The notes under the pieces were generated by a model. The model worked only from the letters and a program-made list of their open reading frames with translations. It did not search any database and had not been told where the DNA came from. From assembly GCA_018268255.1 (NCBI GenBank), contig JAFDWX010000001.1:62001-126000 (forward strand): a DNA stretch of 64,000 bases, read 5' to 3'. The first letter of the stretch is position 1. Each line of letters opens with the position of its first letter. Origin of the DNA: Armatimonadota bacterium (GTDB lineage: Bacteria; Armatimonadota; Fimbriimonadia; Fimbriimonadales; Fimbriimonadaceae). This document shows, piece after piece, positions 1 to 64,000 of the stretch. A program made the translations under genes and the position numbers.

Positions 1-2484
1 CCTACGTCGACCAAAGCCTACGCGGGTCGTATGGAGTGCGTGACATTTGCCAACGATATCTCCCAAGGCGCCGTTGTGCCTTACATCGGAGCGGTGGGAG
101 GTGGGATTTGGAAAAAGGTCGCGATCACAGGCTACTACGTTCCGGTCAACGATAACCTTCCAGCCTCCGCAAGCATCGGGGCGATGGCAATCGACCCCAA
201 CGACAGCCGTAGGATGATTGTTGGAACAGGTACGGAAAATCGCTTCGGCGGATCCGGCGTCTACCGCACGACCAACGAAGGCGCAACTTGGAGTCGCCTC
301 ACCATGCCGGGAGGGACCCAGCCGAACTACTGCACCCGAGCCGTGGTGGACCTCAACGCTGATGGAACCGGAAACACGGTCTTGCTCAGCACCGACCAGG
401 GTATCTTCCGCACGACTAACTTTGGAAATACCTGGACACAAGTCCTGACAGGCGTGATCGATGATTTGGTCAAGGACCAGACTGCACCCAACTGGTGGTA
501 CGCAACTCGGCAGGGCCAAGGCATCTATCTCTCTGCGAATTACGGTGTTACGTGGAATCGAGTTCTGGACACGACGAGCCTTGCGATCCCACGAATCCGC
601 CTAGCCTATAGCGATGCAGATTCCGTCCATGTGTACGCACTGGCGTTTACGGCGGCGAACACTCTTAGCGCGATCTGGCACTCAAAAAACTATGGCCAGT
701 CGTGGCTACCCGCGGACAACATCACGTTTGCTTCTGACCCGATCGGCGCCGGACAAGCATTTCACACCAACTTCTTATTTTGCGATCCTACGAATGCGGA
801 CACTTTGTACTTCGGTGTAACGACGGTCGCAAAGATCACGAATGCGAGAACAGCCGTCGGTAATACATCGACCACGGCGTTTGACGGAGGGCATACGGAC
901 TATAACGATTTCGTTTCTGACCCAACGAACTCTGACATCTGGATTCTCAACGATGGCGGTGCCTTTATCTACTGGAAGCAGTTTTCCACCTTGTTCGATA
1001 GCCCCAGTCGATTCGGGCTGTCGTGTCTTCAAACGGTGACAGACGATCAGGCCATGGCAGAAAGCCGAACCAATTTCAATCGTTTGATTGCCGGGAACCA
1101 GGACAACTACACGATGCGCATCGATACCGGCGCGAGTCAGCCGTTTCTGCGGATGGGCGGCGCTGACGGAGGACGGGTCGGCATCAATACCGACGACGGC
1201 AACTGGCTGTACTCGAGCTTTGGGCAGTATGGGGGCGCTGTCCCATTCCGCCAATTCTTCAGCACAAATGGAGGCACCAGCTTTACGGACATCACCGACT
1301 CCGGGCTCACTCAGTGGGCACAGGCCATGGTTCCCGATCCTTATCCTGGCTATGGAAAGATGGTGTACTCAGGGAACAACAGCAGAGTCCTTCGAATCGA
1401 TACAAGCACGGGCAGTCCTCCTTTCTGGACCGAATTCGCATCGGAAGTGGCCCAGACGACACCACGATCTGTTCGGACAACCGAAGTGAGTTACGACGGA
1501 ACCGAGGCCGCTTGGATCACTTTCAACGAAACATCCGACGTTGCGTTTGTGACTGCCGGCTCAAACCAGGCCCGCTTCTTCACGTGCCCGATCCCATGGG
1601 CATCTGCAAGTACACGACCTCTCGTCGACTCGGATCGGTGGCGAGCCTATTACGCCTATGCCTGTTCGGCTAACAATGGAGGAAACGCCCCACAGGTGTT
1701 TCGCACCACAGATTACGGCGCAACCTGGACCAATATCACCGGAAACATGGCATCCATTCTCGGGGTTGGTCGAGTCTTCCACGTTATCGCCCATCCCTAC
1801 TCGTCTAAAGTCCTTTTCGCTGCAACCGAATTTGGAGTTTTGCGCTCCGACAACAATGGTACGACCTGGTATCGCGACACGATCGGAATGCCAACCTCTA
1901 CTTACACGAACGGCCTTCGATTCAGTAAAGCGAGCGATGGCTATGTTTGGCTAAGGGTGTCGACATTCGGGCGGGGCTACTATGAGAAACGAATGGATGC
2001 CACCAATGATCGGCCGGTCCGTCTCAAGGCAGTCCTAGAGCTTGATCCCCGAAACTTTCAGCAGGTCACGGTTGAGTTCCAACCGTTCTATCTGGGCAAA
2101 AGCTTCACCACCACGCCGACCGCAACAAACGGAGTCTTGGACACGATCATCTTGGTTGATCCGGGTAAGTACCGAATCCGCATCAAAGGTCTCCACCACC
2201 TTGCCAAAGCGTGGGAGAACGTGGACTGCATGGGCACCGGAACAGTCACGCTCAACCAACTGATCTTGCCCAATGGAGATATCGACAACGACAACTCGAT
2301 TACCATTTTTGACTACTCGGTCCTATCGGATTACTTCGATTTGAATAGCTCCGTTTCGAACTGGTTCACCACCGGAAGCAACGGCGCTGCGCCTTATCAA
2401 GCCGATCTCGATGGCGACGATGCGGTAACCGTATTCGACTACATCATCCTGAGCACCAACTTTGACCAAACCGGAGTCGATTAG
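1..2484 (+). CDS. Secreted BNR/sortilin-like repeat protein with C-terminal dockerin-like pair (5' end missing)
   Basis: The reading frame is open from the first base, so the gene starts upstream; the first ATG at 31 lies inside what looks like a repeat blade. The protein has recurrent Asp-box/BNR-like motifs (for example VYRTTNEGATW, IFRTTNFGNTW and VFRTTDYGATW), typical of sialidase/Vps10-type beta-propellers of secreted proteins. The last ~150 residues differ: a beta-rich stretch of about 80 residues, then two EF-hand-like loops (GDIDNDNSITIFDY and DLDGDDAVTVFDY) from 2272 to the stop. The chain ends five residues after NFD. The same tail occurs in three other proteins of this window. A surface or extracellular role is likely; no catalytic residues can be named. 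A 15-bp hairpin follows the stop. Confidence 0.85.
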   Translation, partial: PTSTKAYAGRMECVTFANDISQGAVVPYIGAVGGGIWKKVAITGYYVPVNDNLPASASIGAMAIDPNDSRRMIVGTGTENRFGGSGVYRTTNEGATWSRLTMPGGTQPNYCTRAVVDLNADGTGNTVLLSTDQGIFRTTNFGNTWTQVLTGVIDDLVKDQTAPNWWYATRQGQGIYLSANYGVTWNRVLDTTSLAIPRIRLAYSDADSVHVYALAFTAANTLSAIWHSKNYGQSWLPADNITFASDPIGAGQAFHTNFLFCDPTNADTLYFGVTTVAKITNARTAVGNTSTTAFDGGHTDYNDFVSDPTNSDIWILNDGGAFIYWKQFSTLFDSPSRFGLSCLQTVTDDQAMAESRTNFNRLIAGNQDNYTMRIDTGASQPFLRMGGADGGRVGINTDDGNWLYSSFGQYGGAVPFRQFFSTNGGTSFTDITDSGLTQWAQAMVPDPYPGYGKMVYSGNNSRVLRIDTSTGSPPFWTEFASEVAQTTPRSVRTTEVSYDGTEAAWITFNETSDVAFVTAGSNQARFFTCPIPWASASTRPLVDSDRWRAYYAYACSANNGGNAPQVFRTTDYGATWTNITGNMASILGVGRVFHVIAHPYSSKVLFAATEFGVLRSDNNGTTWYRDTIGMPTSTYTNGLRFSKASDGYVWLRVSTFGRGYYEKRMDATNDRPVRLKAVLELDPRNFQQVTVEFQPFYLGKSFTTTPTATNGVLDTIILVDPGKYRIRIKGLHHLAKAWENVDCMGTGTVTLNQLILPNGDIDNDNSITIFDYSVLSDYFDLNSSVSNWFTTGSNGAAPYQADLDGDDAVTVFDYIILSTNFDQTGVD

Positions 2485-2526
2485 AAGCTGCCAGCCCCGA
2501 ATCCAGTAAACAAGTTGCCTTAACAT

Positions 2527-2564
2527 CCAGGTATCGATCACAGGCAGAAGTGATCGATACTTGG
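2527..2564. terminator. Strong 15-bp inverted repeat between the BNR protein and aspS
   Basis: The arms GTATCGATCAC (2531-2541) and GTGATCGATAC (2550-2560) are perfect complements around an 8-nt loop, and four more pairs (one G-U) extend the stem outwards. There is no T-run on either side, so it is not a canonical intrinsic terminator. It may still end the upstream transcript, or be an operator or an RNA structure in the aspS leader. Confidence 0.45.
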
Positions 2565-2645
2565 ATCGGTTGAGCTAACGTGGGAACCGGTGAGAGTGCC
2601 GGGTTCAATCTCGGATAGGTCCCAAGGCGGTATCCTCCACGTTCG

Positions 2646-4460
2646 ATGAGCTTCTCGCAACGGACTCGGCTATGTGGTGATCTGAGGGCAGAACACGCTG
2701 GCCAAGAAGTGGTTTTGAACGGCTGGGCGCACAAGATTCGCGACCTCGGGGGCCTGACGTTTGTGGACCTTCGGGACCGTTCGGGGATCGTGCAAATGGT
2801 CATTGACCCAGCCAAGCTCGATCCCAAAGAAATTCGGTCCGAGTGCTGCCTAGCCGTCCGTGGCAAAGTGGCATTGCGAAGCGAAGAGACTCGCAATGCC
2901 AAGATGTCAACAGGCGACATCGAGATTGTGGTTGACGCGTTTGATATTCTCGGGCCTGCGAAGCCTCTCCCATTTCCTGTCAGCGACGAAGACCAAATGA
3001 GGTCCGTCAACGAAGAACTGCGCGTAAAGTACCGATACTTGGACCTCCGTCGGCCTTCCATGCACCGCAAGTTGGCGTTGAGATCAGCGGCGGTTACCAA
3101 GATGCGCCGATATCTGGACGAGCGCGGATTCTATGAGATTGAGACTCCGATCTTCACCAAATCCACGCCCGAAGGCGCACGCGACTATCTCGTTCCCTAT
3201 CGTTTGGAGCCAGGCAAGTTTTATGCGCTCCCGCAAAGTCCGCAACAGTACAAGCAGATCCTGATGGTGGCGGGAATGGAGCGGTATTACCAAATCGCCC
3301 GATGCTTCCGGGATGAGGCTCAGCGCGCTGACCGGCAACCCGAGTTCACTCAACTCGACATGGAGATGTCCTTTGTCACGCAAGAGGACGTGCTTCAACT
3401 CATTGAAGGTCTGGGTGTTACGGTTACAAACGAGCTGATTGCCGAGTTTGGGATGGACCTGGAGCCCATCGAACCGTTCTTTCGACTCACCTACGACGAG
3501 TCGATGGCGCGATACGGTTGCGACAAGCCCGATTTGCGGTTCGGTCTTGAGATTTTCGAGATCACGGACCACGTGCGAGAAAGCGGGTTTGGTGTGTTCA
3601 AGAACGCGGTCGAGGCAGGTTCGAGAATTCGTGGCCTACGGTATCCGGGCGGCTCGATCCTTTCCCGGAAGGATGTCTCTGGACTTGAGGATTTCTGCAA
3701 GGAGTACGGTGCAAAAGGCATGGCTTCCTTCTATGTCGCCAAGTCGGCCGACGATGGAGAGGGCGTGATCTCGTTGCCCAACGGAATGTTTGTGCGCGGT
3801 GGATGCAGTAAATTCCTGTCCGAGTCGGAGTTGCTTTCCATTCTGAGCGAAGCCAAATCGGAGCCGGGCGACCTCCTCTGCTTTATTGCCGACGAGTATG
3901 CCGCTGGAAACAACGTGCTCTATCGATTGAGAAATGAGATTGGTTCACGTTGCGGTCTGCGTGACCCACGCAAACTCAAGTTCGGATTTGTGCTCGACTT
4001 TCCGCTGGTGGAATGGAATCCTGAAGGCGGACGCTGGGATTCGGTCCACCACCCGTTCACTGCGCCCAAGGCAGAGGACCTGCAGTATCTCGAAACAGAT
4101 CCTGGGAAGGTGAGAGCCGATTGCTACGATGTGGTTTGCAACGGTGCGGAGTGGGCGAGCGGCAGCATTCGAATTAACCGTCCCGACGTGCAAGCCCGAA
4201 TCTTCCACTTGCTGGGAATTGATGAAGCCACCCAGCAGGCTCGTTTCGGACACATTTTGGAAGCCTTCCAATACGGCGCACCTCCGCACGGCGGCATTGC
4301 GCCCGGGATCGATCGGTATATCATGTTCCTCCTTGGAGAAGACAATATCCGTGAAGTCATGGCCTTTCCGAAGGTCGGCAGCGGCTACGATCCATTTATG
4401 GATGCCCCCAGCCCGATCGACCCAATGCAGTGGGCGGAACTTGGACTGCGCCTGAGCTGA
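2646..4460 (+). CDS. aspS: Aspartyl-tRNA synthetase
   Basis: Class II aminoacyl-tRNA synthetase that charges tRNA-Asp (or tRNA-Asp/Asn in non-discriminating types). The 604 residues match the bacterial length. The N-terminal OB-fold anticodon-binding domain contains GWAHKIRDLGGLTFVDLRDR. Class II motif 2 is visible as YYQIARCFRDEAQRADRQPE followed by FTQLDMEMSF, an inserted GAD domain lies in the middle, and the C-terminal motif 3 is GGIAPGIDRYIMFLLGE. The ATG at 2646 has no strong Shine-Dalgarno sequence; a weak TATCCT hexamer lies 9 nt upstream. The next gene starts one base after the stop, suggesting cotranscription. I cannot tell from sequence alone whether it is discriminating or non-discriminating. 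Confidence 0.97.
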   Translation: MSFSQRTRLCGDLRAEHAGQEVVLNGWAHKIRDLGGLTFVDLRDRSGIVQMVIDPAKLDPKEIRSECCLAVRGKVALRSEETRNAKMSTGDIEIVVDAFDILGPAKPLPFPVSDEDQMRSVNEELRVKYRYLDLRRPSMHRKLALRSAAVTKMRRYLDERGFYEIETPIFTKSTPEGARDYLVPYRLEPGKFYALPQSPQQYKQILMVAGMERYYQIARCFRDEAQRADRQPEFTQLDMEMSFVTQEDVLQLIEGLGVTVTNELIAEFGMDLEPIEPFFRLTYDESMARYGCDKPDLRFGLEIFEITDHVRESGFGVFKNAVEAGSRIRGLRYPGGSILSRKDVSGLEDFCKEYGAKGMASFYVAKSADDGEGVISLPNGMFVRGGCSKFLSESELLSILSEAKSEPGDLLCFIADEYAAGNNVLYRLRNEIGSRCGLRDPRKLKFGFVLDFPLVEWNPEGGRWDSVHHPFTAPKAEDLQYLETDPGKVRADCYDVVCNGAEWASGSIRINRPDVQARIFHLLGIDEATQQARFGHILEAFQYGAPPHGGIAPGIDRYIMFLLGEDNIREVMAFPKVGSGYDPFMDAPSPIDPMQWAELGLRLS

Positions 4461-4461
4461 A

Positions 4462-5340
4462 ATGGCGCTCGCTGACCACGATATTGTCCTGCCGGAGGTC
4501 TTGTGGTCCAACGTCCAGTCGCTGGAAGGAGCCAATGCTCCCGCAACTGCCGAAAGAGCGATTGCCAACGTTCTGCGGTTGCTTCACGAGTGGAAGGAAA
4601 CACCCATTCGCATTTTTGATAATGCGTACTGCTCCCTGGTGGTAGAAACGGAGGCTGGACACGTCCTCAAAGTCCCAGTGGTCGGGGAAGAATTGACTTC
4701 TGGATACCGAGCTACCCGAGCGATGAGCGGATTTGGCGGACCGAGGGTTCTACGGTTTGAGGACGAAACCTCCGCTTCGTTGATGCATCGTCTCACACCG
4801 GGAACCACCCTGGCAGAGGTTAACTTGTCGGATGCCGAGGGGATTCCCATCGTCTGCGACCTCCTTCGACAGCTCTGGAACGCTCCGGAGTTTGAGCCCG
4901 GAACCGCGGAAGAGTGGTTTGCTCCACTCTTGGATCCAGGGGAAACGCCAAGTTTGGTTCGGGAACGTGAACTCTGTCTCAAGTTGATCGCAACTACAAC
5001 AGACCACGTCCGGGCTCACGCAGACCTGCACCATTACAATGTGCTGCTAGATGGTCCCAACTGGTTCATGATCGACCCGAAGGGTATCTGGATAGACCCT
5101 GCCTTTGAGCCTTGCGCGTTTATTCGAAACTGCCTTGATAGAGCTGAAAATGTTTCGGCAGCAATTCGTCACCGAATCATCCGGTTCGCCGAGTTACTGG
5201 AGCTCCCCGCCAGCAGGATTTGGGCCTGGGCTCTGGTGGAGACCAAACTCTCAAGTTACGATGCTTCAAGTCCGCTGGAGTTGGAGTTCGCCTCCCGAAT
5301 CGACGCTTTGGAGGCCTTAGAAAGTGAATTTTGGCCCTAA
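4462..5340 (+). CDS. Aminoglycoside/hydroxyurea-type phosphotransferase family protein
   Basis: 292-residue protein with the kinase-fold phosphotransferase signature: catalytic loop HADLHHYNVLLD near residues 186-197 (His-x-Asp and Asn) and a DPKG metal-binding motif near residue 205. This order and the spacing WFMIDPKG...EPCAFIRN resemble the APH(6)/hydroxyurea kinase family, which phosphorylates small hydroxylated molecules such as streptomycin. The true substrate is unknown, and a resistance role should not be assumed. It starts one base after the aspS stop, so the two are probably cotranscribed. It converges on a secreted hypothetical gene, with a GC-rich hairpin between them. Confidence 0.8.
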   Translation: MALADHDIVLPEVLWSNVQSLEGANAPATAERAIANVLRLLHEWKETPIRIFDNAYCSLVVETEAGHVLKVPVVGEELTSGYRATRAMSGFGGPRVLRFEDETSASLMHRLTPGTTLAEVNLSDAEGIPIVCDLLRQLWNAPEFEPGTAEEWFAPLLDPGETPSLVRERELCLKLIATTTDHVRAHADLHHYNVLLDGPNWFMIDPKGIWIDPAFEPCAFIRNCLDRAENVSAAIRHRIIRFAELLELPASRIWAWALVETKLSSYDASSPLELEFASRIDALEALESEFWP

Positions 5341-5348
5341 CGTGAGAA

Positions 5349-5383
5349 GCGCGACTCTGGGCAGATGTTAGCCAGAGCCGCGC
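5349..5383. terminator. Hairpin between convergent genes
   Basis: GCGCGACTCTGG (5349-5360) pairs with CCAGAGCCGCGC (5372-5383), with one mismatch. It sits between the ends of two convergent genes and could terminate both, but has no clear T-tract. Confidence 0.4.
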
Positions 5384-5404
5384 ACTATCGAGATGGAGAT
5401 CTGG

Positions 5405-5923
5405 TTAGGCTTTCTTCTCGCGGACAACCAAATCGCCCCGCTGCACCGCGCCACCAAAGTCAAACGTCAGATCGGTTTCCTTCGCTTTGAAGTGAATTTC
5501 TAGGACGTCCTTAATCTCCTTGGTTTCGTTCGGGTGTTTCAGGTCATTGACATTAACCACTGCCTCGCCGTTAACCTTTCGAGGTCCATTCTGCGTATGA
5601 ACGATCAAGACTGCTCGACCGCCGAATCGCGCCTTAGTGCCATCCACGCCCAAGTTGGCGAAGGGGCCCATTTCAATGACGGTCTTCGGAGTCTTATCGG
5701 TGGCTGGTTGCTCGAACCGGAATCGGCCTCGTACAACGACATCGCCTTTTTCGGTTTTGACCTTGACTACCTCAAAATCTGCTTGAGCTCGTCGGCCGTC
5801 GCGAGAGAGCATTCCGACTTTGCCATGAGTCACGGCGAGCACATCGCCGCGGCCGGCCTCCTGGGCGATACCGAACACTGCAAAACCAAGCGCAAAAACT
5901 GTCATCCACTGCTTCATATTCAC
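5405..5923 (-). CDS. Secreted hypothetical protein
   Basis: 172 residues with an N-terminal signal peptide (MNMKQWMTVFALGFAVFGIA, likely cleaved before QEAG). The mature part is rich in beta-prone, charged residues, with repeated phrases such as GDVVVRGRFRF and GDLVVREKKA at the very C-terminus. The pattern suggests a small beta-structured periplasmic protein of the LptA/OstA-like type, but I see no decisive motif and do not assign a family. Expressed alone on the minus strand, downstream of the response regulator gene and its terminator. Confidence 0.6.
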   Translation of the reverse strand: MNMKQWMTVFALGFAVFGIAQEAGRGDVLAVTHGKVGMLSRDGRRAQADFEVVKVKTEKGDVVVRGRFRFEQPATDKTPKTVIEMGPFANLGVDGTKARFGGRAVLIVHTQNGPRKVNGEAVVNVNDLKHPNETKEIKDVLEIHFKAKETDLTFDFGGAVQRGDLVVREKKA

Positions 5924-5961
5924 GTTCCTCTGGAGAAGCTTCTCCTGCTAGGGCGAAACGC

Positions 5962-5990
5962 GAAAAAGCCCTGGTTGTTCACACCAGGGC
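5962..5990 (-). terminator. Intrinsic terminator of the response regulator gene
   Basis: On the minus strand GCCCTGGT...ACCAGGGC (5968-5990) forms an 8-bp stem with a short loop, followed by TTTTT (plus-strand A-run at 5963-5967). It lies 23 bp after the stop of the response regulator gene. Confidence 0.8.
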
Positions 5991-6012
5991 GCAAATTTTC
6001 CACAAAACTTAA

Positions 6013-6675
6013 CTAATTCGCATCAACAAGCTTGGCTTTGAGTGCCTTCATGGCAGCTTCAGTTCTGCTGTTCACTTGGAGAGCTTTGAGGATATTGCTC
6101 ACGTGGTTTTTCACGGTTTTCTCCGCGATGCAGAGCTTGTTAGCAATGTCTTTGTTGCGGAGCCCTTGAGCGATGTGGTCCAGGATTTCCGATTCCCGTT
6201 CGCTGAGGGTGTACAACTCGGTGTCGTCGGTATCGTCGTCATCCTTTATCCGACGGAAGTCTTCGATCACTTTTGCCGCAATTCGAGGGGTGACCTTTGC
6301 TTCACCCTTTTCTGCTAACCGGATGGCCTCGATGACGTCCTGTGGTGTGGAGGTCTTGAGCAAATAGCCCAAAGCACCAGCGCGGAATGCTTCGAAAATG
6401 GTGTCGGAATCCTCGTTCACCGTTAGAACAACGACTCGGACGTCTTTCTCCTGCTTGAGTAGCCTGCGGATCAGTTCCACACCGTTCATCCGAGGCATGT
6501 TGATATCAGTGAGGAGTACATCAGGCGGGTCGCTGAGACACAGGTCAAGGGCTTCTTGCCCATCTTTGCATACACCTAAGACCTCACAATCGGTCATGAG
6601 CGAAAGCGTCTTTTGAAGCGCATTTCGATATGCCGGTTCATCGTCAACCACCACCACTCGAATCGGAGCAGACAT
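6013..6675 (-). CDS. NarL/FixJ-family two-component response regulator
   Basis: 220 residues. The N-terminal receiver domain has the acidic pocket VVVVDDEP and a phospho-acceptor Asp near residue 57 in LLTDINMPRMNG, with the conserved Lys in YLLKTSTPQD. The C-terminal LuxR-type helix-turn-helix is clear: LSERESEILDHIAQGLRNKD followed by IAEKTVKNHVSNILKALQV. It is expected to bind DNA after phosphorylation by a histidine kinase, but no kinase gene is adjacent. A TATACT hexamer lies 7 nt before the ATG, suggesting a leaderless transcript, and a good intrinsic terminator follows the gene. Confidence 0.95.
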   Translation of the reverse strand: MSAPIRVVVVDDEPAYRNALQKTLSLMTDCEVLGVCKDGQEALDLCLSDPPDVLLTDINMPRMNGVELIRRLLKQEKDVRVVVLTVNEDSDTIFEAFRAGALGYLLKTSTPQDVIEAIRLAEKGEAKVTPRIAAKVIEDFRRIKDDDDTDDTELYTLSERESEILDHIAQGLRNKDIANKLCIAEKTVKNHVSNILKALQVNSRTEAAMKALKAKLVDAN

Positions 6676-6682
6676 GCCTGGC

Positions 6683-6688
6683 AGTATA
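6683..6688 (-). promoter_or_regulatory. -10-like hexamer TATACT 7 nt before the start codon
   Basis: On the minus strand TATACT is followed by 7 nt and then the ATG at 6675, so transcription would begin at or next to the start codon. No good -35 at standard spacing was seen. Confidence 0.5.
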
Positions 6689-6731
6689 CAGCGCGAAAAA
6701 TTCGGACGTGCAAAAATGAGTCCTACTGCTC

Positions 6732-7673
6732 ATGCCTGTCATTTCGGTTCGTGGTCTCAAAGTCAAATTTGGTTCGACTCAGATTCTTCGAGGAGTGGAC
6801 TTTGACCTTGAGGCTGGCCAGACGCTCGGCGTGGTTGGCGAATCAGGTTGCGGCAAATCCATGACGGGATTGACCTTGATGGGTATGGTGCCTCATCCGG
6901 GCCACGTTGAAGGTTCCATACGCCTGGAGGGTCGCGAACTGCTGGGACTTCCGGAACGCGAATGGCGCAATCTGCGGGGCGACCAGATCGCGATGGTCAT
7001 GCAGGATCCGTTCTCGAGCCTCAACCCGGTGATGCGTGTGGGGGACCAGATCGCGGAGGTGTATCAAGTTCATTCGGCCATGTCTTATCGACAGGCACAC
7101 GCCAAGGCGGTCGAAATGATCGGGCATGTGGGGATACCTGACCCCGAACGGAGTGCGCGAAAGTTTCCTCACGAGATGAGCGGAGGGCAGCGTCAGCGTA
7201 TCGTGATTGGATGCGCTTTCGCCGGCCGCCCCAAGGCACTCATCGCAGATGAACCTACCACTGCGTTGGACGTGACCATCCAGGCGCAGATTCTGGAGCT
7301 GCTGGGCCAGCTTCAAGCTGAATGCAAGACCGCCGTCATGCTGATTTCCCACGATATCGGTGTTATTGGTGAAGTTGCTCACCGGATGGCCGTGTTCTAC
7401 GCGGGAAAGATCGTGGAGACGGGTCCGACCGAGAGAGTTCTTCGCTCACCCCAGCACCCGTATACTCGGGCACTGCTCGCGGCACTACCCTCTCCCGAAA
7501 AGGACACTTTGGAGTCCATTCCGGGGCAGCCACCGCGATTTGAAGAGCTCGAATCTGGATGCTCGTTTGCACCCCGGTGCCCATTTCGATTCGAGAAGTG
7601 CCAGGTTGAACCCGAATTGATGGTTGCTGAGCCTGAGCATTCCAAGGCTTGTTGGTTAGATTCCCAAAATTAG
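6732..7673 (+). CDS. Peptide/nickel-type ABC transporter ATP-binding protein (DppD/OppD family)
   Basis: 313 residues with Walker [10 protein letters not shown]-loop [12 protein letters not shown], signature MSGGQRQRI and Walker B ALIADEPT, followed by the switch His in LISHDIG. The C-terminal region has the oligopeptide/HPY-type extension with clustered cysteines ([15 protein letters not shown]) typical of DppD/OppD/GsiA ATPases. Such proteins power uptake of peptides, nickel or related solutes. No permease, binding protein or second ATPase is adjacent, so it is an orphan subunit here; its partners are presumably elsewhere. It is transcribed divergently from the response regulator. Confidence 0.92.
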
Positions 7674-7713
7674 ACCGGTCGATTTCACTCTCGAACGTTT
7701 GGACAAGCCACGA

Positions 7714-7748
7714 GTGTCCGTGCTTACCAAGGAGGCGACCACGGACAC
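7714..7748. terminator. Hairpin between convergent genes
   Basis: GTGTCCGTG (7714-7722) and CACGGACAC (7740-7748) are perfect complements around a 17-nt loop. It lies between two convergent gene ends. No strong T-run follows, so terminator function is inferred from position. Confidence 0.4.
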
Positions 7749-7764
7749 CAGTGAAAAGGAAGTC

Positions 7765-9180
7765 TCACCCAATGTGATGGTACACATCCCAACCTAGGTA
7801 CTTTTCAAGAGCCTCGGCGGTGGCTTCGCCTACTTGGGCCAGATTAAACGCAACGTGGTGTTCGAACCCGTTCGTGCAGGCGTACTTGAGCAGTTTCTGA
7901 AGCCCGGGAACCCGAGCCACGCCAAATCCTCCGAAAGTGTTGAGCAAGTCTCGGGTGAGTTCGCCTTCACCGACGTAGGCTCGCACCTTGCCGTCGAGAT
8001 CGTCAGTGGAGACCCGACAGAACGTGAATGGACCGGGGCGCATCCGACCGACGATGGTCCCATAGGTGTTTTCCTTACCGACGGTTCCCGCGATGATCTC
8101 TTGATAGTCCATTTTCTGGTCCTCAAAAACCGATTTGGGGAGATTTGAGCAGTGGAAGACGACCGCTTTATCTGGATCACTTCCATAGTTATTGTTCCAA
8201 TCCAGAAGCGCAGACGGTGTGCCCGAAGCGCAGACAAGGGCGTACATCCCGACAACTCCCGCCACGTCCGTTTCACAAGCGCTCGACATCAGCGAGTCCG
8301 ACATCATTGACATGATCGTGCATGGAACCACGCCGTAGAATTCCTCAAGTGCGGTCCAACATTGGATTGCCGTCATGTTGAGCTGGGCATCTCGGACCCA
8401 GTTGTCGATGGCCACTCCCATCCGAGCCATTTTGTTCAAGGCTTCGACCGGTATGCCCGCAGTCGAGGTGTAGCTTTGGATCCGCGCGATTTTGGCCACT
8501 ACCGATGGATCGTCCGTTGCAAGCCGATTGGCCCACCCCATCAACTCGAACAAGTCAAGGGTATCCACGGAGATCCCTGACCGCTCCAGGAGCTTTTCAC
8601 TGTAGCGGACTGTGTTAAACGCTGTCGGGCGTGCGCCGATCGCGCCGATACGGGCTCCTCGCAAGCCACGGACCACGCCCATGATCGACCGGAACTTCGC
8701 CAAATCAGCTCGGAATGCGGCCGACTCGGGGTCAACCGTGTGGTTTGCAGTCAAGCTGAATTTGATCCCGTACTGACGCAGGTTGTTGCACACGGACATC
8801 TTGCCGCAAAAGCTGTCTCGGCGGTCCGCAATCGTCATGCGCTTGTCATCATCCGCAAAGGCATGCACCAACACGGGGACATCCAAGCCAGAGAATCGAA
8901 TCGCATTGGCAACGGCTCGTTCGTCACCAAAGTTTGGTAGCGTTACCAAAACTCCATCGATGGAGTCTCGCTGGGATCGGATGAGATCCCCCCAAGCCCT
9001 GGCATCTTCCAAACTCTCCACCGAGCCGTACTGTCGGGCAGATTCCGGCAAGGTGAGAACATCAAACCCCTCCCTTTCCAAGACCGACAAGATGGTCCGG
9101 CGACCGGACTCACACAGATGAGTCGGGAAAAACCCTCGGTTCCCGATAAGAACAGCAAGTTTAGGCTTACGAATGTCCAT
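7765..9180 (-). CDS. L-fucose isomerase-like protein
   Basis: 471 residues with the overall pattern of the FucI/AraA-like sugar isomerase superfamily: an N-terminal Rossmann-like half (VLVTLPNFGDERAVANAIR, PVLVHAF) and a C-terminal half with Glu/Asp/His-rich loops (SACETDVAGVVGMYAL, FHCSNLP, NGFEHHVAF). The conserved Glu in ACETD and the late His in FEHH are plausible metal ligands. Family members interconvert aldoses and ketoses; the exact sugar cannot be read from sequence. It follows the GH2 gene by 14 bp and is probably cotranscribed with it, suggesting that the sugar released by GH2 is isomerised. Confidence 0.75.
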   Translation of the reverse strand: MDIRKPKLAVLIGNRGFFPTHLCESGRRTILSVLEREGFDVLTLPESARQYGSVESLEDARAWGDLIRSQRDSIDGVLVTLPNFGDERAVANAIRFSGLDVPVLVHAFADDDKRMTIADRRDSFCGKMSVCNNLRQYGIKFSLTANHTVDPESAAFRADLAKFRSIMGVVRGLRGARIGAIGARPTAFNTVRYSEKLLERSGISVDTLDLFELMGWANRLATDDPSVVAKIARIQSYTSTAGIPVEALNKMARMGVAIDNWVRDAQLNMTAIQCWTALEEFYGVVPCTIMSMMSDSLMSSACETDVAGVVGMYALVCASGTPSALLDWNNNYGSDPDKAVVFHCSNLPKSVFEDQKMDYQEIIAGTVGKENTYGTIVGRMRPGPFTFCRVSTDDLDGKVRAYVGEGELTRDLLNTFGGFGVARVPGLQKLLKYACTNGFEHHVAFNLAQVGEATAEALEKYLGWDVYHHIG

Positions 9181-9194
9181 AGCGATGTTTCAGA

Positions 9195-11696
9195 CTACTT
9201 TGAATTAGAGAGTGCGTGATGGCCAAACATGGATCTCGCTTTGAGGCAAACGGCCTTGCCCTGCTGGCGATACCTTAGGGTGCCGTTGGCAACGGTGCGA
9301 GCATCCCAACCGGCTTGGCCCACCTTGGGTGAGACGACCCGTGCTGGGACGCCATTGTCCCAAACCACCAAGTCCAAAACAAATCCCTGGACCTCGACGT
9401 CCAGTTCATCACCTCGGTCGACCACCGTGATATTCGGCTCCGCTAGCTGAATTTCCTTCGGTTCCGCCAACAAAACCCAGCGATCAAGGTCGGGATAATC
9501 AGGATCGTAAGCGTGAATGGCAGTGGTTCTCGGATCAAATCCGGCCACTTCCAACTCATCAATGATGCTCCGCTCGTTCGATCCCAAGTTCCAATCCACT
9601 TCCTTGAGGAGTTTCGTTTCACCCGTTCGAGTATCGACTTGTGCGATGTGCAGTCTCCCGGAAAGGGCTCGAGTCGAGTCGTTGGAAATCCAGAACCCGA
9701 TACTCGGCTGGCCAATCAAGAACTCAGCGCTGAGAAGCAAGTCTGCGTAGAGACGGTGGAGTTCAAAGCCAGCGGGCTTCAGCAGAAAGCCGTAGTCTTG
9801 CACTGCCCAACTCGACACGGGCCAGCAATCGTTGAACTGCCATATGAGGGACCCTCGACAGAACTCGCTGTGGCGAAAATGCTCGATTCCGTATCGGAGA
9901 GCATCTCGCTGGTTCAATTGGCTGTAATAGGTCCAATCTTCCACAGTCTGGCAAGTCGGATAATGAAGGTGGACGTATCCCAAAAAGGTCTCATCGCCCT
10001 TGCCGGTTTTGTCGTGGTGGGCGACCGCAGGATTGGGAAACTCACCCGTTTCTGAAGGTGCGAGATACGCTTCCCACTGGCTCATCGAACATGACGAGGC
10101 GAATCCGAATTCGGACGAAAATCGAGCTGTCGACTCGCTGTAGAACTTCCAATCCCCTCTCCCGTGCCAAACATCCCAGCAATGGCTGTCGCCGTAGCCT
10201 CCCATATTGCAATTCCGTTCGCGGCCGATCGGAATAGATTCATCGGGCGACATGCCGACTGGGCTGGATTCGATGTAGGGGCAACCAGGATGGATGCGCT
10301 GGACGACATCCGGAAGGACCTCGTCGTAGAACGGCGCACCGTAATAGCGGTCGACATTTGCACCCGGTCCTCCCCACATGCCCTGAAACATGGAGAGATT
10401 TTCGTTGTTTCCGCACCACATTGCCAAACTGGCGCGATGGCGAAGGCGGCGAACATGGTATTCGGCCTCCGTTCGAGCAACTTCTTGCCACTCGGCATCA
10501 TCCGGATAATACATACATGCGAACGAAAAGTCCTGCCATACCAGGATTCCGTTAGCGTCACACGCATCGTAGAAGTCATCCGTTTCGTATAGTCCACCAC
10601 CCCAAACACGCAACATATTCATGTTTAGGCCTTTGCACTTTTGTACTTGAGAATGATAACGGTCACTGGAGATGCGGCTTGGGAATGCATCATCTGGAAT
10701 CCAGTTTGCACCGCAGGTGTACATGGGTTTGCCGTTCACGTAAAACTCAAAGCTCTCGCCGTATTGATCTGGTTGGCGGATAAGCTCGACGTGCTTGAGT
10801 CCGAAGGATTTGGTCGCGGTCGCGCCATCAGTAGAAACAGCGTCGACTCGATGCAAAGTCTGCGGTCCCATTTTATTGGGCCACCACTCGCCGCCGATGA
10901 TTTCCCACACACCGGTCTGGATTTCTTTGACCTCGACCTCAATTTCCTCATTCGGAACAAGGGTTAGCTGCACCGGATTTCCGGTCGAACAAATTGCGGA
11001 CGAAGACACCCGGTACTTGCTCTCCTCCAGCCATTCCACCTGAATGTCGAGATCCGTGATTCTGGAGTCGAAGGCTCTCAATTCAACTCCGCCTACGATG
11101 CCGCAGGACACAAAGCGTCCGTTCCAGTCCCATCCGAACTGATAGCCGGGCTTGCGAACGAAGGCGCGTTCGTCGAACCAGTTGTAATTTTGGGGAAGCC
11201 CATGCTTGTCGAACCATGCGTAGCGTCGCCTTTGGCCGGTGGTTACTGCCGAGTCAAATTCGATTCGGAGCGTGTTGTTCCCCTTGGCCAGCTTCCCAGA
11301 AACGTCTACGGTGATCGGCAGATGGTAGTTGTCCGACTCTGCGATAAGGTTGTCATTGAGATAGATTCGCGCAACCGTGTCTAAGCACTTAAAGTGCAGT
11401 TCTTGGTGCTGATGACCACCTTGGAAGTCGAAAGTGCACTCGTAGGTCCAGTCGGCCTCGTCGACCCACTGGCATGCGTATTCGAACCTACGGGCGTAAG
11501 GGTCTGGAATGACGCCAGCACGTGCCAAATCATCATGGACACACCCCGGAACCTGAGCCTCGATCCAGGTGTCAGGGCGCAGTTGGGGACGTGCGTAGTC
11601 CATGGGGGCGTGCCGTTGCTTGACGCGCCAGTTTTCAAGAGCTAAATTGCGGATTGCGAGAGTTTCAGGTTCAAACACGGTGCTCATGGTTGGCAT
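9195..11696 (-). CDS. GH2 beta-mannosidase-like glycoside hydrolase
   Basis: 833 residues in the classic GH2 layout: N-terminal jelly-roll sugar-binding domain (PGCVHDDLARAG), Ig-like domain, TIM barrel and C-terminal beta domains. The acid/base motif WCGNNE (Glu near 432) and nucleophile motif SSEFGF (Glu near 529) are the signatures of beta-mannosidases and their close relatives. No signal peptide is seen, so it probably acts in the cytoplasm on imported beta-mannosides. The start is either the ATG at 11696 or the one at 11687; a hairpin terminator sits directly upstream, leaving no room for a usual promoter. Cotranscribed with the downstream isomerase-like gene. Confidence 0.9.
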   Translation of the reverse strand: MPTMSTVFEPETLAIRNLALENWRVKQRHAPMDYARPQLRPDTWIEAQVPGCVHDDLARAGVIPDPYARRFEYACQWVDEADWTYECTFDFQGGHQHQELHFKCLDTVARIYLNDNLIAESDNYHLPITVDVSGKLAKGNNTLRIEFDSAVTTGQRRRYAWFDKHGLPQNYNWFDERAFVRKPGYQFGWDWNGRFVSCGIVGGVELRAFDSRITDLDIQVEWLEESKYRVSSSAICSTGNPVQLTLVPNEEIEVEVKEIQTGVWEIIGGEWWPNKMGPQTLHRVDAVSTDGATATKSFGLKHVELIRQPDQYGESFEFYVNGKPMYTCGANWIPDDAFPSRISSDRYHSQVQKCKGLNMNMLRVWGGGLYETDDFYDACDANGILVWQDFSFACMYYPDDAEWQEVARTEAEYHVRRLRHRASLAMWCGNNENLSMFQGMWGGPGANVDRYYGAPFYDEVLPDVVQRIHPGCPYIESSPVGMSPDESIPIGRERNCNMGGYGDSHCWDVWHGRGDWKFYSESTARFSSEFGFASSCSMSQWEAYLAPSETGEFPNPAVAHHDKTGKGDETFLGYVHLHYPTCQTVEDWTYYSQLNQRDALRYGIEHFRHSEFCRGSLIWQFNDCWPVSSWAVQDYGFLLKPAGFELHRLYADLLLSAEFLIGQPSIGFWISNDSTRALSGRLHIAQVDTRTGETKLLKEVDWNLGSNERSIIDELEVAGFDPRTTAIHAYDPDYPDLDRWVLLAEPKEIQLAEPNITVVDRGDELDVEVQGFVLDLVVWDNGVPARVVSPKVGQAGWDARTVANGTLRYRQQGKAVCLKARSMFGHHALSNSK

Positions 11697-11697
11697 T

Positions 11698-11724
11698 AAA
11701 AACCCCGCGACAAAGTCGCGGGGT
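11698..11724 (-). terminator. Intrinsic terminator abutting the GH2 start codon
   Basis: On the minus strand ACCCCGCGAC, a 3-nt loop and GTCGCGGGGT form a 10-bp perfect stem followed by five T. It follows the small lipoprotein gene, and the T-run ends 1-2 nt before the GH2 ATG. Confidence 0.85.
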
Positions 11725-11750
11725 GAGACTCATTGTGTCAATAGGCAAGT

Positions 11751-11924
11751 TTACTTGCCAGGATTGGCTGCAGGTGGTGGACCTCCTGCTTCCGCAGGAA
11801 TTTCCTTCGACGGATGCTCAAAGTTCTTTTGTTCGTCCGCCGACACCTCGGCTTTCTGTTCGCCACAGCCAGCAAGGATTCCAAGGCCCATCAAGCACAT
11901 CAGGAGTAGAGAGACTTTTTTCAT
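11751..11924 (-). CDS. Small lipoprotein
   Basis: 57 residues starting MKKVSLLLMCLMGLGILAGC: a lipoprotein signal peptide with lipobox LAGC, then a short hydrophilic mature part rich in Glu, Ala and Pro. The chosen ATG overlaps the stop of the upstream DUF1559 gene (TAATG); an in-frame alternative six codons earlier would give a weaker signal peptide. Translational coupling with the DUF1559 gene is likely, and an intrinsic terminator follows. No function can be assigned. Confidence 0.75.
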   Translation of the reverse strand: MKKVSLLLMCLMGLGILAGCGEQKAEVSADEQKNFEHPSKEIPAEAGGPPPAANPGK

Positions 11925-12790
11925 TATCGATATGCGTTCCACATGTTTTCAGCAGGCTTGTTGTTCTGATCCGGGTTAGTTTTAACCGGATTCATAACCT
12001 TAGCCGAGCCGTCCGTGAATGAGAATACCGCTTGGTCTGAATACGGGGCTGAGACAGCGCCAAACTTACAGTTCTTGTTTACGGCGAGGGTAGCGCCGTT
12101 GGCCACCGCGACATATGCTCCCTGAGCGTTACAGTCGTTGCCGCCACCGATGACGCGAGCACCGTTGGGAAGGTTGCCCGGGAAGCCCATGCTATCCCAC
12201 CAGTTCTGACCGGCGATGAACAATCCCACGCCCCAAGTCGGCTGGCTGCCGAATCGCTCAGAGAACATAACCGTTCCCGAAGGATTAGTCACGTTCGAAG
12301 CGGTGGTGATTGCGCGTCCCATCCAGTTTTGCGGGCCGCATCGCGTATCGGTCAGGTTTTGGACCAAGCCCATCACACCAACCATGTCGTTGATCGAGCC
12401 AGTCCACGTAATAAAACCGTTGGACACGTAGCTGATGTTGATGCCGTTCGCGTTGGTCTTCAGCCAATCTGGCCATCCAGCCTTGGATTTCGGGTCGGTC
12501 GGATCGCGTAATAGCTCGAGATTCTTGACGTACGGCTGGGTGTCATAGGTCCAACCACCGTCTGTAGGAACCCACCAGCAGGCACCAGATCCCATGGGAT
12601 AGGTGTCATCTGCATCGTTGGTGTACATTAAGACGCCGAGCGTCAATTGCTTTGCTCCGGAGAGTGCACCGGTTTTCTTTGCAGCCATTTTGGCCTGAGC
12701 AAAGACCGGGAACAGGATCGCCGCGAGAATAGCAATGATAGCGATTACGACTAAGAGTTCAATTAACGTAAATGCACGTTTTGCTTTCAT
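11924..12790 (-). CDS. DUF1559 prepilin-type N-terminal cleavage/methylation domain protein
   Basis: 288 residues with a type IV pilin-like N-terminus (MKAKRAFTLIELLVVIAI): short basic leader, F-T-L-I-E-L site and a hydrophobic helix. The rest shows the DUF1559/major pseudopilin H-x9-DG type features (SGAKQLTLGVLMYTNDADD, FSFTDGSAKVM). Such proteins are abundant in Planctomycetes and Armatimonadota and are presumably processed by prepilin peptidase and assembled or displayed at the envelope; their role is not well defined. A good AGGAG ribosome site lies 8 nt before the ATG. It lies between the GntR/LacI-type regulator and the lipoprotein, all on the minus strand. Confidence 0.88.
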   Translation of the reverse strand: MKAKRAFTLIELLVVIAIIAILAAILFPVFAQAKMAAKKTGALSGAKQLTLGVLMYTNDADDTYPMGSGACWWVPTDGGWTYDTQPYVKNLELLRDPTDPKSKAGWPDWLKTNANGINISYVSNGFITWTGSINDMVGVMGLVQNLTDTRCGPQNWMGRAITTASNVTNPSGTVMFSERFGSQPTWGVGLFIAGQNWWDSMGFPGNLPNGARVIGGGNDCNAQGAYVAVANGATLAVNKNCKFGAVSAPYSDQAVFSFTDGSAKVMNPVKTNPDQNNKPAENMWNAYR

Positions 12791-12803
12791 TACCTAGATC
12801 TCC

Positions 12804-14012
12804 TCATTGAGTTGCGTTAAGGCTCCTTGTTAGACTGGGAGCCCATCCCGATTGAAATCGATACTGTGCCCTTTGGTAGGGCAAATCACCACGAAAACTG
12901 GTAATTTCACCAGGCTTTGAAGTCCATGTGGCTGGTGGTGCGCCACAAAGGCCCCGGATAACGAGCTGGTGAGGAGCAATCGACGTTGCTGGTGGATGGA
13001 TAGGATCGTCGATTCTCTGCATAAGCAGATCCACAGCTAACTCGCACATTCGATCCCAATCGAGCGCTACACCGGACATTCCCTGGCCATCAATTGCAAG
13101 GTCGACATCATCGCCGATGGTAATGACCGCGACGTCATCGGGTATCGATAATCCCAATCCCAGGAGACATTCCACGATTTCGGGAACGTACTCGTCCTGG
13201 AGAACAAAAATGGAATCAGGGCGATCTGCACTTGAGAACCGAGATTCGAGCAGCCTCATATCTTGCCTTGTTTGACCGCTCGTGTTGGTGAAAACAAAGT
13301 CGCAGCTTCTAGGGTGTAAGCCGTTCGCAAAAAGCGCGTACAGATAGCCAGAAAACCGCTGGTGCGTGTTATCCAGCATGTCCATCATGCCAGCGATGGC
13401 AACACGTCTCCTGCCCTGCTGAATGACGTGGCCGACGGCCTGCGACGCAGCCTTTAGATAGTCAAAGGTGACGTGGTCGGAAGGCACATTTGGAATTCTG
13501 TGGTCCAAGGTGACGATTGGCAACTGGGTTGCGACCTCGTTGATAAGCTTCGCATCTCCGAACCCGTCGAACGCCCAGACGATTGCACCCGCGAAGTCGT
13601 TTTCGAGCGAGTAGCTGAGAGCCTGCTCCATGGAATGGTGGATCCGCCCGCCCAGATGCACCAGGTGAAATCCGCGCCGATGGAGCAACTCATTGAGCCG
13701 GACATGCATTACTCGAAGGACAAAAGTCTGGTCGTCGATCAACGCGACCGTCCTGCTTGTGGTTTTTCGAGCGCTTCTGCCCGTCACCACGCCCTTGCTT
13801 GGGACGTTGTGCGCCCATCCGGCATCGATGAGGTGGCCCAAGGCGCGACGAACTGTGCTTCTGCTGACGGAATATTCGTCTTGCAGCTCGCGCTCGGTAG
13901 GCAAAAATTGGCCGGCTGGGATCACTCCCGTGGTGATCTTTTCTTGCAACGCAAGCGAGATCTCCTTGAAAGTATTCCGACCACTGCGGGTCACCGGTTG
14001 TTTTTGCGCCAT
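12804..14012 (-). CDS. GntR-family regulator with LacI-type sugar-binding domain
   Basis: 402 residues from the preferred ATG at 14012; the frame extends to 14054, but a TATAAT sits between the two. The N-terminal winged helix is GntR-like (GQFLPTERELQDEYSVSRST, VRRALGHLIDAGW). The remainder resembles LacI/GalR periplasmic-binding-type ligand domains (FAGAIVWAFDGFGD, PDSIFVLQDEYVPEIVECL, DDVAVITIGDD). The architecture is that of AraR-type sugar-responsive repressors. It is divergent from the GH5-like gene and upstream of the DUF1559/lipoprotein/GH2/isomerase genes, so it probably controls this carbohydrate locus. Confidence 0.88.
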   Translation of the reverse strand: MAQKQPVTRSGRNTFKEISLALQEKITTGVIPAGQFLPTERELQDEYSVSRSTVRRALGHLIDAGWAHNVPSKGVVTGRSARKTTSRTVALIDDQTFVLRVMHVRLNELLHRRGFHLVHLGGRIHHSMEQALSYSLENDFAGAIVWAFDGFGDAKLINEVATQLPIVTLDHRIPNVPSDHVTFDYLKAASQAVGHVIQQGRRRVAIAGMMDMLDNTHQRFSGYLYALFANGLHPRSCDFVFTNTSGQTRQDMRLLESRFSSADRPDSIFVLQDEYVPEIVECLLGLGLSIPDDVAVITIGDDVDLAIDGQGMSGVALDWDRMCELAVDLLMQRIDDPIHPPATSIAPHQLVIRGLCGAPPATWTSKPGEITSFRGDLPYQRAQYRFQSGWAPSLTRSLNATQ

Positions 14013-14021
14013 TGCAACTTC

Positions 14022-14027
14022 ATTATA
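14022..14027 (-). promoter_or_regulatory. -10 hexamer TATAAT for the GntR-type regulator
   Basis: A perfect TATAAT on the minus strand, 9 nt before the preferred ATG at 14012, so transcription would begin only a few nucleotides upstream of the start. It supports that start over the one at 14054. Confidence 0.55.
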
Positions 14028-14057
14028 CAGAAGATATCGAAAAATGAGAGACAATTT

Positions 14058-14086
14058 TTGGATATGCGATACTCTGTGTATATATT
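14058..14086 (+). promoter_or_regulatory. Sigma-70-type promoter of the GH5-like gene
   Basis: TTGGAT (14058-14063), a 17-nt spacer and TATATT (14081-14086), placing initiation near 14093, about 22 nt before the ATG. It lies in the divergent intergenic region shared with the GntR/LacI-type regulator, a natural place for that regulator's operator. Confidence 0.6.
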
Positions 14087-14114
14087 GGGGTAAAAGCCCG
14101 ATACCAGAGGTTCA

Positions 14115-16055
14115 ATGATGAGTCTTTCGACAATCCTGCCCTATTTCCTTCTCGCCAGCGGACAACAGTGGTTCGGCCCCGTGGAAGTTCAACTCCCGAT
14201 TTCGACCTCGGGAAATCCGTTTGATTATGAAAATACAGATGTTCGAGTCCGCCTAACAAGTTCAAAAGCGAACTATGAACGACTCGCATTCACCTCTCAC
14301 GGAGCCTGGAAAGCTAGGCTTGCTGTTCCGGTGGCCGGGACCTACAAAGCTGAAATTCTACTAAATGGCAAGGTTGTCGGCAAGCTGCCTCAGCCCATCG
14401 AATTCACCAAGAAATACAGTCGGGGACTAGTCATAAGAGACAAGAAGGTCTTTTACGACGGGAACAGCCAAGAGTTTTGGCCAGTAGGTCACAACTTGGC
14501 GTGGGTCGATAAGGATCAGAAGGACTACGTGACCAAGTTCGCCAATATGGGCAAGGCGGGGATCAATTGGACGCGCGTTTGGGCAACGCACTGGAACGAC
14601 AGAAATCCTTATTGGGTGATGAGCTTTCCACAGCCCAAGCCCGACGAAATGAGCGAAGATGCTCTTGATCGCTGGGACCAGGTGTTCCGCGAAGCGGAGA
14701 AGAATGGAATTCACGTCCAATTAGTGCTATTCCACCATGGCCAGTTCAGTTCAACGGTCAACCCCAATTGGCCGGATCACCCTTGGAACGCCAAGAAGGG
14801 CGGCTGGCTTCAATCCGCTTCCGAGTTTTTCACCGATCCCAAGGCAAAGAAGCTGACCAAGCAGTGGCTGCGTTACGCAGCGGCGCGATGGGGGTGCTCA
14901 CCGGGATTGATGAGTTGGGAGTTGTTCAACGAAGTGCAGTTCGTCGATCTCGCGAGTGAGCCCGGAGGATGGGCGACGATCGGCAAATGGCACGACGAGA
15001 TGGCGGATTTTATTCGCTCTGTGGATTCGTATCACCGCCTCATAACGACCAGCAGCGAGCTGGATGCTCCGATCTGGAACAAGATGGATTACATCCAAGG
15101 CCACGGATACCCTTCGAGCATCGAGGGTCTGCTGATGGGCACAAAACCCGATGCTAATAAGCCCCTGTTCTATGGTGAGATTGGTCTGAACCGGGGTGTG
15201 CAGGGTATTGAGGAAGAACGGCTGATTCGAGATGGAATATGGGCCGCTTTCTTCGCTGGGCATGCTGGCGCAGGACAGTACTGGTATTGGGACCATCTGG
15301 ACAGAGCGTCTGCGATGGCTGAGTACAAAAAGAACATCAATCTGATCGCCGAGCTCAAATCGCCCAGTGCCTTTAAATCCGAACCCATTAAGGCAACTGT
15401 GGCACGTGGAGGAATTTTGAAATTCACGCCGGGGCGAAGCTGGGCCAAGACGGACAAAACCGAGTTCAATCTGCCCGCAGAGAGCGGAGCAGAGTTCTCG
15501 GGGCAGGTTTCCTCGTTCCTGCAGGGGCCAGGGAAGCCCGAAATGCAAGCGGGACCTTTTGTATTCAGATTCAAAGCGTCCAAACCGGGCAAATTCACGT
15601 TGCGTGCAGCTCAGGTGTCCAGAGCGGGCGCCGATATCGAAATCAGAGTGAACGGAAAGGTCGCTACGAGCCGAACCTATCCCGGTGGAGAGGGCGACCA
15701 GCCCGCTCCAGGGAATATCGTGGCGAATTACCCAGCCGGTCAAGTTGAACTTAAGGTGATCAACAAAGGCCCAGATTGGTTGAATGTGTCGGGCTACGAG
15801 TTTGAGGGCTTGGGTGCGGCCGCGTCGGTCGTGGCTTCCCGAGCCAAAAACATGCTCGTTCTCAGGATCAAGTCAGGAAAGGTCGGCGAGCGTGTGGAGC
15901 TAGCCACAATTCTGAAGACACCAGGCCGACGCCGCGTGCTGGTCACCGACCTTGAGACTGGTAAGCGAACCGTTGAGATGATTTCCGTGCCTGTAGGAAA
16001 ACTAGTCTGGAAGACTCGCTCCACGGATGAGCTACTGATGTTTCCGCTGAGTTAG
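14115..16055 (+). CDS. DUF5060 / GH5-like clan A glycoside hydrolase
   Basis: 646 residues. A weak N-terminal signal-like stretch (LSTILPYFLLASGQQWF) precedes a DUF5060-type beta domain (about residues 20-95). A TIM barrel follows with the clan A signatures: acid/base Glu near 273 in SWELFNEVQF and nucleophile Glu near 355 in LFYGEIGL. The C-terminal ~240 residues are beta-rich and may bind carbohydrate (FVFRFKASKPGKFTLRA). The neighbourhood with a beta-mannosidase-like GH2 suggests action on a beta-mannan or similar hemicellulose, but the substrate is not readable. Two adjacent ATGs (14115 and 14118) are possible starts. The gene end overlaps the convergent TetR gene by 4 nt. Confidence 0.85.
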   Translation: MMSLSTILPYFLLASGQQWFGPVEVQLPISTSGNPFDYENTDVRVRLTSSKANYERLAFTSHGAWKARLAVPVAGTYKAEILLNGKVVGKLPQPIEFTKKYSRGLVIRDKKVFYDGNSQEFWPVGHNLAWVDKDQKDYVTKFANMGKAGINWTRVWATHWNDRNPYWVMSFPQPKPDEMSEDALDRWDQVFREAEKNGIHVQLVLFHHGQFSSTVNPNWPDHPWNAKKGGWLQSASEFFTDPKAKKLTKQWLRYAAARWGCSPGLMSWELFNEVQFVDLASEPGGWATIGKWHDEMADFIRSVDSYHRLITTSSELDAPIWNKMDYIQGHGYPSSIEGLLMGTKPDANKPLFYGEIGLNRGVQGIEEERLIRDGIWAAFFAGHAGAGQYWYWDHLDRASAMAEYKKNINLIAELKSPSAFKSEPIKATVARGGILKFTPGRSWAKTDKTEFNLPAESGAEFSGQVSSFLQGPGKPEMQAGPFVFRFKASKPGKFTLRAAQVSRAGADIEIRVNGKVATSRTYPGGEGDQPAPGNIVANYPAGQVELKVINKGPDWLNVSGYEFEGLGAAASVVASRAKNMLVLRIKSGKVGERVELATILKTPGRRRVLVTDLETGKRTVEMISVPVGKLVWKTRSTDELLMFPLS

Positions 16056-16630
16056 TGATCGTTTGGCTCTGAAACCATTTGGCTGACGAGCTGATCGATC
16101 TTGAACGACGTGTCTTCTTGATTCTGGAACAGCTGTGCCATCATGCCTAATCCCAGCATGGTGGCGCAGAACGTATATGGATCGTTAAACGGATCGTTGG
16201 TGATGCGCGTCGCATAACCTGCGAGATTTTTGGATTCCCCGAATCGCGAAGCCCAGACCTGGCTGAACCTCTTCAACTTGTTCCGAATATCTTCGTTGGT
16301 TTGCGAGGCCACAAACAGCGAGGCCCAAACCCGAAAGAATCGACTGCTGGGTCGGCAATAAGCCTCAAAAAGCGCCACCTCAGCTTGGAGCCGAGTTACA
16401 GGGTTATCTGCCCGAGCCAGGATCTTGTCGCGATCTGCCAGATACCTTTCCTCGGAGTAATCCACCAAGGCCGAAAGAAGATCGTTTCTCGTCGGGAAGT
16501 AGTAGTGGACCGTAGCGTGGTTGATCTGCAGCGCCTGGGCGATGGCTCGGGCGTGGAGACCTTCCAACCCTTCTCGCCCCACGATCTCGTAGGCGCATTG
16601 CAATAGCTCAGTCCTTCTATCCATTTCCAT
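16052..16630 (-). CDS. TetR-family transcriptional regulator
   Basis: 192 residues from the ATG at 16630. The N-terminal helix-turn-helix is typical of TetR: RTELLQCAYEIVGREGLEGL, then IAQALQINHATVHYYFPTRN. The C-terminal ligand domain is helical and diverged, so no effector can be named. The upstream in-frame extension to a TTG at 16675 is less likely. It ends convergently with the GH5-like gene. Confidence 0.88.
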   Translation of the reverse strand: MEMDRRTELLQCAYEIVGREGLEGLHARAIAQALQINHATVHYYFPTRNDLLSALVDYSEERYLADRDKILARADNPVTRLQAEVALFEAYCRPSSRFFRVWASLFVASQTNEDIRNKLKRFSQVWASRFGESKNLAGYATRITNDPFNDPYTFCATMLGLGMMAQLFQNQEDTSFKIDQLVSQMVSEPNDH

Positions 16631-16770
16631 CAGGCATACCCACTGGGCCGCCCACACTTTGAGTATTGGCGGCAACCCTCTTGATTTTAAGCTGAATTCA
16701 GTTCAAATGAACGACTCCGTGCTGGAACACAGGACAAATCCGCTTTCCGACACCTTGGCGATCTTTGAGC

Positions 16771-16776
16771 TAGTAT
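16771..16776 (+). promoter_or_regulatory. -10-like hexamer TAGTAT 6 nt before the DUF429 start
   Basis: TAGTAT, then GGATTT, then the GTG start at 16783. The same hexamer and spacing recur upstream of the ATGs at 17604 and 19462, pointing to a leaderless promoter class. Confidence 0.5.
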
Positions 16777-16782
16777 GGATTT

Positions 16783-17502
16783 GTGCACAGTTCCACGATC
16801 ACTTACGTCGGAATCGACCTTGCCTGGTCCGCTCACAACGAGACTGGAATCGCGATTTGGGGCGATCAGTTGGATGTGGAGGTCGGAGTGTTCAGTGTTC
16901 CGGAGATCGTTGATCGACTTCTCAGCTTGGATGGCCGAGTGGTTGCGGCGATCGATGCTCCGCTCATCTCGGAACCAGGCCGCATGGCTGAACGCGAACT
17001 CCAACGCGTATATGGAAAGCACAAGGCGTCTTGTCATTGCGGTTCGTGCGAACTACTCGTCAGTACGGGCCGGGATGCAGGAATGCGACTGGGAGTGGCT
17101 CTCCAAGAGGCGGGTTTCAGCCTCGATCCGGTGAAACCCAGCGACAAGTGGGCGTTGGAGGTGTATCCCCACGCGGCCATGGTTGCGATGTGGAACCTGC
17201 CTTATCGGCTTGAGTACAAAGCCAAGCCGCGTCGGACCAGGGAGACCAGGACCTCGGCCTTCCGGCGCCTGCAAGAATTGCTCAAAGGCGATTTGGGTGG
17301 TGTTGATTGCGGCGAGCGTAATTGGCTGGATGTGGATCTCGAACCTCTCCGTGGGAAGGCACTCAAGCGACTGGAAGATGGACTCGACGCGATTACCTGC
17401 GCAGTAGTCGCGCGGAAGGCGCATCCGGACAGGCTAGACGTGTTCGGGAATGTTGAAACCGGCTACATTGTGGTGCCCAAGCGGGAGGAGAATTCGAACT
17501 AA
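16783..17502 (+). CDS. DUF429-family protein
   Basis: 239 residues starting at a GTG. The N-terminus YVGIDLAWS, a central AAIDAPL and a Cys-rich patch (SCHCGSCELLVSTGRDAG), and the C-terminal DGLDAITCAVVARKA match the DUF429 (predicted RNase H-like fold) family. The acidic residues in VGIDLAW, AIDAPL and GLDAI could form a metal site, as in RNase H-like proteins, but no activity is proven. The end of this gene, with its downstream intergenic region, is partly repeated at 19327-19479, and its last ~50 codons are repeated at 19957-20107. Confidence 0.85.
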   Translation: MHSSTITYVGIDLAWSAHNETGIAIWGDQLDVEVGVFSVPEIVDRLLSLDGRVVAAIDAPLISEPGRMAERELQRVYGKHKASCHCGSCELLVSTGRDAGMRLGVALQEAGFSLDPVKPSDKWALEVYPHAAMVAMWNLPYRLEYKAKPRRTRETRTSAFRRLQELLKGDLGGVDCGERNWLDVDLEPLRGKALKRLEDGLDAITCAVVARKAHPDRLDVFGNVETGYIVVPKREENSN

Positions 17503-17619
17503 GCCAGTTCATTCAACTGAGTGGTCGCACCTGCGTGTGCGCATTGTTGCAGAAACAGGCTAAAAACCTTGTCAGTCCAAGCCAGTCGTGTTAGTATGGA
17601 GCGATGGCAAGGACGAAGG
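17466..17619 (+). repeat. Direct repeat A: DUF429 tail + promoter + six codons
   Basis: 154-bp segment holding the last 12 codons of the DUF429 gene, its stop, the intergenic region with promoter, and the ATG plus codons for MARTKA of the next gene. It is matched at 19327-19479 with only about ten differences, including two short indels. Confidence 0.9.
17569..17597 (+). promoter_or_regulatory. Sigma-70-type leaderless promoter
   Basis: TTGTCA (17569-17574), a 17-nt spacer and TAGTAT (17592-17597), followed by GGAGCG and the ATG at 17604. Predicted transcription start coincides with the start codon. Confidence 0.65.
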
Positions 17620-19268
17620 CAATTCTAGCGGTCATTTGCGTTGTTACTGCAATCTTCATACTGCTGGCTCCCAAGGCAGCACGCGCCACGACCCTGTATG
17701 TCACTCGGCGCGGTTCAACAGCCAGCACCGGGAGTTCTTGGGGAACGGCAATGTCAAGTGTTCAATCGGCGATCAATTCGGCCGTATCGGGCGATTCCAT
17801 CTGGGTACAGGAGGGCAACTACTTCGAACAGCTTGTGCTCAAAGATGGGGTTACGATTATTGGAGGCTTCTACGGCAACGAATTCACGTCGCTAAACAAC
17901 TGGTCTGAATTTCCGACGAGTATTTTCGGGCGAATTACAGCTAACTGCCAAAACCTTGGTTTCACCCTCAGCAGACTGAAAATAGTTGGCACGCAGGCAA
18001 ATGGAACTGGCGGCGGTGGCGCAATGAACCTCTCCGGCAAGGGAACGCTCGTCTCCTGCACCATTTCTGGCGGCGCAGGTGATTTGAGTGTCAATGGCAT
18101 CGGAGGCGGCGCGTACGTTAATCTCAACTCATCGATCAACTTTCTTAGATGCAGGTTCATGGCATGCGCGGCCGTGTCCTATTCCCTAATCGGTGCAGCC
18201 GAAGGCGGAGCGCTATTCCTGACTTCCGGAACCAACCGCGTGGAGTCCTGCATCTTTGATCACTGTGCCGCTGAAAACCTCTATCAAGGAATTGGTCCCG
18301 CATACGGGGGTGCTATCGCGATCCGCGAATCACTTGCGACTTCGTCAAATGTGATCATCGGAAACACCTTTGTTGAAAATTTCAGCACATCAGAGGGCGA
18401 TGCCATCTCAGTAATGCCGGTTGGCACGGCTAACGTTCCTACCACGATATTGCTGAACGCTTTTGACCAAATCTCGAACGGATACGCTGGTCCTACCGGT
18501 GTAATTCACTCTGGAATGTCGAATACTACCTTGGCACTCAATCGATGGAGTCCAGCTATCCCGATCCCTACAACAGGACCTTTCAATAGTAGCAATAACG
18601 GAATTGCGATATTTGACTTCGGAAATTCCCTCAGGCAGGATTATCATCTCGGACCCGGATCACAGGCATTTAACGTCGCTTCCAATTCTAGTGCTCAACG
18701 AGATATTGACAGCGAGCCTCGAACTATGGCGGGAGGCACCGACTGTGGCGCAGACGAAAATGCATATGGGTTGCAAGCGCACGCACTGCTTTCTATTTGC
18801 CCTCTCAATCTGGATGGCGCTCCCGGATTTGCAAATAGGTGGGTGGAGTTGGACTTTGTCAAGAACCACGTCGTAGTTCAAACACTTCACTCCGCGTTCG
18901 ACTCGGCAGGTTGTTTGGACCTAACGGTGCCGCCAAGCTCCAACCTTGCCACTGCAACAGAGTTAATTATTCGAACCCCAAGGTTTCTTGCGAAGAAGGT
19001 CCCCCTCAATTGGAGTGTAACAACGGCAATGAAGATATCGCCCTACCTTGTGGGAGGCGATTTCGATCAGGATAACGATGTCACAGTCTTTGATTACCTA
19101 AGCCTGTCGAGCAACTTCTTTTGGGGCTGGACCGACCTTGAATGGTGGGAACCCGACGCATTTGGGGTGACTCCGCGAAACTGTGATGTGGATGACGACG
19201 GTTTTGTCACCATTTTCGACTATGCGGCTTTGTCGAACAATTTTGGAATTCCTGGCGATGTCCCCTAG
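17604..19268 (+). CDS. Secreted right-handed beta-helix protein with dockerin-like C-terminus
   Basis: 554 residues with a signal peptide (MARTKAILAVICVVTAIFIL, cleavage near ARA-TTLYV). The body shows parallel beta-helix features of the choice-of-anchor/polymorphic outer-membrane protein kind (VQSAINSAVSGDSIWVQEGN, VTIIGGF, GGGAMNLSGKG, GGALFLTSG, GGAIAI). A beta-rich segment then leads to two EF-hand-like loops, DFDQDNDVTVFDY and DVDDDGFVTIFDY, in the last 71 residues (19053 to stop), the same tail as three other window proteins. No catalytic residues are evident; adhesion or glycan binding is plausible. The whole gene is flanked by direct repeats A and A', and its promoter looks leaderless. 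Confidence 0.85.
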   Translation: MARTKAILAVICVVTAIFILLAPKAARATTLYVTRRGSTASTGSSWGTAMSSVQSAINSAVSGDSIWVQEGNYFEQLVLKDGVTIIGGFYGNEFTSLNNWSEFPTSIFGRITANCQNLGFTLSRLKIVGTQANGTGGGGAMNLSGKGTLVSCTISGGAGDLSVNGIGGGAYVNLNSSINFLRCRFMACAAVSYSLIGAAEGGALFLTSGTNRVESCIFDHCAAENLYQGIGPAYGGAIAIRESLATSSNVIIGNTFVENFSTSEGDAISVMPVGTANVPTTILLNAFDQISNGYAGPTGVIHSGMSNTTLALNRWSPAIPIPTTGPFNSSNNGIAIFDFGNSLRQDYHLGPGSQAFNVASNSSAQRDIDSEPRTMAGGTDCGADENAYGLQAHALLSICPLNLDGAPGFANRWVELDFVKNHVVVQTLHSAFDSAGCLDLTVPPSSNLATATELIIRTPRFLAKKVPLNWSVTTAMKISPYLVGGDFDQDNDVTVFDYLSLSSNFFWGWTDLEWWEPDAFGVTPRNCDVDDDGFVTIFDYAALSNNFGIPGDVP

Positions 19269-19326
19269 ACCTAGGTGTAGCAGACCGCCGAACAATCGAC
19301 CTGACCGTGAATGGTGAATGCGGCCA

Positions 19327-19479
19327 CATTGTGGTCCCCAAGCGGGAGGAGAATTCGAACTAATTCAGTTCATTCAACTGAGTGGCCGCAAGCGTGTGCG
19401 CATTGTTGTGAAACAGGCTAAAAACCTTGTCAGTCCAAGTCAGTCGTGTTAGTATGGAGCGATGGCAAGGACGAAGGCA
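19327..19479 (+). repeat. Direct repeat A' (copy of 17466-17619)
   Basis: Near-identical copy of repeat A. It includes the end of a DUF429-like frame and its stop, the intergenic region, a promoter, and the ATG with the next five codons. Homology stops after the sixth codon (GCA). Confidence 0.9.
19427..19455 (+). promoter_or_regulatory. Duplicated leaderless promoter
   Basis: TTGTCA (19427-19432), 17-nt spacer, TAGTAT (19450-19455), then 6 nt to the ATG at 19462. Identical hexamers and spacing to the promoter at 17569-17597. Confidence 0.55.
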
Positions 19480-19596
19480 GTCCTATTGCGCGACCAAATG
19501 GCCCTTGTAAAACCGTTAAGCACTCCTGGTCGACGAATGCAACTCTCATGGCACCGCCTCCTGGACTCCCCAAAAGATTTGGCTCCGGAGTCGTGA
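19462..19596 (+). pseudogene. Chimeric short ORF driven by the copied promoter
   Basis: 44 codons. The first six encode MARTKA, copied from the start of the beta-helix protein gene; the following frame is unrelated to it and stops at TGA 19594. It lacks the hydrophobic core of the signal peptide present in the first copy. It is most likely a by-product of the duplication joining a promoter and start codon to foreign sequence. Whether the short peptide is made is unknown. Confidence 0.45.
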
Positions 19597-19613
19597 CAGG
19601 AAAAACCCTAACT

Positions 19614-19943
19614 ATGAACTCTGGCCTGCGCAACTGGATCTCCACGGTGTGGACCCCGCCGTCAACGAGTCCGATCGATGAATTTGGGCTTCTTGAAGCC
19701 CTGTCCCGCGCAGATGACGTCTGGAGTGAAGATGAGAAAGTAGCAGTCTTAGGAATGGCCGCGGGTAGTTGGCTACTACTGCGGTATGAGGATGTTGGCC
19801 AACTTTTAAAGAGTGATTGGCCGTTAGGTTCATTTGCGATCTGGGTCTTGGATGGACATGCCGTGAACAGGTTTCCACAACACAAAGACGTTATCGAAGA
19901 GATACGCGGATTACTGCTCGCCGCTCTACCAGAAGCCAAATAG
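19614..19943 (+). CDS. Hypothetical protein
   Basis: 109 residues from the ATG at 19614; the frame is open back to 19446, but that part runs through repeat A'. The sequence has a reasonable protein-like composition (VWSEDEKVAVLGMAAGSWLL, then LRYEDVGQLLKSDW) but I recognise no family. A GTG at 19593 is an alternative start. It lies between repeat A' and the DUF429 tail remnant, so it may be a passenger of the rearrangement or the surviving end of a longer gene. Confidence 0.4.
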   Translation: MNSGLRNWISTVWTPPSTSPIDEFGLLEALSRADDVWSEDEKVAVLGMAAGSWLLLRYEDVGQLLKSDWPLGSFAIWVLDGHAVNRFPQHKDVIEEIRGLLLAALPEAK

Positions 19944-19956
19944 GCTGGGTGAAAAC

Positions 19957-20137
19957 CGCTCCGCTACGTGGGAAGGCACTCAAGCGACTGGAAGATGGAC
20001 TCGACGCGATTACCTGTGCAGTTGTCGCGCGGAAGGCCAATCAGAGCACGTTTGACGTGTTCGGGAATGTTGAAAGCGGCTATATTGTGGTGCCCAAGCG
20101 CGAAGAGCTAGGGCCTTGCCGGGACGAACCTATTTGA
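19957..20137 (+). pseudogene. DUF429 3'-end remnant
   Basis: From about 19957 to 20107 the sequence is nearly identical to the last ~50 codons of the DUF429 gene at 16783-17502: LRGKALKRLEDGLDAITCAV and YIVVPKRE are unchanged. Many of the few differences are silent. The N-terminal three quarters is missing, and the frame reads through to 20137 over the end of the opposite-strand lipoprotein gene. It is a truncated duplicate with no credible start codon. Confidence 0.75.
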
Positions 20138-20686
20138 GTTCACGTCAAGCTCGTAGTGAGTCGTGCTTGAATCCGTGATCTTGAATGCTACTTGCCCTTT
20201 CTTGTCCGTGTAAAACTCTGGCACCGAGAGGTGCATCGTGGCCTTTCCGATGGTGTCCAGTGTTATCTGATAACCCGATTTTGTCTTCGAGTAAACATGG
20301 ACACCGTAGTTGCGTCCCGTGGCACCGAGAGAATCACAAACAATGAATCCGGATGCCTTGGATAGGCCTCGATCGCCATAGGGAAAAATGAGGACGCAGT
20401 ACTGTGGAGACCTTTCTGCCGAGTACAGAATCTCCTCGTTCCCCCAAGCTACAAAAGACGTGATCGAGACAAATTGACGCTCCTCGGCATCCGCAATCAA
20501 GGTGAATGTATCCATTGAAAATGGATTCTGTTGCCGCGACAGGAAACGAAGCGGCTGACTCACAGAGTCGATCTGAACGCAAGGCTTAGTCGTTTGGGAA
20601 GGAGTTGCCAACTCATGGGTAGGCGTGTTTTTGCACCCGTAGCAAAAAAACAGTCCCAGGATCAGGATCAGCGAGGTTCTCACCAC
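20108..20686 (-). CDS. Putative lipoprotein of unknown function
   Basis: 192 residues from a GTG start. The N-terminus MVRTSLILILGLFFCYGCKN is a lipoprotein-like signal peptide with a cysteine after YG. The rest is beta-rich with no recognised domain (FTLIADAEERQFVSITSFVA, GRNYGVHVYSKTKSGY). It ends exactly where homology to the DUF429 tail stops on the other strand, so its 3' end may have been set by that rearrangement. A strong terminator separates it from the beta-helix gene upstream. Confidence 0.65.
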   Translation of the reverse strand: MVRTSLILILGLFFCYGCKNTPTHELATPSQTTKPCVQIDSVSQPLRFLSRQQNPFSMDTFTLIADAEERQFVSITSFVAWGNEEILYSAERSPQYCVLIFPYGDRGLSKASGFIVCDSLGATGRNYGVHVYSKTKSGYQITLDTIGKATMHLSVPEFYTDKKGQVAFKITDSSTTHYELDVNSNRFVPARP

Positions 20687-20698
20687 CTGAATCTACAA

Positions 20699-20725
20699 CA
20701 AAAAAGCGGGGGCCGAAGCCCCCGC
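20699..20725 (-). terminator. Intrinsic terminator after the beta-helix/PA14-like gene
   Basis: On the minus strand GCGGGGGC, loop TTCG, GCCCCCGC, then a run of six T. An 8-bp GC stem with a stable tetraloop, 26 bp beyond the stop at 20751. Confidence 0.92.
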
Positions 20726-20750
20726 GACTCACTGAGGATGAAGAGAAAAA

Positions 20751-23096
20751 TTAGCGGGCCGGCCGAAGATCGCACTTGATGGTCGAGTACCCGTCGATCT
20801 CGAACTGGTTGATCTCAATCGTGTGCTTGCCCCCGAGTTTCACCGTGCGTTCATACGTTGTAGGGCCCGAATAGTGCCACTCGTCGATGATGAGCTTTCC
20901 ATCGAGCTTAACGCGAACGCCGTCGTCAGCAGTCACGCTCAGCACGTAGGAGCCCGGATCGATCTCGAACGAGCCATTGGAGACCGTCGCGAAATAGTCC
21001 TTCGGGCCGCCCGGGAATGGCTCGCCGTACCACGCAACATCCAACTGCTGGGTCTTCATGGTGTGGATAGGCGTCCCTTCTAGCACCTTGGCAAATTCCT
21101 CTGGCTGGGTTCGCGGGTCGCTCTTTTCTTTTTCCCACTGATAGAAGTTGACCGTCCAATCGATGGGTGCCACGAATCGCTCGAATTGGAACTTCACGGG
21201 CTTACCAGCTGGAGTTACGACTCCTCGGTAGTCCACCGTTTCCTTTCCTGTGTATTCCAATACGATTCGGACATTAGTCGATTTTCCACCCTGAAGCCTT
21301 GCTTCCAGCATCTGGTTGGTCGTTCCAGATTTCGCCGAGAGCGTCACGTTGGGAGATACCGAGACCAGTTTCCACTTTCCAACGGGGCCAAGGACCTCAA
21401 ACTTTTCGACCGTTTGGCCGTTCTTGTCCAATGCACGACCGCGCGGCCAGATTTTTGGAGAACGGAAATCGTAAGGCCCCCACTCATCAACCAAGATGTA
21501 GCGGCGTCCACGCATGGTGCCCTTGGGCAAGAACGCGTTCATACCGCCTTTGAGGGGGGCAACCTTGTGTTGCAACGTCTCGGTCGAAGGCTTCATGTCT
21601 TGAAATGCCTTGAACATCGTCTCGAATCTGCCCACGTACTCCTTCGCCGGGAGGTCGGCAAGCTCGTTTCCGCTGCCATCAACCATCGGCTTCGGGAGCT
21701 CGAACTTCTGTCCCGTACCCTCCTCAAGCCACTTGTTGTTCTGCCATTGGGCAAAGCTGGACTCCACATTCTCCTTGGCTCCGCCGAATTGGTTGCCGGT
21801 TGCCTTGAAATCTTCCAGCCGCTGACCGAGCAGGAACAGATGTTGGTTGTTGCCGGTGACGTTGTCTTTGAGGAGGATGTTCTTGGTCTTGGTGAGGTTG
21901 AAAACGTTGCGCGAAACACCGACAAACTCGTTTCGGGCGATCACATAGTTTCGACTTGAGCAATCTCGCGCCTTGGCGTATGCGAAATTGGGATCGGTCT
22001 GGTCATTCATCCACAGAGCAATGGACTCGTTGTCTGCCACAAATCGGCTGTCGGTGATACGGTTGTCCTGGCCGTGCTCGATGGCGATGGACTGCCCGTT
22101 CCAGCCAAAGTAGTTTCCGGTCATTACCGTTTCGTAGCTATATCCACCCCAGATTCCATGCCAGCATTCCAGCATCAGATTTCGGGCGAAGACATTGCGG
22201 CTGAAGGTCGCTTCGATTCCATTCGCGGGAGAGTGCGACCAGTCGTTTTCGTACAAAACGTTGTCGTTACAGCCACCCTTGCCGGTATCCATGGTGTACT
22301 GGCCAGCCCAAAGGAAGAAGCCATCACCGCCATGGGTCCCGGAGTTGTAAGCAAAGATGTTCCGGTTGGATTGCTCGTAGATGAGCACACCTGTAGAATC
22401 CTGACCTCTGTTGTAGACCTTGTGGCTATATCCTCGGACGCACCAATCAATTTTGTTGTGCATGATCCGGTTGTCCGAGCTCAGATAAAGGCCAACTCCG
22501 ACAGCACTCAAGAATGAGAAGTCGTTGTTCCAAGCGAGCCCCTTGTTGCACTCCATCAACATCAGGCCGCAGGAACCGCCGGTGATTTTGGTGCCGCGGA
22601 CCTCAAAGTTGTCGCACTTCCGCAGGTAGATTCCACCGCCGTAGCGCAACCACTCATCCTTCTCGTTGTGGTGATAGCTCATCCAGTCCGAGCCATCCTC
22701 GCGTTCGAGGGTGCTTTTCAGGTGAGGCTTCCAGTTGTAGCTGAAATCGGAGTCCAGGATCTTGAGTCCTTTGGAGTTTCGGCCGATCAGGCCCACCTGG
22801 TACCCGCGCACGTGCAGGTTCTTGAGTGTGATGTTCGACCCTTCGACTTTAATCCCAAGGCCGACGCGCTTGTCGGGATCGGTGGTCAGCGGTGTTCCAC
22901 GTAGTTCCAAACCTTTGAAATCGATGGTGATATTGTTGCCGCGGATAGTGAGAGCTGGATTTTCCAGGTCCTTGCTCGCGAGCGACATCACCCCGCCGGA
23001 AAATTGAGTGGACTTAGTGATCACAGTTCCCGGGACCAATTTGGGTGGGGCACCAAGTACCAGCATCGACCCTGCGATAGCGGCGAATATGGACAT
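20751..23096 (-). CDS. Secreted right-handed parallel beta-helix protein with C-terminal PA14-like domain
   Basis: 781 residues with a short signal peptide (MSIFAAIAGSMLVLGA). The first ~460 residues are parallel beta-helix repeats of the NosD/pectate-lyase-like type (ITLKNLHVRGYQVGLIGRNS, CDNFEVRGTKITGGSCGLML, GNYFGWNGQSIAIEHGQDN). The C-terminal ~110 residues match a PA14-like sugar-binding fold (GSYVLSVTADDGVRVKLDGK, LIIDEWHYSG). The combination suggests a polysaccharide-binding or lyase-type extracellular protein; active-site residues cannot be assigned with confidence. Unlike the other large secreted proteins here it has no dockerin-like tail. Divergent from a Gfo/Idh/MocA oxidoreductase, with a palindrome over the start codon. 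Confidence 0.85.
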   Translation of the reverse strand: MSIFAAIAGSMLVLGAPPKLVPGTVITKSTQFSGGVMSLASKDLENPALTIRGNNITIDFKGLELRGTPLTTDPDKRVGLGIKVEGSNITLKNLHVRGYQVGLIGRNSKGLKILDSDFSYNWKPHLKSTLEREDGSDWMSYHHNEKDEWLRYGGGIYLRKCDNFEVRGTKITGGSCGLMLMECNKGLAWNNDFSFLSAVGVGLYLSSDNRIMHNKIDWCVRGYSHKVYNRGQDSTGVLIYEQSNRNIFAYNSGTHGGDGFFLWAGQYTMDTGKGGCNDNVLYENDWSHSPANGIEATFSRNVFARNLMLECWHGIWGGYSYETVMTGNYFGWNGQSIAIEHGQDNRITDSRFVADNESIALWMNDQTDPNFAYAKARDCSSRNYVIARNEFVGVSRNVFNLTKTKNILLKDNVTGNNQHLFLLGQRLEDFKATGNQFGGAKENVESSFAQWQNNKWLEEGTGQKFELPKPMVDGSGNELADLPAKEYVGRFETMFKAFQDMKPSTETLQHKVAPLKGGMNAFLPKGTMRGRRYILVDEWGPYDFRSPKIWPRGRALDKNGQTVEKFEVLGPVGKWKLVSVSPNVTLSAKSGTTNQMLEARLQGGKSTNVRIVLEYTGKETVDYRGVVTPAGKPVKFQFERFVAPIDWTVNFYQWEKEKSDPRTQPEEFAKVLEGTPIHTMKTQQLDVAWYGEPFPGGPKDYFATVSNGSFEIDPGSYVLSVTADDGVRVKLDGKLIIDEWHYSGPTTYERTVKLGGKHTIEINQFEIDGYSTIKCDLRPAR

Positions 23097-23109
23097 GAAA
23101 ACGTTTTAC
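23096..23109. promoter_or_regulatory. LacI-type operator-like palindrome
   Basis: TGAAAACGTTTTAC contains the perfect 10-bp palindrome AAAACGTTTT and resembles the central CG palindromes bound by LacI-family regulators. It overlaps the start codon of the beta-helix protein and lies in the divergent region with the oxidoreductase gene. Confidence 0.35.
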
Positions 23110-23174
23110 CTAGAATAATTGGAGTCTGAACACCCCACCGGTCTTAAATTCCAAATCAGCGGTACAACTAAACC

Positions 23175-24251
23175 GTGGACCCATTGAATATCGGCTTCGT
23201 CGGAGTCGGAAATATCAGCGGCATTTATTTCGACATTTTGGGAAATCACCCTTCGGTGAAAGTCGTTGGCTGTGCAGATTTGGACATGGATCGAGCTAAG
23301 GACGTCGCGAACAAGCGCGGCATCGAGGCCATGGCCACTGATGCCCTTCTTTCTAGTCCGAACATTGATTTGGTACTCAACCTCACGGTGCCCAAGGTCC
23401 ATGCTCCCATCAACCTGCAAGCTTTAGAGGCAGGAAAACACGTCTACTGCGAAAAACCACTTGCTCTGACTTCTCCAGAGGCACGGAAGCAGGTGGAACT
23501 GGCGCAACAGAAAGGCTTGCGGTTGGGATGCGCTCCGGACACGTTTCTGGGAGCCGGTATCCAAACAGCCCGCGCCGTGCTAGACGAGGGCGCTATCGGT
23601 GAGATTATCGATGCCCACGCATTTATGCTCTGCCGTGGCCACGAAAGCTGGCATCCGTCGCCGGAGTTCTATTACGAGCAGGGCGGCGGCCCAATGTTCG
23701 ATATGGGTCCGTACTACGTCACGGCGCTTGTATCCATGCTGGGTCCAGTCAAGAGGATCGCCGGAAGCAGCAAAATCTCCTATCCAACAAGAACCATTAC
23801 GAGTGAGCCCAAGAAAGGAAAGACAATCGAGGTTGAAACAGATACCCACTTGAGCGGTGTGTTGGATTTCACTTCTGGCACCACAGCCACTCTGACAACC
23901 AGTTTTGACGTGATCGGCTACAACTATCCGCCCATCGTCATTTTGGGCAGCGAGGGCACCCTCGTCGTTCCAGATCCGAATGGATTTGGCGGGACGGTGA
24001 CTCTCATTCGCCGATCCGGAACGGAGGAAGTTCCCCTGAGATTCCGTCATGATCAGAATTCGCGAGGGCTGGGAGTCATCGACATCGCCCAGGCGCTTGC
24101 CGAAGGTCGCCCGCATCGGGCCTCCGGTGAATTGGCGCTACACGTCGTCGAGGTCATGGAAGCGTTTGAAAAGTCCTCGCGGGAAGCCAAGCACGTGTGG
24201 ACCACCACGCAGCCCGACCGGCCCGATGCCATGCCGACGGCAGGACTCTAA
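23175..24251 (+). CDS. Gfo/Idh/MocA-family oxidoreductase
   Basis: 358 residues from a GTG. N-terminal Rossmann motif GFVGVGNISGIYFDIL (a G-x-G-x-x-x/G NAD(P) loop variant) and the family signature EKPLALTSPEA. The C-terminal half has the alpha/beta substrate domain with GHESWHPSPEFYYEQGGGPM and FDMGPYYVTAL, where the Asp and Tyr/His are expected near the active site. Such enzymes oxidise or reduce sugars and sugar-like compounds using NAD(P). It is divergent from the beta-helix/PA14-like gene, so a link to breakdown of the glycan bound by that protein is plausible but unproven. Confidence 0.92.
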   Translation: MDPLNIGFVGVGNISGIYFDILGNHPSVKVVGCADLDMDRAKDVANKRGIEAMATDALLSSPNIDLVLNLTVPKVHAPINLQALEAGKHVYCEKPLALTSPEARKQVELAQQKGLRLGCAPDTFLGAGIQTARAVLDEGAIGEIIDAHAFMLCRGHESWHPSPEFYYEQGGGPMFDMGPYYVTALVSMLGPVKRIAGSSKISYPTRTITSEPKKGKTIEVETDTHLSGVLDFTSGTTATLTTSFDVIGYNYPPIVILGSEGTLVVPDPNGFGGTVTLIRRSGTEEVPLRFRHDQNSRGLGVIDIAQALAEGRPHRASGELALHVVEVMEAFEKSSREAKHVWTTTQPDRPDAMPTAGL

Positions 24252-24257
24252 GTTCGA

Positions 24258-24701
24258 ATGACAAAGCCAGGACTCGCCGCACTCATTATCTGTTGTGCGG
24301 GGTGCGGCTTTTTGGGTCTTGCCACATGGAAGGGGCTTTCGGCTTCGCAAGAAGTTACAGCTGAGGCACAAAAATGGTGCCAGCAGACCTTGGCCCCGGC
24401 CATGCGGCCATGGTCGCCAGAAAAACTCAACGGGATGGCGGCAGGTCCGCTTCAGCGCGAGGCACCACCCGCCAAGATGCGCGACCTTTGCCTTCTGTTC
24501 CAAAACAAACTCGGCGATCTTGAAGTTCTAGGATCGCCCATTGCGTCTGGGTTCTCCAAAGTTCCCGTGGACGGAGAGCAAAAACCTGCGGTGCGGCTTC
24601 AATATCGGGCCAAATTCTCCAAAGCCGATGCTACGCTTGATGTCAGACTGTTGCGTGATGGCCAACGTTGGAAGCTGGCTGGCCTGCAAATAGATCCATG
24701 A
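24258..24701 (+). CDS. Hypothetical protein with N-terminal membrane segment
   Basis: 147 residues. The N-terminus LAALIICCAGCGFLGLATW is a hydrophobic stretch that could be an uncleaved anchor or a signal peptide. The rest is a small soluble domain ending in a pattern common in secreted DUF4878/SnoaL-like proteins (VRLQYRAKFSKADATLDVRL, then WKLAGLQID), but I do not assign the family firmly. It overlaps the downstream thioesterase gene by four bases (ATGA), so the two are translationally coupled. Confidence 0.6.
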   Translation: MTKPGLAALIICCAGCGFLGLATWKGLSASQEVTAEAQKWCQQTLAPAMRPWSPEKLNGMAAGPLQREAPPAKMRDLCLLFQNKLGDLEVLGSPIASGFSKVPVDGEQKPAVRLQYRAKFSKADATLDVRLLRDGQRWKLAGLQIDP

Positions 24702-25123
24702 TCGAGATACCTTCTGACGCCACCCGAGAACTGGTCCGAATTCGTTACGGCGAAACCGACCGTATGGGTCATGCCTACTATGCCAACTACCTGTTCTGGT
24801 TTGAGCAAGCGCGAGGGGCTTGGTGCCGCGACCGTGGTTTCGACTATAAGGATCTGGAGGACATGGGCGTGATGCTACCTGTCGTCGAAGCCCACGTTCG
24901 GTATAAGGGCGAGATCCTATACGACGATGTGATCGAGATTGCCGTGTGGGTCAGCGAGATCAAACGTGCCGCCCTCCGATTTGACTACGCCGTGTTTCGA
25001 CAAGGCGAATCGCTGCTGCTCACCGACGGATATACATGGCACGTAACGATGGGAACCGAGCGTAAAGCCATTTCTGTCCCACCCCATGTTCGGGAGATGA
25101 TGCAGCGGCCAAGGATTATTTGA
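24698..25123 (+). CDS. YbgC/4HBT-family acyl-CoA thioesterase
   Basis: 141 residues. The hotdog-fold signature VRIRYGETDRMGHAYYANYL, with the catalytic Asp in TDRMGH, followed by FEQARGAW, is that of YbgC/FadM-type acyl-CoA thioesterases. Later conserved parts include VEAHVRYKGEILYDD. These enzymes hydrolyse acyl-CoA or acyl-ACP thioesters; YbgC-type enzymes often associate with Tol-Pal, but no tol genes are present here. The ATG at 24698 overlaps the stop of the preceding gene. The 3' end overlaps a convergent gene by 8 nt. Confidence 0.9.
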   Translation: MIEIPSDATRELVRIRYGETDRMGHAYYANYLFWFEQARGAWCRDRGFDYKDLEDMGVMLPVVEAHVRYKGEILYDDVIEIAVWVSEIKRAALRFDYAVFRQGESLLLTDGYTWHVTMGTERKAISVPPHVREMMQRPRII

Positions 25124-25865
25124 TTCGGTCGAGATCCACTCTCGCGTTGACTAATTTGCCATCCGACCCCATGGGAAGGTTCACAAAATCAACATGCGAC
25201 CGGAGATACATTCCTGTCTTGGTGCTGATCCACACGGTGGATTTGCTGGACAGCGGATTCTTGCCGCCATCTTCTTGGTGGGTAACGGCAATTACAGCAG
25301 CCAACTCATCACCCACGGTTTCTGTCTTGAGAAATTCGTAGTTAGCAGTGCTGGCAGGAGTCCCCATCTTGGAATCCGCAACAAATGTGTGCGTCCACTT
25401 TTCTCCGACCCCGATCGGCTTATCTGGCACCACCACGATCCCGAAGTTCAGTGAACGAAGTTCAGACACTTTCTCGGCATCTCGCTTCACTTCGAGGGTC
25501 TCGCCTGTGGATTTGATGGCGATGCGCAGAACGGCAAAATCCGGGATGGTGGCGCTGTCGGACCCCATTCGGAACGTTAGCTCTTTGACCCGACGTTCCA
25601 TATCGATCTGCTTCCCTCGGGTACGGGTGATGACGTCTTCGACCGTCCCCTTGAGCTCGCCTGACGTCTTGCTTTCGGTGATCGCCATCTTGATGGAATA
25701 GCGGAACGTATCACCGACTCGGACTCGTCGCGTCAGGTCGTAGGTTTCCGTCTGCGCGCCTCCCAGCGTGGTGGCGAGCAGGAGCAATCCAGCCGCCTGG
25801 AGGCGGAGTCCCGACAAAGTCGGGACGAGGGCGTGGCTTCGGGCCAGGCGGCTGTGATTTTCCAT
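25116..25865 (-). CDS. Secreted hypothetical protein, paralogue of the upstream gene
   Basis: 249 residues. The N-terminus carries an unusual insertion (HSRLARSHALVPTLSGLRLQ) encoded by a 63-bp nested palindrome just before the hydrophobic core AAGLLLLATTLGGA of the signal peptide. The mature part resembles the upstream neighbour in layout: RRVRVGDTFRYSIKM, a GTVEDVI region, VGEKWTHTFV and a closing beta segment KTGMYLRSHVDF. It is probably a DUF6263-like periplasmic or surface protein; function unknown. The start is directly adjacent to the upstream stop. Confidence 0.7.
   Translation of the reverse strand: MENHSRLARSHALVPTLSGLRLQAAGLLLLATTLGGAQTETYDLTRRVRVGDTFRYSIKMAITESKTSGELKGTVEDVITRTRGKQIDMERRVKELTFRMGSDSATIPDFAVLRIAIKSTGETLEVKRDAEKVSELRSLNFGIVVVPDKPIGVGEKWTHTFVADSKMGTPASTANYEFLKTETVGDELAAVIAVTHQEDGGKNPLSSKSTVWISTKTGMYLRSHVDFVNLPMGSDGKLVNARVDLDRIK
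25791..25853. repeat. 63-bp nested palindromic element inside a signal-peptide region
   Basis: Outer arms AGCCGCCTGG (25791-25800) and CCAGGCGGCT (25844-25853) are perfect inverted repeats. They enclose an inner hairpin GTCCCGAC AAA GTCGGGAC (25808-25826). The length is a multiple of three and adds 21 codons without a stop. No second copy was seen in this window. Confidence 0.8.
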
Positions 25866-26570
25866 CTATTCGAGTTCCATCGTGAACTTGAGATCGTTTG
25901 GATGCTCTTCATCCTCAAGCGGCACGTTCTTACCATCCGCATTGAGCTTGATCATCAAGCCGTCCTTAAGCCGGATCCACATGGTGCCTTCAGCGGACAT
26001 TGGCTTGGAACCGCTCGTCTCGGCATACTTGTAAGTGACTTTGCCGCATTCCGCACCGCTCACGGTCTCGATGGCTTCCAGCTTAAACTCGCCTTTTGCT
26101 CCATCGATTTTCGTCTTGGCGTTCTCTTTGAACTCGACGGTCCAGGATTCACCCACCTTGACCTCCTTCTCGGGCCGCACGAACAGTGTGAGGTTGCTCA
26201 TCCGATAGTCGAGCGCTTCGGTTTCATCGCCCTCGATCTCCTTCACAAATCCCCGAGGATCGTACGTGATCTTCTTGGCATCTTCCTGAGGAATCGGAAA
26301 TTCCTGGCCAGCCACGGAGAACTTCAGGTCTTCGTCCTTGGATTCTTCGACAATCGTTCCATCAGACTCGACCTTGACTACTTTGCTGCGAGATTTGCCC
26401 GCAATGGTCGCCTGTTGATCTTCGATGGTCAGTTCAACGTTGATTTTCATCACCAACTCATCGCCAACTTTGGCAGTTCTCTTGAATCCGTAGGTTGCCT
26501 CGCCCGCGTGTGCGACAAGCATCAGGGTTAAAAGCGCCGGAAGAAGGCCGACGCGGTACATTGATTTCAT
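25866..26570 (-). CDS. Secreted hypothetical protein
   Basis: 234 residues with a signal peptide (YRVGLLPALLTLMLVAHAGE). The mature part follows a pattern repeated in the downstream gene: FKRTAKVGDELVMKINVEL, a TIAGKSRSKVVKV segment and VGESWTVEF, then DGLMIKLNADGK. The two adjacent genes appear to be a tandem duplication that has diverged. No catalytic motif is visible; a periplasmic beta-structured protein is likely. Confidence 0.7.
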   Translation of the reverse strand: MKSMYRVGLLPALLTLMLVAHAGEATYGFKRTAKVGDELVMKINVELTIEDQQATIAGKSRSKVVKVESDGTIVEESKDEDLKFSVAGQEFPIPQEDAKKITYDPRGFVKEIEGDETEALDYRMSNLTLFVRPEKEVKVGESWTVEFKENAKTKIDGAKGEFKLEAIETVSGAECGKVTYKYAETSGSKPMSAEGTMWIRLKDGLMIKLNADGKNVPLEDEEHPNDLKFTMELE

Positions 26571-26637
26571 ATTTTAGGAGACTCCTTTCCCTCCAACGCG
26601 CAAGGCGGCAAAGGGCTTCGATTCTTACTTGCGAAGT

Positions 26638-27354
26638 ATGACGATATTCGACATTCCTCCGCCACAGGTGATCAGCTTTGACTGCGCTGGGACGTTGATC
26701 GATGTCCGGTGGGATCCGGCTAAGCTCGCTTGCGATTGTCTCATCGAACTGGGCGTCGACTTTTCTTATGAATACGTTGAATCACAGTATCGTTCCATAC
26801 TCCAGCGCAGGTGGCCCGAGTTTCAGAAACTCAACTTAACGAGAAGTCTTGAACTCTGCGACAAATTTTGGGAGGATGTGGCCAGGGAATGGCTTCGGAG
26901 CATCCAACAGCCGGAAGAGCTTCAGCCAGAACTCTCCCGCCGCGCCTGGAACGAAATCTACGGATCTCGATCACCACTCTTCAGGCTCTACGACGACGTC
27001 ACCCCGTGCTTCCAAGCGCTCAAGAACCACGGTTATCGACTCATCGTCTTGAGTAATTGGGATGTATCACTCCACCGATTTGTGCAAATCTTTGGAATGA
27101 CACCCTATTTGGAGTTGGTCATCGCCTCTCTCGAGGAGGGGGTAGAGAAGCCGGATTCGAAGTTGTTCAAAATTGCAGAATCCCGCTTAGGAATTGATTG
27201 TGGCCAGATTCTCCACATTGGCGACGACCCACTGGATGACCTGAAAGGTGCCCGAAATGCCGGTTGGGGTGCGCTTCTTCTCGACCGATCCGTGTCGGAG
27301 CCATCGACCGGGATTCTCTCTTCCCTTCATCAGTTGGTCGAGGCTCTCTGTTGA
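26638..27354 (+). CDS. HAD-superfamily hydrolase
   Basis: 238 residues from the ATG at 26638 (an in-frame TTG lies 9 bases upstream). HAD motif I is degenerate: ISFDCAGTLID has the nucleophile Asp, but the second Asp of the usual D-x-D is replaced by Ala. Motif II is VLSNWDVS, and the late motifs are KPDSKLF (Lys) and HIGDDPLDDLKGARNAGW. The overall shape matches the HDHD3/REG-2-like group of small-molecule phosphatases or dehalogenases. The altered first motif (DCAGT) is common in this eukaryote-like subgroup. It overlaps the queA start by four bases. Confidence 0.88.
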   Translation: MTIFDIPPPQVISFDCAGTLIDVRWDPAKLACDCLIELGVDFSYEYVESQYRSILQRRWPEFQKLNLTRSLELCDKFWEDVAREWLRSIQQPEELQPELSRRAWNEIYGSRSPLFRLYDDVTPCFQALKNHGYRLIVLSNWDVSLHRFVQIFGMTPYLELVIASLEEGVEKPDSKLFKIAESRLGIDCGQILHIGDDPLDDLKGARNAGWGALLLDRSVSEPSTGILSSLHQLVEALC

Positions 27355-28355
27355 GAGTCTCTGCACTTGATTTCGACCTCCCCGAATCCCTCATCGCCCA
27401 GACTCCGCTTGAGGATCGTTCGGCGAGCAGATTGTTACACATCCCGCTCGACGGATCCCAGTTCGAACATCGGACGTTTCGCGATCTGCCATCGCAACTA
27501 AGAGAAGGCGATCTGTTGGTTATGAACAACACCCGCGTTTCCGCTGTCAGGCTATTTGGAGCAAAGCCTAGCGGGGGCAAGGTCGAGGTCCTCGTACTCA
27601 GGAACCTTGGAGAGCCGGGCACCTTTGAAGCTTTGGTTAAGCCAGCCAGACGACTCAAGGCGGGCAGCTCTATTGAATTCGATACGTTTAGCGCCCAAGT
27701 TGAGGCAGAATTACCCGGCGGAAAGCGAATGCTTCGTGTTGCGCTGAGCGATTTGCGCAAGATCGAAGATGCGGGAAAGGTGCCGCTTCCGCCCTACATC
27801 CGAACGGAGTTGAAGAATGCAGAGCGCTATCAGACCGTGTATTCGCGATCGCCTGGAAGCGCCGCCGCACCGACGGCCGGACTCCATTTCACACAAGACC
27901 TGCTGGCGAAGATCCGAGAGATCGGTGTACGAACGGCGGAAGTCACGCTTGATGTGGGACTTGACACTTTCAGGCCGATGGCTGTCGATGATCCTGCCGA
28001 GCACGTGATGCACGGCGAAACTTGCCAGTTGGACGAGCGAGCCAAGGATGCTATCGAAACGTGCCAGGGTCGGATTATTGCCGTAGGAACAACTTCCGCT
28101 CGAACCCTCGAATCTTTTGCCATCGGTAGGCGTCGAATGAGTACGGGCTCCAAAACTACAAGTATTTTTATCACACCTGGCTATAACTGGCAGGTGGTCG
28201 ATGGGATGCTGACGAACTTTCACATGCCTCGAACCACGATGCTCTTGATGGTGAGTGCTCTGAGCGGGCCAGAACGACTGATGGCGGCATACGCCGAAGC
28301 CGTGCGGCTTCGTTACCGATTCCTGTCTTTCGGCGATTCAATGCTGGTGCTGTAG
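27351..28355 (+). CDS. queA: S-adenosylmethionine:tRNA ribosyltransferase-isomerase
   Basis: 334 residues from the TTG at 27351, which overlaps the stop of the HAD gene. QueA transfers the ribosyl part of SAM to 7-aminomethyl-7-deazaguanine in tRNA, giving epoxyqueuosine. The sequence follows the family: SALDFDLPESLIAQTPLEDR, SRLLHI, DLLVMNNTRV, GGKVEVLVLR, PLPPYI, SAAAPTAGLHFT and the late GTTSARTLES and TNFHMPRTTMLLMVSAL. An upstream extension in the same frame lies inside the HAD gene and is not needed. Other queuosine genes are not in the window. Confidence 0.95.
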   Translation: MRVSALDFDLPESLIAQTPLEDRSASRLLHIPLDGSQFEHRTFRDLPSQLREGDLLVMNNTRVSAVRLFGAKPSGGKVEVLVLRNLGEPGTFEALVKPARRLKAGSSIEFDTFSAQVEAELPGGKRMLRVALSDLRKIEDAGKVPLPPYIRTELKNAERYQTVYSRSPGSAAAPTAGLHFTQDLLAKIREIGVRTAEVTLDVGLDTFRPMAVDDPAEHVMHGETCQLDERAKDAIETCQGRIIAVGTTSARTLESFAIGRRRMSTGSKTTSIFITPGYNWQVVDGMLTNFHMPRTTMLLMVSALSGPERLMAAYAEAVRLRYRFLSFGDSMLVL

Positions 28356-28487
28356 CAATAACTGAATGATAAAGTTCTTGGGAAAAAGTGCTACCTCTAA
28401 AAAAACTCAAAAATATGGGAGCAGGAACCCAAGTTAATAATGTCGAAGGATTCGCCAACAACGTACAATACATACTGAGATTTTAAA

Positions 28488-29024
28488 ATGAACGAGTTAA
28501 AGAACAAATCTTTTGATCCGATCGCTTATATTGAAAATGCTTTTGCCGATTCGTCTGCCACTATTGGAACTTCCGAGCACATTCCCTCTTCTAAAATTGT
28601 TGCGGGGGAAACCCAAGAGGGCAAAGTGAAGTTCCGAAAAAGAAAGTTAAGTGCACCAAGACCAAGAAAAGTAAAAACGGCAAAGGCCGAAACACCGGTT
28701 GTGGATTCGCAGATTGAAGAAATCTGGGCGAGCCTACCGCGCAATATCCAGTTCCTGAGTAGCTTCTTTGATGATTCCGTAACGGCGAATTACTATCGAG
28801 GAGAATTCAAGGAAACTCGCCAAGAATTGATCCGACGCCTGCTTGATCCGGAGCTGACTCTGGAAGAAGTGAGCCGGTTGTTAGGTGTATGTCCAGCCAC
28901 TGTTCGACGCTATACAAACCGAGGCTGGCTGACTCACCACAGAACGCGTGGGGGCCAGCGCCGATTTAGATTGACAGGCGTGGTAAAGTTTGTGGAGGAA
29001 CACGGACGGCACCCTGAAGAATGA
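28488..29024 (+). CDS. Protein with C-terminal MerR/excisionase-like helix-turn-helix
   Basis: 178 residues. The N-terminal ~85 residues are polar and rich in Lys/Arg (RKRKLSAPRPRKVKTAK) and probably disordered. The C-terminal ~65 residues form a MerR/Xis-type helix-turn-helix: LTLEEVSRLLGVCPATVRRY, then TNRGWLTHHRTRGGQRRFRL. It may bind DNA as a small regulator. It is more AT-rich than most of the window and overlaps the downstream glycosyltransferase by four bases (ATGA), so both are probably one transcript. The 133-bp region upstream is very AT-rich and has a TACAAT hexamer before the gene. Confidence 0.75.
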   Translation: MNELKNKSFDPIAYIENAFADSSATIGTSEHIPSSKIVAGETQEGKVKFRKRKLSAPRPRKVKTAKAETPVVDSQIEEIWASLPRNIQFLSSFFDDSVTANYYRGEFKETRQELIRRLLDPELTLEEVSRLLGVCPATVRRYTNRGWLTHHRTRGGQRRFRLTGVVKFVEEHGRHPEE

Positions 29025-30214
29025 CCCAGAATGAGATTCGGCCACTACGGATAGCGATCTTTTCCGATAGCGCATTGCCGATTCTCAATGGAGTAAGCGT
29101 AAGTATCGATGCCCTTGTTCGCGGATTACGTGAACAAGGGCATTCTGTTTCTATTTTTACTTCTTCCTATTTTCTCCACAAGGACGAGGATCCGCAAACG
29201 TATAGATTTCTCGCACTGGAAACGCCATGGACCAAGAACTATCCATTAGCATTTCCGCCTTTCTATCCGATGCTCTATCAGTTTAGAAAGCAGAACTTCG
29301 ATATCATTCACACTCACACCCCTTGGACCGTGGGATTTGTTGGATTACGATGGGCGCAATCTCATGGCATACCCATTGTTAGCACGTATCACACGTTATA
29401 CGATAAGTATTCGCACTATATTCCATTCATCCCCAAGCGGTACATTCGCTACAAGATTGCGAAGCACACTAACTTCTATTACAACAGTGTCGACCACGTC
29501 ATAACGCCTAGTGAGGCTTCTCTCAAGTGGCTCCGCCGACATAGTGTTGCTCGGCCGATTACTGTTATTCCTACTGGCATCCCGAACCCAAAATGGCTGG
29601 ATCGGGCTGATGCCCGCATGAAGTTGGAATACCAACCGAGTGACAAAGTTCTGCTTTATGTGGGGAGAATTGCGGAGGAGAAAAATATCATAACGTTATT
29701 GCAGTCATCAGCGGCTGTCATGCGCAAAGATAAGAATGTTAAGCTGATGCTGGTAGGCGATGGTCCAGCACGGTTCGAATGTGTGCAGGCGACAAGAGAT
29801 TTGGGAATTGGAGATCGCGTCCGTTTTACAGGCTATGTTCCCCGTGATCGGGTTGGCGAATATTATTCTGCCGCTGATCTTTTTTTGTTTTCATCTGTCA
29901 CTGAGACACAAGGTCTTGTGATTTGGGAAGCCATGAGTTACGGCTTGCCTGCGATAGTTGTACAAGGCGGCGGCGCTTCAACTGCTGTTCAAAATGATGT
30001 AAATGGCATTCTCGTCAGGAATGATATTTCACAGTTTGCCTCGGCAATAGAAGAGTGCCTTAATGATGAGAACGTTTACACCCGGCTCTCCGCCGGTGCC
30101 CGTCAGCAAGCCAGGGAAATGTCGATCGACCGGATGACCGAGCGGATTGTGGACATCTACCATAGCGCGGTCACGCCTTTGGCCCCGCGTGAGCCACAAT
30201 GGGTTAGATCGTGA
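29021..30214 (+). CDS. GT4-family glycosyltransferase (diacylglycerol glucosyltransferase-like)
   Basis: 397 residues with a GT-B fold. The N-terminal domain has IAIFSDSALPILNGVSVSID and DIIHTHTPW, typical of GT4 enzymes that act on lipid acceptors, such as 1,2-diacylglycerol 3-glucosyltransferases. The C-terminal nucleotide-sugar domain has LLYVGRIAEEKNI, LMLVGDGPAR and the E-x7-E-like FLFSSVTETQGLVIWEAMSY. No signal peptide or transmembrane segment is visible, so it is cytoplasmic or membrane-associated. Local base composition is clearly AT-richer than its neighbours, suggesting acquisition by transfer. It is coupled to the upstream HTH gene and to the downstream membrane protein gene. Confidence 0.88.
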   Translation: MTQNEIRPLRIAIFSDSALPILNGVSVSIDALVRGLREQGHSVSIFTSSYFLHKDEDPQTYRFLALETPWTKNYPLAFPPFYPMLYQFRKQNFDIIHTHTPWTVGFVGLRWAQSHGIPIVSTYHTLYDKYSHYIPFIPKRYIRYKIAKHTNFYYNSVDHVITPSEASLKWLRRHSVARPITVIPTGIPNPKWLDRADARMKLEYQPSDKVLLYVGRIAEEKNIITLLQSSAAVMRKDKNVKLMLVGDGPARFECVQATRDLGIGDRVRFTGYVPRDRVGEYYSAADLFLFSSVTETQGLVIWEAMSYGLPAIVVQGGGASTAVQNDVNGILVRNDISQFASAIEECLNDENVYTRLSAGARQQAREMSIDRMTERIVDIYHSAVTPLAPREPQWVRS

Positions 30215-31200
30215 GCGCACCCCAAGTTTCCTATCCTCGAAATTCGCTCCGTATTTTTGTCGGTGTCCTGGTGATCCTCTTCGCACTAAGAGTGATCCTG
30301 CCGTCCATCAAAGTCCCTCTCGCTTTGGCGTTTCCGCTGTCGGCATTGCTGACAGTGGCTTTTGTCGGTCTCCCGATCATCTCTTTCTATTTTGCGGCCC
30401 AGAGTGATTGGACTCCGAAACGGGCCGGGGCGCTGTTGGCAGTAGGCATTTTGGTTCAAGCAGCCTCAGTGATCTGTCTTCGAACAGCCCTCCGTGGCCA
30501 AGAAGGCTTTCTTGCCCAATTCGTTGATGCACTCGGGCAAACGGGTCTGCTTATTTGGTCCATTGGCCTTGGTGCGCTCTTGGGATCAATGATCAGGGAT
30601 AAGAATCTTCTTCTGCCCGTCTCGGTATTCCTCGCCGGTTTCGATGCTTTCTTGATCCTGTCACCGACCTCGCTCCCCCGGCAGATCATGTCCGAGGCAC
30701 CGCAAGCATTTCAGGCGGTTGCAGCCAAGGTACCGGCGGTTGTCCCCACCGCTCAGGGCGCTTCGATTGGCCCCGGAGCGTACATTGGGCCTGCGGATTT
30801 CATCTTCCTTGGCATGTTCTTCGTCGCCCTCCATAAATTCGGAATGCGATCCAGGGAAACCCTGCGGTGGATGATTCCAGTCTTGGTGCTGTATCTGGTC
30901 GTGGTGCTGTTCTTAGGAGAGGTAAACATTGGGCCGATTCAATTGGGCATGTTGCCTGCGCTTGTACCCATTGGCCTCACCATCCTCATCGTCAACGCCC
31001 GTGAGTTCCAGATGAAGCAAGATGAAAAACTGGCGACTTGGGTGGTCGCTTTTATCGCATTGGCCCTCGCTGGGTTCGGATTTATTAACGCGAAGCGAGC
31101 GCAAGCGCAGCGACCTGCGCCTTTGCCGCCGGCTGTCGGCCAAGGAGTTCCAGCACCGGCAGACTCGCCCGCGCCAGCGTCTCCAGATCCACTCCCGTAG
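30211..31200 (+). CDS. Polytopic membrane protein of unknown function
   Basis: 329 residues from a GTG that overlaps the stop of the glycosyltransferase gene. About eight or nine hydrophobic helices are visible (FVGVLVILFALRVILP, AGALLAVGILVQAASVICL, TGLLIWSIGLGALLGSMI, VLVLYLVVVLFLG, TWVVAFIALALAGFGFI). The C-terminus is a short Ala/Pro-rich tail (RPAPLPPAVGQGVPAPADSP). The last 116 nt overlap the end of the opposite-strand HMG-CoA lyase-like gene. No family is recognised. Confidence 0.8.
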   Translation: MSAPQVSYPRNSLRIFVGVLVILFALRVILPSIKVPLALAFPLSALLTVAFVGLPIISFYFAAQSDWTPKRAGALLAVGILVQAASVICLRTALRGQEGFLAQFVDALGQTGLLIWSIGLGALLGSMIRDKNLLLPVSVFLAGFDAFLILSPTSLPRQIMSEAPQAFQAVAAKVPAVVPTAQGASIGPGAYIGPADFIFLGMFFVALHKFGMRSRETLRWMIPVLVLYLVVVLFLGEVNIGPIQLGMLPALVPIGLTILIVNAREFQMKQDEKLATWVVAFIALALAGFGFINAKRAQAQRPAPLPPAVGQGVPAPADSPAPASPDPLP

Positions 31201-31999
31201 CGTAACCCTCTCTTTCCAAGAAATACACGAGGTCTTCGGTCGCCAAATTTCCACCGGCACCGGGTGCGTAGGGGCATCCGCCCAATCCCCCCGCGCTTGA
31301 GTCAAAAATTCGGAAAACATCCCATTCCAATGCGGCTGCCACATTGGCGATCGCTGTGCCGCGCGTATCGTGAAAGTGCCATGCCACGTGGCCAATTTCG
31401 CCCGCGTAATCGTTGACCAGAAGTCCTGCAAGATTTCCAACTTCCGAGGGAGTCGCAACTCCAATGGTGTCTCCGATCGATAGCTCGTCGACCCCCACTT
31501 CAGACGCGAGTAAGTTGCAGACCTCAAGGGTCTTTTCTGGATCAACGCGGCCCGAAAACGGACATTCGAAAGCCGCGCTGACGTAGCCGCGAACCCAGCC
31601 CCGAGGTACCGCAACTCGGAAATCGGCGACTACCTGGCGAAACGTAGTAATGGACTCGCCGATCGACATATTGATGTTCTTCTGCGTGAACTCCTCGCTC
31701 GCAGCCGTAAATACAGCGATCCGTTCGACGCCAAGTTCGAGTGCTCGCTCCAGTCCCTTCGCATTCGGTACAAGTGCGGAATAGACGCCACCATCTGGTA
31801 AGCGAGGCCATAATTCCGCGGAATCGGACAGCTGAGGGACCCATTTGGGTGAGACAAAACTAGTTGCCTCGATGTGAACCAAGCCCGATGCCACAAGCCT
31901 TTCAATAAAATCGGTCTTGAGATCGATAGGAATTGGAGTGGGTTCGTTTTGGAGGCCATCTCTCGGGCCGACTTCGACAATTCGTATCTCTCGATCCAT
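31085..31999 (-). CDS. Hydroxymethylglutaryl-CoA lyase-like enzyme
   Basis: 304 residues of the HMGL-like TIM-barrel family. It has VEVGPRDGLQNE with the catalytic Arg and Asp, SFVSPKWVPQLSD, WHFHDTRGTA with metal-binding His residues, and the signature loop GGLGGCPYAPGAGGNLATED containing the active-site Cys. HMG-CoA lyase cleaves HMG-CoA to acetyl-CoA and acetoacetate in leucine catabolism. Its last 116 nt overlap the end of the convergent membrane protein gene, an unusually long antisense overlap of two coding ends. Confidence 0.93.
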   Translation of the reverse strand: MDREIRIVEVGPRDGLQNEPTPIPIDLKTDFIERLVASGLVHIEATSFVSPKWVPQLSDSAELWPRLPDGGVYSALVPNAKGLERALELGVERIAVFTAASEEFTQKNINMSIGESITTFRQVVADFRVAVPRGWVRGYVSAAFECPFSGRVDPEKTLEVCNLLASEVGVDELSIGDTIGVATPSEVGNLAGLLVNDYAGEIGHVAWHFHDTRGTAIANVAAALEWDVFRIFDSSAGGLGGCPYAPGAGGNLATEDLVYFLEREGYATGVDLETLARASLPVLELLGRQPAAKAQVAALALASR

Positions 32000-32015
32000 G
32001 GAACTAGGGCTCAGT

Positions 32016-32672
32016 TTAGCCGGAGTGACCCATCCGTCGTTCGGCCTCGTTTTCCAAGTCGTTCATATTGTCCTCAAATAGTTTCCGCACCCGTTCGAAC
32101 TCTTCCGGAGCCGCCTTACGATCCAGCCAGATCGGTTCCCCAAAAATCATAATCGCCTCCGAGAAAGGTTTAGGAACCATATAGCTGTCCCAAGTCTTCA
32201 CCACCCACCGCTTTCGGGCCGAAACCCCGCATGGAACGAGGGCCGCCCCGCTCTTGCTGGCCATAAAGATGATTCCCTCCTGGACGATGTGGGTTGGGCC
32301 GCGAGGTCCATCTGGAGTAAATGCCATGCTCTTGCCTTCTTTAAGCAATCGGATGCAATCCACGAGCGCTTTCATTCCGCCGCGGCCGGTACTCCCTCGG
32401 ATGGTGTTGAACCCGAACCGAGTAAAAATCCGATTCTGCATTTCGCCATCTCGGGACTGGGAAATGATGGTCCAAATACCCTTGTTTCGAAAGAACGTGG
32501 CTGCGATAAAGGTCCTTCCGTGCCAACCCGCCATGATCTTTGCTCCTGGCAAAGCCTCAATCGCCTCATAACCTTCCACTTTGAGCTTGAGGCTCATCCC
32601 GATCAGGCGAGCGACCCAGTAGATAGGTGCCGCAAGCACATAAGGGCGAACACGCCTCCACCATGCCTTCAA
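32016..32672 (-). CDS. DUF374 lysophospholipid acyltransferase-like protein
   Basis: 218 residues from a TTG at 32672, which overlaps the rhomboid stop (TTGA); a longer frame to 32747 lies inside the rhomboid gene. DUF374 features: MAGWHGRTFIAATFF (His near the active site), TIISQSRDGE, TIRGSTGRGGMKAL and FTPDGPRGPTHIVQEGII. The family resembles LpxL/PlsC-type acyltransferases and is thought to acylate lipid A precursors or other envelope lipids. An N-terminal hydrophobic stretch (YVLAAPIYWVARLIGMSL) suggests membrane association. Confidence 0.85.
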   Translation of the reverse strand: MKAWWRRVRPYVLAAPIYWVARLIGMSLKLKVEGYEAIEALPGAKIMAGWHGRTFIAATFFRNKGIWTIISQSRDGEMQNRIFTRFGFNTIRGSTGRGGMKALVDCIRLLKEGKSMAFTPDGPRGPTHIVQEGIIFMASKSGAALVPCGVSARKRWVVKTWDSYMVPKPFSEAIMIFGEPIWLDRKAAPEEFERVRKLFEDNMNDLENEAERRMGHSG

Positions 32673-33769
32673 TCGAGCAATCCTCGCGATCGCGCCAAGT
32701 CCATGGCCGGATCCATGGAGTAGTTCGATTTGAGCTGTTCGATCCAAAGTTTGCTTGCCGTGGGGTCTTTGGTTTTGAGCAAGTCGGCGAGTGCAACCAT
32801 GGCCTCAGGTTTCCGGGGATCATCCTCTGGTTCATGAACCACAGATTCCAGGAGTGCGATGGCGGTTTCTGGCTCATCGGCCGTAAGCACGGTCGTGAGT
32901 TTCATTCGTTTGATCGTACTGAGCTTTCCGAGAGCACCCAGTTGGTTCAGTCTTTCAACCTGATAGCCTAGGTCTTCGACACCGCCAAAATCAAGCAACC
33001 TGAGGCGAGCATCGAGTTCAGATTCACGATCTTCCAGCATCTCGCTGGCATCCGCAAACTGCTCCCAGGCGTGAACGTCCTCCGGGTGGTCCTTGATCAC
33101 CAACTGTGCAGCGACCTTGATGGCTGCGGGTGATCGCTCGCCCATCTCCTTCATGCTTCGGTGCCCTCGGTGACGACTTGCCTCCTTGGGTGCTCGGTAC
33201 AAAGCCGCAAACATGAGGCCGATCGCAAATCCTCCGAGGTGTGACCAAAACGAGACCCCGGACATAGAATTCAACTTGACGAACGCGCCGACTCCCTGAA
33301 GAAGCGCCCAAATGCCGGCAAAACCGATCACCGGAACACGAAGGCCGGGGAAAAGAGGCACCCGGCTCCACATGTAGCGGACAGCGCCCAAAGCCACAAA
33401 ACCCGCCACCGCACCACTGGCTCCGATGAGTGGTGGAGCATCAGCCGACTGGCGCAGGACCAGCCAGTGCATGCCCACACCCGCTAATCCGCTACCAAAG
33501 AACAACAGGAGGTACTTCCACCATCCGACGGCGTCTTCCACCCAGGACCCCAAGATGGTGAGGCCGAGCATATTGCCGAGAAGGTGAAACAGGTTTCCGT
33601 GCAGGAAAAGACAGAAAATGGCTGTAAGGAGCGTTGGTGAATTAGCCCGAAAGCCAAATCGCTCGATAACATCAGGCGACCAAACAACCCAAAAACCTGC
33701 TGCCAGACAAATCCCCAGGAGGATCAGTGTGACGAGCGGAAAACGGGTTTTTGGGTTTGTTTTGGCCAA
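32669..33769 (-). CDS. Rhomboid-family intramembrane serine protease with C-terminal helical repeat region
   Basis: 366 residues. The N-terminal ~200 residues form a six-helix rhomboid with LHGNLFHLLGNM, the catalytic Ser near 118 in LIGASGAVAG and the partner His near 177 in FWSHLGGFAIGL. The C-terminal ~160 residues are soluble, helical and TPR-like (HAWEQFADASEMLEDRESEL, AMVALADLLKTKDPTASKLW). Rhomboids cut transmembrane proteins within the membrane; the helical tail may recruit substrates. It lies between YebC and the DUF374 gene, overlapping the latter's start. Confidence 0.9.
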   Translation of the reverse strand: MAKTNPKTRFPLVTLILLGICLAAGFWVVWSPDVIERFGFRANSPTLLTAIFCLFLHGNLFHLLGNMLGLTILGSWVEDAVGWWKYLLLFFGSGLAGVGMHWLVLRQSADAPPLIGASGAVAGFVALGAVRYMWSRVPLFPGLRVPVIGFAGIWALLQGVGAFVKLNSMSGVSFWSHLGGFAIGLMFAALYRAPKEASRHRGHRSMKEMGERSPAAIKVAAQLVIKDHPEDVHAWEQFADASEMLEDRESELDARLRLLDFGGVEDLGYQVERLNQLGALGKLSTIKRMKLTTVLTADEPETAIALLESVVHEPEDDPRKPEAMVALADLLKTKDPTASKLWIEQLKSNYSMDPAMDLARSRGLLD

Positions 33770-33773
33770 AACA

Positions 33774-34517
33774 TCAGGCCTCAGCGAAAATTTCTTCCGG
33801 AATTTCGACGTTCATGTAAGTTTCCTTAACGTCGTCGAGTTCCTCAAGCATATCGAGCAGCTTTACCAACCGCCTCATATCGTCCTCATTGAGTTCGGCC
33901 ATATTGGTCGCGATCCGAGCCAGGGAAACCTCTTCGGATTGGAATCCACTTGCGGCAAGGGCGTCGTTGCATTGGTGGAGATTCTCGATCGCAGTTTCGA
34001 CTGTGAAATACTCCTCATCACTGGTGACGTCTTCCGCACCTCCTTCCAGCGCGGCAAGTGTCAATGTATCTTCGTCCACGCCAGTTTTTTGAAGAAGAAT
34101 CTGGCCGACATGCTTAAATTGCCATGCCACAGAACCGTTTTCGCTAAGATTCCCGCCATTCTTGCTGAAGGCGTGGCGAAGGTCGGCAACCGTCCTGTTT
34201 CGATTTTCGGTGGACACTTCGACCATGAGCGCCGATCCGCCGGGGCCATAACCTTCATAGGTCAGTTCTTCGTAGTCGGCACCTTCGATTTCGCCTGTGC
34301 CACGCTGAATCGCTCGCTTGATATTGTCAACGGGTACGGAGTTTGCCTTAGCCTTCTCGATCGCAACCCTCAACCGAGCATTGCCGGAAGGGTCGCCACC
34401 CCCAGCCTTTGCCGCCATGATGATCTCACGGCTGAGTTTTGTGAAAAGCTTGCCTCGCAACGCATCCTGCTTGCCCTTGCGGATGCGAATGTTCTTCCAT
34501 TTACTGTGGCCTGCCAT
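33774..34517 (-). CDS. yebC: YebC/PmpR-family protein
   Basis: 247 residues, full family length. It begins with the invariant MAGHSKWKNIRIRKGKQDA and continues with AKAGGGDPSGNARLR, NIKRAIQRGTGE and YEGYGPGGSALMVE. YebC-family proteins are described as transcriptional regulators and, more recently, as translation factors that relieve ribosome stalling at difficult sequences; the latter follows published work on the family, not this sequence. It precedes the rhomboid gene by 4 bp, likely one transcript. Confidence 0.95.
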   Translation of the reverse strand: MAGHSKWKNIRIRKGKQDALRGKLFTKLSREIIMAAKAGGGDPSGNARLRVAIEKAKANSVPVDNIKRAIQRGTGEIEGADYEELTYEGYGPGGSALMVEVSTENRNRTVADLRHAFSKNGGNLSENGSVAWQFKHVGQILLQKTGVDEDTLTLAALEGGAEDVTSDEEYFTVETAIENLHQCNDALAASGFQSEEVSLARIATNMAELNEDDMRRLVKLLDMLEELDDVKETYMNVEIPEEIFAEA

Positions 34518-34569
34518 ATTGCTTTATTTTGGCAGGGTTGACGCAGAGAAGCACCGTTTAGGTTCAAAT

Positions 34570-34905
34570 TCAGAGCTTTTCGAGATCATCTCCACGCACG
34601 AGAAGCACGTAGTGGGCGTCGAATTGCAGTTCCTGATCGGTAAATTTAGACTTGGCTTCTTCGCTGAGCTCGTCAATCCACTTACCGCGAAGACGACGAA
34701 TCGCCTCGCTGTGCACTTCTCGGGCGGTTTGGGTGAGAGTGTCTTTATCGATCTGCACCGCGATTTCTTCCGGACCGTAGATATTGGCGACCTTGCCAGT
34801 CAGACCAGCCATGTGGTTGAAATACCGGTTGGACTTTCGATCCTCAGGCGTCACCGGGCGGGTCACGATGCGAATGCGATCGCCTTCTTTGAACTTCACG
34901 GACAT
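34570..34905 (-). CDS. Small protein with KOW/L21e-like N-terminal domain
   Basis: 111 residues. The first half (KFKEGDRIRIVTRPVTPEDR, then HMAGLTGKVANIYGPEEIAVQI) has the KOW/SH3-like beta-barrel spacing found in ribosomal protein L21e and some translation factors. The second half is helical (RRLRGKWIDELSEEAKSKF). It is probably a small RNA- or ribosome-associated protein, but this is an inference. It lies upstream of yebC on the same strand, 52 bp apart. Confidence 0.6.
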   Translation of the reverse strand: MSVKFKEGDRIRIVTRPVTPEDRKSNRYFNHMAGLTGKVANIYGPEEIAVQIDKDTLTQTAREVHSEAIRRLRGKWIDELSEEAKSKFTDQELQFDAHYVLLVRGDDLEKL

Positions 34906-35023
34906 GGGGCGAGTTTACCAGCCCCCCGAAACTCAAGGGCCATTTGCCCGCCAAGGGCATCTCCTTGGACCTCTTCCTTGTGCTGGTTGCAGGTGCGCTA
35001 AGCACCGATTGCTCGGATTTTCG

Positions 35024-35029
35024 TAGAAT
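35024..35029 (+). promoter_or_regulatory. -10-like TAGAAT before ribBA
   Basis: TAGAAT lies 9 nt before the ATG of ribBA. The intervening CAAGGGTAT holds an AGGG stretch that could act as a ribosome site on a very short leader. No FMN riboswitch fold was seen in the 134-bp intergenic region. Confidence 0.4.
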
Positions 35030-35038
35030 CAAGGGTAT

Positions 35039-36247
35039 ATGAGCTTTGCCACGATTCCCGAGGCAATTGAGGACCTCCGAGCCGGAAAAATGATCATCGT
35101 GGTGGATGATCCAGACCGTGAAAACGAAGGCGACCTGGTGATGGCGGCGGAGTATTGCACGGCTGAGGCCATGAACTTCATGATCACTTTTGGCCGGGGA
35201 GTTCCTTTTATCCCGACCACAGCCGAGCGTTTGGCCGAACTTGGAATCCCGATGATGACCAAGAACAACACCGCCCGGCATGGCACCGCCATGGCTGAGA
35301 CGGTCGATGCGCTCAAAGGCGCGACCACGGGAGTGAGTGCTCACGATAGGGCTCTTACGGTTCGGCTTTTTGTAGATCCGGATACCCAACCGAGTGATTT
35401 TGGCCGTCCCGGCCATATAATTCCTCTCCGCGCGGAGGCTGGCGGCGTTCTGGTCCGAGCGGGTCACACGGAAGCAATTGTCGACCTAATGAAGCTCTCC
35501 GACTTGCAGCCTACGGGCGTCGGTTGCGAGATCATCTCGGACGATGGAACGATGATGCGGATGGAGGGCCTTCGAACATTTGCGCGTGACCACGACCTCA
35601 AGATCGTCACGATAGCGGATTTGATCGCTTATCGTCGAAACCACGAAATTCTCATTGAACGAGTGGCTGGTCCAATCGATTTCCCTTCTAAATTTGGCCA
35701 TTTTCAGATTTATTGCTATGAACCCAAGGTCGAACGAGAGCCTTATGTGGCTATCGTAAAAGGCGATGTGACGACGGACGAGCCAGTATTGGTGCGCATG
35801 CACTCCAGTTGCATGACCGGCGACCTGTTGCATTCCCTTCGATGCGACTGCGGCGATCAACTCGAGATGGCCCTGAAGCGAATTGAGGAAGAAGGTCGAG
35901 GTGTGGTGGTTTATATCATGCAGGAGGGCCGGGGGATAGGACTCGCGAACAAGCTCCGGGCCTACGAACTCCAAGACCAGGGAATGGATACGGTTGAGGC
36001 GAACGAAGCGCTTGGATTCCGGGCCGACGCCCGCGATTACTCCCTTGGAGCCCAGCTCTTGGTGGATTTGGGAATTCGGCGTATCCGATTAATGACCAAT
36101 AACCCAGCAAAGCGCGCCGGCATCCAAGGTTATGGCTTGGAGTTCGTGGAGTTTGTGCCGATGGTCGCGCCTTACGACGAGCACAGAGAGAAATATCTCG
36201 ATACCAAGCGAGTCAAACTCGGACACTTGCTGGGCGAGCCGAGTTAG
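35039..36247 (+). CDS. ribBA: Bifunctional 3,4-dihydroxy-2-butanone-4-phosphate synthase / GTP cyclohydrolase II
   Basis: 402 residues. The N-terminal RibB domain (about 1-200) has VVDDPDRENEGDLVMAAEYC, TGVSAHDRALT and RAGHTEAIVDL. The C-terminal RibA domain has MHSSCMTGDLLHSLRCDCGD with the three zinc-binding Cys and the loop IMQEGRGIGLANKLRAYELQ, ending with LMTNNPAKRAGIQGYGL. Together they make the two precursors of riboflavin from ribulose 5-phosphate and GTP. Other riboflavin genes are not adjacent. The end overlaps the convergent reductase gene by 4 nt. Confidence 0.96.
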   Translation: MSFATIPEAIEDLRAGKMIIVVDDPDRENEGDLVMAAEYCTAEAMNFMITFGRGVPFIPTTAERLAELGIPMMTKNNTARHGTAMAETVDALKGATTGVSAHDRALTVRLFVDPDTQPSDFGRPGHIIPLRAEAGGVLVRAGHTEAIVDLMKLSDLQPTGVGCEIISDDGTMMRMEGLRTFARDHDLKIVTIADLIAYRRNHEILIERVAGPIDFPSKFGHFQIYCYEPKVEREPYVAIVKGDVTTDEPVLVRMHSSCMTGDLLHSLRCDCGDQLEMALKRIEEEGRGVVVYIMQEGRGIGLANKLRAYELQDQGMDTVEANEALGFRADARDYSLGAQLLVDLGIRRIRLMTNNPAKRAGIQGYGLEFVEFVPMVAPYDEHREKYLDTKRVKLGHLLGEPS

Positions 36248-36834
36248 GCCTGCTCTGAATAGCAGAAGAGCCACTTGTCGCCGTGGCGGCCGCTGTTGGT
36301 TGGCCACTGGCGCCAGCGATGGGTGCCTTCGAGGCATTCCAACAGGTTGTGGCAGACTGTTTCCACATCCGCGCTGGTCCAAAGTTCATTCTGCAGGTGG
36401 TCGGTAGCATGCGGGTACGCGGTTTGGTTAACCCAAGTCACCGCGAGGCCAGCCATCGGCGGAAACATGAGACCGTAAACATTGAGAACCCCCATAAGTC
36501 GCGAGACGATGCTTTTTGCTCCTACCGCGTGGGCCGTCACCATGATTCCCGCGGGTTTGCCAACCCAATACTCCATGCCTTCGGTATGGGCGGTGACTTC
36601 CAGGAAATTCTGCATCAACGAACTCCAAGCGTCCCAATAAGTGCCGGTGCCGAACAAAAACCCATCGGCCCGAGTTACGGCTTCCAGGATTCGGTCCAAG
36701 CTCGGTTGGCGGCTCAAGTCGAGGGTTTCGACCTCTGCCCGGGTGCTCAAGACTTCCTCTGCAAGTGCCAAAAGTTCGCCCGTATTTCCCGTGACGCCTC
36801 CCAATGCGCCGTTAACAATCAGAACCCGCTTCAT
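36244..36834 (-). CDS. NAD(P)H-dependent FMN reductase / flavodoxin-fold protein
   Basis: 196 residues with a flavodoxin-like fold: the phosphate-binding loop NGALGGVTGNTGELL, then DGFLFGTGTYWDAWSSLMQN and GKPAGIMVTAHAVGAKS. These fit the NADPH-dependent FMN reductase group. Substrate or electron acceptor is not defined. It is divergent from hisC and overlaps the end of ribBA by four bases. Confidence 0.82.
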   Translation of the reverse strand: MKRVLIVNGALGGVTGNTGELLALAEEVLSTRAEVETLDLSRQPSLDRILEAVTRADGFLFGTGTYWDAWSSLMQNFLEVTAHTEGMEYWVGKPAGIMVTAHAVGAKSIVSRLMGVLNVYGLMFPPMAGLAVTWVNQTAYPHATDHLQNELWTSADVETVCHNLLECLEGTHRWRQWPTNSGRHGDKWLFCYSEQA

Positions 36835-36896
36835 CGTTCGAAGGATGACATATCGAATCGTTCAGTATCGAACGCGAGGTAGCCCATAATATCTCC

Positions 36897-38009
36897 GTGC
36901 CGCCACAGATCCGATCCAACGTGCTGCGAATGCAGCCTTACAGCCCAGGTAAGCCGATTGATGAGGTCAAGAGAGAGCTTGGCCTGACCGACGTGGTCAA
37001 GCTCGCTAGCAACGAAAATCCCCTGGGACCCAGCCCGAAGGCGGTTGAGGCCGTCAAAAGAGCCGCTGAGGAGATGCACCTTTATCCGGACGCAGGGGCA
37101 TATCAGTTAAAGGAGCGACTTTCCCAACATCTGGATTTACCTCCGGAGCAGATCATGGTCGGCAACGGCAGCGACGAACTGATCCACATGCTTGGATCGA
37201 TCTTTCTTTCCGGGCCCGAGGATAACATCGTGGTCGGAGATCCGAGTTTTGTCCGGTACGACGCTGCCGCACAACTCAGCGACTCCCAACTGATCAAGGT
37301 CCCAGTGACCAGCAACCTCAAGTTGGATCTTTCGGCCATGGCCAAAGCGGCAACTGAACACACAAAGCTTGTCTGGATCGCGAATCCCAACAATCCCACG
37401 GGCACCTTGGTCTCCAAGCTTGAGGTGGACGAATTACTGACCAAACTCCCGGCCCAAACCGTGGTCGTGCTCGATGAGGCCTATTTCGAATTCGCCTCCG
37501 ATCAGGCCAAGTATCCGAACTCACTTGACTACGTGCGGGCGGGTAAGCCCGTGATAGGATTGCGGACTTTTAGCAAGGCATATGGTCTGGCAGGAATTCG
37601 CATCGGCTACGGGTTTGCCAGCATTGAAATCGTCGACGCAATCAACCGCGCCAGAGAGCCATTTAACGCCAATCTTCTGGCTCAGGCCGCTGCCATCGCG
37701 GCACTGGATGACCAGGAATTTTTGAATCGTACTGTACAATTGAATGCTGAGGGCCGCGCGCAACTCAATGAAGCGTTCAGGGCGGTTGGGTCTAAGCCTG
37801 TCGAAAGCTTCGCAAACTTCGTTCTCGCCGACCTCGGAATACCGGCCAAACCAGTGTTCGAGGCACTGTTGCGCGAAGGTGTGATCGTGCGGAGCGGACA
37901 CGTGCTTGGACTCCCCAATTACCTCCGAGTCAGTATCGGCACGAAAATTGAAAATGAACGTTTCGGCATCGCGCTATCGCGCGTGATGGCTGCCCAAGGG
38001 AAATCATGA
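36897..38009 (+). CDS. hisC: Histidinol-phosphate aminotransferase
   Basis: 370 residues from a GTG. PLP-dependent fold-type I aminotransferase: N-terminal KLASNENPLGPSPKAVEAVK, GNGSDELIHML, IANPNNPTG, the Asp in VVLDEAYFEF and the PLP Lys in RTFSKAYGLAGIRIGYG, with the late phosphate-binding Arg in YLRVSIGT. HisC converts imidazole-acetol phosphate to histidinol phosphate. It overlaps the DAHP synthase gene by four bases; such hisC-type enzymes can also act on aromatic amino acid precursors, which fits this coupling. Confidence 0.93.
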   Translation: MPPQIRSNVLRMQPYSPGKPIDEVKRELGLTDVVKLASNENPLGPSPKAVEAVKRAAEEMHLYPDAGAYQLKERLSQHLDLPPEQIMVGNGSDELIHMLGSIFLSGPEDNIVVGDPSFVRYDAAAQLSDSQLIKVPVTSNLKLDLSAMAKAATEHTKLVWIANPNNPTGTLVSKLEVDELLTKLPAQTVVVLDEAYFEFASDQAKYPNSLDYVRAGKPVIGLRTFSKAYGLAGIRIGYGFASIEIVDAINRAREPFNANLLAQAAAIAALDDQEFLNRTVQLNAEGRAQLNEAFRAVGSKPVESFANFVLADLGIPAKPVFEALLREGVIVRSGHVLGLPNYLRVSIGTKIENERFGIALSRVMAAQGKS

Positions 38010-39049
38010 TAATTGTTTTGCGTCCAGGAGCATCGGAAAAGCAGGTCCAAATGATCTCGGATCGGCTTGTTGAAGTTGGCTACGAAGTTCGCCCCATTTT
38101 TGGTGTGGAACGAACCGTGATCGGAGCCGTGGGTGGGCAGGAGCACCAGAAGGTAGACACGATCGATCAGTTGAGAGCCTACGACTTTGTCGACGACGTG
38201 ATGATCATCACGAAGCCGTATAAGTTTGTTGCCAAAGAATACAAAAAATCCAAGTCCGTCATCGACGTTCGCGGACTTAAGATTGGTGGAGACGAAGTGG
38301 TGATGATGGCTGGACCGTGCACGGTGGAGTCGGAAGACCAGCTCATGACCTCTGCGAAAGCTGTTGCCGAAGCCGGAGCGACCGTCCTCCGGGGCGGAGC
38401 TTACAAGCCTTCGACCTCACCCTACAGCTTCCATGGCATGGGCCTTCCTGCTTTGGAGCTTCTTGCCGAAGCCGGAAGGAGATATAACCTCCGCGTCGTT
38501 ACCGAGGTCATGGATCCTCGCAAGGTAGAAGAAGTAAGCGAATATAGCGACATCCTCCAGATTGGTGCGCGGAACATGCAGAACTACGATCTGTTGCGCG
38601 AGGTCGGCCAAAGCCGCAAAGCCGTCATGCTCAAGCGAGGGCTTTCCGCAAAATATGAGGAGTGGCTGCTTGCAGCCGAATACATCGCCAGCGGTGGAAA
38701 TGAGAGCATCATGCTATGCGAACGCGGAATTCGGTCGTTCGAAACGTACACTCGCAACGTGCTCGATGTCACGGCGGTCCCTGTGATCCACAACTTGTCC
38801 CACCTTCCCGTCGTGGTCGATCCATCGCACGGCTGTGGCAGACGAGACCTGGTTGCTACGATGTCTAATGCTTCCGTTGCGGCAGGTGCAGACGCCCTCA
38901 TCATCGAGGTGCATCCGAACCCCGATCACGCGATCAAAGATGGCGCCCAGAGCATCACCTTCGACCAGTTCCGAGAGATGATGCCTCCTCTCCGCAAAAT
39001 TGCAGAGGCGATCGGACGCAGCGTAGCGGCGATCCCTTCAGCCGTCTAA
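38006..39049 (+). CDS. aroF: 3-deoxy-7-phosphoheptulonate synthase (DAHP synthase, AroF type with N-terminal ferredoxin-like domain)
   Basis: 347 residues. The first ~70 residues form the ferredoxin-like regulatory domain found in type I-beta DAHP synthases (MIIVLRPGASEKQVQMISDR). The barrel has MMAGPCTVESEDQ, LRGGAYKPSTSPYSFHG, VVTEVMDP, LLKRG-type VMLKRGLSA and VVVDPSHGCGRRD. The enzyme condenses phosphoenolpyruvate and erythrose 4-phosphate, the first step of the shikimate pathway. It is translationally coupled to hisC. Confidence 0.96.
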   Translation: MIIVLRPGASEKQVQMISDRLVEVGYEVRPIFGVERTVIGAVGGQEHQKVDTIDQLRAYDFVDDVMIITKPYKFVAKEYKKSKSVIDVRGLKIGGDEVVMMAGPCTVESEDQLMTSAKAVAEAGATVLRGGAYKPSTSPYSFHGMGLPALELLAEAGRRYNLRVVTEVMDPRKVEEVSEYSDILQIGARNMQNYDLLREVGQSRKAVMLKRGLSAKYEEWLLAAEYIASGGNESIMLCERGIRSFETYTRNVLDVTAVPVIHNLSHLPVVVDPSHGCGRRDLVATMSNASVAAGADALIIEVHPNPDHAIKDGAQSITFDQFREMMPPLRKIAEAIGRSVAAIPSAV

Positions 39050-39100
39050 GAAACTTGCAAAGATAATTAAAAAATTGGGCCAGCCTCAGCAGACTTGGCA

Positions 39101-39106
39101 TAGAAT
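39101..39106 (+). promoter_or_regulatory. -10-like TAGAAT 6 nt before the start codon
   Basis: TAGAAT, then GAAGGT, then the ATG at 39113. Same 6-nt spacing as at 16783 and 17604, compatible with a leaderless transcript. GAAGG could instead be a Shine-Dalgarno sequence if transcription begins further upstream. Confidence 0.45.
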
Positions 39107-39112
39107 GAAGGT

Positions 39113-41401
39113 ATGAAAACGCTTTCAGTGCCATTGTTGATGCTGGCCTTCTCTTGTGTGTTCGCTCAGGACTACGCCGAGAACAACGCAAGTTCATGGG
39201 AGGGCTACAGCACAGTGGACGGAGGCGCAACCACGCTTACCAACGACACCACACACGTTCGCGTTGGGAGCTACAGTGTCCGCTTCGACACCTTGTCTGG
39301 CTTTGAGACCGGCGTTCGATATCCGAAGACCGGTTCTTTGGGGCTCAACGCAACAACTTACAACTACTTCCAATTCGACGTGTATCCCGTGAATGACACG
39401 CCGTACGGATTCCAAGACTCTCAGCCCAAGCTGACAATCTACACCCCAACTGGCAATGTGATTCTGACGCCTGGCACCCAGATGCTCTCCAACAAGGCAT
39501 GGAACCGGTTTAGAATCCCGCTCGCTGGCGACTCGACTTGGACACGGACCACGACCGGCAATCCGAACCTAGCCAATGTGACCCGATTCCAACTCGCATT
39601 TGACACCTGGGACTACGCGTTCACGCTTTACCTTGATGGTGCCAAGTTCATCAATTACGATCCAACAGAAGAGCCCCCTGCGGGACCGCCAGCACCATTT
39701 GGCGTCGACCCGAATGCGATTAAGCAAAAGGTACTGCTGTTCGTTTTCGACCCCATTCTCGAAAACTATGGCAACAAGCGAGTCCACAAGTACTACAACT
39801 GGGGCGATCCCGTCACCTTGACCAAGGACACGTTAGGGGATCTGCGTCGATCGAGCCATTACCGCTACCTTCCCGAAATCGTCGAAACCCAAATCGTCGA
39901 CGCATGGCCCTATCACCTCGACGGCTACCAATACAACGACCAGCAGTACGTGATCGATACCATGACCGGCAACTGGCACAACTCGGGATTCGATTACGCC
40001 AGGTTCTTGGACCAATACGGGATCACTCCCAAAATTGTCAGCGGAGACGTCGATGAGGTTTGGGTCTACGCGTTTCCTGGTGCAGGCATGTGGGAATCCA
40101 CCATGGCTGGCAACGGCGGTTACTGGTGCAATTCCGGCCCGGTGCAAGGCGTTCCCAGCGACAAGCTGTTCGTGGTCATGGGGTGGAACTACGAGCGAGG
40201 CGTCGCCGAAGCGATCCACTCTTTCGGCCACAGAGCTGAAAGCGTGATGGTCAAGATGTACGGTTCGTGGCCTCAGGACGATAGCAACAACTGGGGCAAG
40301 TTTGCGCTCCTCAACAAGAACATCGCAGGAAAGGGTGGAGTTGGCAACGTCCACTTCCCGGTGAACGCCACCAGCGACTACGACTACTACAATTCCTCCG
40401 TCGTCACCAGCAACGCTGTGGATTGGTACAACTACCCCAACTTCAAAGGCACTACGACTCAGGTGACTCGATCCACGTGGTCACCCCACGGTACCGATCC
40501 TCACCGCGAGTACTTGAATTGGTGGTACCACCACATGCCACACATGCCCAAACGAGGTACCGATTATTATCTGAACAACTGGTGGCGGTACTTAGTGGAC
40601 GTTGATCAGTTCAAGACGAACGGAAACCTGTATTTCACAACTGGAATCCCCTCCGTCTCAGTCACTGCCCCAACGGCAGGACAGGTTGTGAGCGGCACGT
40701 TTCGATTCAAGGCAGACGGTGACTCCGATGGTGCGTTGGGTCGTGTTGACTTCTACATCGACGGAAACATGGTTGGGACAGATTCCATCGCTCCGTACCA
40801 ACTCGATTTCGATACCACAGCTCTTCGAGATGGCATGGCTCACACGCTTGTCACCAAAGCTTACGATCTATGGAACCAAACCGAAGCTGTCTCTCCTGAG
40901 CGAAATTTCACTACAAGCAATTCCGGAACGCAAGTAGCCGGAATCGTCGCGTTTGACGGATATGCTTCCGACATCCGCACAGCTCCGTTGACGATGGAGA
41001 TCTGGCAGGGCTCTACGCTCAAACAGACGCGTCGAGTCCCATTCAATGCAGGCGGAACTTACGGAATCCGAACCTCCTTGCCGAACGGCAGCTACACCGT
41101 CCGGTTCAAATCTCCTCGATTCCTGACCATCAGCACGCCTATGTCTCTCCTAGGCACCAGTGTGGCTCTGCCGACCCTAACCCTGAAGCCCGGTGACATT
41201 GATGGCGACAACACCGTCACCATCTTTGATTACGTCCTTCTCTCAACCTATTTCGACCGGACTTCCGACGACCCCAACTGGAACACACCAGTGGATGACT
41301 CGCTCTGGTTCATGGCTATGTGTGACCTCGATGGTGATAATGCCATCACAATCTTCGACTATCTCCTCATGTCCGAAAACTTCGATACCGAAGGAAACTG
41401 A
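39113..41401 (+). CDS. Large secreted protein with carbohydrate-binding-like, central unknown, Ig-like and dockerin-like domains
   Basis: 762 residues with a signal peptide (MKTLSVPLLMLAFSCVFAQD). The first ~180 residues form a beta-sandwich resembling carbohydrate-binding modules (SYSVRFDTLSGFETGVRYP). A central ~330-residue domain is rich in Asp, Tyr, Trp and His (WHNSGFDYARFLDQYGITPK, AIHSFGHRAES, WSPHGTDPHREYLNWWYHHM) and could be enzymatic, but I cannot place it in a known family. An Ig-like domain follows (SVTAPTAGQVVSGTFRFKAD). The last ~155 residues are the shared beta-rich plus paired EF-hand tail (GDIDGDNTVTIFDY, DLDGDNAITIFDY; 41189 to stop). Confidence 0.8.
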   Translation: MKTLSVPLLMLAFSCVFAQDYAENNASSWEGYSTVDGGATTLTNDTTHVRVGSYSVRFDTLSGFETGVRYPKTGSLGLNATTYNYFQFDVYPVNDTPYGFQDSQPKLTIYTPTGNVILTPGTQMLSNKAWNRFRIPLAGDSTWTRTTTGNPNLANVTRFQLAFDTWDYAFTLYLDGAKFINYDPTEEPPAGPPAPFGVDPNAIKQKVLLFVFDPILENYGNKRVHKYYNWGDPVTLTKDTLGDLRRSSHYRYLPEIVETQIVDAWPYHLDGYQYNDQQYVIDTMTGNWHNSGFDYARFLDQYGITPKIVSGDVDEVWVYAFPGAGMWESTMAGNGGYWCNSGPVQGVPSDKLFVVMGWNYERGVAEAIHSFGHRAESVMVKMYGSWPQDDSNNWGKFALLNKNIAGKGGVGNVHFPVNATSDYDYYNSSVVTSNAVDWYNYPNFKGTTTQVTRSTWSPHGTDPHREYLNWWYHHMPHMPKRGTDYYLNNWWRYLVDVDQFKTNGNLYFTTGIPSVSVTAPTAGQVVSGTFRFKADGDSDGALGRVDFYIDGNMVGTDSIAPYQLDFDTTALRDGMAHTLVTKAYDLWNQTEAVSPERNFTTSNSGTQVAGIVAFDGYASDIRTAPLTMEIWQGSTLKQTRRVPFNAGGTYGIRTSLPNGSYTVRFKSPRFLTISTPMSLLGTSVALPTLTLKPGDIDGDNTVTIFDYVLLSTYFDRTSDDPNWNTPVDDSLWFMAMCDLDGDNAITIFDYLLMSENFDTEGN

Positions 41402-41436
41402 AAGGAAAAGCGCCGTCGGAGTTCTTCCGGCGGCGC
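41401..41436 (-). terminator. Probable terminator between convergent genes
   Basis: GCGCCGTCGG (41410-41419) pairs with CCGGCGGCGC (41427-41436) with one G-U pair. On the minus strand it is followed by TTTTCCTTT. It best fits termination of the NlpC/P60 gene, and may also serve the plus-strand gene. Confidence 0.6.
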
Positions 41437-41466
41437 GTCCTAATTTGAGCCAGCAAAAAAAAGACT

Positions 41467-42183
41467 CTAGCGACGGGCGGCAACGAGCATTTTTCGCCAC
41501 TTCTCACTCAAAACGTCTGTCGCAACACCGCGGTGGTTTGAACTGCTGTGAACAAAATAGCCGTTGCCCATGTAGATACCCGTATGCCCGATCTTCCCTC
41601 GCTTGCGGTCCCAAAAATAGAGTCGATCACCCGCTTGCAGGTCCTCTAAGCGCTCGATCTTGGTGCCAACCGTAGCTTGTTCGGCGGCGGTTCGTGGCAA
41701 GTCCACGCCAATCTTCCCATAAAGAACCTTGACAAAGCCGCTGCAGTCGATGCCTCGGTTGATGTCGTTTCCGCCCCACTTGTACGGCGTTCCCACGAAG
41801 TTGAGTGCGTAGTTGGCGATTTCAGAGCGGCTTGCTGGGGTGCCCAAGTCTCGACCGGAACCTGTCGAACGAGGTTGTTCCGCGGTCTGAGTTGTGACTT
41901 CGTAAGGCAGTCGCGCAACCAGGTCGGCTTTGATGTAACCCGTCCGCATGTCTGACATCACTACGCCGAGCCAGCCAGACTGCTTGACATCCTTGATGAT
42001 GATGTATTCGAACGCCTTTGCCCGGTGGTAGATCCCACCCTTGGTCGATGGCTTGGATCGAATAATTGCCGTTTCGACGGTCTGACCCAAATGGCCCAGC
42101 ACCTTGGCGGTGGCAGCATATCCGCTTGCGGCGCAGGCAGCAGCGGAAAGCAAAGCAGTGATTCTGGTGGTGGTTCTCAGCAT
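41467..42183 (-). CDS. NlpC/P60-family peptidoglycan hydrolase with SH3-like domain
   Basis: 238 residues. An N-terminal signal peptide (ITALLSAAACAASGYAATAK) is followed by an SH3-like segment (GIYHRAKAFEYIIIKDVKQS). The NlpC/P60 catalytic domain has the nucleophile Cys in INRGIDCSGFVKVLYG, LPRTAAEQ, and the catalytic His in GHTGIYMGNGYFVHSSSN. Such enzymes cut D-glutamyl-diaminopimelate bonds in cell-wall peptides. Downstream of purQ on the same strand, 107 bp apart. Confidence 0.92.
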   Translation of the reverse strand: MLRTTTRITALLSAAACAASGYAATAKVLGHLGQTVETAIIRSKPSTKGGIYHRAKAFEYIIIKDVKQSGWLGVVMSDMRTGYIKADLVARLPYEVTTQTAEQPRSTGSGRDLGTPASRSEIANYALNFVGTPYKWGGNDINRGIDCSGFVKVLYGKIGVDLPRTAAEQATVGTKIERLEDLQAGDRLYFWDRKRGKIGHTGIYMGNGYFVHSSSNHRGVATDVLSEKWRKMLVAARR

Positions 42184-42290
42184 CGACGGATCTTCTCGGG
42201 TCGGTGTTCTCCTCAGTAGATTTTCGGTAAATCTGCGGTCGTTCTACAGGTGAATGCGAGTTAGACGGATTTCACCCCGAAATCATTCGG

Positions 42291-42950
42291 CTATGCAACA
42301 ACCAGCTCGAATGCTCGCAAAATTGCGATACCATCGGTTTTGCCGAGCACTGGATTTGCGGCTCGTTCCGGGTGGGGCATCATTCCAAGTACGTTTCCTT
42401 TCCGGTTCAAAATTCCCGCAATGGAGTCTAGGCTACCGTTCGGGTTGTCGCCCTCGTATCGGAAGGCTACTCGCCCGGAATCTTCCAGTGCCTGAATTGT
42501 TGCCGCTTCGGCAATGTATCGCCCTTCACCATGAGCAATCGGAATGTCCAGCGTCTCCGGCAGGTCGCGGGTCCAGGCGGATGCGCGACTGATGGTCCGC
42601 AACCGAACAGTCTTGCAGACAAACTTTTCCTTCTCGTTCCGGAGAAGCGCGCCGGGCAGAATGCCAGATTCGCATAGGACCTGGAAACCGTTGCAGGCAC
42701 CGATGACGGGACGGCCTTCATCGGCAAATCGCCGGACTTCGGAGAGAATCGGTGCTTGCGCAGCCATTGCGCCACACCGCAAATAGTCACCATAGCTGAA
42801 GCCTCCGGGAAGAAACACGCCCTCATATCCAACCAAGCTGTCGCTCTCGTGCCAAACGTACTCGGCTTCGATTCCCACTGAGTTTCGGAGTGACCATAGC
42901 GCGTCCTGATCGCAGTTTGAACCCGGAAAGCGAATGACCGCGACCTTCAC
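42291..42950 (-). CDS. purQ: Phosphoribosylformylglycinamidine synthase subunit I (glutaminase)
   Basis: 219 residues from a GTG that overlaps the purS stop (GTGA). Class I glutamine amidotransferase with the nucleophile Cys in VIGACNGFQVLCE and the His/Glu pair in MMPHPERA; family-specific VIRFPGSNCDQD and GGFSYGDYLR. It supplies ammonia to PurL in purine biosynthesis. purL is not in the window. Confidence 0.96.
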   Translation of the reverse strand: MKVAVIRFPGSNCDQDALWSLRNSVGIEAEYVWHESDSLVGYEGVFLPGGFSYGDYLRCGAMAAQAPILSEVRRFADEGRPVIGACNGFQVLCESGILPGALLRNEKEKFVCKTVRLRTISRASAWTRDLPETLDIPIAHGEGRYIAEAATIQALEDSGRVAFRYEGDNPNGSLDSIAGILNRKGNVLGMMPHPERAANPVLGKTDGIAILRAFELVVA

Positions 42951-43180
42951 GCAACGACCTCGTACCGAAAGTCCTCAATGACCGGGTTGGCGAGGAGTTT
43001 TTGGCACATCTCCTTCATGCGAGCATCATCAAACTTGTCCATCTGGAGTTCGATGAGTTTGCCAATACGGGCGCCCTGTACTTCGTCAAAGCCGAGCTTT
43101 TGAAGAGAACCTGCAACCGTTCGACCGGCAGAGTCGAGCAAGGAGGGCTTGAGCGTCACGAACAGCCGCACGGTAACCAT
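42947..43180 (-). CDS. purS: Phosphoribosylformylglycinamidine synthase subunit PurS
   Basis: 77 residues, the usual length. The pattern VRLFVTLKPSLLDSAGRTV, then SLQKLGFDEVQGARIGKLIE and KLLANPVIEDFRYEV is typical of PurS, which bridges PurQ and PurL in the FGAM synthase complex. It overlaps purQ by four bases. Confidence 0.95.
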   Translation of the reverse strand: MVTVRLFVTLKPSLLDSAGRTVAGSLQKLGFDEVQGARIGKLIELQMDKFDDARMKEMCQKLLANPVIEDFRYEVVA

Positions 43181-43202
43181 GCGCCCAGTTTACTTTGCGG
43201 AG

Positions 43203-44918
43203 CTAAGCTGCGGGTTCCAGATCGCCCACTCGGAGCTCGACTCGCTGCCGAGGCGAGATGTCGACTCGCATCGTTGCCCAGTTGGTTCCATATCGATTCA
43301 CGGTCTGGCGATCCACCAGGCGCGAATTCAGGAGCATTCCTTCGGGATCATTGCTGACCATGATGGTCAAACCCTCCACAGGATGCTCAGCAGTAAGTTC
43401 CGCATTTCGGCCCCGGATTCCAACGACGCGTACATGCCGTCGGGCCTTTTCAAAATTTGCGATCTCCTCCGGCAGCACCCAGAGGGATCGATATTGCTGG
43501 GCCAAGAGGAAAAGCTGCTTGAGGGCAAGCATGCCATCGTGCTCGGTGTTGAAAGTGCTCGAAATCGATGCTGTAAGGCAACCGTGTCGAAGGGCCGTTT
43601 GTCGAACGAGCGCGTGCATTACCTTTGTGGAGGCCAAATCGCCAGGCTGATAAATGATGTTCGGAATTTCCATCGTAAGGTAGGAGGATCCATCCCCTTT
43701 GAGGGGGTGGAATGGCCGACAAGTTCCGTATAGGAATCCCATCGTTCCCCGCTGCCTTCCGCCTTTGGACGTACTGATGCGCGCTCCTGCGCTCTCGCAC
43801 ATATCGTAGAACACGCTGTATCCAAACCAGCGGCCATCGATCGGGCGCGCTGCGATAAGCTGGGAGACCGACGCGGTGCGGCTAAGCATCAGGTACTGGC
43901 TGCGCATCCGCTCGACCGACCATCCGTTTTCGCCCGGATGAAAAAGGAGGCCGATTTCGTCGCCCCAACGACGAATCATGCGATACGTATCGAGGGAGTA
44001 ACCCGGAGCAGAGACGTACCACGTCGCCGGGATGTTGCTAACGTCCATCACCTGCTTAAGCCGAAACGCATTGTCGCCGTCGGTATCCTCCACCTCCACG
44101 TTGAGCATCGCGACGCTGTCGGCATTCTCCGGCCACTGCCACAACATCAGAGCATGCTTCCCCGTCTCGTGAATCTCAAGCAGAAGAAGCTTGATGAAAA
44201 CCTCTTTGAGGATATCCGCGTGGGGCTGGTTGAAGATCCTGTGAAAATCTGGATCTGGCTGGGATCGATCCTGATCAAATCTGAGGTTGCTTCCGTCCTC
44301 GGACCGGGCGACACCGTCAGCAAGAAACGCCGAGCCATCATTAGGCCCTATGCCGTCATGTTCCACGCTGTGACCCATCTGAATTCTTGCGATGGATTGC
44401 CCCAAATCGGGTGCGAACAAGGTCAGCACGCCATTCATCATGTGCCGACGGCCGATCCCGACATGGATGTCTCCCAAGGTCGCCAGCGTGTCGCACTGCT
44501 TGGGCATCGCGACGACCCCACCAAAAAATGGAATATCTTCTGCTTCAGCGGGCCAAATGGGTTCACCTGATGGCGTCATCTTGAGCCGAGAACGTCCTGG
44601 ATATAGGTGGTCGAATGGCAGGATCCCCATGTGGTGCTCCATCGCCCAAGTGCCTCCAACGAAAAGCACCCTTCCACCTCTCAGAACCCAACCGCCGACA
44701 GACTCAATCTGCTTTGCTGACAATTCCCCTCGTCCGGCCAAGACGAGAACGGCGTAGTCCGTAAGATCCGCAGGAATTTCAGGAAGGACTTCGTGGACAA
44801 GCCCATATTGAGCCAAACACTCGCGCACATACGGCGCGAATGCGTCCTTTTTGGCTAAATGCAGCCCGATTTTTGCAATAGTCCCGCTGGTGGCCAAGCT
44901 AAATGAGGCTCCCCTCAC
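43203..44918 (-). CDS. Large protein with amidotransferase-like N-terminal and polysaccharide-deacetylase-like domain
   Basis: 571 residues. The N-terminal ~220 residues show a flavodoxin/GATase-like pattern (TDYAVLVLAGRGELSAKQIE, SVGGWVLRGGRVLFVGG) without an obvious catalytic Cys. The central part resembles the glycoside hydrolase/deacetylase fold: SVAMLNVEVEDTDGDNAFRL, PATWYVSAPGYS, then IGLLFHPGENGW, in the positions where deacetylases have their motifs, though the usual D-D and H-x3-H motifs are altered. The C-terminus is a small beta domain. No signal peptide is seen. It precedes purS by 22 bp on the same strand. Function not assigned. Confidence 0.7.
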   Translation of the reverse strand: MRGASFSLATSGTIAKIGLHLAKKDAFAPYVRECLAQYGLVHEVLPEIPADLTDYAVLVLAGRGELSAKQIESVGGWVLRGGRVLFVGGTWAMEHHMGILPFDHLYPGRSRLKMTPSGEPIWPAEAEDIPFFGGVVAMPKQCDTLATLGDIHVGIGRRHMMNGVLTLFAPDLGQSIARIQMGHSVEHDGIGPNDGSAFLADGVARSEDGSNLRFDQDRSQPDPDFHRIFNQPHADILKEVFIKLLLLEIHETGKHALMLWQWPENADSVAMLNVEVEDTDGDNAFRLKQVMDVSNIPATWYVSAPGYSLDTYRMIRRWGDEIGLLFHPGENGWSVERMRSQYLMLSRTASVSQLIAARPIDGRWFGYSVFYDMCESAGARISTSKGGRQRGTMGFLYGTCRPFHPLKGDGSSYLTMEIPNIIYQPGDLASTKVMHALVRQTALRHGCLTASISSTFNTEHDGMLALKQLFLLAQQYRSLWVLPEEIANFEKARRHVRVVGIRGRNAELTAEHPVEGLTIMVSNDPEGMLLNSRLVDRQTVNRYGTNWATMRVDISPRQRVELRVGDLEPAA

Positions 44919-44971
44919 TGCAAATGTTCGGGCAGTTCGAATAGGTTCTCTACGGTTTGGGCAGGGCTGGG

Positions 44972-44977
44972 TACCCT
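44972..44977 (+). promoter_or_regulatory. -10-like TACCCT before hisG
   Basis: TACCCT lies 7 nt before the hisG ATG and fits the TANNNT pattern seen upstream of several other genes here; no convincing -35 or ribosome site. Confidence 0.35.
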
Positions 44978-44984
44978 TTTCCGC

Positions 44985-45854
44985 ATGATCTTGAAACTCG
45001 GCATCCCAAAAGGAAGCCTCCAGGAGGCCACATTTTCTCTTTTTAAGCGGGCGGGTTGGGATTTTCGTGTCTCCACCCGGAGCTACCAGCCCATCGTGGA
45101 TGACCCTGAGATCGAACCGATCTTGCTCCGCCCGCAGGAAATTCCTCTCTACATCGATAACGGCTTAATCGATGCGGGGCTCACCGGCCACGACTGGATT
45201 CAGGACTGCGGCATCGATGTTCATGAGATCTGCGAGCTGCGGTACAGCAAAGTCACTTCTAACCCGATTCGGATAGTGCTTGCAGTGCACAACGACAGCC
45301 CCTTCCATACGCCGGAAGATCTGGATGGGAAGGTGGTCGCAAGCGAGTACGTTCGGCTTACCCAGCGCTATTTCCAGAGCAAGAAGGTCAACACCCGGGT
45401 CGAATTTAGCTGGGGTGCGTGCGAGGTCAAGGTCCCGGCCCTAGTAGATGCGATTGTGGTGAATACGGAAACCGGTAGTTCGCTGCGAGCCCACAATTTG
45501 CGGATCATCGACACGTTGCTGACTTCGACCACACGCTTTGTATGCAATAAGGCCGCGTGGGAAGACCCCGAGAAGCGCCACAAGCTGGAATCCCTGCAGA
45601 TCCTGCTGAGCGGAGCAATGAATGCAGCTCGATTGGTGGGGCTGAAAATGAACTTGCCCAAGGATTCTCAAAGTCAGATCCTCGCCCTGTTGCCCTCGCT
45701 CAAGAATCCAACGATATCCCCTCTGGCCAATACCGAATGGGTTGCCGCAGAGGTGATTCTGGACGAAACCGAGGTTCGAACCTTGATCCCGGAGCTCAAA
45801 AGGGCAGGCGCGACCGGATTGGTGGAATATCCGCTGAATAAAGTGATCTTCTAG
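44985..45854 (+). CDS. hisG: ATP phosphoribosyltransferase (long form)
   Basis: 289 residues. HisG begins histidine synthesis by joining ATP and PRPP. The sequence shows LKLGIPKGSLQEATFSLF, IDAGLTGHDWI, VASEYVRLTQRYFQ and the PRPP-binding-like DAIVVNTETGSSLRAHNLRI. The C-terminal ~80 residues (LVGLKMNLPKDSQSQILALL, ending EVRTLIPELKRAGATG) form the ACT-like regulatory domain of the long form, so it should not need HisZ. Confidence 0.95.
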   Translation: MILKLGIPKGSLQEATFSLFKRAGWDFRVSTRSYQPIVDDPEIEPILLRPQEIPLYIDNGLIDAGLTGHDWIQDCGIDVHEICELRYSKVTSNPIRIVLAVHNDSPFHTPEDLDGKVVASEYVRLTQRYFQSKKVNTRVEFSWGACEVKVPALVDAIVVNTETGSSLRAHNLRIIDTLLTSTTRFVCNKAAWEDPEKRHKLESLQILLSGAMNAARLVGLKMNLPKDSQSQILALLPSLKNPTISPLANTEWVAAEVILDETEVRTLIPELKRAGATGLVEYPLNKVIF

Positions 45855-45901
45855 GCCAAGACCCCTACCCAGAAAGAAGGGTTTTGCGGCATGATGGAGA
45901 A

Positions 45902-48307
45902 GTGATTAGATTTGGCGTGCTAAGTCGAATCGTTTCGATCTTTCTTGTTTTTCTTGTTGTCGTGGGTGCCCGTGCAGCCGAACCGGTTGAGCTTCGCTTC
46001 ACCGTTTGGGATGGGGACCAGGCGCTTATTGCCCTGCGCGAAGCAGTCAACGAGTTCGAACGGAAATACCCGGACATCAAGATCAAAATGGAAAATGTTT
46101 CCTACGGGAGCTATTTCCAGAAGCTGTTGGCCCAATATGCGGCGAACGTCGCACCCGACGTTTCGATGATGGATCCGCCAAACTTCCAGCGGTTTGCCAA
46201 ACGTGGAGCGTTCCTCCCTCTCAATCAGTTCTTTGATCAAGTTCCCGGCTTCAACATCAACGACTACTACAAACAAATCGTAGATGCTCACAGCTATCAC
46301 GGGCAACTCTACGTATTGCCGCGCGACATTGCTCCGATCGGGTTGGTCTACTACAACAAGAAGATGTTCGATGATGCGGGAATCCCGTATCCGGACGGAT
46401 CTTGGACGTGGGACTTTAAAGAGCGTCCGGAACTCAAAGAAAAGGATTTCATGTGGGTTCTCCATCAGCTCACAAAGAAGAACGCCAAGGGAAAGCCAAC
46501 CCAGTACGGAATGGTGGTGGGATGGCCCGGTCTACTGCGTGATCTGTTCGTGTTCTCCCAAGGAGCTCGATACACGAACGGCGAAGAAGACTTCACCAAG
46601 CTTACGTATGACGACCCGCGCGTCGTAAACGCTGTGCAGTACGTCGGCGACATTCTCAACAAGGACCGCTATATTCCGAGCCCGTCGGAGATGTCGAATT
46701 CGCTTCAATCCTCTGCGACGCAAGTCTTCAACAGCAAGAAGGCCGCGATGTACATGTGCGGAATTTGGGAGGTCCCCAATATCCGCGAGGTTGTGAAACC
46801 CGGCTCAAAAGAGTTCTTCGACTGGGATCTGACGCTTGCCCCGGCATACAAGGACGGGACAGCAAAGATGTCCACCGGCGGCTCAGGTTACGGCATCCTT
46901 TCTTCCACCAAGCACCCGAAGGAAGCTTGGCTTTTCACCACTTGGATGGCAGGTGAGCAAGGCATGATGGCCATGGCCAAAAAGGGCTTGGCGCAGCCGG
47001 CAATCCGCAAATATGCACTGCGTGAGCCCTGGATTCCCGGCCCGAATACTCCGCTTGACCAGCAGTATCCAAAAAATCGCATCGCCACGGACCAAGCGGT
47101 GGATCGAGTGGTCTTTTTCTCGACCTCTGAGTACTGGACCGAGCTGGGCGGCTTAGTTGACGCACAATGCGAACGTGTCTATTTGGGCACGGCGACAGCC
47201 AAGGAGGCGATTGCTGAGGGCATGCGCCGCGCGAATATACGCCTTCAGGCAATTCAGCAGCAAGGCGGCCTTTCAAAGTTCAGTTGGATGAGCGGCCTTT
47301 GGGTTGCGCTCGCCGTCCTCGTCGGCGCGATAGCGTGGGTGTATTGGCCGGAACGAAAAATTCGCCGGACACGAAGCGAGAAAGCAGAGAGCCGAGCCGG
47401 TTACATGTTCATCGCGCCGTGGATCATCGGCATGATCGTTTTCACTCTTGGCCCGATGGTTCTCTCGTTCCTGATGAGCTTTGCCGAGTGGGACATCATT
47501 ATGCCTGCGCGATGGCGCGGTGGCGGCAACTACGCCGAGGCGGTTGGTACCGACCCTCGGTTCTGGGGCTCCCTCTATGTCACGATGGTGTACACCCTTG
47601 TCTCTGTTCCCTTCGGGCTCCTCGGTTCAATGCTCCTGGCATTGCTTCTGAACGTGAAAGTTAAGGGCATGCCGCTTTATCGCACATGCTTCTACCTCCC
47701 GAGTCTGGCAAGCGCAGTTGCCGCATCTTTGGTGTGGCGAAAGATTTTCGCCCAAGACGGCGGATTGCTCAACCTTGTCATCTATGGCCCTCATGGTGAT
47801 GGCAACTTCCTGGGCCTTGCTTCCGCTCTTAAAGGCTTAGCGGCTCCGGGACAAATGATTAACTGGCTGGGTAGAGAGGAGACTTCTCTGCTCTCCATGA
47901 TCATCATGTCGCTGTGGGGAATCGGTGGCGGAATGGTGATTCTCTTGGCAGGACTCCAAGGTATTCCCCAAATGTATTACGAAGCTGCAACTTTGGATGG
48001 AGCTGGACCGTGGCGAAAGTTCGTTAAAGTAACGTTTCCGCTCTTGACGCCTTCTTTGTTCTTTAGTCTGATCACAGGTGTTATCGGGAGTTTCCAAGTC
48101 TTTACACAGGCATTTGTCATGACCCAAGGTGGCCCGAACGACTCGACCCGCTTCTACATGTACCACCTATACGATAATGCGTTTGGCGGACTGAGGATGG
48201 GTTATGCTTCCGCGTTAGCTTGGATTCTATTCTTCATCATTTTGATCTTTACGCTTGTACAGTGGAAGCTCAATAAATACGTCTACTACGAATCGGATAC
48301 ACGATGA
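45902..48307 (+). CDS. Fusion of sugar ABC transporter solute-binding protein and MalF-type permease
   Basis: About 800 residues from the preferred GTG at 45902 (an upstream TTG at 45884 is possible). A signal/anchor segment (VSIFLVFLVVVGARAAEP) leads into a family 1 extracellular binding protein (~residues 30-455: FTVWDGDQALIALREAVNEF, MSTGGSGYGILSSTKHPKEA). A transmembrane linker (LWVALAVLVGAIAWVYW) is followed by a MalF-like permease with six further hydrophobic segments and the ATPase-docking EAA loop YYEAATLDGAGPWRKFVKV. It overlaps the MalG-type gene by four bases. No ATPase gene is adjacent; a shared MsmK/UgpC-like ATPase may serve it. Confidence 0.92.
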   Translation: MIRFGVLSRIVSIFLVFLVVVGARAAEPVELRFTVWDGDQALIALREAVNEFERKYPDIKIKMENVSYGSYFQKLLAQYAANVAPDVSMMDPPNFQRFAKRGAFLPLNQFFDQVPGFNINDYYKQIVDAHSYHGQLYVLPRDIAPIGLVYYNKKMFDDAGIPYPDGSWTWDFKERPELKEKDFMWVLHQLTKKNAKGKPTQYGMVVGWPGLLRDLFVFSQGARYTNGEEDFTKLTYDDPRVVNAVQYVGDILNKDRYIPSPSEMSNSLQSSATQVFNSKKAAMYMCGIWEVPNIREVVKPGSKEFFDWDLTLAPAYKDGTAKMSTGGSGYGILSSTKHPKEAWLFTTWMAGEQGMMAMAKKGLAQPAIRKYALREPWIPGPNTPLDQQYPKNRIATDQAVDRVVFFSTSEYWTELGGLVDAQCERVYLGTATAKEAIAEGMRRANIRLQAIQQQGGLSKFSWMSGLWVALAVLVGAIAWVYWPERKIRRTRSEKAESRAGYMFIAPWIIGMIVFTLGPMVLSFLMSFAEWDIIMPARWRGGGNYAEAVGTDPRFWGSLYVTMVYTLVSVPFGLLGSMLLALLLNVKVKGMPLYRTCFYLPSLASAVAASLVWRKIFAQDGGLLNLVIYGPHGDGNFLGLASALKGLAAPGQMINWLGREETSLLSMIIMSLWGIGGGMVILLAGLQGIPQMYYEAATLDGAGPWRKFVKVTFPLLTPSLFFSLITGVIGSFQVFTQAFVMTQGGPNDSTRFYMYHLYDNAFGGLRMGYASALAWILFFIILIFTLVQWKLNKYVYYESDTR

Positions 48308-49185
48308 GCATCGACAACCAACAACAACTCGACCAGAGCATCAAAAAGGCTCAAGCTGCCGATTTGGCTGGCAGGATCACCGTTGGATTGCTGCTGCTCG
48401 TCGGCAGCATTGTATTCATGGCTCCGTTCTACTTGATGCTCACGATGAGCCTTAAGACTCGCGGTGAAATCGATACGACGTCGGTGTGGTCTTGGCCGCA
48501 GACGGTGACTTGGGATAACTACAAGACTGTACTTCAGAATCCAAACGTCAATTTTGTTCAGTTCTTTAAGAACACCGTATTCGTGGCTGCTCTCAGCACA
48601 CTGGGATGCGTGCTCAGTTCGAGTATGGTTGCCTATGGATTTGCGCGTATTAAGTTCGCCGGACGGGATCGGCTTTTTATCCTCGTCATAGCGACGATGA
48701 TGCTGCCGGGAATCGTCACGATGATTCCGACTTATGTCCTTTACAAATATCTCAACTGGGTTAACACTTATTATCCTTTGATCGTCCCGGCATACTTTGG
48801 CGGAGGCGCTTTCAATATCTTCCTGTTACGTCAGTACTTTATGGGAATTCCGCGCGAGCTTGATGAAGCAGCTATTCTCGACGGTGCAAGCCACTGGACG
48901 ATATTTTCTCGCGTTGTTCTTCCTCTTTCGGGACCAGCTTTGGCAACAGTGGGCATCTTTGCCTTCATCTATAACTGGCGCGATTTTATGGGCCCGTTGC
49001 TCTACCTCAACGATCCGCAAATGCAAACCTTGGAAGTCGGTTTAAGCACTTACAACTCGTTGCGCGATCAGCAATGGCATCTCTTGATGGCTGGCAGTGT
49101 CCTGGTTTCAGTACCGCTCATCATCATCTTCTTTGTCGGACAGCGCTACTTTGTGAAAGGCATTGTCATGAGTGGCATGAAGTAG
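48304..49185 (+). CDS. Carbohydrate ABC transporter permease (MalG family)
   Basis: 293 residues with six hydrophobic helices starting at ITVGLLLLVGSIVFMAPFYL and the EAA loop ELDEAAILDGASHWTIFSRV. MalG-type permeases pair with MalF-type subunits to import oligosaccharides or glycerol phosphate. It directly follows and overlaps the binding-protein/permease fusion, with which it must form the transmembrane core. Confidence 0.95.
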   Translation: MSIDNQQQLDQSIKKAQAADLAGRITVGLLLLVGSIVFMAPFYLMLTMSLKTRGEIDTTSVWSWPQTVTWDNYKTVLQNPNVNFVQFFKNTVFVAALSTLGCVLSSSMVAYGFARIKFAGRDRLFILVIATMMLPGIVTMIPTYVLYKYLNWVNTYYPLIVPAYFGGGAFNIFLLRQYFMGIPRELDEAAILDGASHWTIFSRVVLPLSGPALATVGIFAFIYNWRDFMGPLLYLNDPQMQTLEVGLSTYNSLRDQQWHLLMAGSVLVSVPLIIIFFVGQRYFVKGIVMSGMK

Positions 49186-49242
49186 GCCGGTATACTTGGC
49201 TTCCGGCGTGCTTCATTGACCACGCCGGGAGATCCAAACCAG

Positions 49243-50532
49243 GTGCCAACACTCGTCATCGTCGGGGCCCAATGGGGCGACGAAGCTAAGGGAAAAATCG
49301 TCGATTGGCTCGGCTCAGATGCGGAATACGTGGTCCGCTACAGCGGAGGCAACAACGCCGGCCACACCGTGATCATCGGGGATCAAGTTTTCAAATTCCA
49401 CCTCCTTCCAGCAGGAATCCTGCATCCGAACTGCGTCGCCGTCTTGGGAAGCGGGATGGTCATCTGCCCTGAAGGGTTGCTGAAGGAACTCGACGTCACT
49501 CAAGCCGCCCAAGCTCGCCTGGGAACGCTCAAAATCAGCTCTGCCGCACACGTCGTGTTTCCCTATCATCGAAAGCTGGACATGCTTGAGGAGGAAGCTC
49601 GGGGTGCCAACAAGATCGGCACAACCTCACGTGGAATCGGTCCGGCTTACCAAGACAAGGTGGCTCGGATGGGAATTCGCATGGCCGAATTCGTCCATCC
49701 GCAGCATTTCCGAACCCGGCTGGAGGCCGTGCTGGCGGTCAAGAACAAGCAATTGGAAATGTTCGGCGAGCCCAAAATCGAATTCGGACCCCTCTTCGAG
49801 CAGTATTCGTCCTATGCTGATCGACTCCGACCTTACGTTTGCGATACAGATTGGGACTTGCAGGAAGCCGTGGCAGGTCGCAAAAAGGTGCTGTTCGAAG
49901 GAGCGCAAGGCACCTTTCTGGACCTGGATTGCGGAACCTACCCTTACGTAACTAGCAGCCATCCCATTGCTTCCGGCGCTTGCCTGGGAACGGGAATCGG
50001 TCCCCGGGCGATCGACAACGTGCTTGGGGTCTGCAAGGCTTACACCACTCGAGTCGGAAGCGGTCCGTTCGTCACGGAGCTCGAAGACGAGATCGGAGCG
50101 AAAATTAGAGAGCAGGGCCAGGAGTATGGAACGACCACGGGGCGAGGTCGTCGGTGCGGGTGGTTGGACCTGGTGGCCTTACGCCAATCCTGCAGGATCA
50201 ACTCGATGTCGGGCCTCATCGTCACCCGTCTCGACGTTTTGAGCGGAATCGGAGACCTGAAGGTGTGTACAGGATATCGGCTCGACGGTCGAGACATCCC
50301 CAGCATGCCGGCCAACATCGACGACTTAAGTCGGGTTGAACCTGTGTACGAGACTTTGCCTGGTTGGGAGGGCGACTTGCGGTCAGCTCGGGCGCTTTCA
50401 GATCTCGGGCGAAACGTGCAGAGCTACGTCAAGTTTATTGAGGATTTCACCCAGACTCCCGTGGCGATTCTGAGCATCGGTCCAGATCGCAAAGAGACAG
50501 TCATGCTGCGGCCGGACCTTATCTGGGGCTAG
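49243..50532 (+). CDS. purA: Adenylosuccinate synthetase
   Basis: 429 residues from the GTG at 49243, which has GGGAG 11 nt upstream; an in-frame TTG at 49216 would add nine residues without a ribosome site. Family signatures: VIVGAQWGDEAKGKIVDWLG (GTP loop and catalytic Asp), YSGGNNAGHTV (with the catalytic His), TTSRGIGPAYQDK, LFEGAQGTFLDLDCGTYPYV and TTTGRGRRCGWLDLVALR. PurA makes adenylosuccinate from IMP, Asp and GTP on the way to AMP. Confidence 0.96.
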   Translation: MPTLVIVGAQWGDEAKGKIVDWLGSDAEYVVRYSGGNNAGHTVIIGDQVFKFHLLPAGILHPNCVAVLGSGMVICPEGLLKELDVTQAAQARLGTLKISSAAHVVFPYHRKLDMLEEEARGANKIGTTSRGIGPAYQDKVARMGIRMAEFVHPQHFRTRLEAVLAVKNKQLEMFGEPKIEFGPLFEQYSSYADRLRPYVCDTDWDLQEAVAGRKKVLFEGAQGTFLDLDCGTYPYVTSSHPIASGACLGTGIGPRAIDNVLGVCKAYTTRVGSGPFVTELEDEIGAKIREQGQEYGTTTGRGRRCGWLDLVALRQSCRINSMSGLIVTRLDVLSGIGDLKVCTGYRLDGRDIPSMPANIDDLSRVEPVYETLPGWEGDLRSARALSDLGRNVQSYVKFIEDFTQTPVAILSIGPDRKETVMLRPDLIWG

Positions 50533-50596
50533 GTTCGACAGCGAACCCGCGATCTCGAAGACTTGCGATTTGTCCGACACTGGGTAACCTGCGCCC

Positions 50597-51193
50597 ATGA
50601 CGAGGGCAAGGCTGGCGATCCTGGTTGGTCGGACCGGGAGAGGTTCCAACATGATGAACCTGATTCGTGCTTGTCAGCAAGGGCGGATCGAGGGAGATGT
50701 ATGCCTGGTGGTCTCTCCTGTGGCCCAAAACCCTGCCAGCATGCTTGCGACAAGCGAGAACATCAGAGTTGAGGTCCTAGATCCCAAAAGTCCCCACTAC
50801 GCTCAAGCGCTCCTGATCCTGCTCCAGTCGGCCGAAATCGACATGATTTGCCTGGCTGGGTACATGAACCTTCTGCCGACCACCATTCTCCAGCATTTTC
50901 CCAATCGAATTCTCAACGTCCACCCAGCGCTGCTTCCCAAGCATGGCGGAAAAGGGATGTACGGGCACCACGTTCACCAATCGGTTCTCGATTCAGGTGA
51001 AACGGAGACTGGCGCAACGATTCATTACGTCACCGAGAACTATGACGAAGGCGAAATTTTGGTTCAGCTCGAGTGTCCTGTGATGCCGAATGACACGGCC
51101 GATATCCTTGCCGCGCGTGTACTGGAACTAGAGCACCAAGCCTATATTCAGGGAGTCAACCTTGCCTTACACGCCCGAGCACTCGCCCACTGA
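50597..51193 (+). CDS. purN: Phosphoribosylglycinamide formyltransferase
   Basis: 198 residues. The family pattern is clear: LAILVGRTGRGSNMMNLIRA (glycine-rich GAR-phosphate loop), CLAGYMNLLPTTIL, and the signature ILNVHPALLPKHGGKGMYG, where the Asn and His bind the folate formyl group, followed by TGATIHYVTENYDEGEIL with the catalytic Asp. It transfers the formyl group of 10-formyl-THF to GAR. The end overlaps plsC by 32 nt. Confidence 0.95.
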   Translation: MTRARLAILVGRTGRGSNMMNLIRACQQGRIEGDVCLVVSPVAQNPASMLATSENIRVEVLDPKSPHYAQALLILLQSAEIDMICLAGYMNLLPTTILQHFPNRILNVHPALLPKHGGKGMYGHHVHQSVLDSGETETGATIHYVTENYDEGEILVQLECPVMPNDTADILAARVLELEHQAYIQGVNLALHARALAH

Positions 51194-51866
51194 GGAAAGC
51201 GCTGCGCTACGCTTTTGGCGACCTTTTCTGTATGCCTTCGCCCGAGTGGCATTCCTCCTGCTCGGCCCAGTGCGTCGGATTGGAAACGTTCCGCCAGCAG
51301 ATGGTCAGGGCCTATTGCTCCTGGCTAATCATCGATCTGATTGCGACCCGATCATAGTGCAATTGGTTTGCCGCCGCCATGTCGTGTTTATGGGCAAGCA
51401 AGAGCTCTTTGAAATGCCCAGCATCGGATGGTTTATGAAGCTGTGGATGGCCTTCCCGGTCAAACGAGGCGAGCCTGACCGATCCTCGCTCAAGCATGCT
51501 ATCAAAATGGCGAAGGCTGGGTTCTGCGTTTGCGTGTTTCCGGAGGGCCAACTTACGGAAACGCACAAATTGCAGCCGTTGCTCCCAGGAGTCAGCCTCA
51601 TCGCGCGCCAAGCAGAAGTACCTGTTGTTTGTTTGGGCCTGCGTGCGACTGAGCGAATTATGCCGTACGGAAAAGTCATCCCCCGGCCAGCTTTCGGATG
51701 GGTCGAGGGTCATTGGGGTGAGCCAAGAACATTCAGCCGCGAATCCAGCCCTGAGGAGGTCATGGGATGGGCGACGCAGGAGCTCCTGCGTCTGAGCGGA
51801 GAGTCCGAAGGTCCTGACTCCGCAACCCCGGACTTAAAGCCTGCGTCAGACGATGGCAATGGGTAG
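51162..51866 (+). CDS. plsC: 1-acyl-sn-glycerol-3-phosphate acyltransferase
   Basis: 234 residues from a TTG at 51162. PlsC-family motifs: LLANHRSDCDPIIV (the H-x4-D catalytic motif), FMGKQELFEMPSIGWFMKLW and VFPEGQLTETHKL. A hydrophobic helix (YAFARVAFLLLGPV) anchors it to the membrane. It acylates lysophosphatidic acid or related lipids. The first ~11 codons overlap purN, which suggests coupling; a downstream start is possible. Confidence 0.88.
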   Translation: MPYTPEHSPTEESAALRFWRPFLYAFARVAFLLLGPVRRIGNVPPADGQGLLLLANHRSDCDPIIVQLVCRRHVVFMGKQELFEMPSIGWFMKLWMAFPVKRGEPDRSSLKHAIKMAKAGFCVCVFPEGQLTETHKLQPLLPGVSLIARQAEVPVVCLGLRATERIMPYGKVIPRPAFGWVEGHWGEPRTFSRESSPEEVMGWATQELLRLSGESEGPDSATPDLKPASDDGNG

Positions 51867-51873
51867 GACACTG

Positions 51874-52338
51874 ATGCTTGATGCGCCCCTCACCAGCGGA
51901 GAGAAAACACTCGCAGGAGCATTGAACCTCGCGGCAATCCCGATGCCGTACGTAGGGCCCGTTATCGGTTTGGTGATTGGTTCCCAGTCAAAGTTCGTTC
52001 GGTTCCACGCGTTCAGATGCCTCATCGAGCAGATTTTTGCAACTGCACTCACCCTATTGGTCGTCGCTACGTCTCTGGGCTATTCGATCTATACGATGGT
52101 GAAAAATGGTGTCTTCGACCATGGAATTGATGTCAGCAAAATCGACTGGGTTACTCTACTGATCAAAAGCGCGATTACATGGATTGCTTTTGGGTTGTGG
52201 AATTTGTGGAACGTTGTAAATTCTGTGTTGGACGCCATTCAAGCATTTTCCGGAGCACTGCCACGGCGTTTCGGCTGGTGTGCTCGACGCGCCGCCCGCC
52301 TGAGTGGAATCATGACATTGCCGCAGAGCCAGGGCTAA
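51874..52338 (+). CDS. DUF4870-like membrane protein
   Basis: 154 residues from the ATG at 51874 (an in-frame ATG at 51853 would overlap plsC). The N-terminal SGEKTLAGALNLAAIPMPYV, then GPVIGLVIGSQSKFVRFHA, matches the DUF4870/Tic20-like pattern, with two or three further hydrophobic helices (TALTLLVVATSLGYSIYTMV). The role of the family is unknown. The C-terminus is basic and soluble. Confidence 0.6.
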   Translation: MLDAPLTSGEKTLAGALNLAAIPMPYVGPVIGLVIGSQSKFVRFHAFRCLIEQIFATALTLLVVATSLGYSIYTMVKNGVFDHGIDVSKIDWVTLLIKSAITWIAFGLWNLWNVVNSVLDAIQAFSGALPRRFGWCARRAARLSGIMTLPQSQG

Positions 52339-52353
52339 AGCGAGAAGGTCGAT

Positions 52354-52794
52354 ATGAACGAGGAAAGGGCACAAAATGAACATGCCGAAGAAACGACATG
52401 GGCTTGGCGCAACCGAGTCCCGATCCAGTTGCTGGGAATTCTTATAGGCGGGTTGATCGGCGCGGGCATCGGCGTGAAACTCTCTGGAACAAGCCAGTTT
52501 CCCACCGGGCTCGCAGGGCTGCTCGGGTTTCTTTTTGGTGCTTTGCTCGCCAATATCGTTACCGGCATCATCGTTCTCGACACTCGGCGAAGCATCAACA
52601 AGGTTCAAGCCTACGTCGTTGCGCTCGCGACACCTTTGGGCGCTTTTGCAGGAAGTGGAATGAACTACCTTGGCAACTCTGTCAGCAGTTGGGTGTACGC
52701 AGGTATCGGTGCGATCGTGGCGATGGTCGGCGCAGTTCTTTCTACCGGCACGGTCATTGGAATTCTTAACTTCATCGAACGTGTTCGAAAGTGA
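52354..52794 (+). CDS. Small membrane protein
   Basis: 146 residues, mostly hydrophobic with about four helices, including LLGILIGGLIGAGIGVKL, LAGLLGFLFGALLANIVTGI and GIGAIVAMVGAVLSTGTVIG. The N-terminus is polar. Abundant glycines in the helices suggest tight helix packing. No family assigned. The 22-bp gap to the convergent gene has a weak hairpin only. Confidence 0.6.
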   Translation: MNEERAQNEHAEETTWAWRNRVPIQLLGILIGGLIGAGIGVKLSGTSQFPTGLAGLLGFLFGALLANIVTGIIVLDTRRSINKVQAYVVALATPLGAFAGSGMNYLGNSVSSWVYAGIGAIVAMVGAVLSTGTVIGILNFIERVRK

Positions 52795-52816
52795 GAGATC
52801 CAGTCATGGGGTGACT

Positions 52817-54004
52817 CTAGATTCTGTCTCGAACCCTCTTGAAGGCCTCGAGGGCGAACCCCAAGTCCTCTTCGGTGTGCGCGGCGCTCGGCATGGTGCG
52901 CAACCTGGCTTTGCCTCTGGCTACCGTGGGATAGGCGATGGAGAGAGCAAAAACGCCTTCGTCCCAAAGGGCTTTCTCCATCTGCTGCGCCTTACCCTCA
53001 TCGCCGACAAACACCGGAGTAATCGGAGTTTCGCTTCCCATGGTGTCGAACCCGGCCTCGGCCAAATGAGATTTCCACCAACGAGTATTGTCCCACAGCC
53101 GTTTCATGGGCTCTGGATCGTTCTCCATTATGTCGAGCGCGGCAATTAGAGCTGCTGCGACCATCGGCGGATGCGCCGTACTAAAAAGATACGGTCTGCC
53201 ACGATTGATCAACCAGTCCTTGAGCAACGCTGAGCCCGCGATATAGCCTCCAACCACGCCGAGAGCTTTGCTGAGCGTTCCGAGTTGAATATCCACTCGA
53301 CCGTACAGGTCAAAGTGGCTTGCCGTACCAGCACCGTTTTTTCCCAAAACGCCGCTCGCGTGAGCATCGTCCACCATCACAAACGCGTTGTATCTCTCAG
53401 CCAACTCGACGATTTGTGGAAGCGGAGCGATATCGCCGTCCATGCTAAAAACACCGTCGGTAATGATCATTCGCTTTTTGAACCCCTGGGTGTTTTTGAG
53501 AATCTGCTCCAGGTGATCCATGTTCTTATGGTCATAGACAAAGCCTTCGCTCTTTTTGTATTTGGCAGGCGAAAGGCGAACCCCGTCGATGATGCTGGCG
53601 TGGTTCAGCTCGTCACTAATGACAACGTCTTCGGGAGTAAGAACTGCCGGGATGCAACCGCTGTTGGCCGTGAAACCGCCCGTGAATACCAGAACTGCTT
53701 CGACTTTCTTGAACTTGGCAAGTTTCCGCTCAAGCTCATCGTGAACGGACATCGTCCCTCCGATCCAGCGAACTGCTCCTGCGCCCACTCCCCACTTTTC
53801 AATCGCTTCTTCGGCAGCCTGGCGCACCTTCGGGTGATTCGCCAACCCCAGATAGTTATTGCTGGAGAGGTTCACCACCTCTTTGCCGTTCATTTTCACC
53901 CGACCGCCTGCAGGCGATTCGAGGATTTTGGGGCTCTTGTAGAGGTTCTGCTGCTTAAGGGACTCGATCTCCGAGCCGAGCCAGGATTGCAACTCGGTAT
54001 TCAT
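52817..54004 (-). CDS. kbl: Glycine C-acetyltransferase (2-amino-3-ketobutyrate CoA ligase)
   Basis: 395 residues from the ATG at 54004. Alpha-oxoamine synthase family: VVNLSSNNYLGLANHPKVRQ, GGTMSVHDELERKLAKF, DELNHASIIDG, VMVDDAHASGVLG and the PLP Lys in LGTLSKALGVVGGYIAG. Length and pattern fit Kbl, which with threonine dehydrogenase converts threonine to glycine and acetyl-CoA; BioF/SPT relatives are the alternative. No tdh gene is adjacent. Confidence 0.9.
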   Translation of the reverse strand: MNTELQSWLGSEIESLKQQNLYKSPKILESPAGGRVKMNGKEVVNLSSNNYLGLANHPKVRQAAEEAIEKWGVGAGAVRWIGGTMSVHDELERKLAKFKKVEAVLVFTGGFTANSGCIPAVLTPEDVVISDELNHASIIDGVRLSPAKYKKSEGFVYDHKNMDHLEQILKNTQGFKKRMIITDGVFSMDGDIAPLPQIVELAERYNAFVMVDDAHASGVLGKNGAGTASHFDLYGRVDIQLGTLSKALGVVGGYIAGSALLKDWLINRGRPYLFSTAHPPMVAAALIAALDIMENDPEPMKRLWDNTRWWKSHLAEAGFDTMGSETPITPVFVGDEGKAQQMEKALWDEGVFALSIAYPTVARGKARLRTMPSAAHTEEDLGFALEAFKRVRDRI

Positions 54005-54109
54005 GGTTTGAACTGAGTGTATCTGGAATTGCAAACACCGTGAACCGGGATTTTCGAGTCTAAACCGCTGGGTTTTCCACAGCAGGCTGGTACCATCTCG
54101 AAACGCGCA

Positions 54110-54736
54110 ATGATCGCAATCGTGGACTACGGTATGGGGAATCTAGGCTCCATACAAAATATGATCTGGAAAATCGGCGACGAGTCGATTATTACAAGCG
54201 ATCCCTTGATCATCAAGCGTGCGCGAAAACTGATTTTGCCGGGCGTCGGCGCATTCGATCGAGCGGTTCAGAACTTACGAAGCCGCGGTCTGATGGATCT
54301 TCTCCACGACCAAGTCGAAAAAGAGGCAAAGCCAATCTTGGGCATCTGCCTTGGAATGCAGCTTCTGAGCAAGTCGAGCGAGGAAGGCGAACTCCCTGGG
54401 TTCGGGTGGATTGACGCACACACCCGAAGGTTCCATGTTGAAGAGGACGGCTTAAGGGTTCCTCACATGGGTTGGAATCAGGTTACAACTACCCAGGTTC
54501 ATCCACTCACGCAAAACTTGCCAGAAGATCCGCGGTTCTATTTCGTGCACACCTACCACGTCGCCTGTGAACGACCCGAGGACGTTTTGGCAACATGCCA
54601 CTACGGAATTGATTTCCACGCATCGATCGGTCGAGATCATATTTGGGGCACCCAATTCCATCCTGAAAAAAGCCACAAATTTGGTCGAAAACTCCTGCAA
54701 AACTTTGTTGAGGCGCCATGTTTGCGACCCGTGTAA
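54110..54736 (+). CDS. hisH: HisH-type glutamine amidotransferase of a sugar amidation locus
   Basis: 208 residues. The glutaminase active site is intact: ILGICLGMQLLSKSSEEGE with the Cys nucleophile and GTQFHPEKSHKFG with His and Glu. The N-terminus IVDYGMGNLGSIQNM is HisH-like. In this position, followed by a HisF-like gene lacking Asp11 and an N-acetyl-sugar amidotransferase, it most likely feeds ammonia to sugar modification rather than to histidine synthesis. It overlaps the HisF-like gene by 19 nt. Confidence 0.88.
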   Translation: MIAIVDYGMGNLGSIQNMIWKIGDESIITSDPLIIKRARKLILPGVGAFDRAVQNLRSRGLMDLLHDQVEKEAKPILGICLGMQLLSKSSEEGELPGFGWIDAHTRRFHVEEDGLRVPHMGWNQVTTTQVHPLTQNLPEDPRFYFVHTYHVACERPEDVLATCHYGIDFHASIGRDHIWGTQFHPEKSHKFGRKLLQNFVEAPCLRPV

Positions 54737-55482
54737 TCCCCGTTTTGCTCCTGCAAGGCACTCGGCTGGTCAAAACCACCAAATTCCGAGAACCACGATA
54801 TCTGGGTGATCCGCGAAATGCGGTTCGGATCTACAACGAACGAGAAGTAGACGAGCTTGTCCTGCTGGACATCCAAGCTTCGCTCCACCATCGAGAGCCC
54901 GATCTGGACCTGATCAAGGAAATTGTGAGTGAGGCATTCATGCCCGTCGCTTACGGCGGTGGAATCAAATCGCTCGAACAAGCTCGTTCGATTTTGCAGG
55001 CAGGCGTAGAAAAGGTGGTGTTCTCTACCGCCGCTGTCGAAGATCCAGAAATGATTTCGCGATGTTGCCAGGAATTTGGAGCGCAGAGCGTAGTTGCCTG
55101 CATTGACGTGCACCAAAACGGTGAAGATTACGAGGTCATGACCAAAAATGCCACCCATGCGACGCACAAAAAACCAGTGGAACTGGCGTGTGAAATGCAA
55201 GCGCTCGGGGTAGGCGAGATTATTGTAAATTCAATTGATCGTGACGGGACGATGCAGGGATACGACACTCGCCTGCTACAATCCGTTACTGGAGCGGTTA
55301 CGATACCGGTGGTTGCCTGCGGCGGAGCAGGTTCCCTCCGCGACATGGCCCGTGCGGTTCAGATTGCCGGTGTCAGCGCGGTTGCAGCCGGAAGTTTGTT
55401 TGTGTATTACGGAAAATTGAGGGCAGTTCTCATCAACTACCCTGACCAGGACGAATTAGAGCTTGTGCTCGGACGACGATGA
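54718..55482 (+). CDS. hisF: HisF-like ammonia-channelling subunit of a sugar amidation locus
   Basis: 254 residues of the HisF/HisA barrel family. The HisF N-terminal catalytic Asp (position 11 in Thermotoga HisF) is replaced: VIPVLLLQGTRLVKTTKF has Leu there. The second catalytic Asp is kept in ACIDVHQNG, and the phosphate loops YGGGIKS and VACGGAGS are present. The LLL variant is known from HisF2 proteins of LPS loci, where HisH2/HisF2 supply ammonia to WbpG/PseA-type amidotransferases. It overlaps both neighbours. Confidence 0.9.
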   Translation: MFATRVIPVLLLQGTRLVKTTKFREPRYLGDPRNAVRIYNEREVDELVLLDIQASLHHREPDLDLIKEIVSEAFMPVAYGGGIKSLEQARSILQAGVEKVVFSTAAVEDPEMISRCCQEFGAQSVVACIDVHQNGEDYEVMTKNATHATHKKPVELACEMQALGVGEIIVNSIDRDGTMQGYDTRLLQSVTGAVTIPVVACGGAGSLRDMARAVQIAGVSAVAAGSLFVYYGKLRAVLINYPDQDELELVLGRR

Positions 55483-56654
55483 TTAAACTGGAGCAGCAAA
55501 CTGCGGCGGAGATTCAGAACACGAACTCCGGCTATCGCATGTGCACGCGTTGCATCATGGATACGTCGGACCCTGAAATCGTGTTTGACGTCGAGGGTGT
55601 GTGTAACCATTGCCATCAGTACGAGCACCAGCGCAAGACAGTTATGGTCGATCCCAAAGACCGCAAGCGCCTCTTGGAAGATTTGGTCAAATCCATTCAG
55701 GAGGAAGGTCAGGGCAAAGAGTATGACTGCCTTATCGGCGTGTCTGGAGGTGTCGATTCCACTTACGTCGCTTACCTGACTCGCGAACTTGGTCTGAAGC
55801 CCTTAGCGGTTCATATGGACAACGGCTGGAATTCCGAACTGGCCGTCACGAATATCAAGAAGACCCTGGACCACCTCGGAATCGACCTATACACCGAAGT
55901 CTTGGATTGGGAAGAGTTTCGCGACCTCCAGCTTGCCTTTCTCAAAGCGAGCACACCCGACAGCGAAATCCCCACGGACCACATCATCACAGCCACGCTC
56001 ATGGCGATCGCCAAGAAGTATCGGATTAGAACAATTTTGATGGGGAGCAACGTCAGCAGCGAGGGAATTCTGCCGAGAATGTGGTCCCAGGGCATCCGTG
56101 ACTGGCGTTACATCAAATCTGTGCACGATCTTTTTGGCACCCAGCCCATGAAGAGCCTTCCGCACGCGAACTTGACATCCTTCATTCTTTCTAGAACCGT
56201 TTGGAAGCAACGGTGGGTGAATATTCTCGACATGATCGACTACGATAAGGCGCGGGCAATGGACACCATCCAACGCGACCTTGAGTGGGTCTACTACGGT
56301 GGAAAGCACTACGAATCCGTCTACACCCGCTTCTTCCAAGCCTACATTCTTCCGCAGAAATTCGGGTACGACAAACGAAGAGCGCATCTCAGCACCCTGG
56401 TGCTCAGTGGAACGATCACACGCGAGCAGGCTCTGGAGGAAATAAAGGAGCCGACCTGCGAGCCGGAGTTGCTACGCCATGACCGAGCGTTTGTTATCAA
56501 GAAATTTGGGATCAATGAAGCTGAATTCGAGCGAATTATGAACCTGCCGAAGAAGACGATTTATGACTATCCTGCTTACGAGAATGCGTGGTTTCTTCAC
56601 GTGTTCCGGACGATCTATCGTCTGCCTCGGCTGCTGAGGGCGCGGCGTGCCTAA
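55479..56654 (+). CDS. N-acetyl sugar amidotransferase (WbpG/PseA-like)
   Basis: 391 residues. The N-terminal metal-binding-type cysteines CTRCIMD and CNHC are followed by the PP-loop ATPase motif IGVSGGVDSTYVAYL and by TILMGSNVSSEGILPRMWSQ, LPHANLTSFIL and the C-terminal half of the family. Enzymes of this group amidate an acetamido sugar, as in acetamidino groups of surface polysaccharides or pseudaminic acid derivatives. It is coupled to hisF2, and with the downstream polymerase-like and glycosyltransferase genes points to a surface glycan carrying an amidine-type group. Confidence 0.9.
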   Translation: MIKLEQQTAAEIQNTNSGYRMCTRCIMDTSDPEIVFDVEGVCNHCHQYEHQRKTVMVDPKDRKRLLEDLVKSIQEEGQGKEYDCLIGVSGGVDSTYVAYLTRELGLKPLAVHMDNGWNSELAVTNIKKTLDHLGIDLYTEVLDWEEFRDLQLAFLKASTPDSEIPTDHIITATLMAIAKKYRIRTILMGSNVSSEGILPRMWSQGIRDWRYIKSVHDLFGTQPMKSLPHANLTSFILSRTVWKQRWVNILDMIDYDKARAMDTIQRDLEWVYYGGKHYESVYTRFFQAYILPQKFGYDKRRAHLSTLVLSGTITREQALEEIKEPTCEPELLRHDRAFVIKKFGINEAEFERIMNLPKKTIYDYPAYENAWFLHVFRTIYRLPRLLRARRA

Positions 56655-57990
56655 TCTGCTGATTTCTACTTCAGTTATCCGCAGCCGTCTTGTCGCACTC
56701 GCGCTTTGCTTAATCTATTGCGTGGTGCTTAATCTGTCGCACCAGTTCGTGGAATCCGATCTGTTCTCGTACCAGGGAGTGATTTTCAACCCGCCGCGGA
56801 TCGAATTTGTGCTCTTTGCCTACGTGTTAAGCCTTGCGCCCGCACTCTGGCTTCCCCTCAAGCTTCAGCAAACCTCTGATTTGGCGCAATGGGTGATGTA
56901 CATCACCCTACTTGTTCCCTGTGTGTTCTTTCCATTCCACGTGAGTGAACGCCCGCCTGAAGAAGTCTTGACGATGGTCACGATGTTCTTCCTCTCGTAT
57001 GTTCTCTTCTCCTGGATGCTCCTGCGGCTCGAACCGATACGGTTGAAACCGATTCGATTTAGCCACGAAGCCTTTTCCTGGTTCCTGCTTGTCGCCATCT
57101 TTCTGTGCACGGTGATGGTCGGAGCGCAAAACGGATTTCAGCTGAAGCTTTCAATGGATGATGTCTACCAGCGACGCCTTGAGGCTCGCGATGCTGTGGC
57201 AGGAGGATCACTCGCAGGATATGCGCTCGCGTGGCTCGCAGGCAGCTTCGCACCGATAGGGATTGTGTACGGCTTGGTGCGTCGCCATTTCTTTTTGGTC
57301 GCCGCAGGTGTGGTAGGGCTCGTTTCAATCTTCTCCTTCAGCGGAACAAAGTCCTCGCTGTTCACGCCCTTGGTCATGCTGCTCCTGTTTTGGATCGTCC
57401 GGAGTGGGAAGCAGACCTATTCGAGGCTGATGCTGGTTGGCACCATCGCGCTGATCTCCATCAGTGCTCTGCTCTGGACCAAGATCGAGAATCCAATCTT
57501 GTCAGAGTCCTTTACCCGGAGACTTCTGATCTCCAAAGGGGTGTCCACCGCATTTTATTGGCAGGAGTTTCAGGATGACCCCATGTTCATGCGCGACTCG
57601 ATGTTCGCACGATTGGTGGGCATGCAGGATGAGTTACCCAAAACTTTTCGCATCGGAATCAAATATGGCAAGGGAGACGCGGAGAACTATAACGCAAATG
57701 CCTGGGCTTCGGCGCAGGCCAATTTTGGATATACAGGTTTCTTCCTTTGCTCCATCGTGGCAGCGCTTGTTCTCAAAATCATGGATGGGTTTGCCAAGTA
57801 CGGGAATTTCGACGTGCTCTCGGTCGCGTCGGCCTTCTTTGCAATTGTGTGGGGCGAGCAAGCCATGGAATCGAGTTTCTTAAGCTCAGGGGTGATCGTG
57901 ACGCTGGGCCTCATGTTTCTTCTTAGCGGCACAGCACTGACCGTTCGTAAAGCCAACCCAGCTCTTCCAGGAGAAATTCAGCCTGCATGA
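56647..57990 (+). CDS. O-antigen polymerase-like polytopic membrane protein (Wzy-like)
   Basis: 447 residues with about ten hydrophobic helices, including RLVALALCLIYCVVLNLSH, FFLSYVLFSWMLL, FFLVAAGVVGLVSIFSFSG and FGYTGFFLCSIVAALVLKIM. A hydrophilic loop follows the middle of the chain. Its position between a sugar amidotransferase and a glycosyltransferase and the helix pattern suggest an oligosaccharide repeat polymerase. Wzy proteins vary so much in sequence that this rests on context. The GTG start overlaps the upstream gene by 8 nt and the end overlaps the downstream one. Confidence 0.7.
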   Translation: MPNLLISTSVIRSRLVALALCLIYCVVLNLSHQFVESDLFSYQGVIFNPPRIEFVLFAYVLSLAPALWLPLKLQQTSDLAQWVMYITLLVPCVFFPFHVSERPPEEVLTMVTMFFLSYVLFSWMLLRLEPIRLKPIRFSHEAFSWFLLVAIFLCTVMVGAQNGFQLKLSMDDVYQRRLEARDAVAGGSLAGYALAWLAGSFAPIGIVYGLVRRHFFLVAAGVVGLVSIFSFSGTKSSLFTPLVMLLLFWIVRSGKQTYSRLMLVGTIALISISALLWTKIENPILSESFTRRLLISKGVSTAFYWQEFQDDPMFMRDSMFARLVGMQDELPKTFRIGIKYGKGDAENYNANAWASAQANFGYTGFFLCSIVAALVLKIMDGFAKYGNFDVLSVASAFFAIVWGEQAMESSFLSSGVIVTLGLMFLLSGTALTVRKANPALPGEIQPA

Positions 57991-59111
57991 AGAGAATCGT
58001 CGAGGTCTGCTCCGCACATCCCAGCGACGATGGCAGGGTGAATCAAAGAAGTTCGAAAGCGCTTGCGGACTCTGGATACGAAGTGCACCTGATCGCGACT
58101 GATCCAGCGACCGAGCCCTACGTTCAAAATGGAGTGACCATCCATCCGCTCCCGCACATTCCGTCATCGCGAGAGAGGATTAAACGGCGAGCGGAAGTTG
58201 CTCGTCTGGCCCGGAGCCTTCAACCCGACTTCTATCATGTCCATGAGCCCGAGCTCCTCGCGGATGTACTGAAGGTCGCGAAGTCGGTCCCTGTGATTTT
58301 TGATGTCCACGAGCTCTACGTCGATGTTCTTCTAGACCGTGATTGGCTTCCGAAACCTGCGAGACCTTTCGTAAGAGCGCTCTGGGACCGCTACGAGCGC
58401 ACTCTGATCTCAAAGTGTGCGGGGGTCATCGTAGTGACGGAAGGGGTTGCTGCACGGTACCGCGCCATGCGAGACGATGTCGTTATCGTCGCCAACTTTC
58501 CCGACCTCACCGACCACCTTGCAACTCCTCAACCTGAGCGCGATGGATGCCACTGCATCTTCAGCGGAACTCTGAGCGAAAATCGAGGACTCCTTGAACT
58601 CGTTGCGGCGATGGGAATCCTGAAGAAGATGGGATCGCCTGCGACTCTGCGGATCGCTGGCAAAGGTTCAGAAGGATTCCTGGCGAAGCTGGAGAGCAAG
58701 ATCGCCGAAAATGACGTGTGCGACCGGATCCAGGTGACAGGGCCTTATGCTCGACTCGATGGAATCCAGATGAGCAATGCCGCCAGCATCGGAATGGTTC
58801 CACATCTCCCGTACGGGAATAACATGGTAGCGTGGCCGGTGAAGATGCTCGACTACATGGCTCTCGGGCTGCCTTTGATCTACAGCGACATTGCGCCGCA
58901 TCAAGAGCTTTTGATGGGAGCGGACGTCGGCATCGCGGTTGACCCTACTCGCACCGAGTGCATCGCAGAGGCGATTCAGACAATGATTGACCACCCTGAA
59001 AAAGCACTTCAGTGGGGCAACAACGGGCGAACGCTCACGCACACAAAGCTCAACTGGGATGTCGAAAAACGCAAGCTCATCGACCTGGTCCAACGCCTGA
59101 TCGGGCGATGA
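57987..59111 (+). CDS. GT4-family glycosyltransferase
   Basis: 374 residues, GT-B fold. N-terminal domain: VCSAHPSDDGRVNQRSSKAL and FYHVHEPELLADVLKVAKS; C-terminal domain: CIFSGTLSENRGLLELVAAM, LRIAGKGSEGF and the late MALGLPLIYSDIAPHQELL. It probably adds a sugar to the repeat unit of the surface glycan built by this operon, being translationally coupled to the Wzy-like gene. Acceptor and donor sugars are unknown. Confidence 0.88.
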   Translation: MKRIVEVCSAHPSDDGRVNQRSSKALADSGYEVHLIATDPATEPYVQNGVTIHPLPHIPSSRERIKRRAEVARLARSLQPDFYHVHEPELLADVLKVAKSVPVIFDVHELYVDVLLDRDWLPKPARPFVRALWDRYERTLISKCAGVIVVTEGVAARYRAMRDDVVIVANFPDLTDHLATPQPERDGCHCIFSGTLSENRGLLELVAAMGILKKMGSPATLRIAGKGSEGFLAKLESKIAENDVCDRIQVTGPYARLDGIQMSNAASIGMVPHLPYGNNMVAWPVKMLDYMALGLPLIYSDIAPHQELLMGADVGIAVDPTRTECIAEAIQTMIDHPEKALQWGNNGRTLTHTKLNWDVEKRKLIDLVQRLIGR

Positions 59112-59210
59112 TCCACGCAATATTGCGAGATCGGAGACTAAATTTCGGTAATCCAACGCGGACACACTTTCTACAAAACACCAATTCCGCTGTAGACTGG
59201 TGGGATACCC

Positions 59211-61520
59211 ATGGCAAAACGACTTTGGCTGCTCTCCTGCTCCTTGTGTGTCGGCTCCAGTGCGTTGGCACAATCAGGGATGCTCCAAGCCGCACCAGGT
59301 TGGCGCAACAATGGCTTTGAAGAGTCCTTAAGACGCACCAAGGTCGCAACAGGTGCGCGTGTTCAGGCGAGATTTACCGGAAGAATCCTCATTAAGTCGC
59401 CAGCGGGAATCTCCAAAGCGGCCAAAACCTTGCCCGGTCTGTCGAATTGGGCTTGGATCGATTTTGGGTCAAATGCCGACCCCAATATGGCTCGATCGGA
59501 AGCCATGCGCAAGTTCCCTGGCTCGCAAGTCTTCGCCGTCTACGACTCTGGCATCGTACGTGACTCGTTCACGCCGAATGACCCTTACTACTTCGCAGGC
59601 AATCCTGATGCGAGTTGGCCCGGCCAGTGGTACCTGAAAAATGGTGTAACCCCAGGCTTGGACACCGGAGTTTGGAATGCGTGGCAGGCAGATTTCACCG
59701 GATTCGGCGTGACAGTCGGAGTGGTGGACGATGGACTGCAGACGGGGCACCCTGATCTCACCGCCAACTACACAGCGACCAACAGCTACGATTTCGGCCA
59801 GAACGACTCGAACCCCAATCCGGTTGTTGGTGCCGATAATCACGGGACGGCGGTTGCGGGACTCATCGGAGCCCGGGGCGGTAACTCGATCGGCATCACC
59901 GGATCTGCACCGGAAGCCAAGCTGGCAGGGCTGCGGCTCAATTTCGATGCTGCTTCGGCAGATTTCACAACGCAAGATGCTGCAGCGACTCTGTATCGAA
60001 GTTCTGGGACGACGACGGCCATCCGGCTTAAGAATCACAGCTACGGCCCGACTGTCCCCTATTCTCTCGATACAGCTCAGGCGACCGCTATCGCAGACTC
60101 CGCCTCGGTGGGCACGATCCACGTTCGATCTGCCGGGAATTCCCGCGGAGGTACTGCGGAAGATGTCAACAAGTTCCTGGAGCGCAACATTCCCCAAACC
60201 ATTGTTGTGGGTGCAGTACAGAGCGATGGAAAGTACGGCCCTTACTCCGGCTTTGGCGCGAGCCTTACGTGCGTTGCCCCTTCCAGTCCGAACTCGGTAG
60301 GGTTCCTTCTGCAGGAAACCACAGACCGAGTAGGCGAGAGTGAAGGCTACAACGGCGGAAGCGACAGTTTTCCCGATGGCAACTACACATCCATCTTTGG
60401 TTTTACAAGTGGTGCTGCGCCTCTGGTCACCGGTGCCCTAGCATTAGTGCGCCAAGCGATCCCCACGATGAATGTGCGCTTCGCGAAGCACCTTATCGCG
60501 CTTACGGCAAAGAAGGTTGACCCGGCCGACACCTCAACCGCAAGCGATGGTGGGTGGAAAACCAACGCCGCAGGATACTCATTCAACCAAAATTACGGAT
60601 TCGGCCTCATCGATGCTTCTGCGATGATCGCGCTTGAACCCTATTATTCCGGCGTTACAGCACTCACCACGAGCACGACGGGGACCGTCACGGTCAATCA
60701 GGCAATTCCGGACAACAGCACCACCGGCACGAGCAAGACTTTCCAGATTTCAAATCACGGGAAACTGGAGGAGATGATGATCACCCTGAACATCACTCAC
60801 ACTTGGCGAGGCGACCTGGAAGCCTATCTAACCTCTCCATCGGGAACGACCTCGCGGCTGTTCATCCAAGCGGGAAGCGATAACGGCACCAACCTCGCGT
60901 GGACCTTTACAAGCAACGCATTTTGGGGTGAAGATCCCTTCGGCACCTGGACGATCAAGGTCATGGATTTGGGACTGCTGGATTCCGGCACCTTCAACTC
61001 TCTCTCTGCAACCGCGAATATGGGAGAACTCGTGGCAGTGAACTCCACGATCATGGGCAATGTCAATTTGGGAGACTGGCTGGGAGCATTGGCTGGACAG
61101 GAGGTGACCTTCGAACTTCGGGATTCACAGGACACTGTGGTGGAGACGCAGAGTTTGCCGCTCGATGCAAGCGGTAACTACACGTTCATTACGAATCTGC
61201 AGGGGACCTATACCCTAACGGCGAAAGCATCCCACTGGCTCCGAGGAAGGTCAGCGACTTTGACTTTGAACGGGTCACCGCTGACCGGCAAGGATTTCAG
61301 CCTCGCCAACGGAGACATCGATCGAGACAACGCGATCACCATTTTCGACTACCTGTACCTGTCGAGCGCATTCGACAAGAACTCGGGAGACTCGGACTGG
61401 AATGTTGCGGATTCCGAAGGTGTCAGACCCTCGGATTCTGACCTGGATGGTGACGAGACTGTATCTATTTTTGACTACGTGATCCTAAACCAGAACTTTG
61501 ATTTAACCGGCGAAGGCTAG
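59211..61520 (+). CDS. Secreted S8 subtilisin-family protease with P-domain and dockerin-like C-terminus
   Basis: 769 residues with a signal peptide (MAKRLWLLSCSLCVGSSALA) and a ~130-residue pro-region. Catalytic triad: Asp near 173 in VGVVDDGLQTGHPDL, His near 211 in DNHGTAVAGLIG and Ser near 400 in FTSGAAPLVTGAL; oxyanion Asn in RSAGNSRGG. A proprotein convertase P-domain follows (THTWRGDLEAYLTSPSGTTS, DPFGTWTIKVMDLG). The last ~165 residues are the shared tail: a carboxypeptidase-regulatory-like beta domain and two EF-hand loops (GDIDRDNAITIFDY, DLDGDETVSIFDY; 61308 to stop). An exported protease, perhaps held at the surface by that tail. Confidence 0.93.
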   Translation: MAKRLWLLSCSLCVGSSALAQSGMLQAAPGWRNNGFEESLRRTKVATGARVQARFTGRILIKSPAGISKAAKTLPGLSNWAWIDFGSNADPNMARSEAMRKFPGSQVFAVYDSGIVRDSFTPNDPYYFAGNPDASWPGQWYLKNGVTPGLDTGVWNAWQADFTGFGVTVGVVDDGLQTGHPDLTANYTATNSYDFGQNDSNPNPVVGADNHGTAVAGLIGARGGNSIGITGSAPEAKLAGLRLNFDAASADFTTQDAAATLYRSSGTTTAIRLKNHSYGPTVPYSLDTAQATAIADSASVGTIHVRSAGNSRGGTAEDVNKFLERNIPQTIVVGAVQSDGKYGPYSGFGASLTCVAPSSPNSVGFLLQETTDRVGESEGYNGGSDSFPDGNYTSIFGFTSGAAPLVTGALALVRQAIPTMNVRFAKHLIALTAKKVDPADTSTASDGGWKTNAAGYSFNQNYGFGLIDASAMIALEPYYSGVTALTTSTTGTVTVNQAIPDNSTTGTSKTFQISNHGKLEEMMITLNITHTWRGDLEAYLTSPSGTTSRLFIQAGSDNGTNLAWTFTSNAFWGEDPFGTWTIKVMDLGLLDSGTFNSLSATANMGELVAVNSTIMGNVNLGDWLGALAGQEVTFELRDSQDTVVETQSLPLDASGNYTFITNLQGTYTLTAKASHWLRGRSATLTLNGSPLTGKDFSLANGDIDRDNAITIFDYLYLSSAFDKNSGDSDWNVADSEGVRPSDSDLDGDETVSIFDYVILNQNFDLTGEG

Positions 61521-61612
61521 AGTCTTAACTTTAGTTGCTATAGAAAACGTCTTCAGTTCCAATACTTTCATTGAACCAACCCAACCGTCCTGGTGGGCTA
61601 CTGGTGAGGTGG

Positions 61613-61954
61613 ATGGTGAACTTGGACTTGCTTAATCTGGAACGATTGCGAGAGATCGCCGATGGCGACCAGCCGTTTATTGCCAACGTGCTGCGTGAGT
61701 ATCGGACCGCAATCACACCCGTACTAGCATCGCTCAGCGGTGCTCTTGAGGGCTCAGATTTTCAAGCTGTGCGGCACGGCGCCCACAACATCAAAGGATC
61801 GAGTAGGACTGTTGGGGCCGAAGCTATGGCAGAGCGCGCCTGCAGATTAGAGGAAGCGGCATTGAGTCAGGACCCACAGCTCTGCGCACGACGAGTTGAT
61901 GAGCTTCGAGACGCTTGGGAAAAAACCTGTTCTGAACTGGATTCTGCTGCCTAA
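61613..61954 (+). CDS. HPt-domain protein
   Basis: 113 residues from the ATG at 61613 (an in-frame TTG at 61571 would extend it by 14). A histidine phosphotransfer domain with VRHGAHNIKGSSRTVGAEAM; the His near residue 58, followed by NIKGSS, is the phospho-acceptor. It passes phosphate between receiver domains in multistep phosphorelays. The next gene, 11 bp downstream, encodes a receiver-containing diguanylate cyclase, a natural partner. Confidence 0.88.
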   Translation: MVNLDLLNLERLREIADGDQPFIANVLREYRTAITPVLASLSGALEGSDFQAVRHGAHNIKGSSRTVGAEAMAERACRLEEAALSQDPQLCARRVDELRDAWEKTCSELDSAA

Positions 61955-61965
61955 AGAATTAAGTC

Positions 61966-63369
61966 ATGAAGATTCTCCTTGTCGAAGACGATCCTGCATC
62001 GTTGTTGATGCTCACCAAAGCACTCCAACGACGCGGACACCAGGTGATCGGCACTGCAAATGGTGAGGAGGCTTTGCGTCTTCTTGATCGCGAGTCGTTC
62101 CAAGTGGTGATCTCCGACTGGATCATGCCGAAGCTCGATGGGTTGCAACTGTGTCGCATCTTGCGCGCATCGGAGCAAAACACTTACACCTACTATCTGA
62201 TGCTCACCGCGGCCGATCAGCACAAGGACCGCTTGATGGCACTCGAGGAAGGGGCCGACGACATGATGGTGAAGCCGTTCCACCTGTCGGAGCTCAATGC
62301 TCGCCTCCGCGTCGCTGAGCGAATCTTGGCGATGAACGAAGAAGTGCAGCGGAAGAGCGTGGAAATGGAGCAGCTGAGCAATGTTCTTCAGTTTTCAAAC
62401 CGCCGCATCTCCGAGATGTTCAAAGGCCTGCCCATTCCATGCGTGACCATCAGTCAAGATGGCTCAGTCATGGAGTGGAATACAGCGGCAGAGAATCTCT
62501 TCCATCTGAAATCCTACGAAGTCTACATGCAGCCTCTGTGGACGGTAATCACCTCTCCAAGGTACAAGCGCCAGGCTGAAGAGCTGACTTGGGCAGCTGT
62601 TTCTGGTGAGGACATCAAAGAGGAAGATTGGACGTGCCCACTGAAAAGCGGCAAAAAGGTGCATCTACTCGTAAGCACCTTCCCAATCCGAAACCACCTG
62701 AACGAAGTTGTTGGGTCTGTGTTGGCCTATGTTGACGTCACCAAACAGAAGCAGCTCGAGCACCAGATTAAGGAGCAGTTGCAGGTGGCGCGAAGCCTCA
62801 GCAATGAGCTCCAAGAGAAAAACACGGACCTCAAGCGACTCACCGACCAGCTTGAAGAACTGGCCTCCACGGACGGACTGACTGGATTGCCGAACTATCG
62901 AACATTTAAGGAGAAACTGGAATTCGAGTTGAAGGAAGTCGTCCACCATGGACGGCCTCTCTCGATCATTCTCACGGATATCGATAAGTTTAAGACCTTT
63001 AATGACGACTTTGGACACCTCGTTGGAGATGAAGTGCTTCGCAAAGTCTCAAGCGTCTTCAAAACGCTCATAGCAGAAGTACCTGCAGGAATCGTCGCGC
63101 GATATGGCGGAGAAGAATTTGTCGTGGTCTTGCCCAACTCCACCGAATCCCAGGCGACCGAATTCGCAGAGAAACTCAGGCTGGGAGTGGAGCAAGAAAA
63201 ATGGCCGTGGCGCCAAGTCACCTCCAGTTTTGGAGTCGCCACGTGGGACTCAAGCATCGTGGATGTGAAGCAATTTGTTGATCTGGCAGATAAGGCTCTC
63301 TACTTCTCCAAGGAGAATGGGCGCAATCAGGTTAACCACTTCAAAACACTGCCAGCCCAGGCCGCTTGA
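61966..63369 (+). CDS. REC-PAS-GGDEF response regulator / diguanylate cyclase
   Basis: 467 residues. Receiver domain with KILLVEDDP and phospho-acceptor Asp near 51 in ISDWIMPKLDGL, then a PAS domain (IPCVTISQDGSVMEWNTAAE), a coiled-coil linker (near 255-300) and a GGDEF domain: STDGLTGLPNYRTFKEKL and the active-site loop RYGGEEFVVVLP. The GGEEF variant is catalytically competent, so it should make c-di-GMP when phosphorylated. No RxxD inhibitory-site motif is seen directly upstream of GGEEF. It probably receives phosphate through the adjacent HPt protein. Confidence 0.93.
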   Translation: MKILLVEDDPASLLMLTKALQRRGHQVIGTANGEEALRLLDRESFQVVISDWIMPKLDGLQLCRILRASEQNTYTYYLMLTAADQHKDRLMALEEGADDMMVKPFHLSELNARLRVAERILAMNEEVQRKSVEMEQLSNVLQFSNRRISEMFKGLPIPCVTISQDGSVMEWNTAAENLFHLKSYEVYMQPLWTVITSPRYKRQAEELTWAAVSGEDIKEEDWTCPLKSGKKVHLLVSTFPIRNHLNEVVGSVLAYVDVTKQKQLEHQIKEQLQVARSLSNELQEKNTDLKRLTDQLEELASTDGLTGLPNYRTFKEKLEFELKEVVHHGRPLSIILTDIDKFKTFNDDFGHLVGDEVLRKVSSVFKTLIAEVPAGIVARYGGEEFVVVLPNSTESQATEFAEKLRLGVEQEKWPWRQVTSSFGVATWDSSIVDVKQFVDLADKALYFSKENGRNQVNHFKTLPAQAA

Positions 63370-63466
63370 GTTAATTCAAGTAATATCCCGGGTAATCGAA
63401 AGGCCGGTAAGTGCCCACGATCATCTTAGTGGTGTCCAAGGACGGACATTGTTGGGGTGAAGGGAT

Positions 63467-64000
63467 ATGTCACAAGGCTTTCGATTTAACGCTGATCTGC
63501 ATTTAACGACGCAGACAAAGGTTGATCCCAGAATTGTTCTTACGAGCAAGCTTATCGAACTCAGTTCAATTGAGTTGGAGACGGCTATTTCACGGGAAAT
63601 CGAAGAAAATCCGGCTCTTGAACGCGTGGAAGAGGAAGAAGCGACCGAAGAGAACAGGCCCGAGGATATTCTCTCCAAGGTTTCGAACGACCATGATGAT
63701 TATGAGAGTCGAAGAGGCCTCCCGGACCGCGACGAAGAAGCCAACGATTGGCTGGACTATGTCTCAGATTTGCCCGATCTTCAAGATCATCTCGAAGCGC
63801 AGCTTCTGCCTCGCCTTGAGCCACAGTTCCGAAACCTCGGATCGTTCGTAATCGGATCGCTGAACGAGCACGGATATCTGGGCACGCCGATCGAGGAGAT
63901 CGCGATGGCGACTGGTAATTCGTTTGAGGAGATTGAGGCGGTTATCGCTCAACTCCAGCAGTGCGAACCGCGAGGAGTTGGCGCGCGTGGTGTGGTCGAA
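63467..64000 (+). CDS. rpoN: RNA polymerase sigma-54 factor (3' end beyond window)
   Basis: 178 codons are present with no stop before the window ends. The N-terminal activator-interacting region is typical: a Gln/Leu-rich start, IVLTSKLIELSSIELETAIS and REIEENPALERVEEEE. An acidic linker follows, then the core-binding region (PDLQDHLEAQLLPRL, SLNEHGYLGTPIEEIA, QCEPRGVGARGVVE). Sigma-54 needs enhancer-binding ATPases; none is in this window. The ATG at 63467 follows an AAGGG stretch. Confidence 0.93.
   Translation, partial: MSQGFRFNADLHLTTQTKVDPRIVLTSKLIELSSIELETAISREIEENPALERVEEEEATEENRPEDILSKVSNDHDDYESRRGLPDRDEEANDWLDYVSDLPDLQDHLEAQLLPRLEPQFRNLGSFVIGSLNEHGYLGTPIEEIAMATGNSFEEIEAVIAQLQQCEPRGVGARGVVE

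Follow-up and report, generated by a model that had tools for sequence, protein, structure and literature searches.

Gene content and direct repeats of the DUF429 locus

The locus lies in the window (the whole stretch of 64,000 nucleotides analysed here) within contig C1 of a 3.19-Mb genome, the single genome of its species covered here, and its features are listed in Table 1. The DUF429 product matched PF04250 with 72.5 bits, against a cut-off of 23, over positions 1-209 of the 214 of the profile, and it thus belongs to DUF429, a predicted RNase H-like family (PMC3985635). Between this gene and the divergent TetR-family gene we noticed a perfect palindrome, GTTCAAATGAAC (16701-16712), which is a candidate TetR operator and the sole occurrence of GTTCANNTGAAC in the window. 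Further downstream, three copies of the DUF429 end bracket the beta-helix gene and an orphan frame, X; one of the copies carries, in addition, the following gene's promoter and start.

Table 1. Features of the locus, in window coordinates.
Feature	Position	Strand	Basis
TetR-family regulator, divergent from DUF429	16052..16627	-	PF00440, E 5.6e-7
Full-length DUF429 gene (RNase H-like fold predicted)	16783..17502	+	PF04250, E 5.4e-20, residues 10-222
DUF429 tail segment T, matching the third copy	17344..17490	+	alignment; identical run 17350-17399
Repeat A: DUF429 tail, stop, intergenic stretch, promoter, first 8 beta-helix codons	17437..17627	+	alignment
Promoter-like TTGTCA-17-TAGTAT in A	17569..17597	+	sequence; ends 6 nt before ATG
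Probable secreted beta-helix-like protein, dockerin-like C-terminus	17604..19268	+	Dockerin_1; signal peptide by inspection
Repeat A'	19298..19485	+	alignment
Promoter-like TTGTCA-17-TAGTAT, copy in A'	19427..19455	+	sequence; 70-base block 17552-17621 with one change
44-codon frame, start MARTKAVL	19462..19596	+	open reading frame; no family match
Orphan frame X (109 aa with the ATG start; open back to GTG 19446)	19614..19943	+	no relative found
Displaced DUF429 tail T'', in frame, stop-free	19961..20107	+	89% to 17344-17490
Convergent lipoprotein-like frame, stop abutting T''	20108..20686	-	open reading frame; no family match

The direct repeats A and A' had been noted in a preliminary description of this DNA, and they are real: local alignment (blastn) gave 89.5% identity over 191 columns with E 7e-66, and the resemblance is not due to chance. 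Both repeats run past the ends given earlier (17466-17619 and 19327-19479); within 17466-17619 we counted exactly 10 differing columns, in agreement with the "about ten" of the description. The content ascribed to both copies, that is the DUF429 tail and its stop (TAA), the TTGTCA-17-TAGTAT promoter and an ATG followed by codons for MARTKA, was found in each, and the first eight codons are close (MARTKAIL in A, MARTKAVL in A'). The beta-helix frame does open within A, and the frame that begins in A' ends after 44 codons, as claimed. A' starts 29 bp past the beta-helix stop and ends eight codons into the gene copy. In a sample of 13 stretches (260 kb) elsewhere in the same genome, together with the remaining window, we detected only three further pairs of direct repeats spaced within 10 kb, each 77-78% identical. 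An assembly artefact is an unlikely source of A and A', given the roughly 10% difference between them.

Several minor features accompany the repeats. The inverted repeat CAGTT-N5-AACTG is present at 17505-17519 in A and at 19366-19380 in A', its sole two occurrences in the window, and the 11-mer AATTCAGTTCA is common to A' and the TetR/DUF429 intergenic region. The predicted RNA structure of the intergenic part of A was no more stable than that of shuffled sequences (z 0.15). Another direct repeat of the same genome (L077, 3473-3812 and 4031-4363; about 340 bp, 78% identity) adjoins what appears, by inspection, to be a cytochrome c biogenesis (CcmF-like) gene.

The beta-helix gene, its promoter and the frames behind A'

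The beta-helix frame encodes 554 aa, and its Dockerin_1 match (E 6.8e-4) is slightly under the curated cut-off. Among proteins of the genome and the genus, many have in common a dockerin-like C-terminal region (about 75-100 residues), which is a candidate tag for sorting or anchoring. The residues MARTKAIL begin a plausible signal peptide, so that A' resembles a truncated beta-helix start.

In leaderless genes the -10 box adjoins the start codon (PMC3160421; PMC12340547), with its consensus about 12 bp before the start (PMC3160421). Here, in both copies, TAGTAT begins 12 bp and ends 6 nt before the ATG, which agrees with the leaderless arrangement when the distance is counted from the first T. 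Among 232 sampled gene starts the motif TANNNT was likewise enriched 6-9 nt before the ATG (27 at these four positions vs about 2.6 per position elsewhere), an enrichment that is approximate, the starts having been set by a simple longest-frame rule. As TAGTAT ends so close to the ATG, the mRNA is probably leaderless, and transcription of the beta-helix gene from A plausibly begins at the ATG itself.

The differences between A and A' are unevenly spread, with about 17 differing columns in the 115 of 17437-17551 vs a single one in the 70 of 17552-17621. Fisher's test, computed with 16 upstream changes, gave p 0.003 for this contrast; allowing for the choice of interval, it became 0.014, or 0.033 when gaps were counted as events. 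Accordingly, the promoter/start block is either young, the product of conversion, or maintained by selection. In a DNA search the block had just two copies in its own genome, and no convincing match in 40 relatives.

Behind A' we found frame X, which was absent from the preliminary description and which codes for 165 aa from GTG 19446 or for 109 aa from its ATG, 17 nt past the end of the 44-codon frame and in a different register from it. The 165-aa form had no family in Pfam and the 109-aa form none in NCBIfam or PHROGs, and searches of plasmids, viral contigs and 290 further genomes from the phylum found no relatives of X. Single-sequence fold prediction was uninformative (pLDDT 50). The codon score of 0.08 is at the 5.7th percentile of coding sequences and close to the median for out-of-frame stretches that are open, hence ambiguous, so A' may drive nothing. 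Alternatively, A' may drive X via the 44-codon leader frame, in which case an unrelated orphan may owe its expression to the copied promoter.

Recombination between A and A'

The preliminary description proposed that recombination between A and A' would delete the beta-helix gene and place the downstream sequence under the same promoter, either as a swap of expressed cassettes or with the present arrangement as the scar of a past one. The deletion itself holds, since a crossover would remove 1,858 bp with the gene. The proposed gain of a promoter fails: because the same promoter and start are present in A' before any crossover, the deletion yields no new pairing of promoter and cassette, only the irreversible loss of the beta-helix gene, and with it the swap falls. 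Recombination between the repeats thus gives no alternative expressed states of the kind expected for a phase-variable switch. The exact runs shared by A and A' (39, 30 and 27 bp) could support RecA-dependent deletion; nevertheless, a programmed or frequent switch, in which this deletion changes the expressed cassette, is highly improbable, given that the deletion is one-way, the downstream frame already has its promoter copy and the two repeats are now about 10% divergent. Neither an inverted arrangement nor a silent donor cassette is present at the locus, and the four matches to PF00589, the Pfam profile searched for phage-integrase-type recombinases in the genome, are all off contig C1. On the strength of the promoter already in A' and the lack of such a match on the contig, the cassette switch was rejected. 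A switch is unnecessary to explain the repeats, for which the explanation is ordinary; we put the probability that the locus is a scar and not a switch at about 0.9.

The third tail copy and the history of the locus

The main addition to the preliminary description, which missed it, is a third copy of the DUF429 C-terminal tail: segment T recurs as T'' with 89% identity (blastn, E 1.4e-49). T and T'' share an identical run of 50 bases, which is lacking from T', the tail within A', and T'' stops short of the DUF429 stop codon. Tail copies are confined to this locus within the genome, three and not two, and they enclose two modules, the beta-helix/dockerin-like gene and frame X. Joining the outer tails via the 50-base run restored an uninterrupted full-length DUF429 frame with the T'' ending, although any in-frame tail copy would yield the same result. 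The corresponding crossover would restore DUF429 at the cost of 2,617 bp and, like that between A and A', would not be reversible. Since the join rebuilds the full frame, an insertion or duplication affecting the DUF429 3' end is the most likely history of the locus, and the three tails lend support to the scar that had been offered as the alternative to a swap.

Over 49 codons, T'' differs from T by eight silent and six replacement changes, and five of the six replacements are in one contiguous loop. Outside the loop, which was left out post hoc and whose five replacement codons are neighbours and not independent, 8/9 changes were at third codon positions (p 0.001 vs one third; p 0.011 vs a mixed model in which T'' decays like a pseudogene). 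With all 16 changes pooled the third-position bias was weak (p 0.05), and thus T'' may be a fossil copy. The replacements in T'' were located in variable columns of the DUF429 family (p 0.045, a value that is optimistic because the five loop codons adjoin one another), with no such pattern for T' (p 0.71). Taken together, this favours, without proof, divergence of T'' inside a working DUF429 gene.

The repeats could also have come from tandem duplication, in one lineage and with no foreign DNA, of a unit from the DUF429 tail to the beta-helix gene, with most of the second copy deleted and T'' as an earlier remnant. Direct repeats flanking a gene, a truncated second copy and degenerate remnants are indeed like the scars of tandem duplication and partial deletion in bacteria, and the limits of A' are those expected for a deletion-truncated duplicate; the changes in T' showed no codon bias, in line with such an origin. 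However, the third tail, with its mostly silent divergence outside one loop, is unlike these scars, T'' requires separate breakpoints because it ends before the DUF429 stop, and no remains of a second beta-helix body were detected behind A' in a DNA search. We regard this account of the whole locus as possible but doubtful.

Genomic islands may insert at the 3' ends of genes, displacing the original end. Here, similarly, the gene end is restored upstream, and the other end is left downstream as an imperfect in-frame duplication at the far side (T'', 89%, open frame). In a site-specific version of this event, a small element would have inserted at the DUF429 3' end and supplied a replacement end, with T and T'' as its left and right junctions; the displaced, mostly silently diverged end beyond the cargo fits, and the 50-base run near the upstream edge might be a crossover core. 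Unlike in such islands, however, the 2.6-kb insert has a tiny cargo (the beta-helix gene, the 44-codon frame and X) with no integrase, the four phage-integrase matches (Pfam) of the genome all lie on other contigs, and the intermediate T' is without the putative core. Moreover, DUF429 genes have been described as unlikely to be mobile (PMC3985635). Site-specific insertion is therefore improbable. Our search of the literature on 3'-end insertion and duplication scars gave no specific match.

The best explanation for the locus is that at least two past, non-programmed rearrangements occurred at the DUF429 3' end. In the first, DNA with a diverged DUF429 end would have recombined with, or been inserted at, the conserved stretch 17350-17399, by which DUF429 would have gained a new tail and its former tail would have been stranded as T''. 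In the second, the segment of repeat A, with the new tail, intergenic stretch, promoter and eight codons, would have been copied behind the beta-helix gene, either by a tandem duplication from which the second beta-helix body was lost or through templated copying of a short tract. Today, A would direct leaderless transcription of the beta-helix gene, and X may be expressed from A'. For a scar whose first step was insertion of, or recombination with, diverged DNA, the odds are close to even; as to the separate copies, T'' is slightly better explained by an insertion that displaced a gene end, and A' by duplication followed by truncation. The locus is a readable case of a gene end copied together with a probably leaderless promoter. 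A more far-reaching idea, that the DUF429 3' end is a recurrent insertion hot spot where incoming genes bring a replacement end and a portable leaderless promoter, is very unlikely; if true, each new module would be expressed at once and the older modules pushed downstream.

A comparison with related genomes, as proposed in the preliminary description, was run, and no relative carrying the repeat or an intermediate state was found. The order and mechanism of events remain inferred, because close relatives are lacking. The only relative seen with the divergent TetR/DUF429 pair was a genome of the same genus (G001), the nearest of those compared, which shares just this pair: its DUF429 protein is 38% identical, and different genes follow downstream.

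Follow-up and report, generated by a model that had tools for sequence, protein, structure and literature searches.

Results and Discussion

A Nested Palindrome at the Start of a Gene for a Probably Exported Protein

The window considered here (the whole stretch of 64,000 nucleotides that was analyzed) carries on its reverse strand, at 25116..25865, a gene encoding a protein of 249 amino acids with no Pfam family over cut-off, which is probably exported, its signal peptide being judged by eye. At 25866..26570 on the same strand lies a DUF6263-like paralogue (21.9 bits, below the Pfam cut-off of 26.7), the product of which is 23% identical to the host protein and has an ordinary short signal peptide (by eye); as the preliminary description had stated, this paralogue lacks the insert discussed below. 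The ATG of the host gene stands directly behind the stop codon of this paralogue (26570-25866), so that the insert is probably not a hairpin near the start of a transcript, contrary to an earlier suggestion.

The insert is a complete palindromic cassette of 65 bp at 25790..25854 on the forward strand (the strand of our family model, which reads GGCGGAG...CGAGGGCGTGGC), recognized by arm match, BLAST and the covariance model R1 described below. On this strand, its left outer arm, CAGCCGCCTGG (25790..25800), is 11 bp long and 100% complementary to the right outer arm, CCAGGCGGCTG (25844..25854). The nested palindrome first described is thus real, except that the arms are perfect one base further on each side, making them 11 rather than 10 bp and the whole 65 rather than 63 bp long. 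Between the arms lie a conserved left junction, GGCGGAG (25802..25808; alignments A2, A3 and A5), an inner hairpin, GTCCCGAC-AAA-GTCGGGAC (25808..25826), with a stem that covaries and is variable between copies, and a conserved right junction, CGAGGGCGTGGCTTCGGGC (25826..25844; family alignments), in which the C of TCGGG covaries with the second G of the left-junction GGCGG. The two halves of the inner stem (25808-25815 and 25819-25826) match perfectly over 8 bp, as had been claimed. Folded as DNA, a 75-nt stretch of the window at this site gives z = -4.8 on the forward and -5.1 on the reverse strand, with 0/200 shuffles as good on either strand; two other in-gene copies fold more weakly (z = -2.0 and -2.6, equaled by 6/200 and 4/200 shuffles, respectively).

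The insert contains no stop codon and touches residues 4-26 of the host protein, in line with the open frame noted previously. Proteins similar to the host protein are found in 59 of the 61 genomes searched (own genome included), the best matches being 25-31% identical, and the eight best alignments in relatives begin at query residues 17-26, past most of the insert, so that these residues are not conserved in all orthologues; some weaker alignments begin at residues 4-12. In relatives whose start can be seen, the n-region is short (by eye, the starts being uncertain). Judged from the sequence, the window insert is predicted to lie in the n-region of the signal peptide of its host, this signal peptide being called by eye.

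The Insert Belongs to a Dispersed Family

The window insert is one copy of a dispersed family, and further copies in the genome, which the preliminary description had proposed searching for, are abundant. BLAST with an 86-bp stretch found 11 places in the 3.19-Mb genome, the window copy included, at three of which no more than 30 bases or only about half of the query matched. Eight copies fetched in this way share a common core and have seven different outer-arm sequences, with arms that are complementary by eye in all eight (six pairs are perfect; L002 and L003 have mismatches). The covariance model R1, built from these eight copies, matches at least 57 places in the genome at E ≤ 1 and at least 44 at E ≤ 0.001, the eight training copies included, in a search that scored 150 of 428 candidates. 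The window cassette, itself among the training copies, is the second-best of the 57 matches (80.3 bits). A search by sequence thus misses most copies (11 BLAST places against 57 model matches), because it is the fold that is conserved and not the stems. We note that R1 holds one mistyped base, and that the model R2, which has the exact letters, gives 103 matches against 106 from the same 100 sources.

Among 101 genomes of relatives, R1 has matches in 10 at E ≤ 0.001 (own genome counted). Across the phylum, it has matches at E ≤ 1e-4 in at least 14 of 291 genomes (own genome counted), belonging to one family and to 6 of 156 genera, and gave nothing at this threshold in the 277 others; we infer that the family of all 14 carriers is Fimbriimonadaceae. 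Since the candidates were scored in part (in the phylum search, no more than 17 per genome) and the filters were strict, so that weak carriers can be missed, these copy numbers are lower bounds. As an example, G007 has a match at 3.6e-4 in the search of relatives and none at 1e-4 in that of the phylum.

Among the covariance models of Rfam 15, none exceeded its gathering score (7 loci, E up to 5); three overlap the element weakly (MIR474, E 0.27; sR53, 0.97; mir-662, 2.2), all with scores far below that threshold. BLAST of phage and plasmid records returned no match to the element, and the full element pattern has no match in IMG/VR, where the right junction alone is matched by 6 contigs; inspected by eye, their displayed stretches show neither left junction nor arms. 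Among the open-access papers listed for this bacterial group and for such repeats in general, we found none that describes the element in its title or at the start of its abstract.

The Stems Vary and Usually Remain Paired

In model-strand order, the element consists of an outer arm, GGGC(R)GAG, an inner stem-loop, CGAGGGCGYGGC.T(Y)GGGC and the second outer arm, such that the conserved junctions can be written GGGCRGAG ... CGAGGGCGYGGC-TYGGGC. The basic form measures about 60-74 bp, and forms with a longer inner hairpin reach about 103 bp. Our alignment A3 was drawn from 100 chosen sources, namely 96 of 147 loci and 4 named ones, and contains 106 matches, 104 of them distinct. In the 104 distinct copies, 93.1% of stem cells are paired and 629 cells are altered on both sides, with both-sided change at 11/11 outer and 8/8 inner pairs, and the covariation score is 0.685, compared to 0.083-0.121 with slid partners and 0.170 after shuffling. 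Repeating the stem analysis with R2 gives 93.1% paired, 604 both-sided changes and a score of 0.683. The R and Y of the junctions covary as well (GC 69, AT 29, GT 4, other 2), and the pair next to them is a nearly constant G.T wobble, in 91 of 101 scored rows. At some pairs C-G and G-C are nearly in balance, the second pair being C-G in 29 cases and G-C in 27. The A3 and R2 alignments were fitted to the structure, and the parser used for the counts below needs pairing, which biases these figures toward paired copies; the eight BLAST copies were obtained without a structure model and are unaffected by this bias.

The parser recovers 136 elements in 114 of the 147 loci, missing 33 loci; these include orthologous copies, at least one element counted twice (overlapping loci) and one, L238 (+), that looks spurious. 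The counts of arm 8-mers, target duplications, T-runs and tags that follow use these 136 elements, or the 131 of them with full flanks. Terminal inverted repeats are present, the parser itself having demanded paired arms, and the arm 8-mers adjacent to the core are of 102 different sequences among the 136 copies, being common only within subgroups. Because the arms change between copies and yet usually still pair, the element seems to be kept by shape more than by sequence.

Stems can also be compared at fixed places, since three related genomes have copies at the same loci. At two such loci, the third species has an inner stem of mostly other sequence that is nevertheless paired, including two swaps of C-G to G-C. 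At another locus, compared between two species, one arm pair is T-A in one and C-G in the other, and G.T replaces a standard pair at one arm pair and at one inner pair. In the orthologous copies L185 and L187 of two species, the inner hairpin is deleted in one, the arms being unchanged. From these shared-locus comparisons it follows that stems change at fixed places and usually stay paired.

Classical RNA selection would be expected to leave more G.U pairs than we see. In A3, G.U occupies 24 of 1122 outer and 15 of 738 inner cells (39/1860 in all), and A.C occupies 12 outer and 11 inner cells (23 in all); a separate count over the 136 copies gives G.U 14 against A.C 6 (p = 0.12). With G.U so rare and not far above A.C, with C-G and G-C nearly in balance at some pairs, and with both strands used by copies in genes and behind them (see below), we read these figures as favoring a DNA-level process over RNA, the latter being also possible.

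Two subfamilies of the window's own genome have an altered core, reading GGGCAGGGCTGAGG...CCGAAGCCAGGGC in L196, L200, L202, L203 and L205 and GGGCGGAATG...CATGGGG in L193 and L198. In a further, related type, the left side reads GAGGCGCAG or GAGGCGGAG and the right side GGCCTCGGGGA; it occurs at L217, L221, L228, L230, L231 and L083, all of G003, and at L067 and L082 of G023.

Copies Inside Genes and Behind Stop Codons

In the window's own genome, the genes for HisD, HemW, a GHMP kinase and two proteins with signal peptides (by eye) have in-frame copies, as does that for a GH2-like protein (weak Pfam match); a third signal-peptide gene, in G001, also has an open frame through its copy (by eye). 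Several reading frames are used by in-gene copies, three of which (those in the window gene, L052 and L065) stand at gene starts. For the GHMP kinase, the GH2-like protein, L052 and L065, the in-frame call is based on the open frame alone; those of HisD and HemW were set against relatives.

HisD has 30 residues at the site of the element, compared to 9 in the same-genus relative G002, an excess of 21 codons. Short loops prevail at this site among the 25 relatives shown, with longer ones in L119 and L120, and the stretch is left out of both PDB alignments shown; in L123, HisD has an unrelated insert behind the element site. The HemW insert is found in 0 of 29 aligned relatives, and the excess amounts to 38 alignment columns, 19 of them within the element. 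By these alignments, the HisD and HemW copies are in-frame additions. The HemW of this genome (L037:1440-1500) has about 19 further residues ahead of the element, missing in relatives, which are possibly an older, decayed insertion.

We consider it probable that the element is a small, non-autonomous mobile palindrome that was inserted in frame in the window gene, with stems that drift and stay paired, and this is the best explanation that we can offer for the data as a whole. The cassette would have entered the start of the signal-peptide gene, lengthening its n-region by some 21 residues.

Most copies lie outside genes. A crude codon-usage caller, applied to 50 of the 57 copies of the genome (6 of these with E above 0.001), places 9 inside a called gene, 2 overlapping one and 39 in intergenic DNA; it missed the HisD gene at L049, and some of the 9 in-gene copies may be intergenic, their gene starts having been called too far upstream. 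Within 60 nt of intergenic copies we find 33 gene 3' ends compared to 9 5' ends (a copy in a convergent gap being counted for two gene ends), and the distance to the stop codon is no more than 12 nt in 24 of 35 cases. Convergent gaps show no clear over-use relative to their share of the intergenic bases in the window. These positions would suit hairpins that are kept as RNA at the 3' ends of transcripts, where they would protect or end mRNA in either direction, the in-gene copies being tolerated accidents. The nearly constant G.T wobble, the excess of G.U over A.C in both of our counts and the persistence of copies in three species point the same way. However, tolerance behind stop codons accounts for the position equally well, G.U cells are rare, and there is no orientation bias, the copies having the same strand as the gene in 3 cases and the opposite in 6 within genes, and 14 and 19, respectively, behind genes. 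Nor is a T-run behind the stem the rule, as T4 follows within 10 nt on the right in 6/131 copies and A4 (a T-run on the other strand) stands on the left in 3/131. On balance, we regard selection for an RNA function as an unlikely account of the family.

Movement and Insertion Sites

Evidence for a mobile palindrome, as we prefer to read the element, comes from G003, in which several copies with the arms GTCTGCGCATTC, or nearly these, stand in unrelated flanks, sharing arms of 12 bp. L217 and L222 of this genome match over 79 nt; the similarity opens with the left arm's first base and closes 5-6 nt past the right arm, and its limits are nearly the same for L216/L222 and L217/L083; of the 15 copy pairs compared, several gave short or null matches, probably because the palindrome was taken in the opposite orientation. 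Since copies with the same arms occupy unrelated flanks, arms and core move together, and since the matches end 5-6 nt past the right arm, the mobile unit includes both arms and a short A-rich tail. On the right side, A is found at positions +2 to +5 in 57, 50, 53 and 44 of 131 copies, compared to 30-37 at +6 to +12, an excess that is strongest in G003 and weaker elsewhere. Target site duplications (k = 2-12, n = 131) show no excess over shuffled controls and, taken together with the A-rich 3' side, this makes insertion look oriented. Because several copies are common to related species, these data do not show movement to be current.

A clean empty site at the nucleotide level was not found for two of the three copies specific to Uphvl-Ar1 (G102), the comparison covering BC.035 (G101) and two more genomes. 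The first candidate in G101 retains both arms and has lost about 39 nt of core; the second has an extra, gene-sized stretch between the flanks and is rearranged. Separately, L050 (1106-1602) and L195 of the window's own genome have more than 200 bp of an internally repeated left flank in common, with similarity that ends at the right end of the element; since the left flank is also shared, this pair may be a segmental duplication.

No mobilizing enzyme was found, the Y1 transposase (PF01797) being the sole enzyme searched for. PF01797 has 0 matches in the window's own genome, and of the 12 carriers (own included) 10 lack it, including every copy-rich one (G000, G001, G003, G004 and G027); as a control, the search was positive in 5 of 14 known genomes. 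We therefore think it quite improbable that the copies are repeats of the REP/REPIN type, mobilized in trans by a RAYT (Y1) transposase, even if oriented insertion with absent target duplication would suit single-strand transposition. One copy in Uphvl-Ar1 (L188:1067-1743) does adjoin a Y1 (IS200-like) gene, standing just upstream of it (PF01797, 8e-27), a neighborhood that may be chance; a 52-nt direct repeat of another kind, with a GACCCCTCCGGGGTC palindrome, follows on the other side. Neither of the two further Y1 genes found has a copy next to it, and GTAG is found near an end in 2/136 copies compared to 4/136 flanking stretches.

The arms could also belong to the target, if the core enters a hairpin already present, at its loop, or if insertion makes an inverted copy of the target. 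Arms do differ in most copies, and removal of the core and one arm (54 bp) from the window gene also leaves an open frame (by hand). Against this stand the identical 12-bp arms in unrelated flanks of G003 and the pairing, which past the arms is not above the shuffled control. The HisD excess of 21 codons is moreover close to the core with both arms (66 nt) and larger than the core alone (44 nt), which is not decisive, as loop length varies among relatives. We hold an origin of the arms from the target to be highly improbable. Independent, immobile palindromes arising by template-switch mutation in place would account for perfect stems of arbitrary sequence, but are refuted as the sole explanation, and almost certainly wrong, given junctions conserved over some 100 copies and arms common to unrelated places.

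Similar Palindromes in Rickettsiales and a Possible Mechanism

A pattern scan returned 30 stretches, of which 19 are of Fimbriimonadaceae or other Armatimonadetes type, 6 are from Rickettsiales and 5 are from others (2 Streptomyces, 1 Gemmatimonadota, 1 Alloprevotella and 1 uncultured bacterium). The last 5 were taken as chance matches, as paired arms are missing by eye, despite E values with R1 (small search) of 2.7e-4 for the Alloprevotella locus and 3.3e-4 for L098. The six Rickettsiales loci (L090, L095, L100, L106, L107 and L108; 38-42% GC) come from three MAGs, two of them titled as from rumen, and match the right junction GCGAGGGCGTGGCCTCGGGC 16 times with no more than 4 substitutions. 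TTGCGC stands within 150 nt upstream in 10 of the 16, pairing in most with GCGCAA behind the junction, and these copies have a left junction GGCGCGGAG or similar (once GGGCGGAG) and an inner stem. L100 and L107 hold one identical copy in two MAGs. The covariance models match three places in Rickettsiales, all away from the pattern hits (E 3.7e-7 to 1.9e-5 with R1 and 9.4e-8 to 2.1e-5 with R2), and the best two R1 scores, 37.7 and 36.3 bits, exceed the 35 bits of the weakest listed match in the phylum. To judge by sequence, the Rickettsiales palindrome is GC-rich and has the same architecture as the window element, and a common origin of the two is likely.

Within our preferred reading of the family as a mobile palindrome, a putative recombinase would recognize one DNA strand folded into paired arms, inner hairpin and conserved junction. 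After insertion, the stems would drift and remain paired, either by one arm being recopied from the other, through template switching at the hairpin, or because folded copies are those that go on moving. More tentatively, as a possibility rather than a favored model, we propose an element recognized by its shape, in which the recombinase would move a folded strand defined by its arms, inner hairpin and roughly 27 conserved junction bases, leaving the stems free to change, up to wholesale swaps at a fixed locus, with complementarity kept up by copying at the DNA level; elements of the same type would then be present in Fimbriimonadaceae and Rickettsiales.

Comparison with Known Palindromic Repeats

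Rickettsia palindromic elements (RPEs) are described as short multi-copy palindromes that occur both in intergenic DNA and, in frame, within unrelated conserved genes; their families are given as about 100-150 bp long and as having a conserved peptide (PMC10969869, PMC2229807, PMC3767692). The likeness to them that the preliminary description had drawn holds for behavior, with in-frame insertion in conserved protein genes (here HisD and HemW, set against relatives), and does not extend to family membership: the arms and inner stem of our element are free in sequence and several frames are used, in contrast to RPEs as published. RPE-4 and RPE-6 are reported as CGTC-tagged (PMC3733652), and this end tag is not enriched in our copies (18/136, compared to 16/136 flanking stretches). 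By analogy, the element works like RPEs and MITEs, and we assign it to neither.

REPs and REPINs are, like our element, small, non-autonomous and mostly intergenic palindromes. They are described as folding into hairpins or clovers, the two REP sequences of a REPIN being strongly conserved and RAYT genes near (PMC3116915), and some REPs are reported as intragenic, with GTAG at one end (PMC3733652). Our element differs in its variable stems and in the absence of GTAG from its ends, and most carriers lack a Y1 gene. With bacterial MITEs (NEMIS/Correia, RUP, ERIC) the element has in common inverted-repeat ends, the lack of its own coding capacity and the possibility of in-frame fusions. MITEs of one family share terminal repeats, whereas those of our element are unlike in most copies. 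No target duplication is found here; among the seven repeat types tabulated in PMC2229807, four are given with a target duplication and three are marked unknown. Sponge mitochondrial DNA is described as carrying repetitive hairpin-forming elements dispersed in intergenic DNA (PMC2800124), which are alike as dispersed hairpins, likened by description and not by sequence, and are organellar.

Conclusions

Short palindromes of bacteria are usually grouped by sequence, and in the present family it is the fold that is conserved and not the stems. The family adds another bacterial group with in-frame palindrome insertions, besides Rickettsia and, with the intragenic REPs described in PMC3733652, others. 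The additional segments of HisD and HemW are amenable to functional tests, and the copies as a whole provide natural data on how the pairing of arms is kept up, be it through RNA-level selection, template switching or the recognition of DNA in its folded form.
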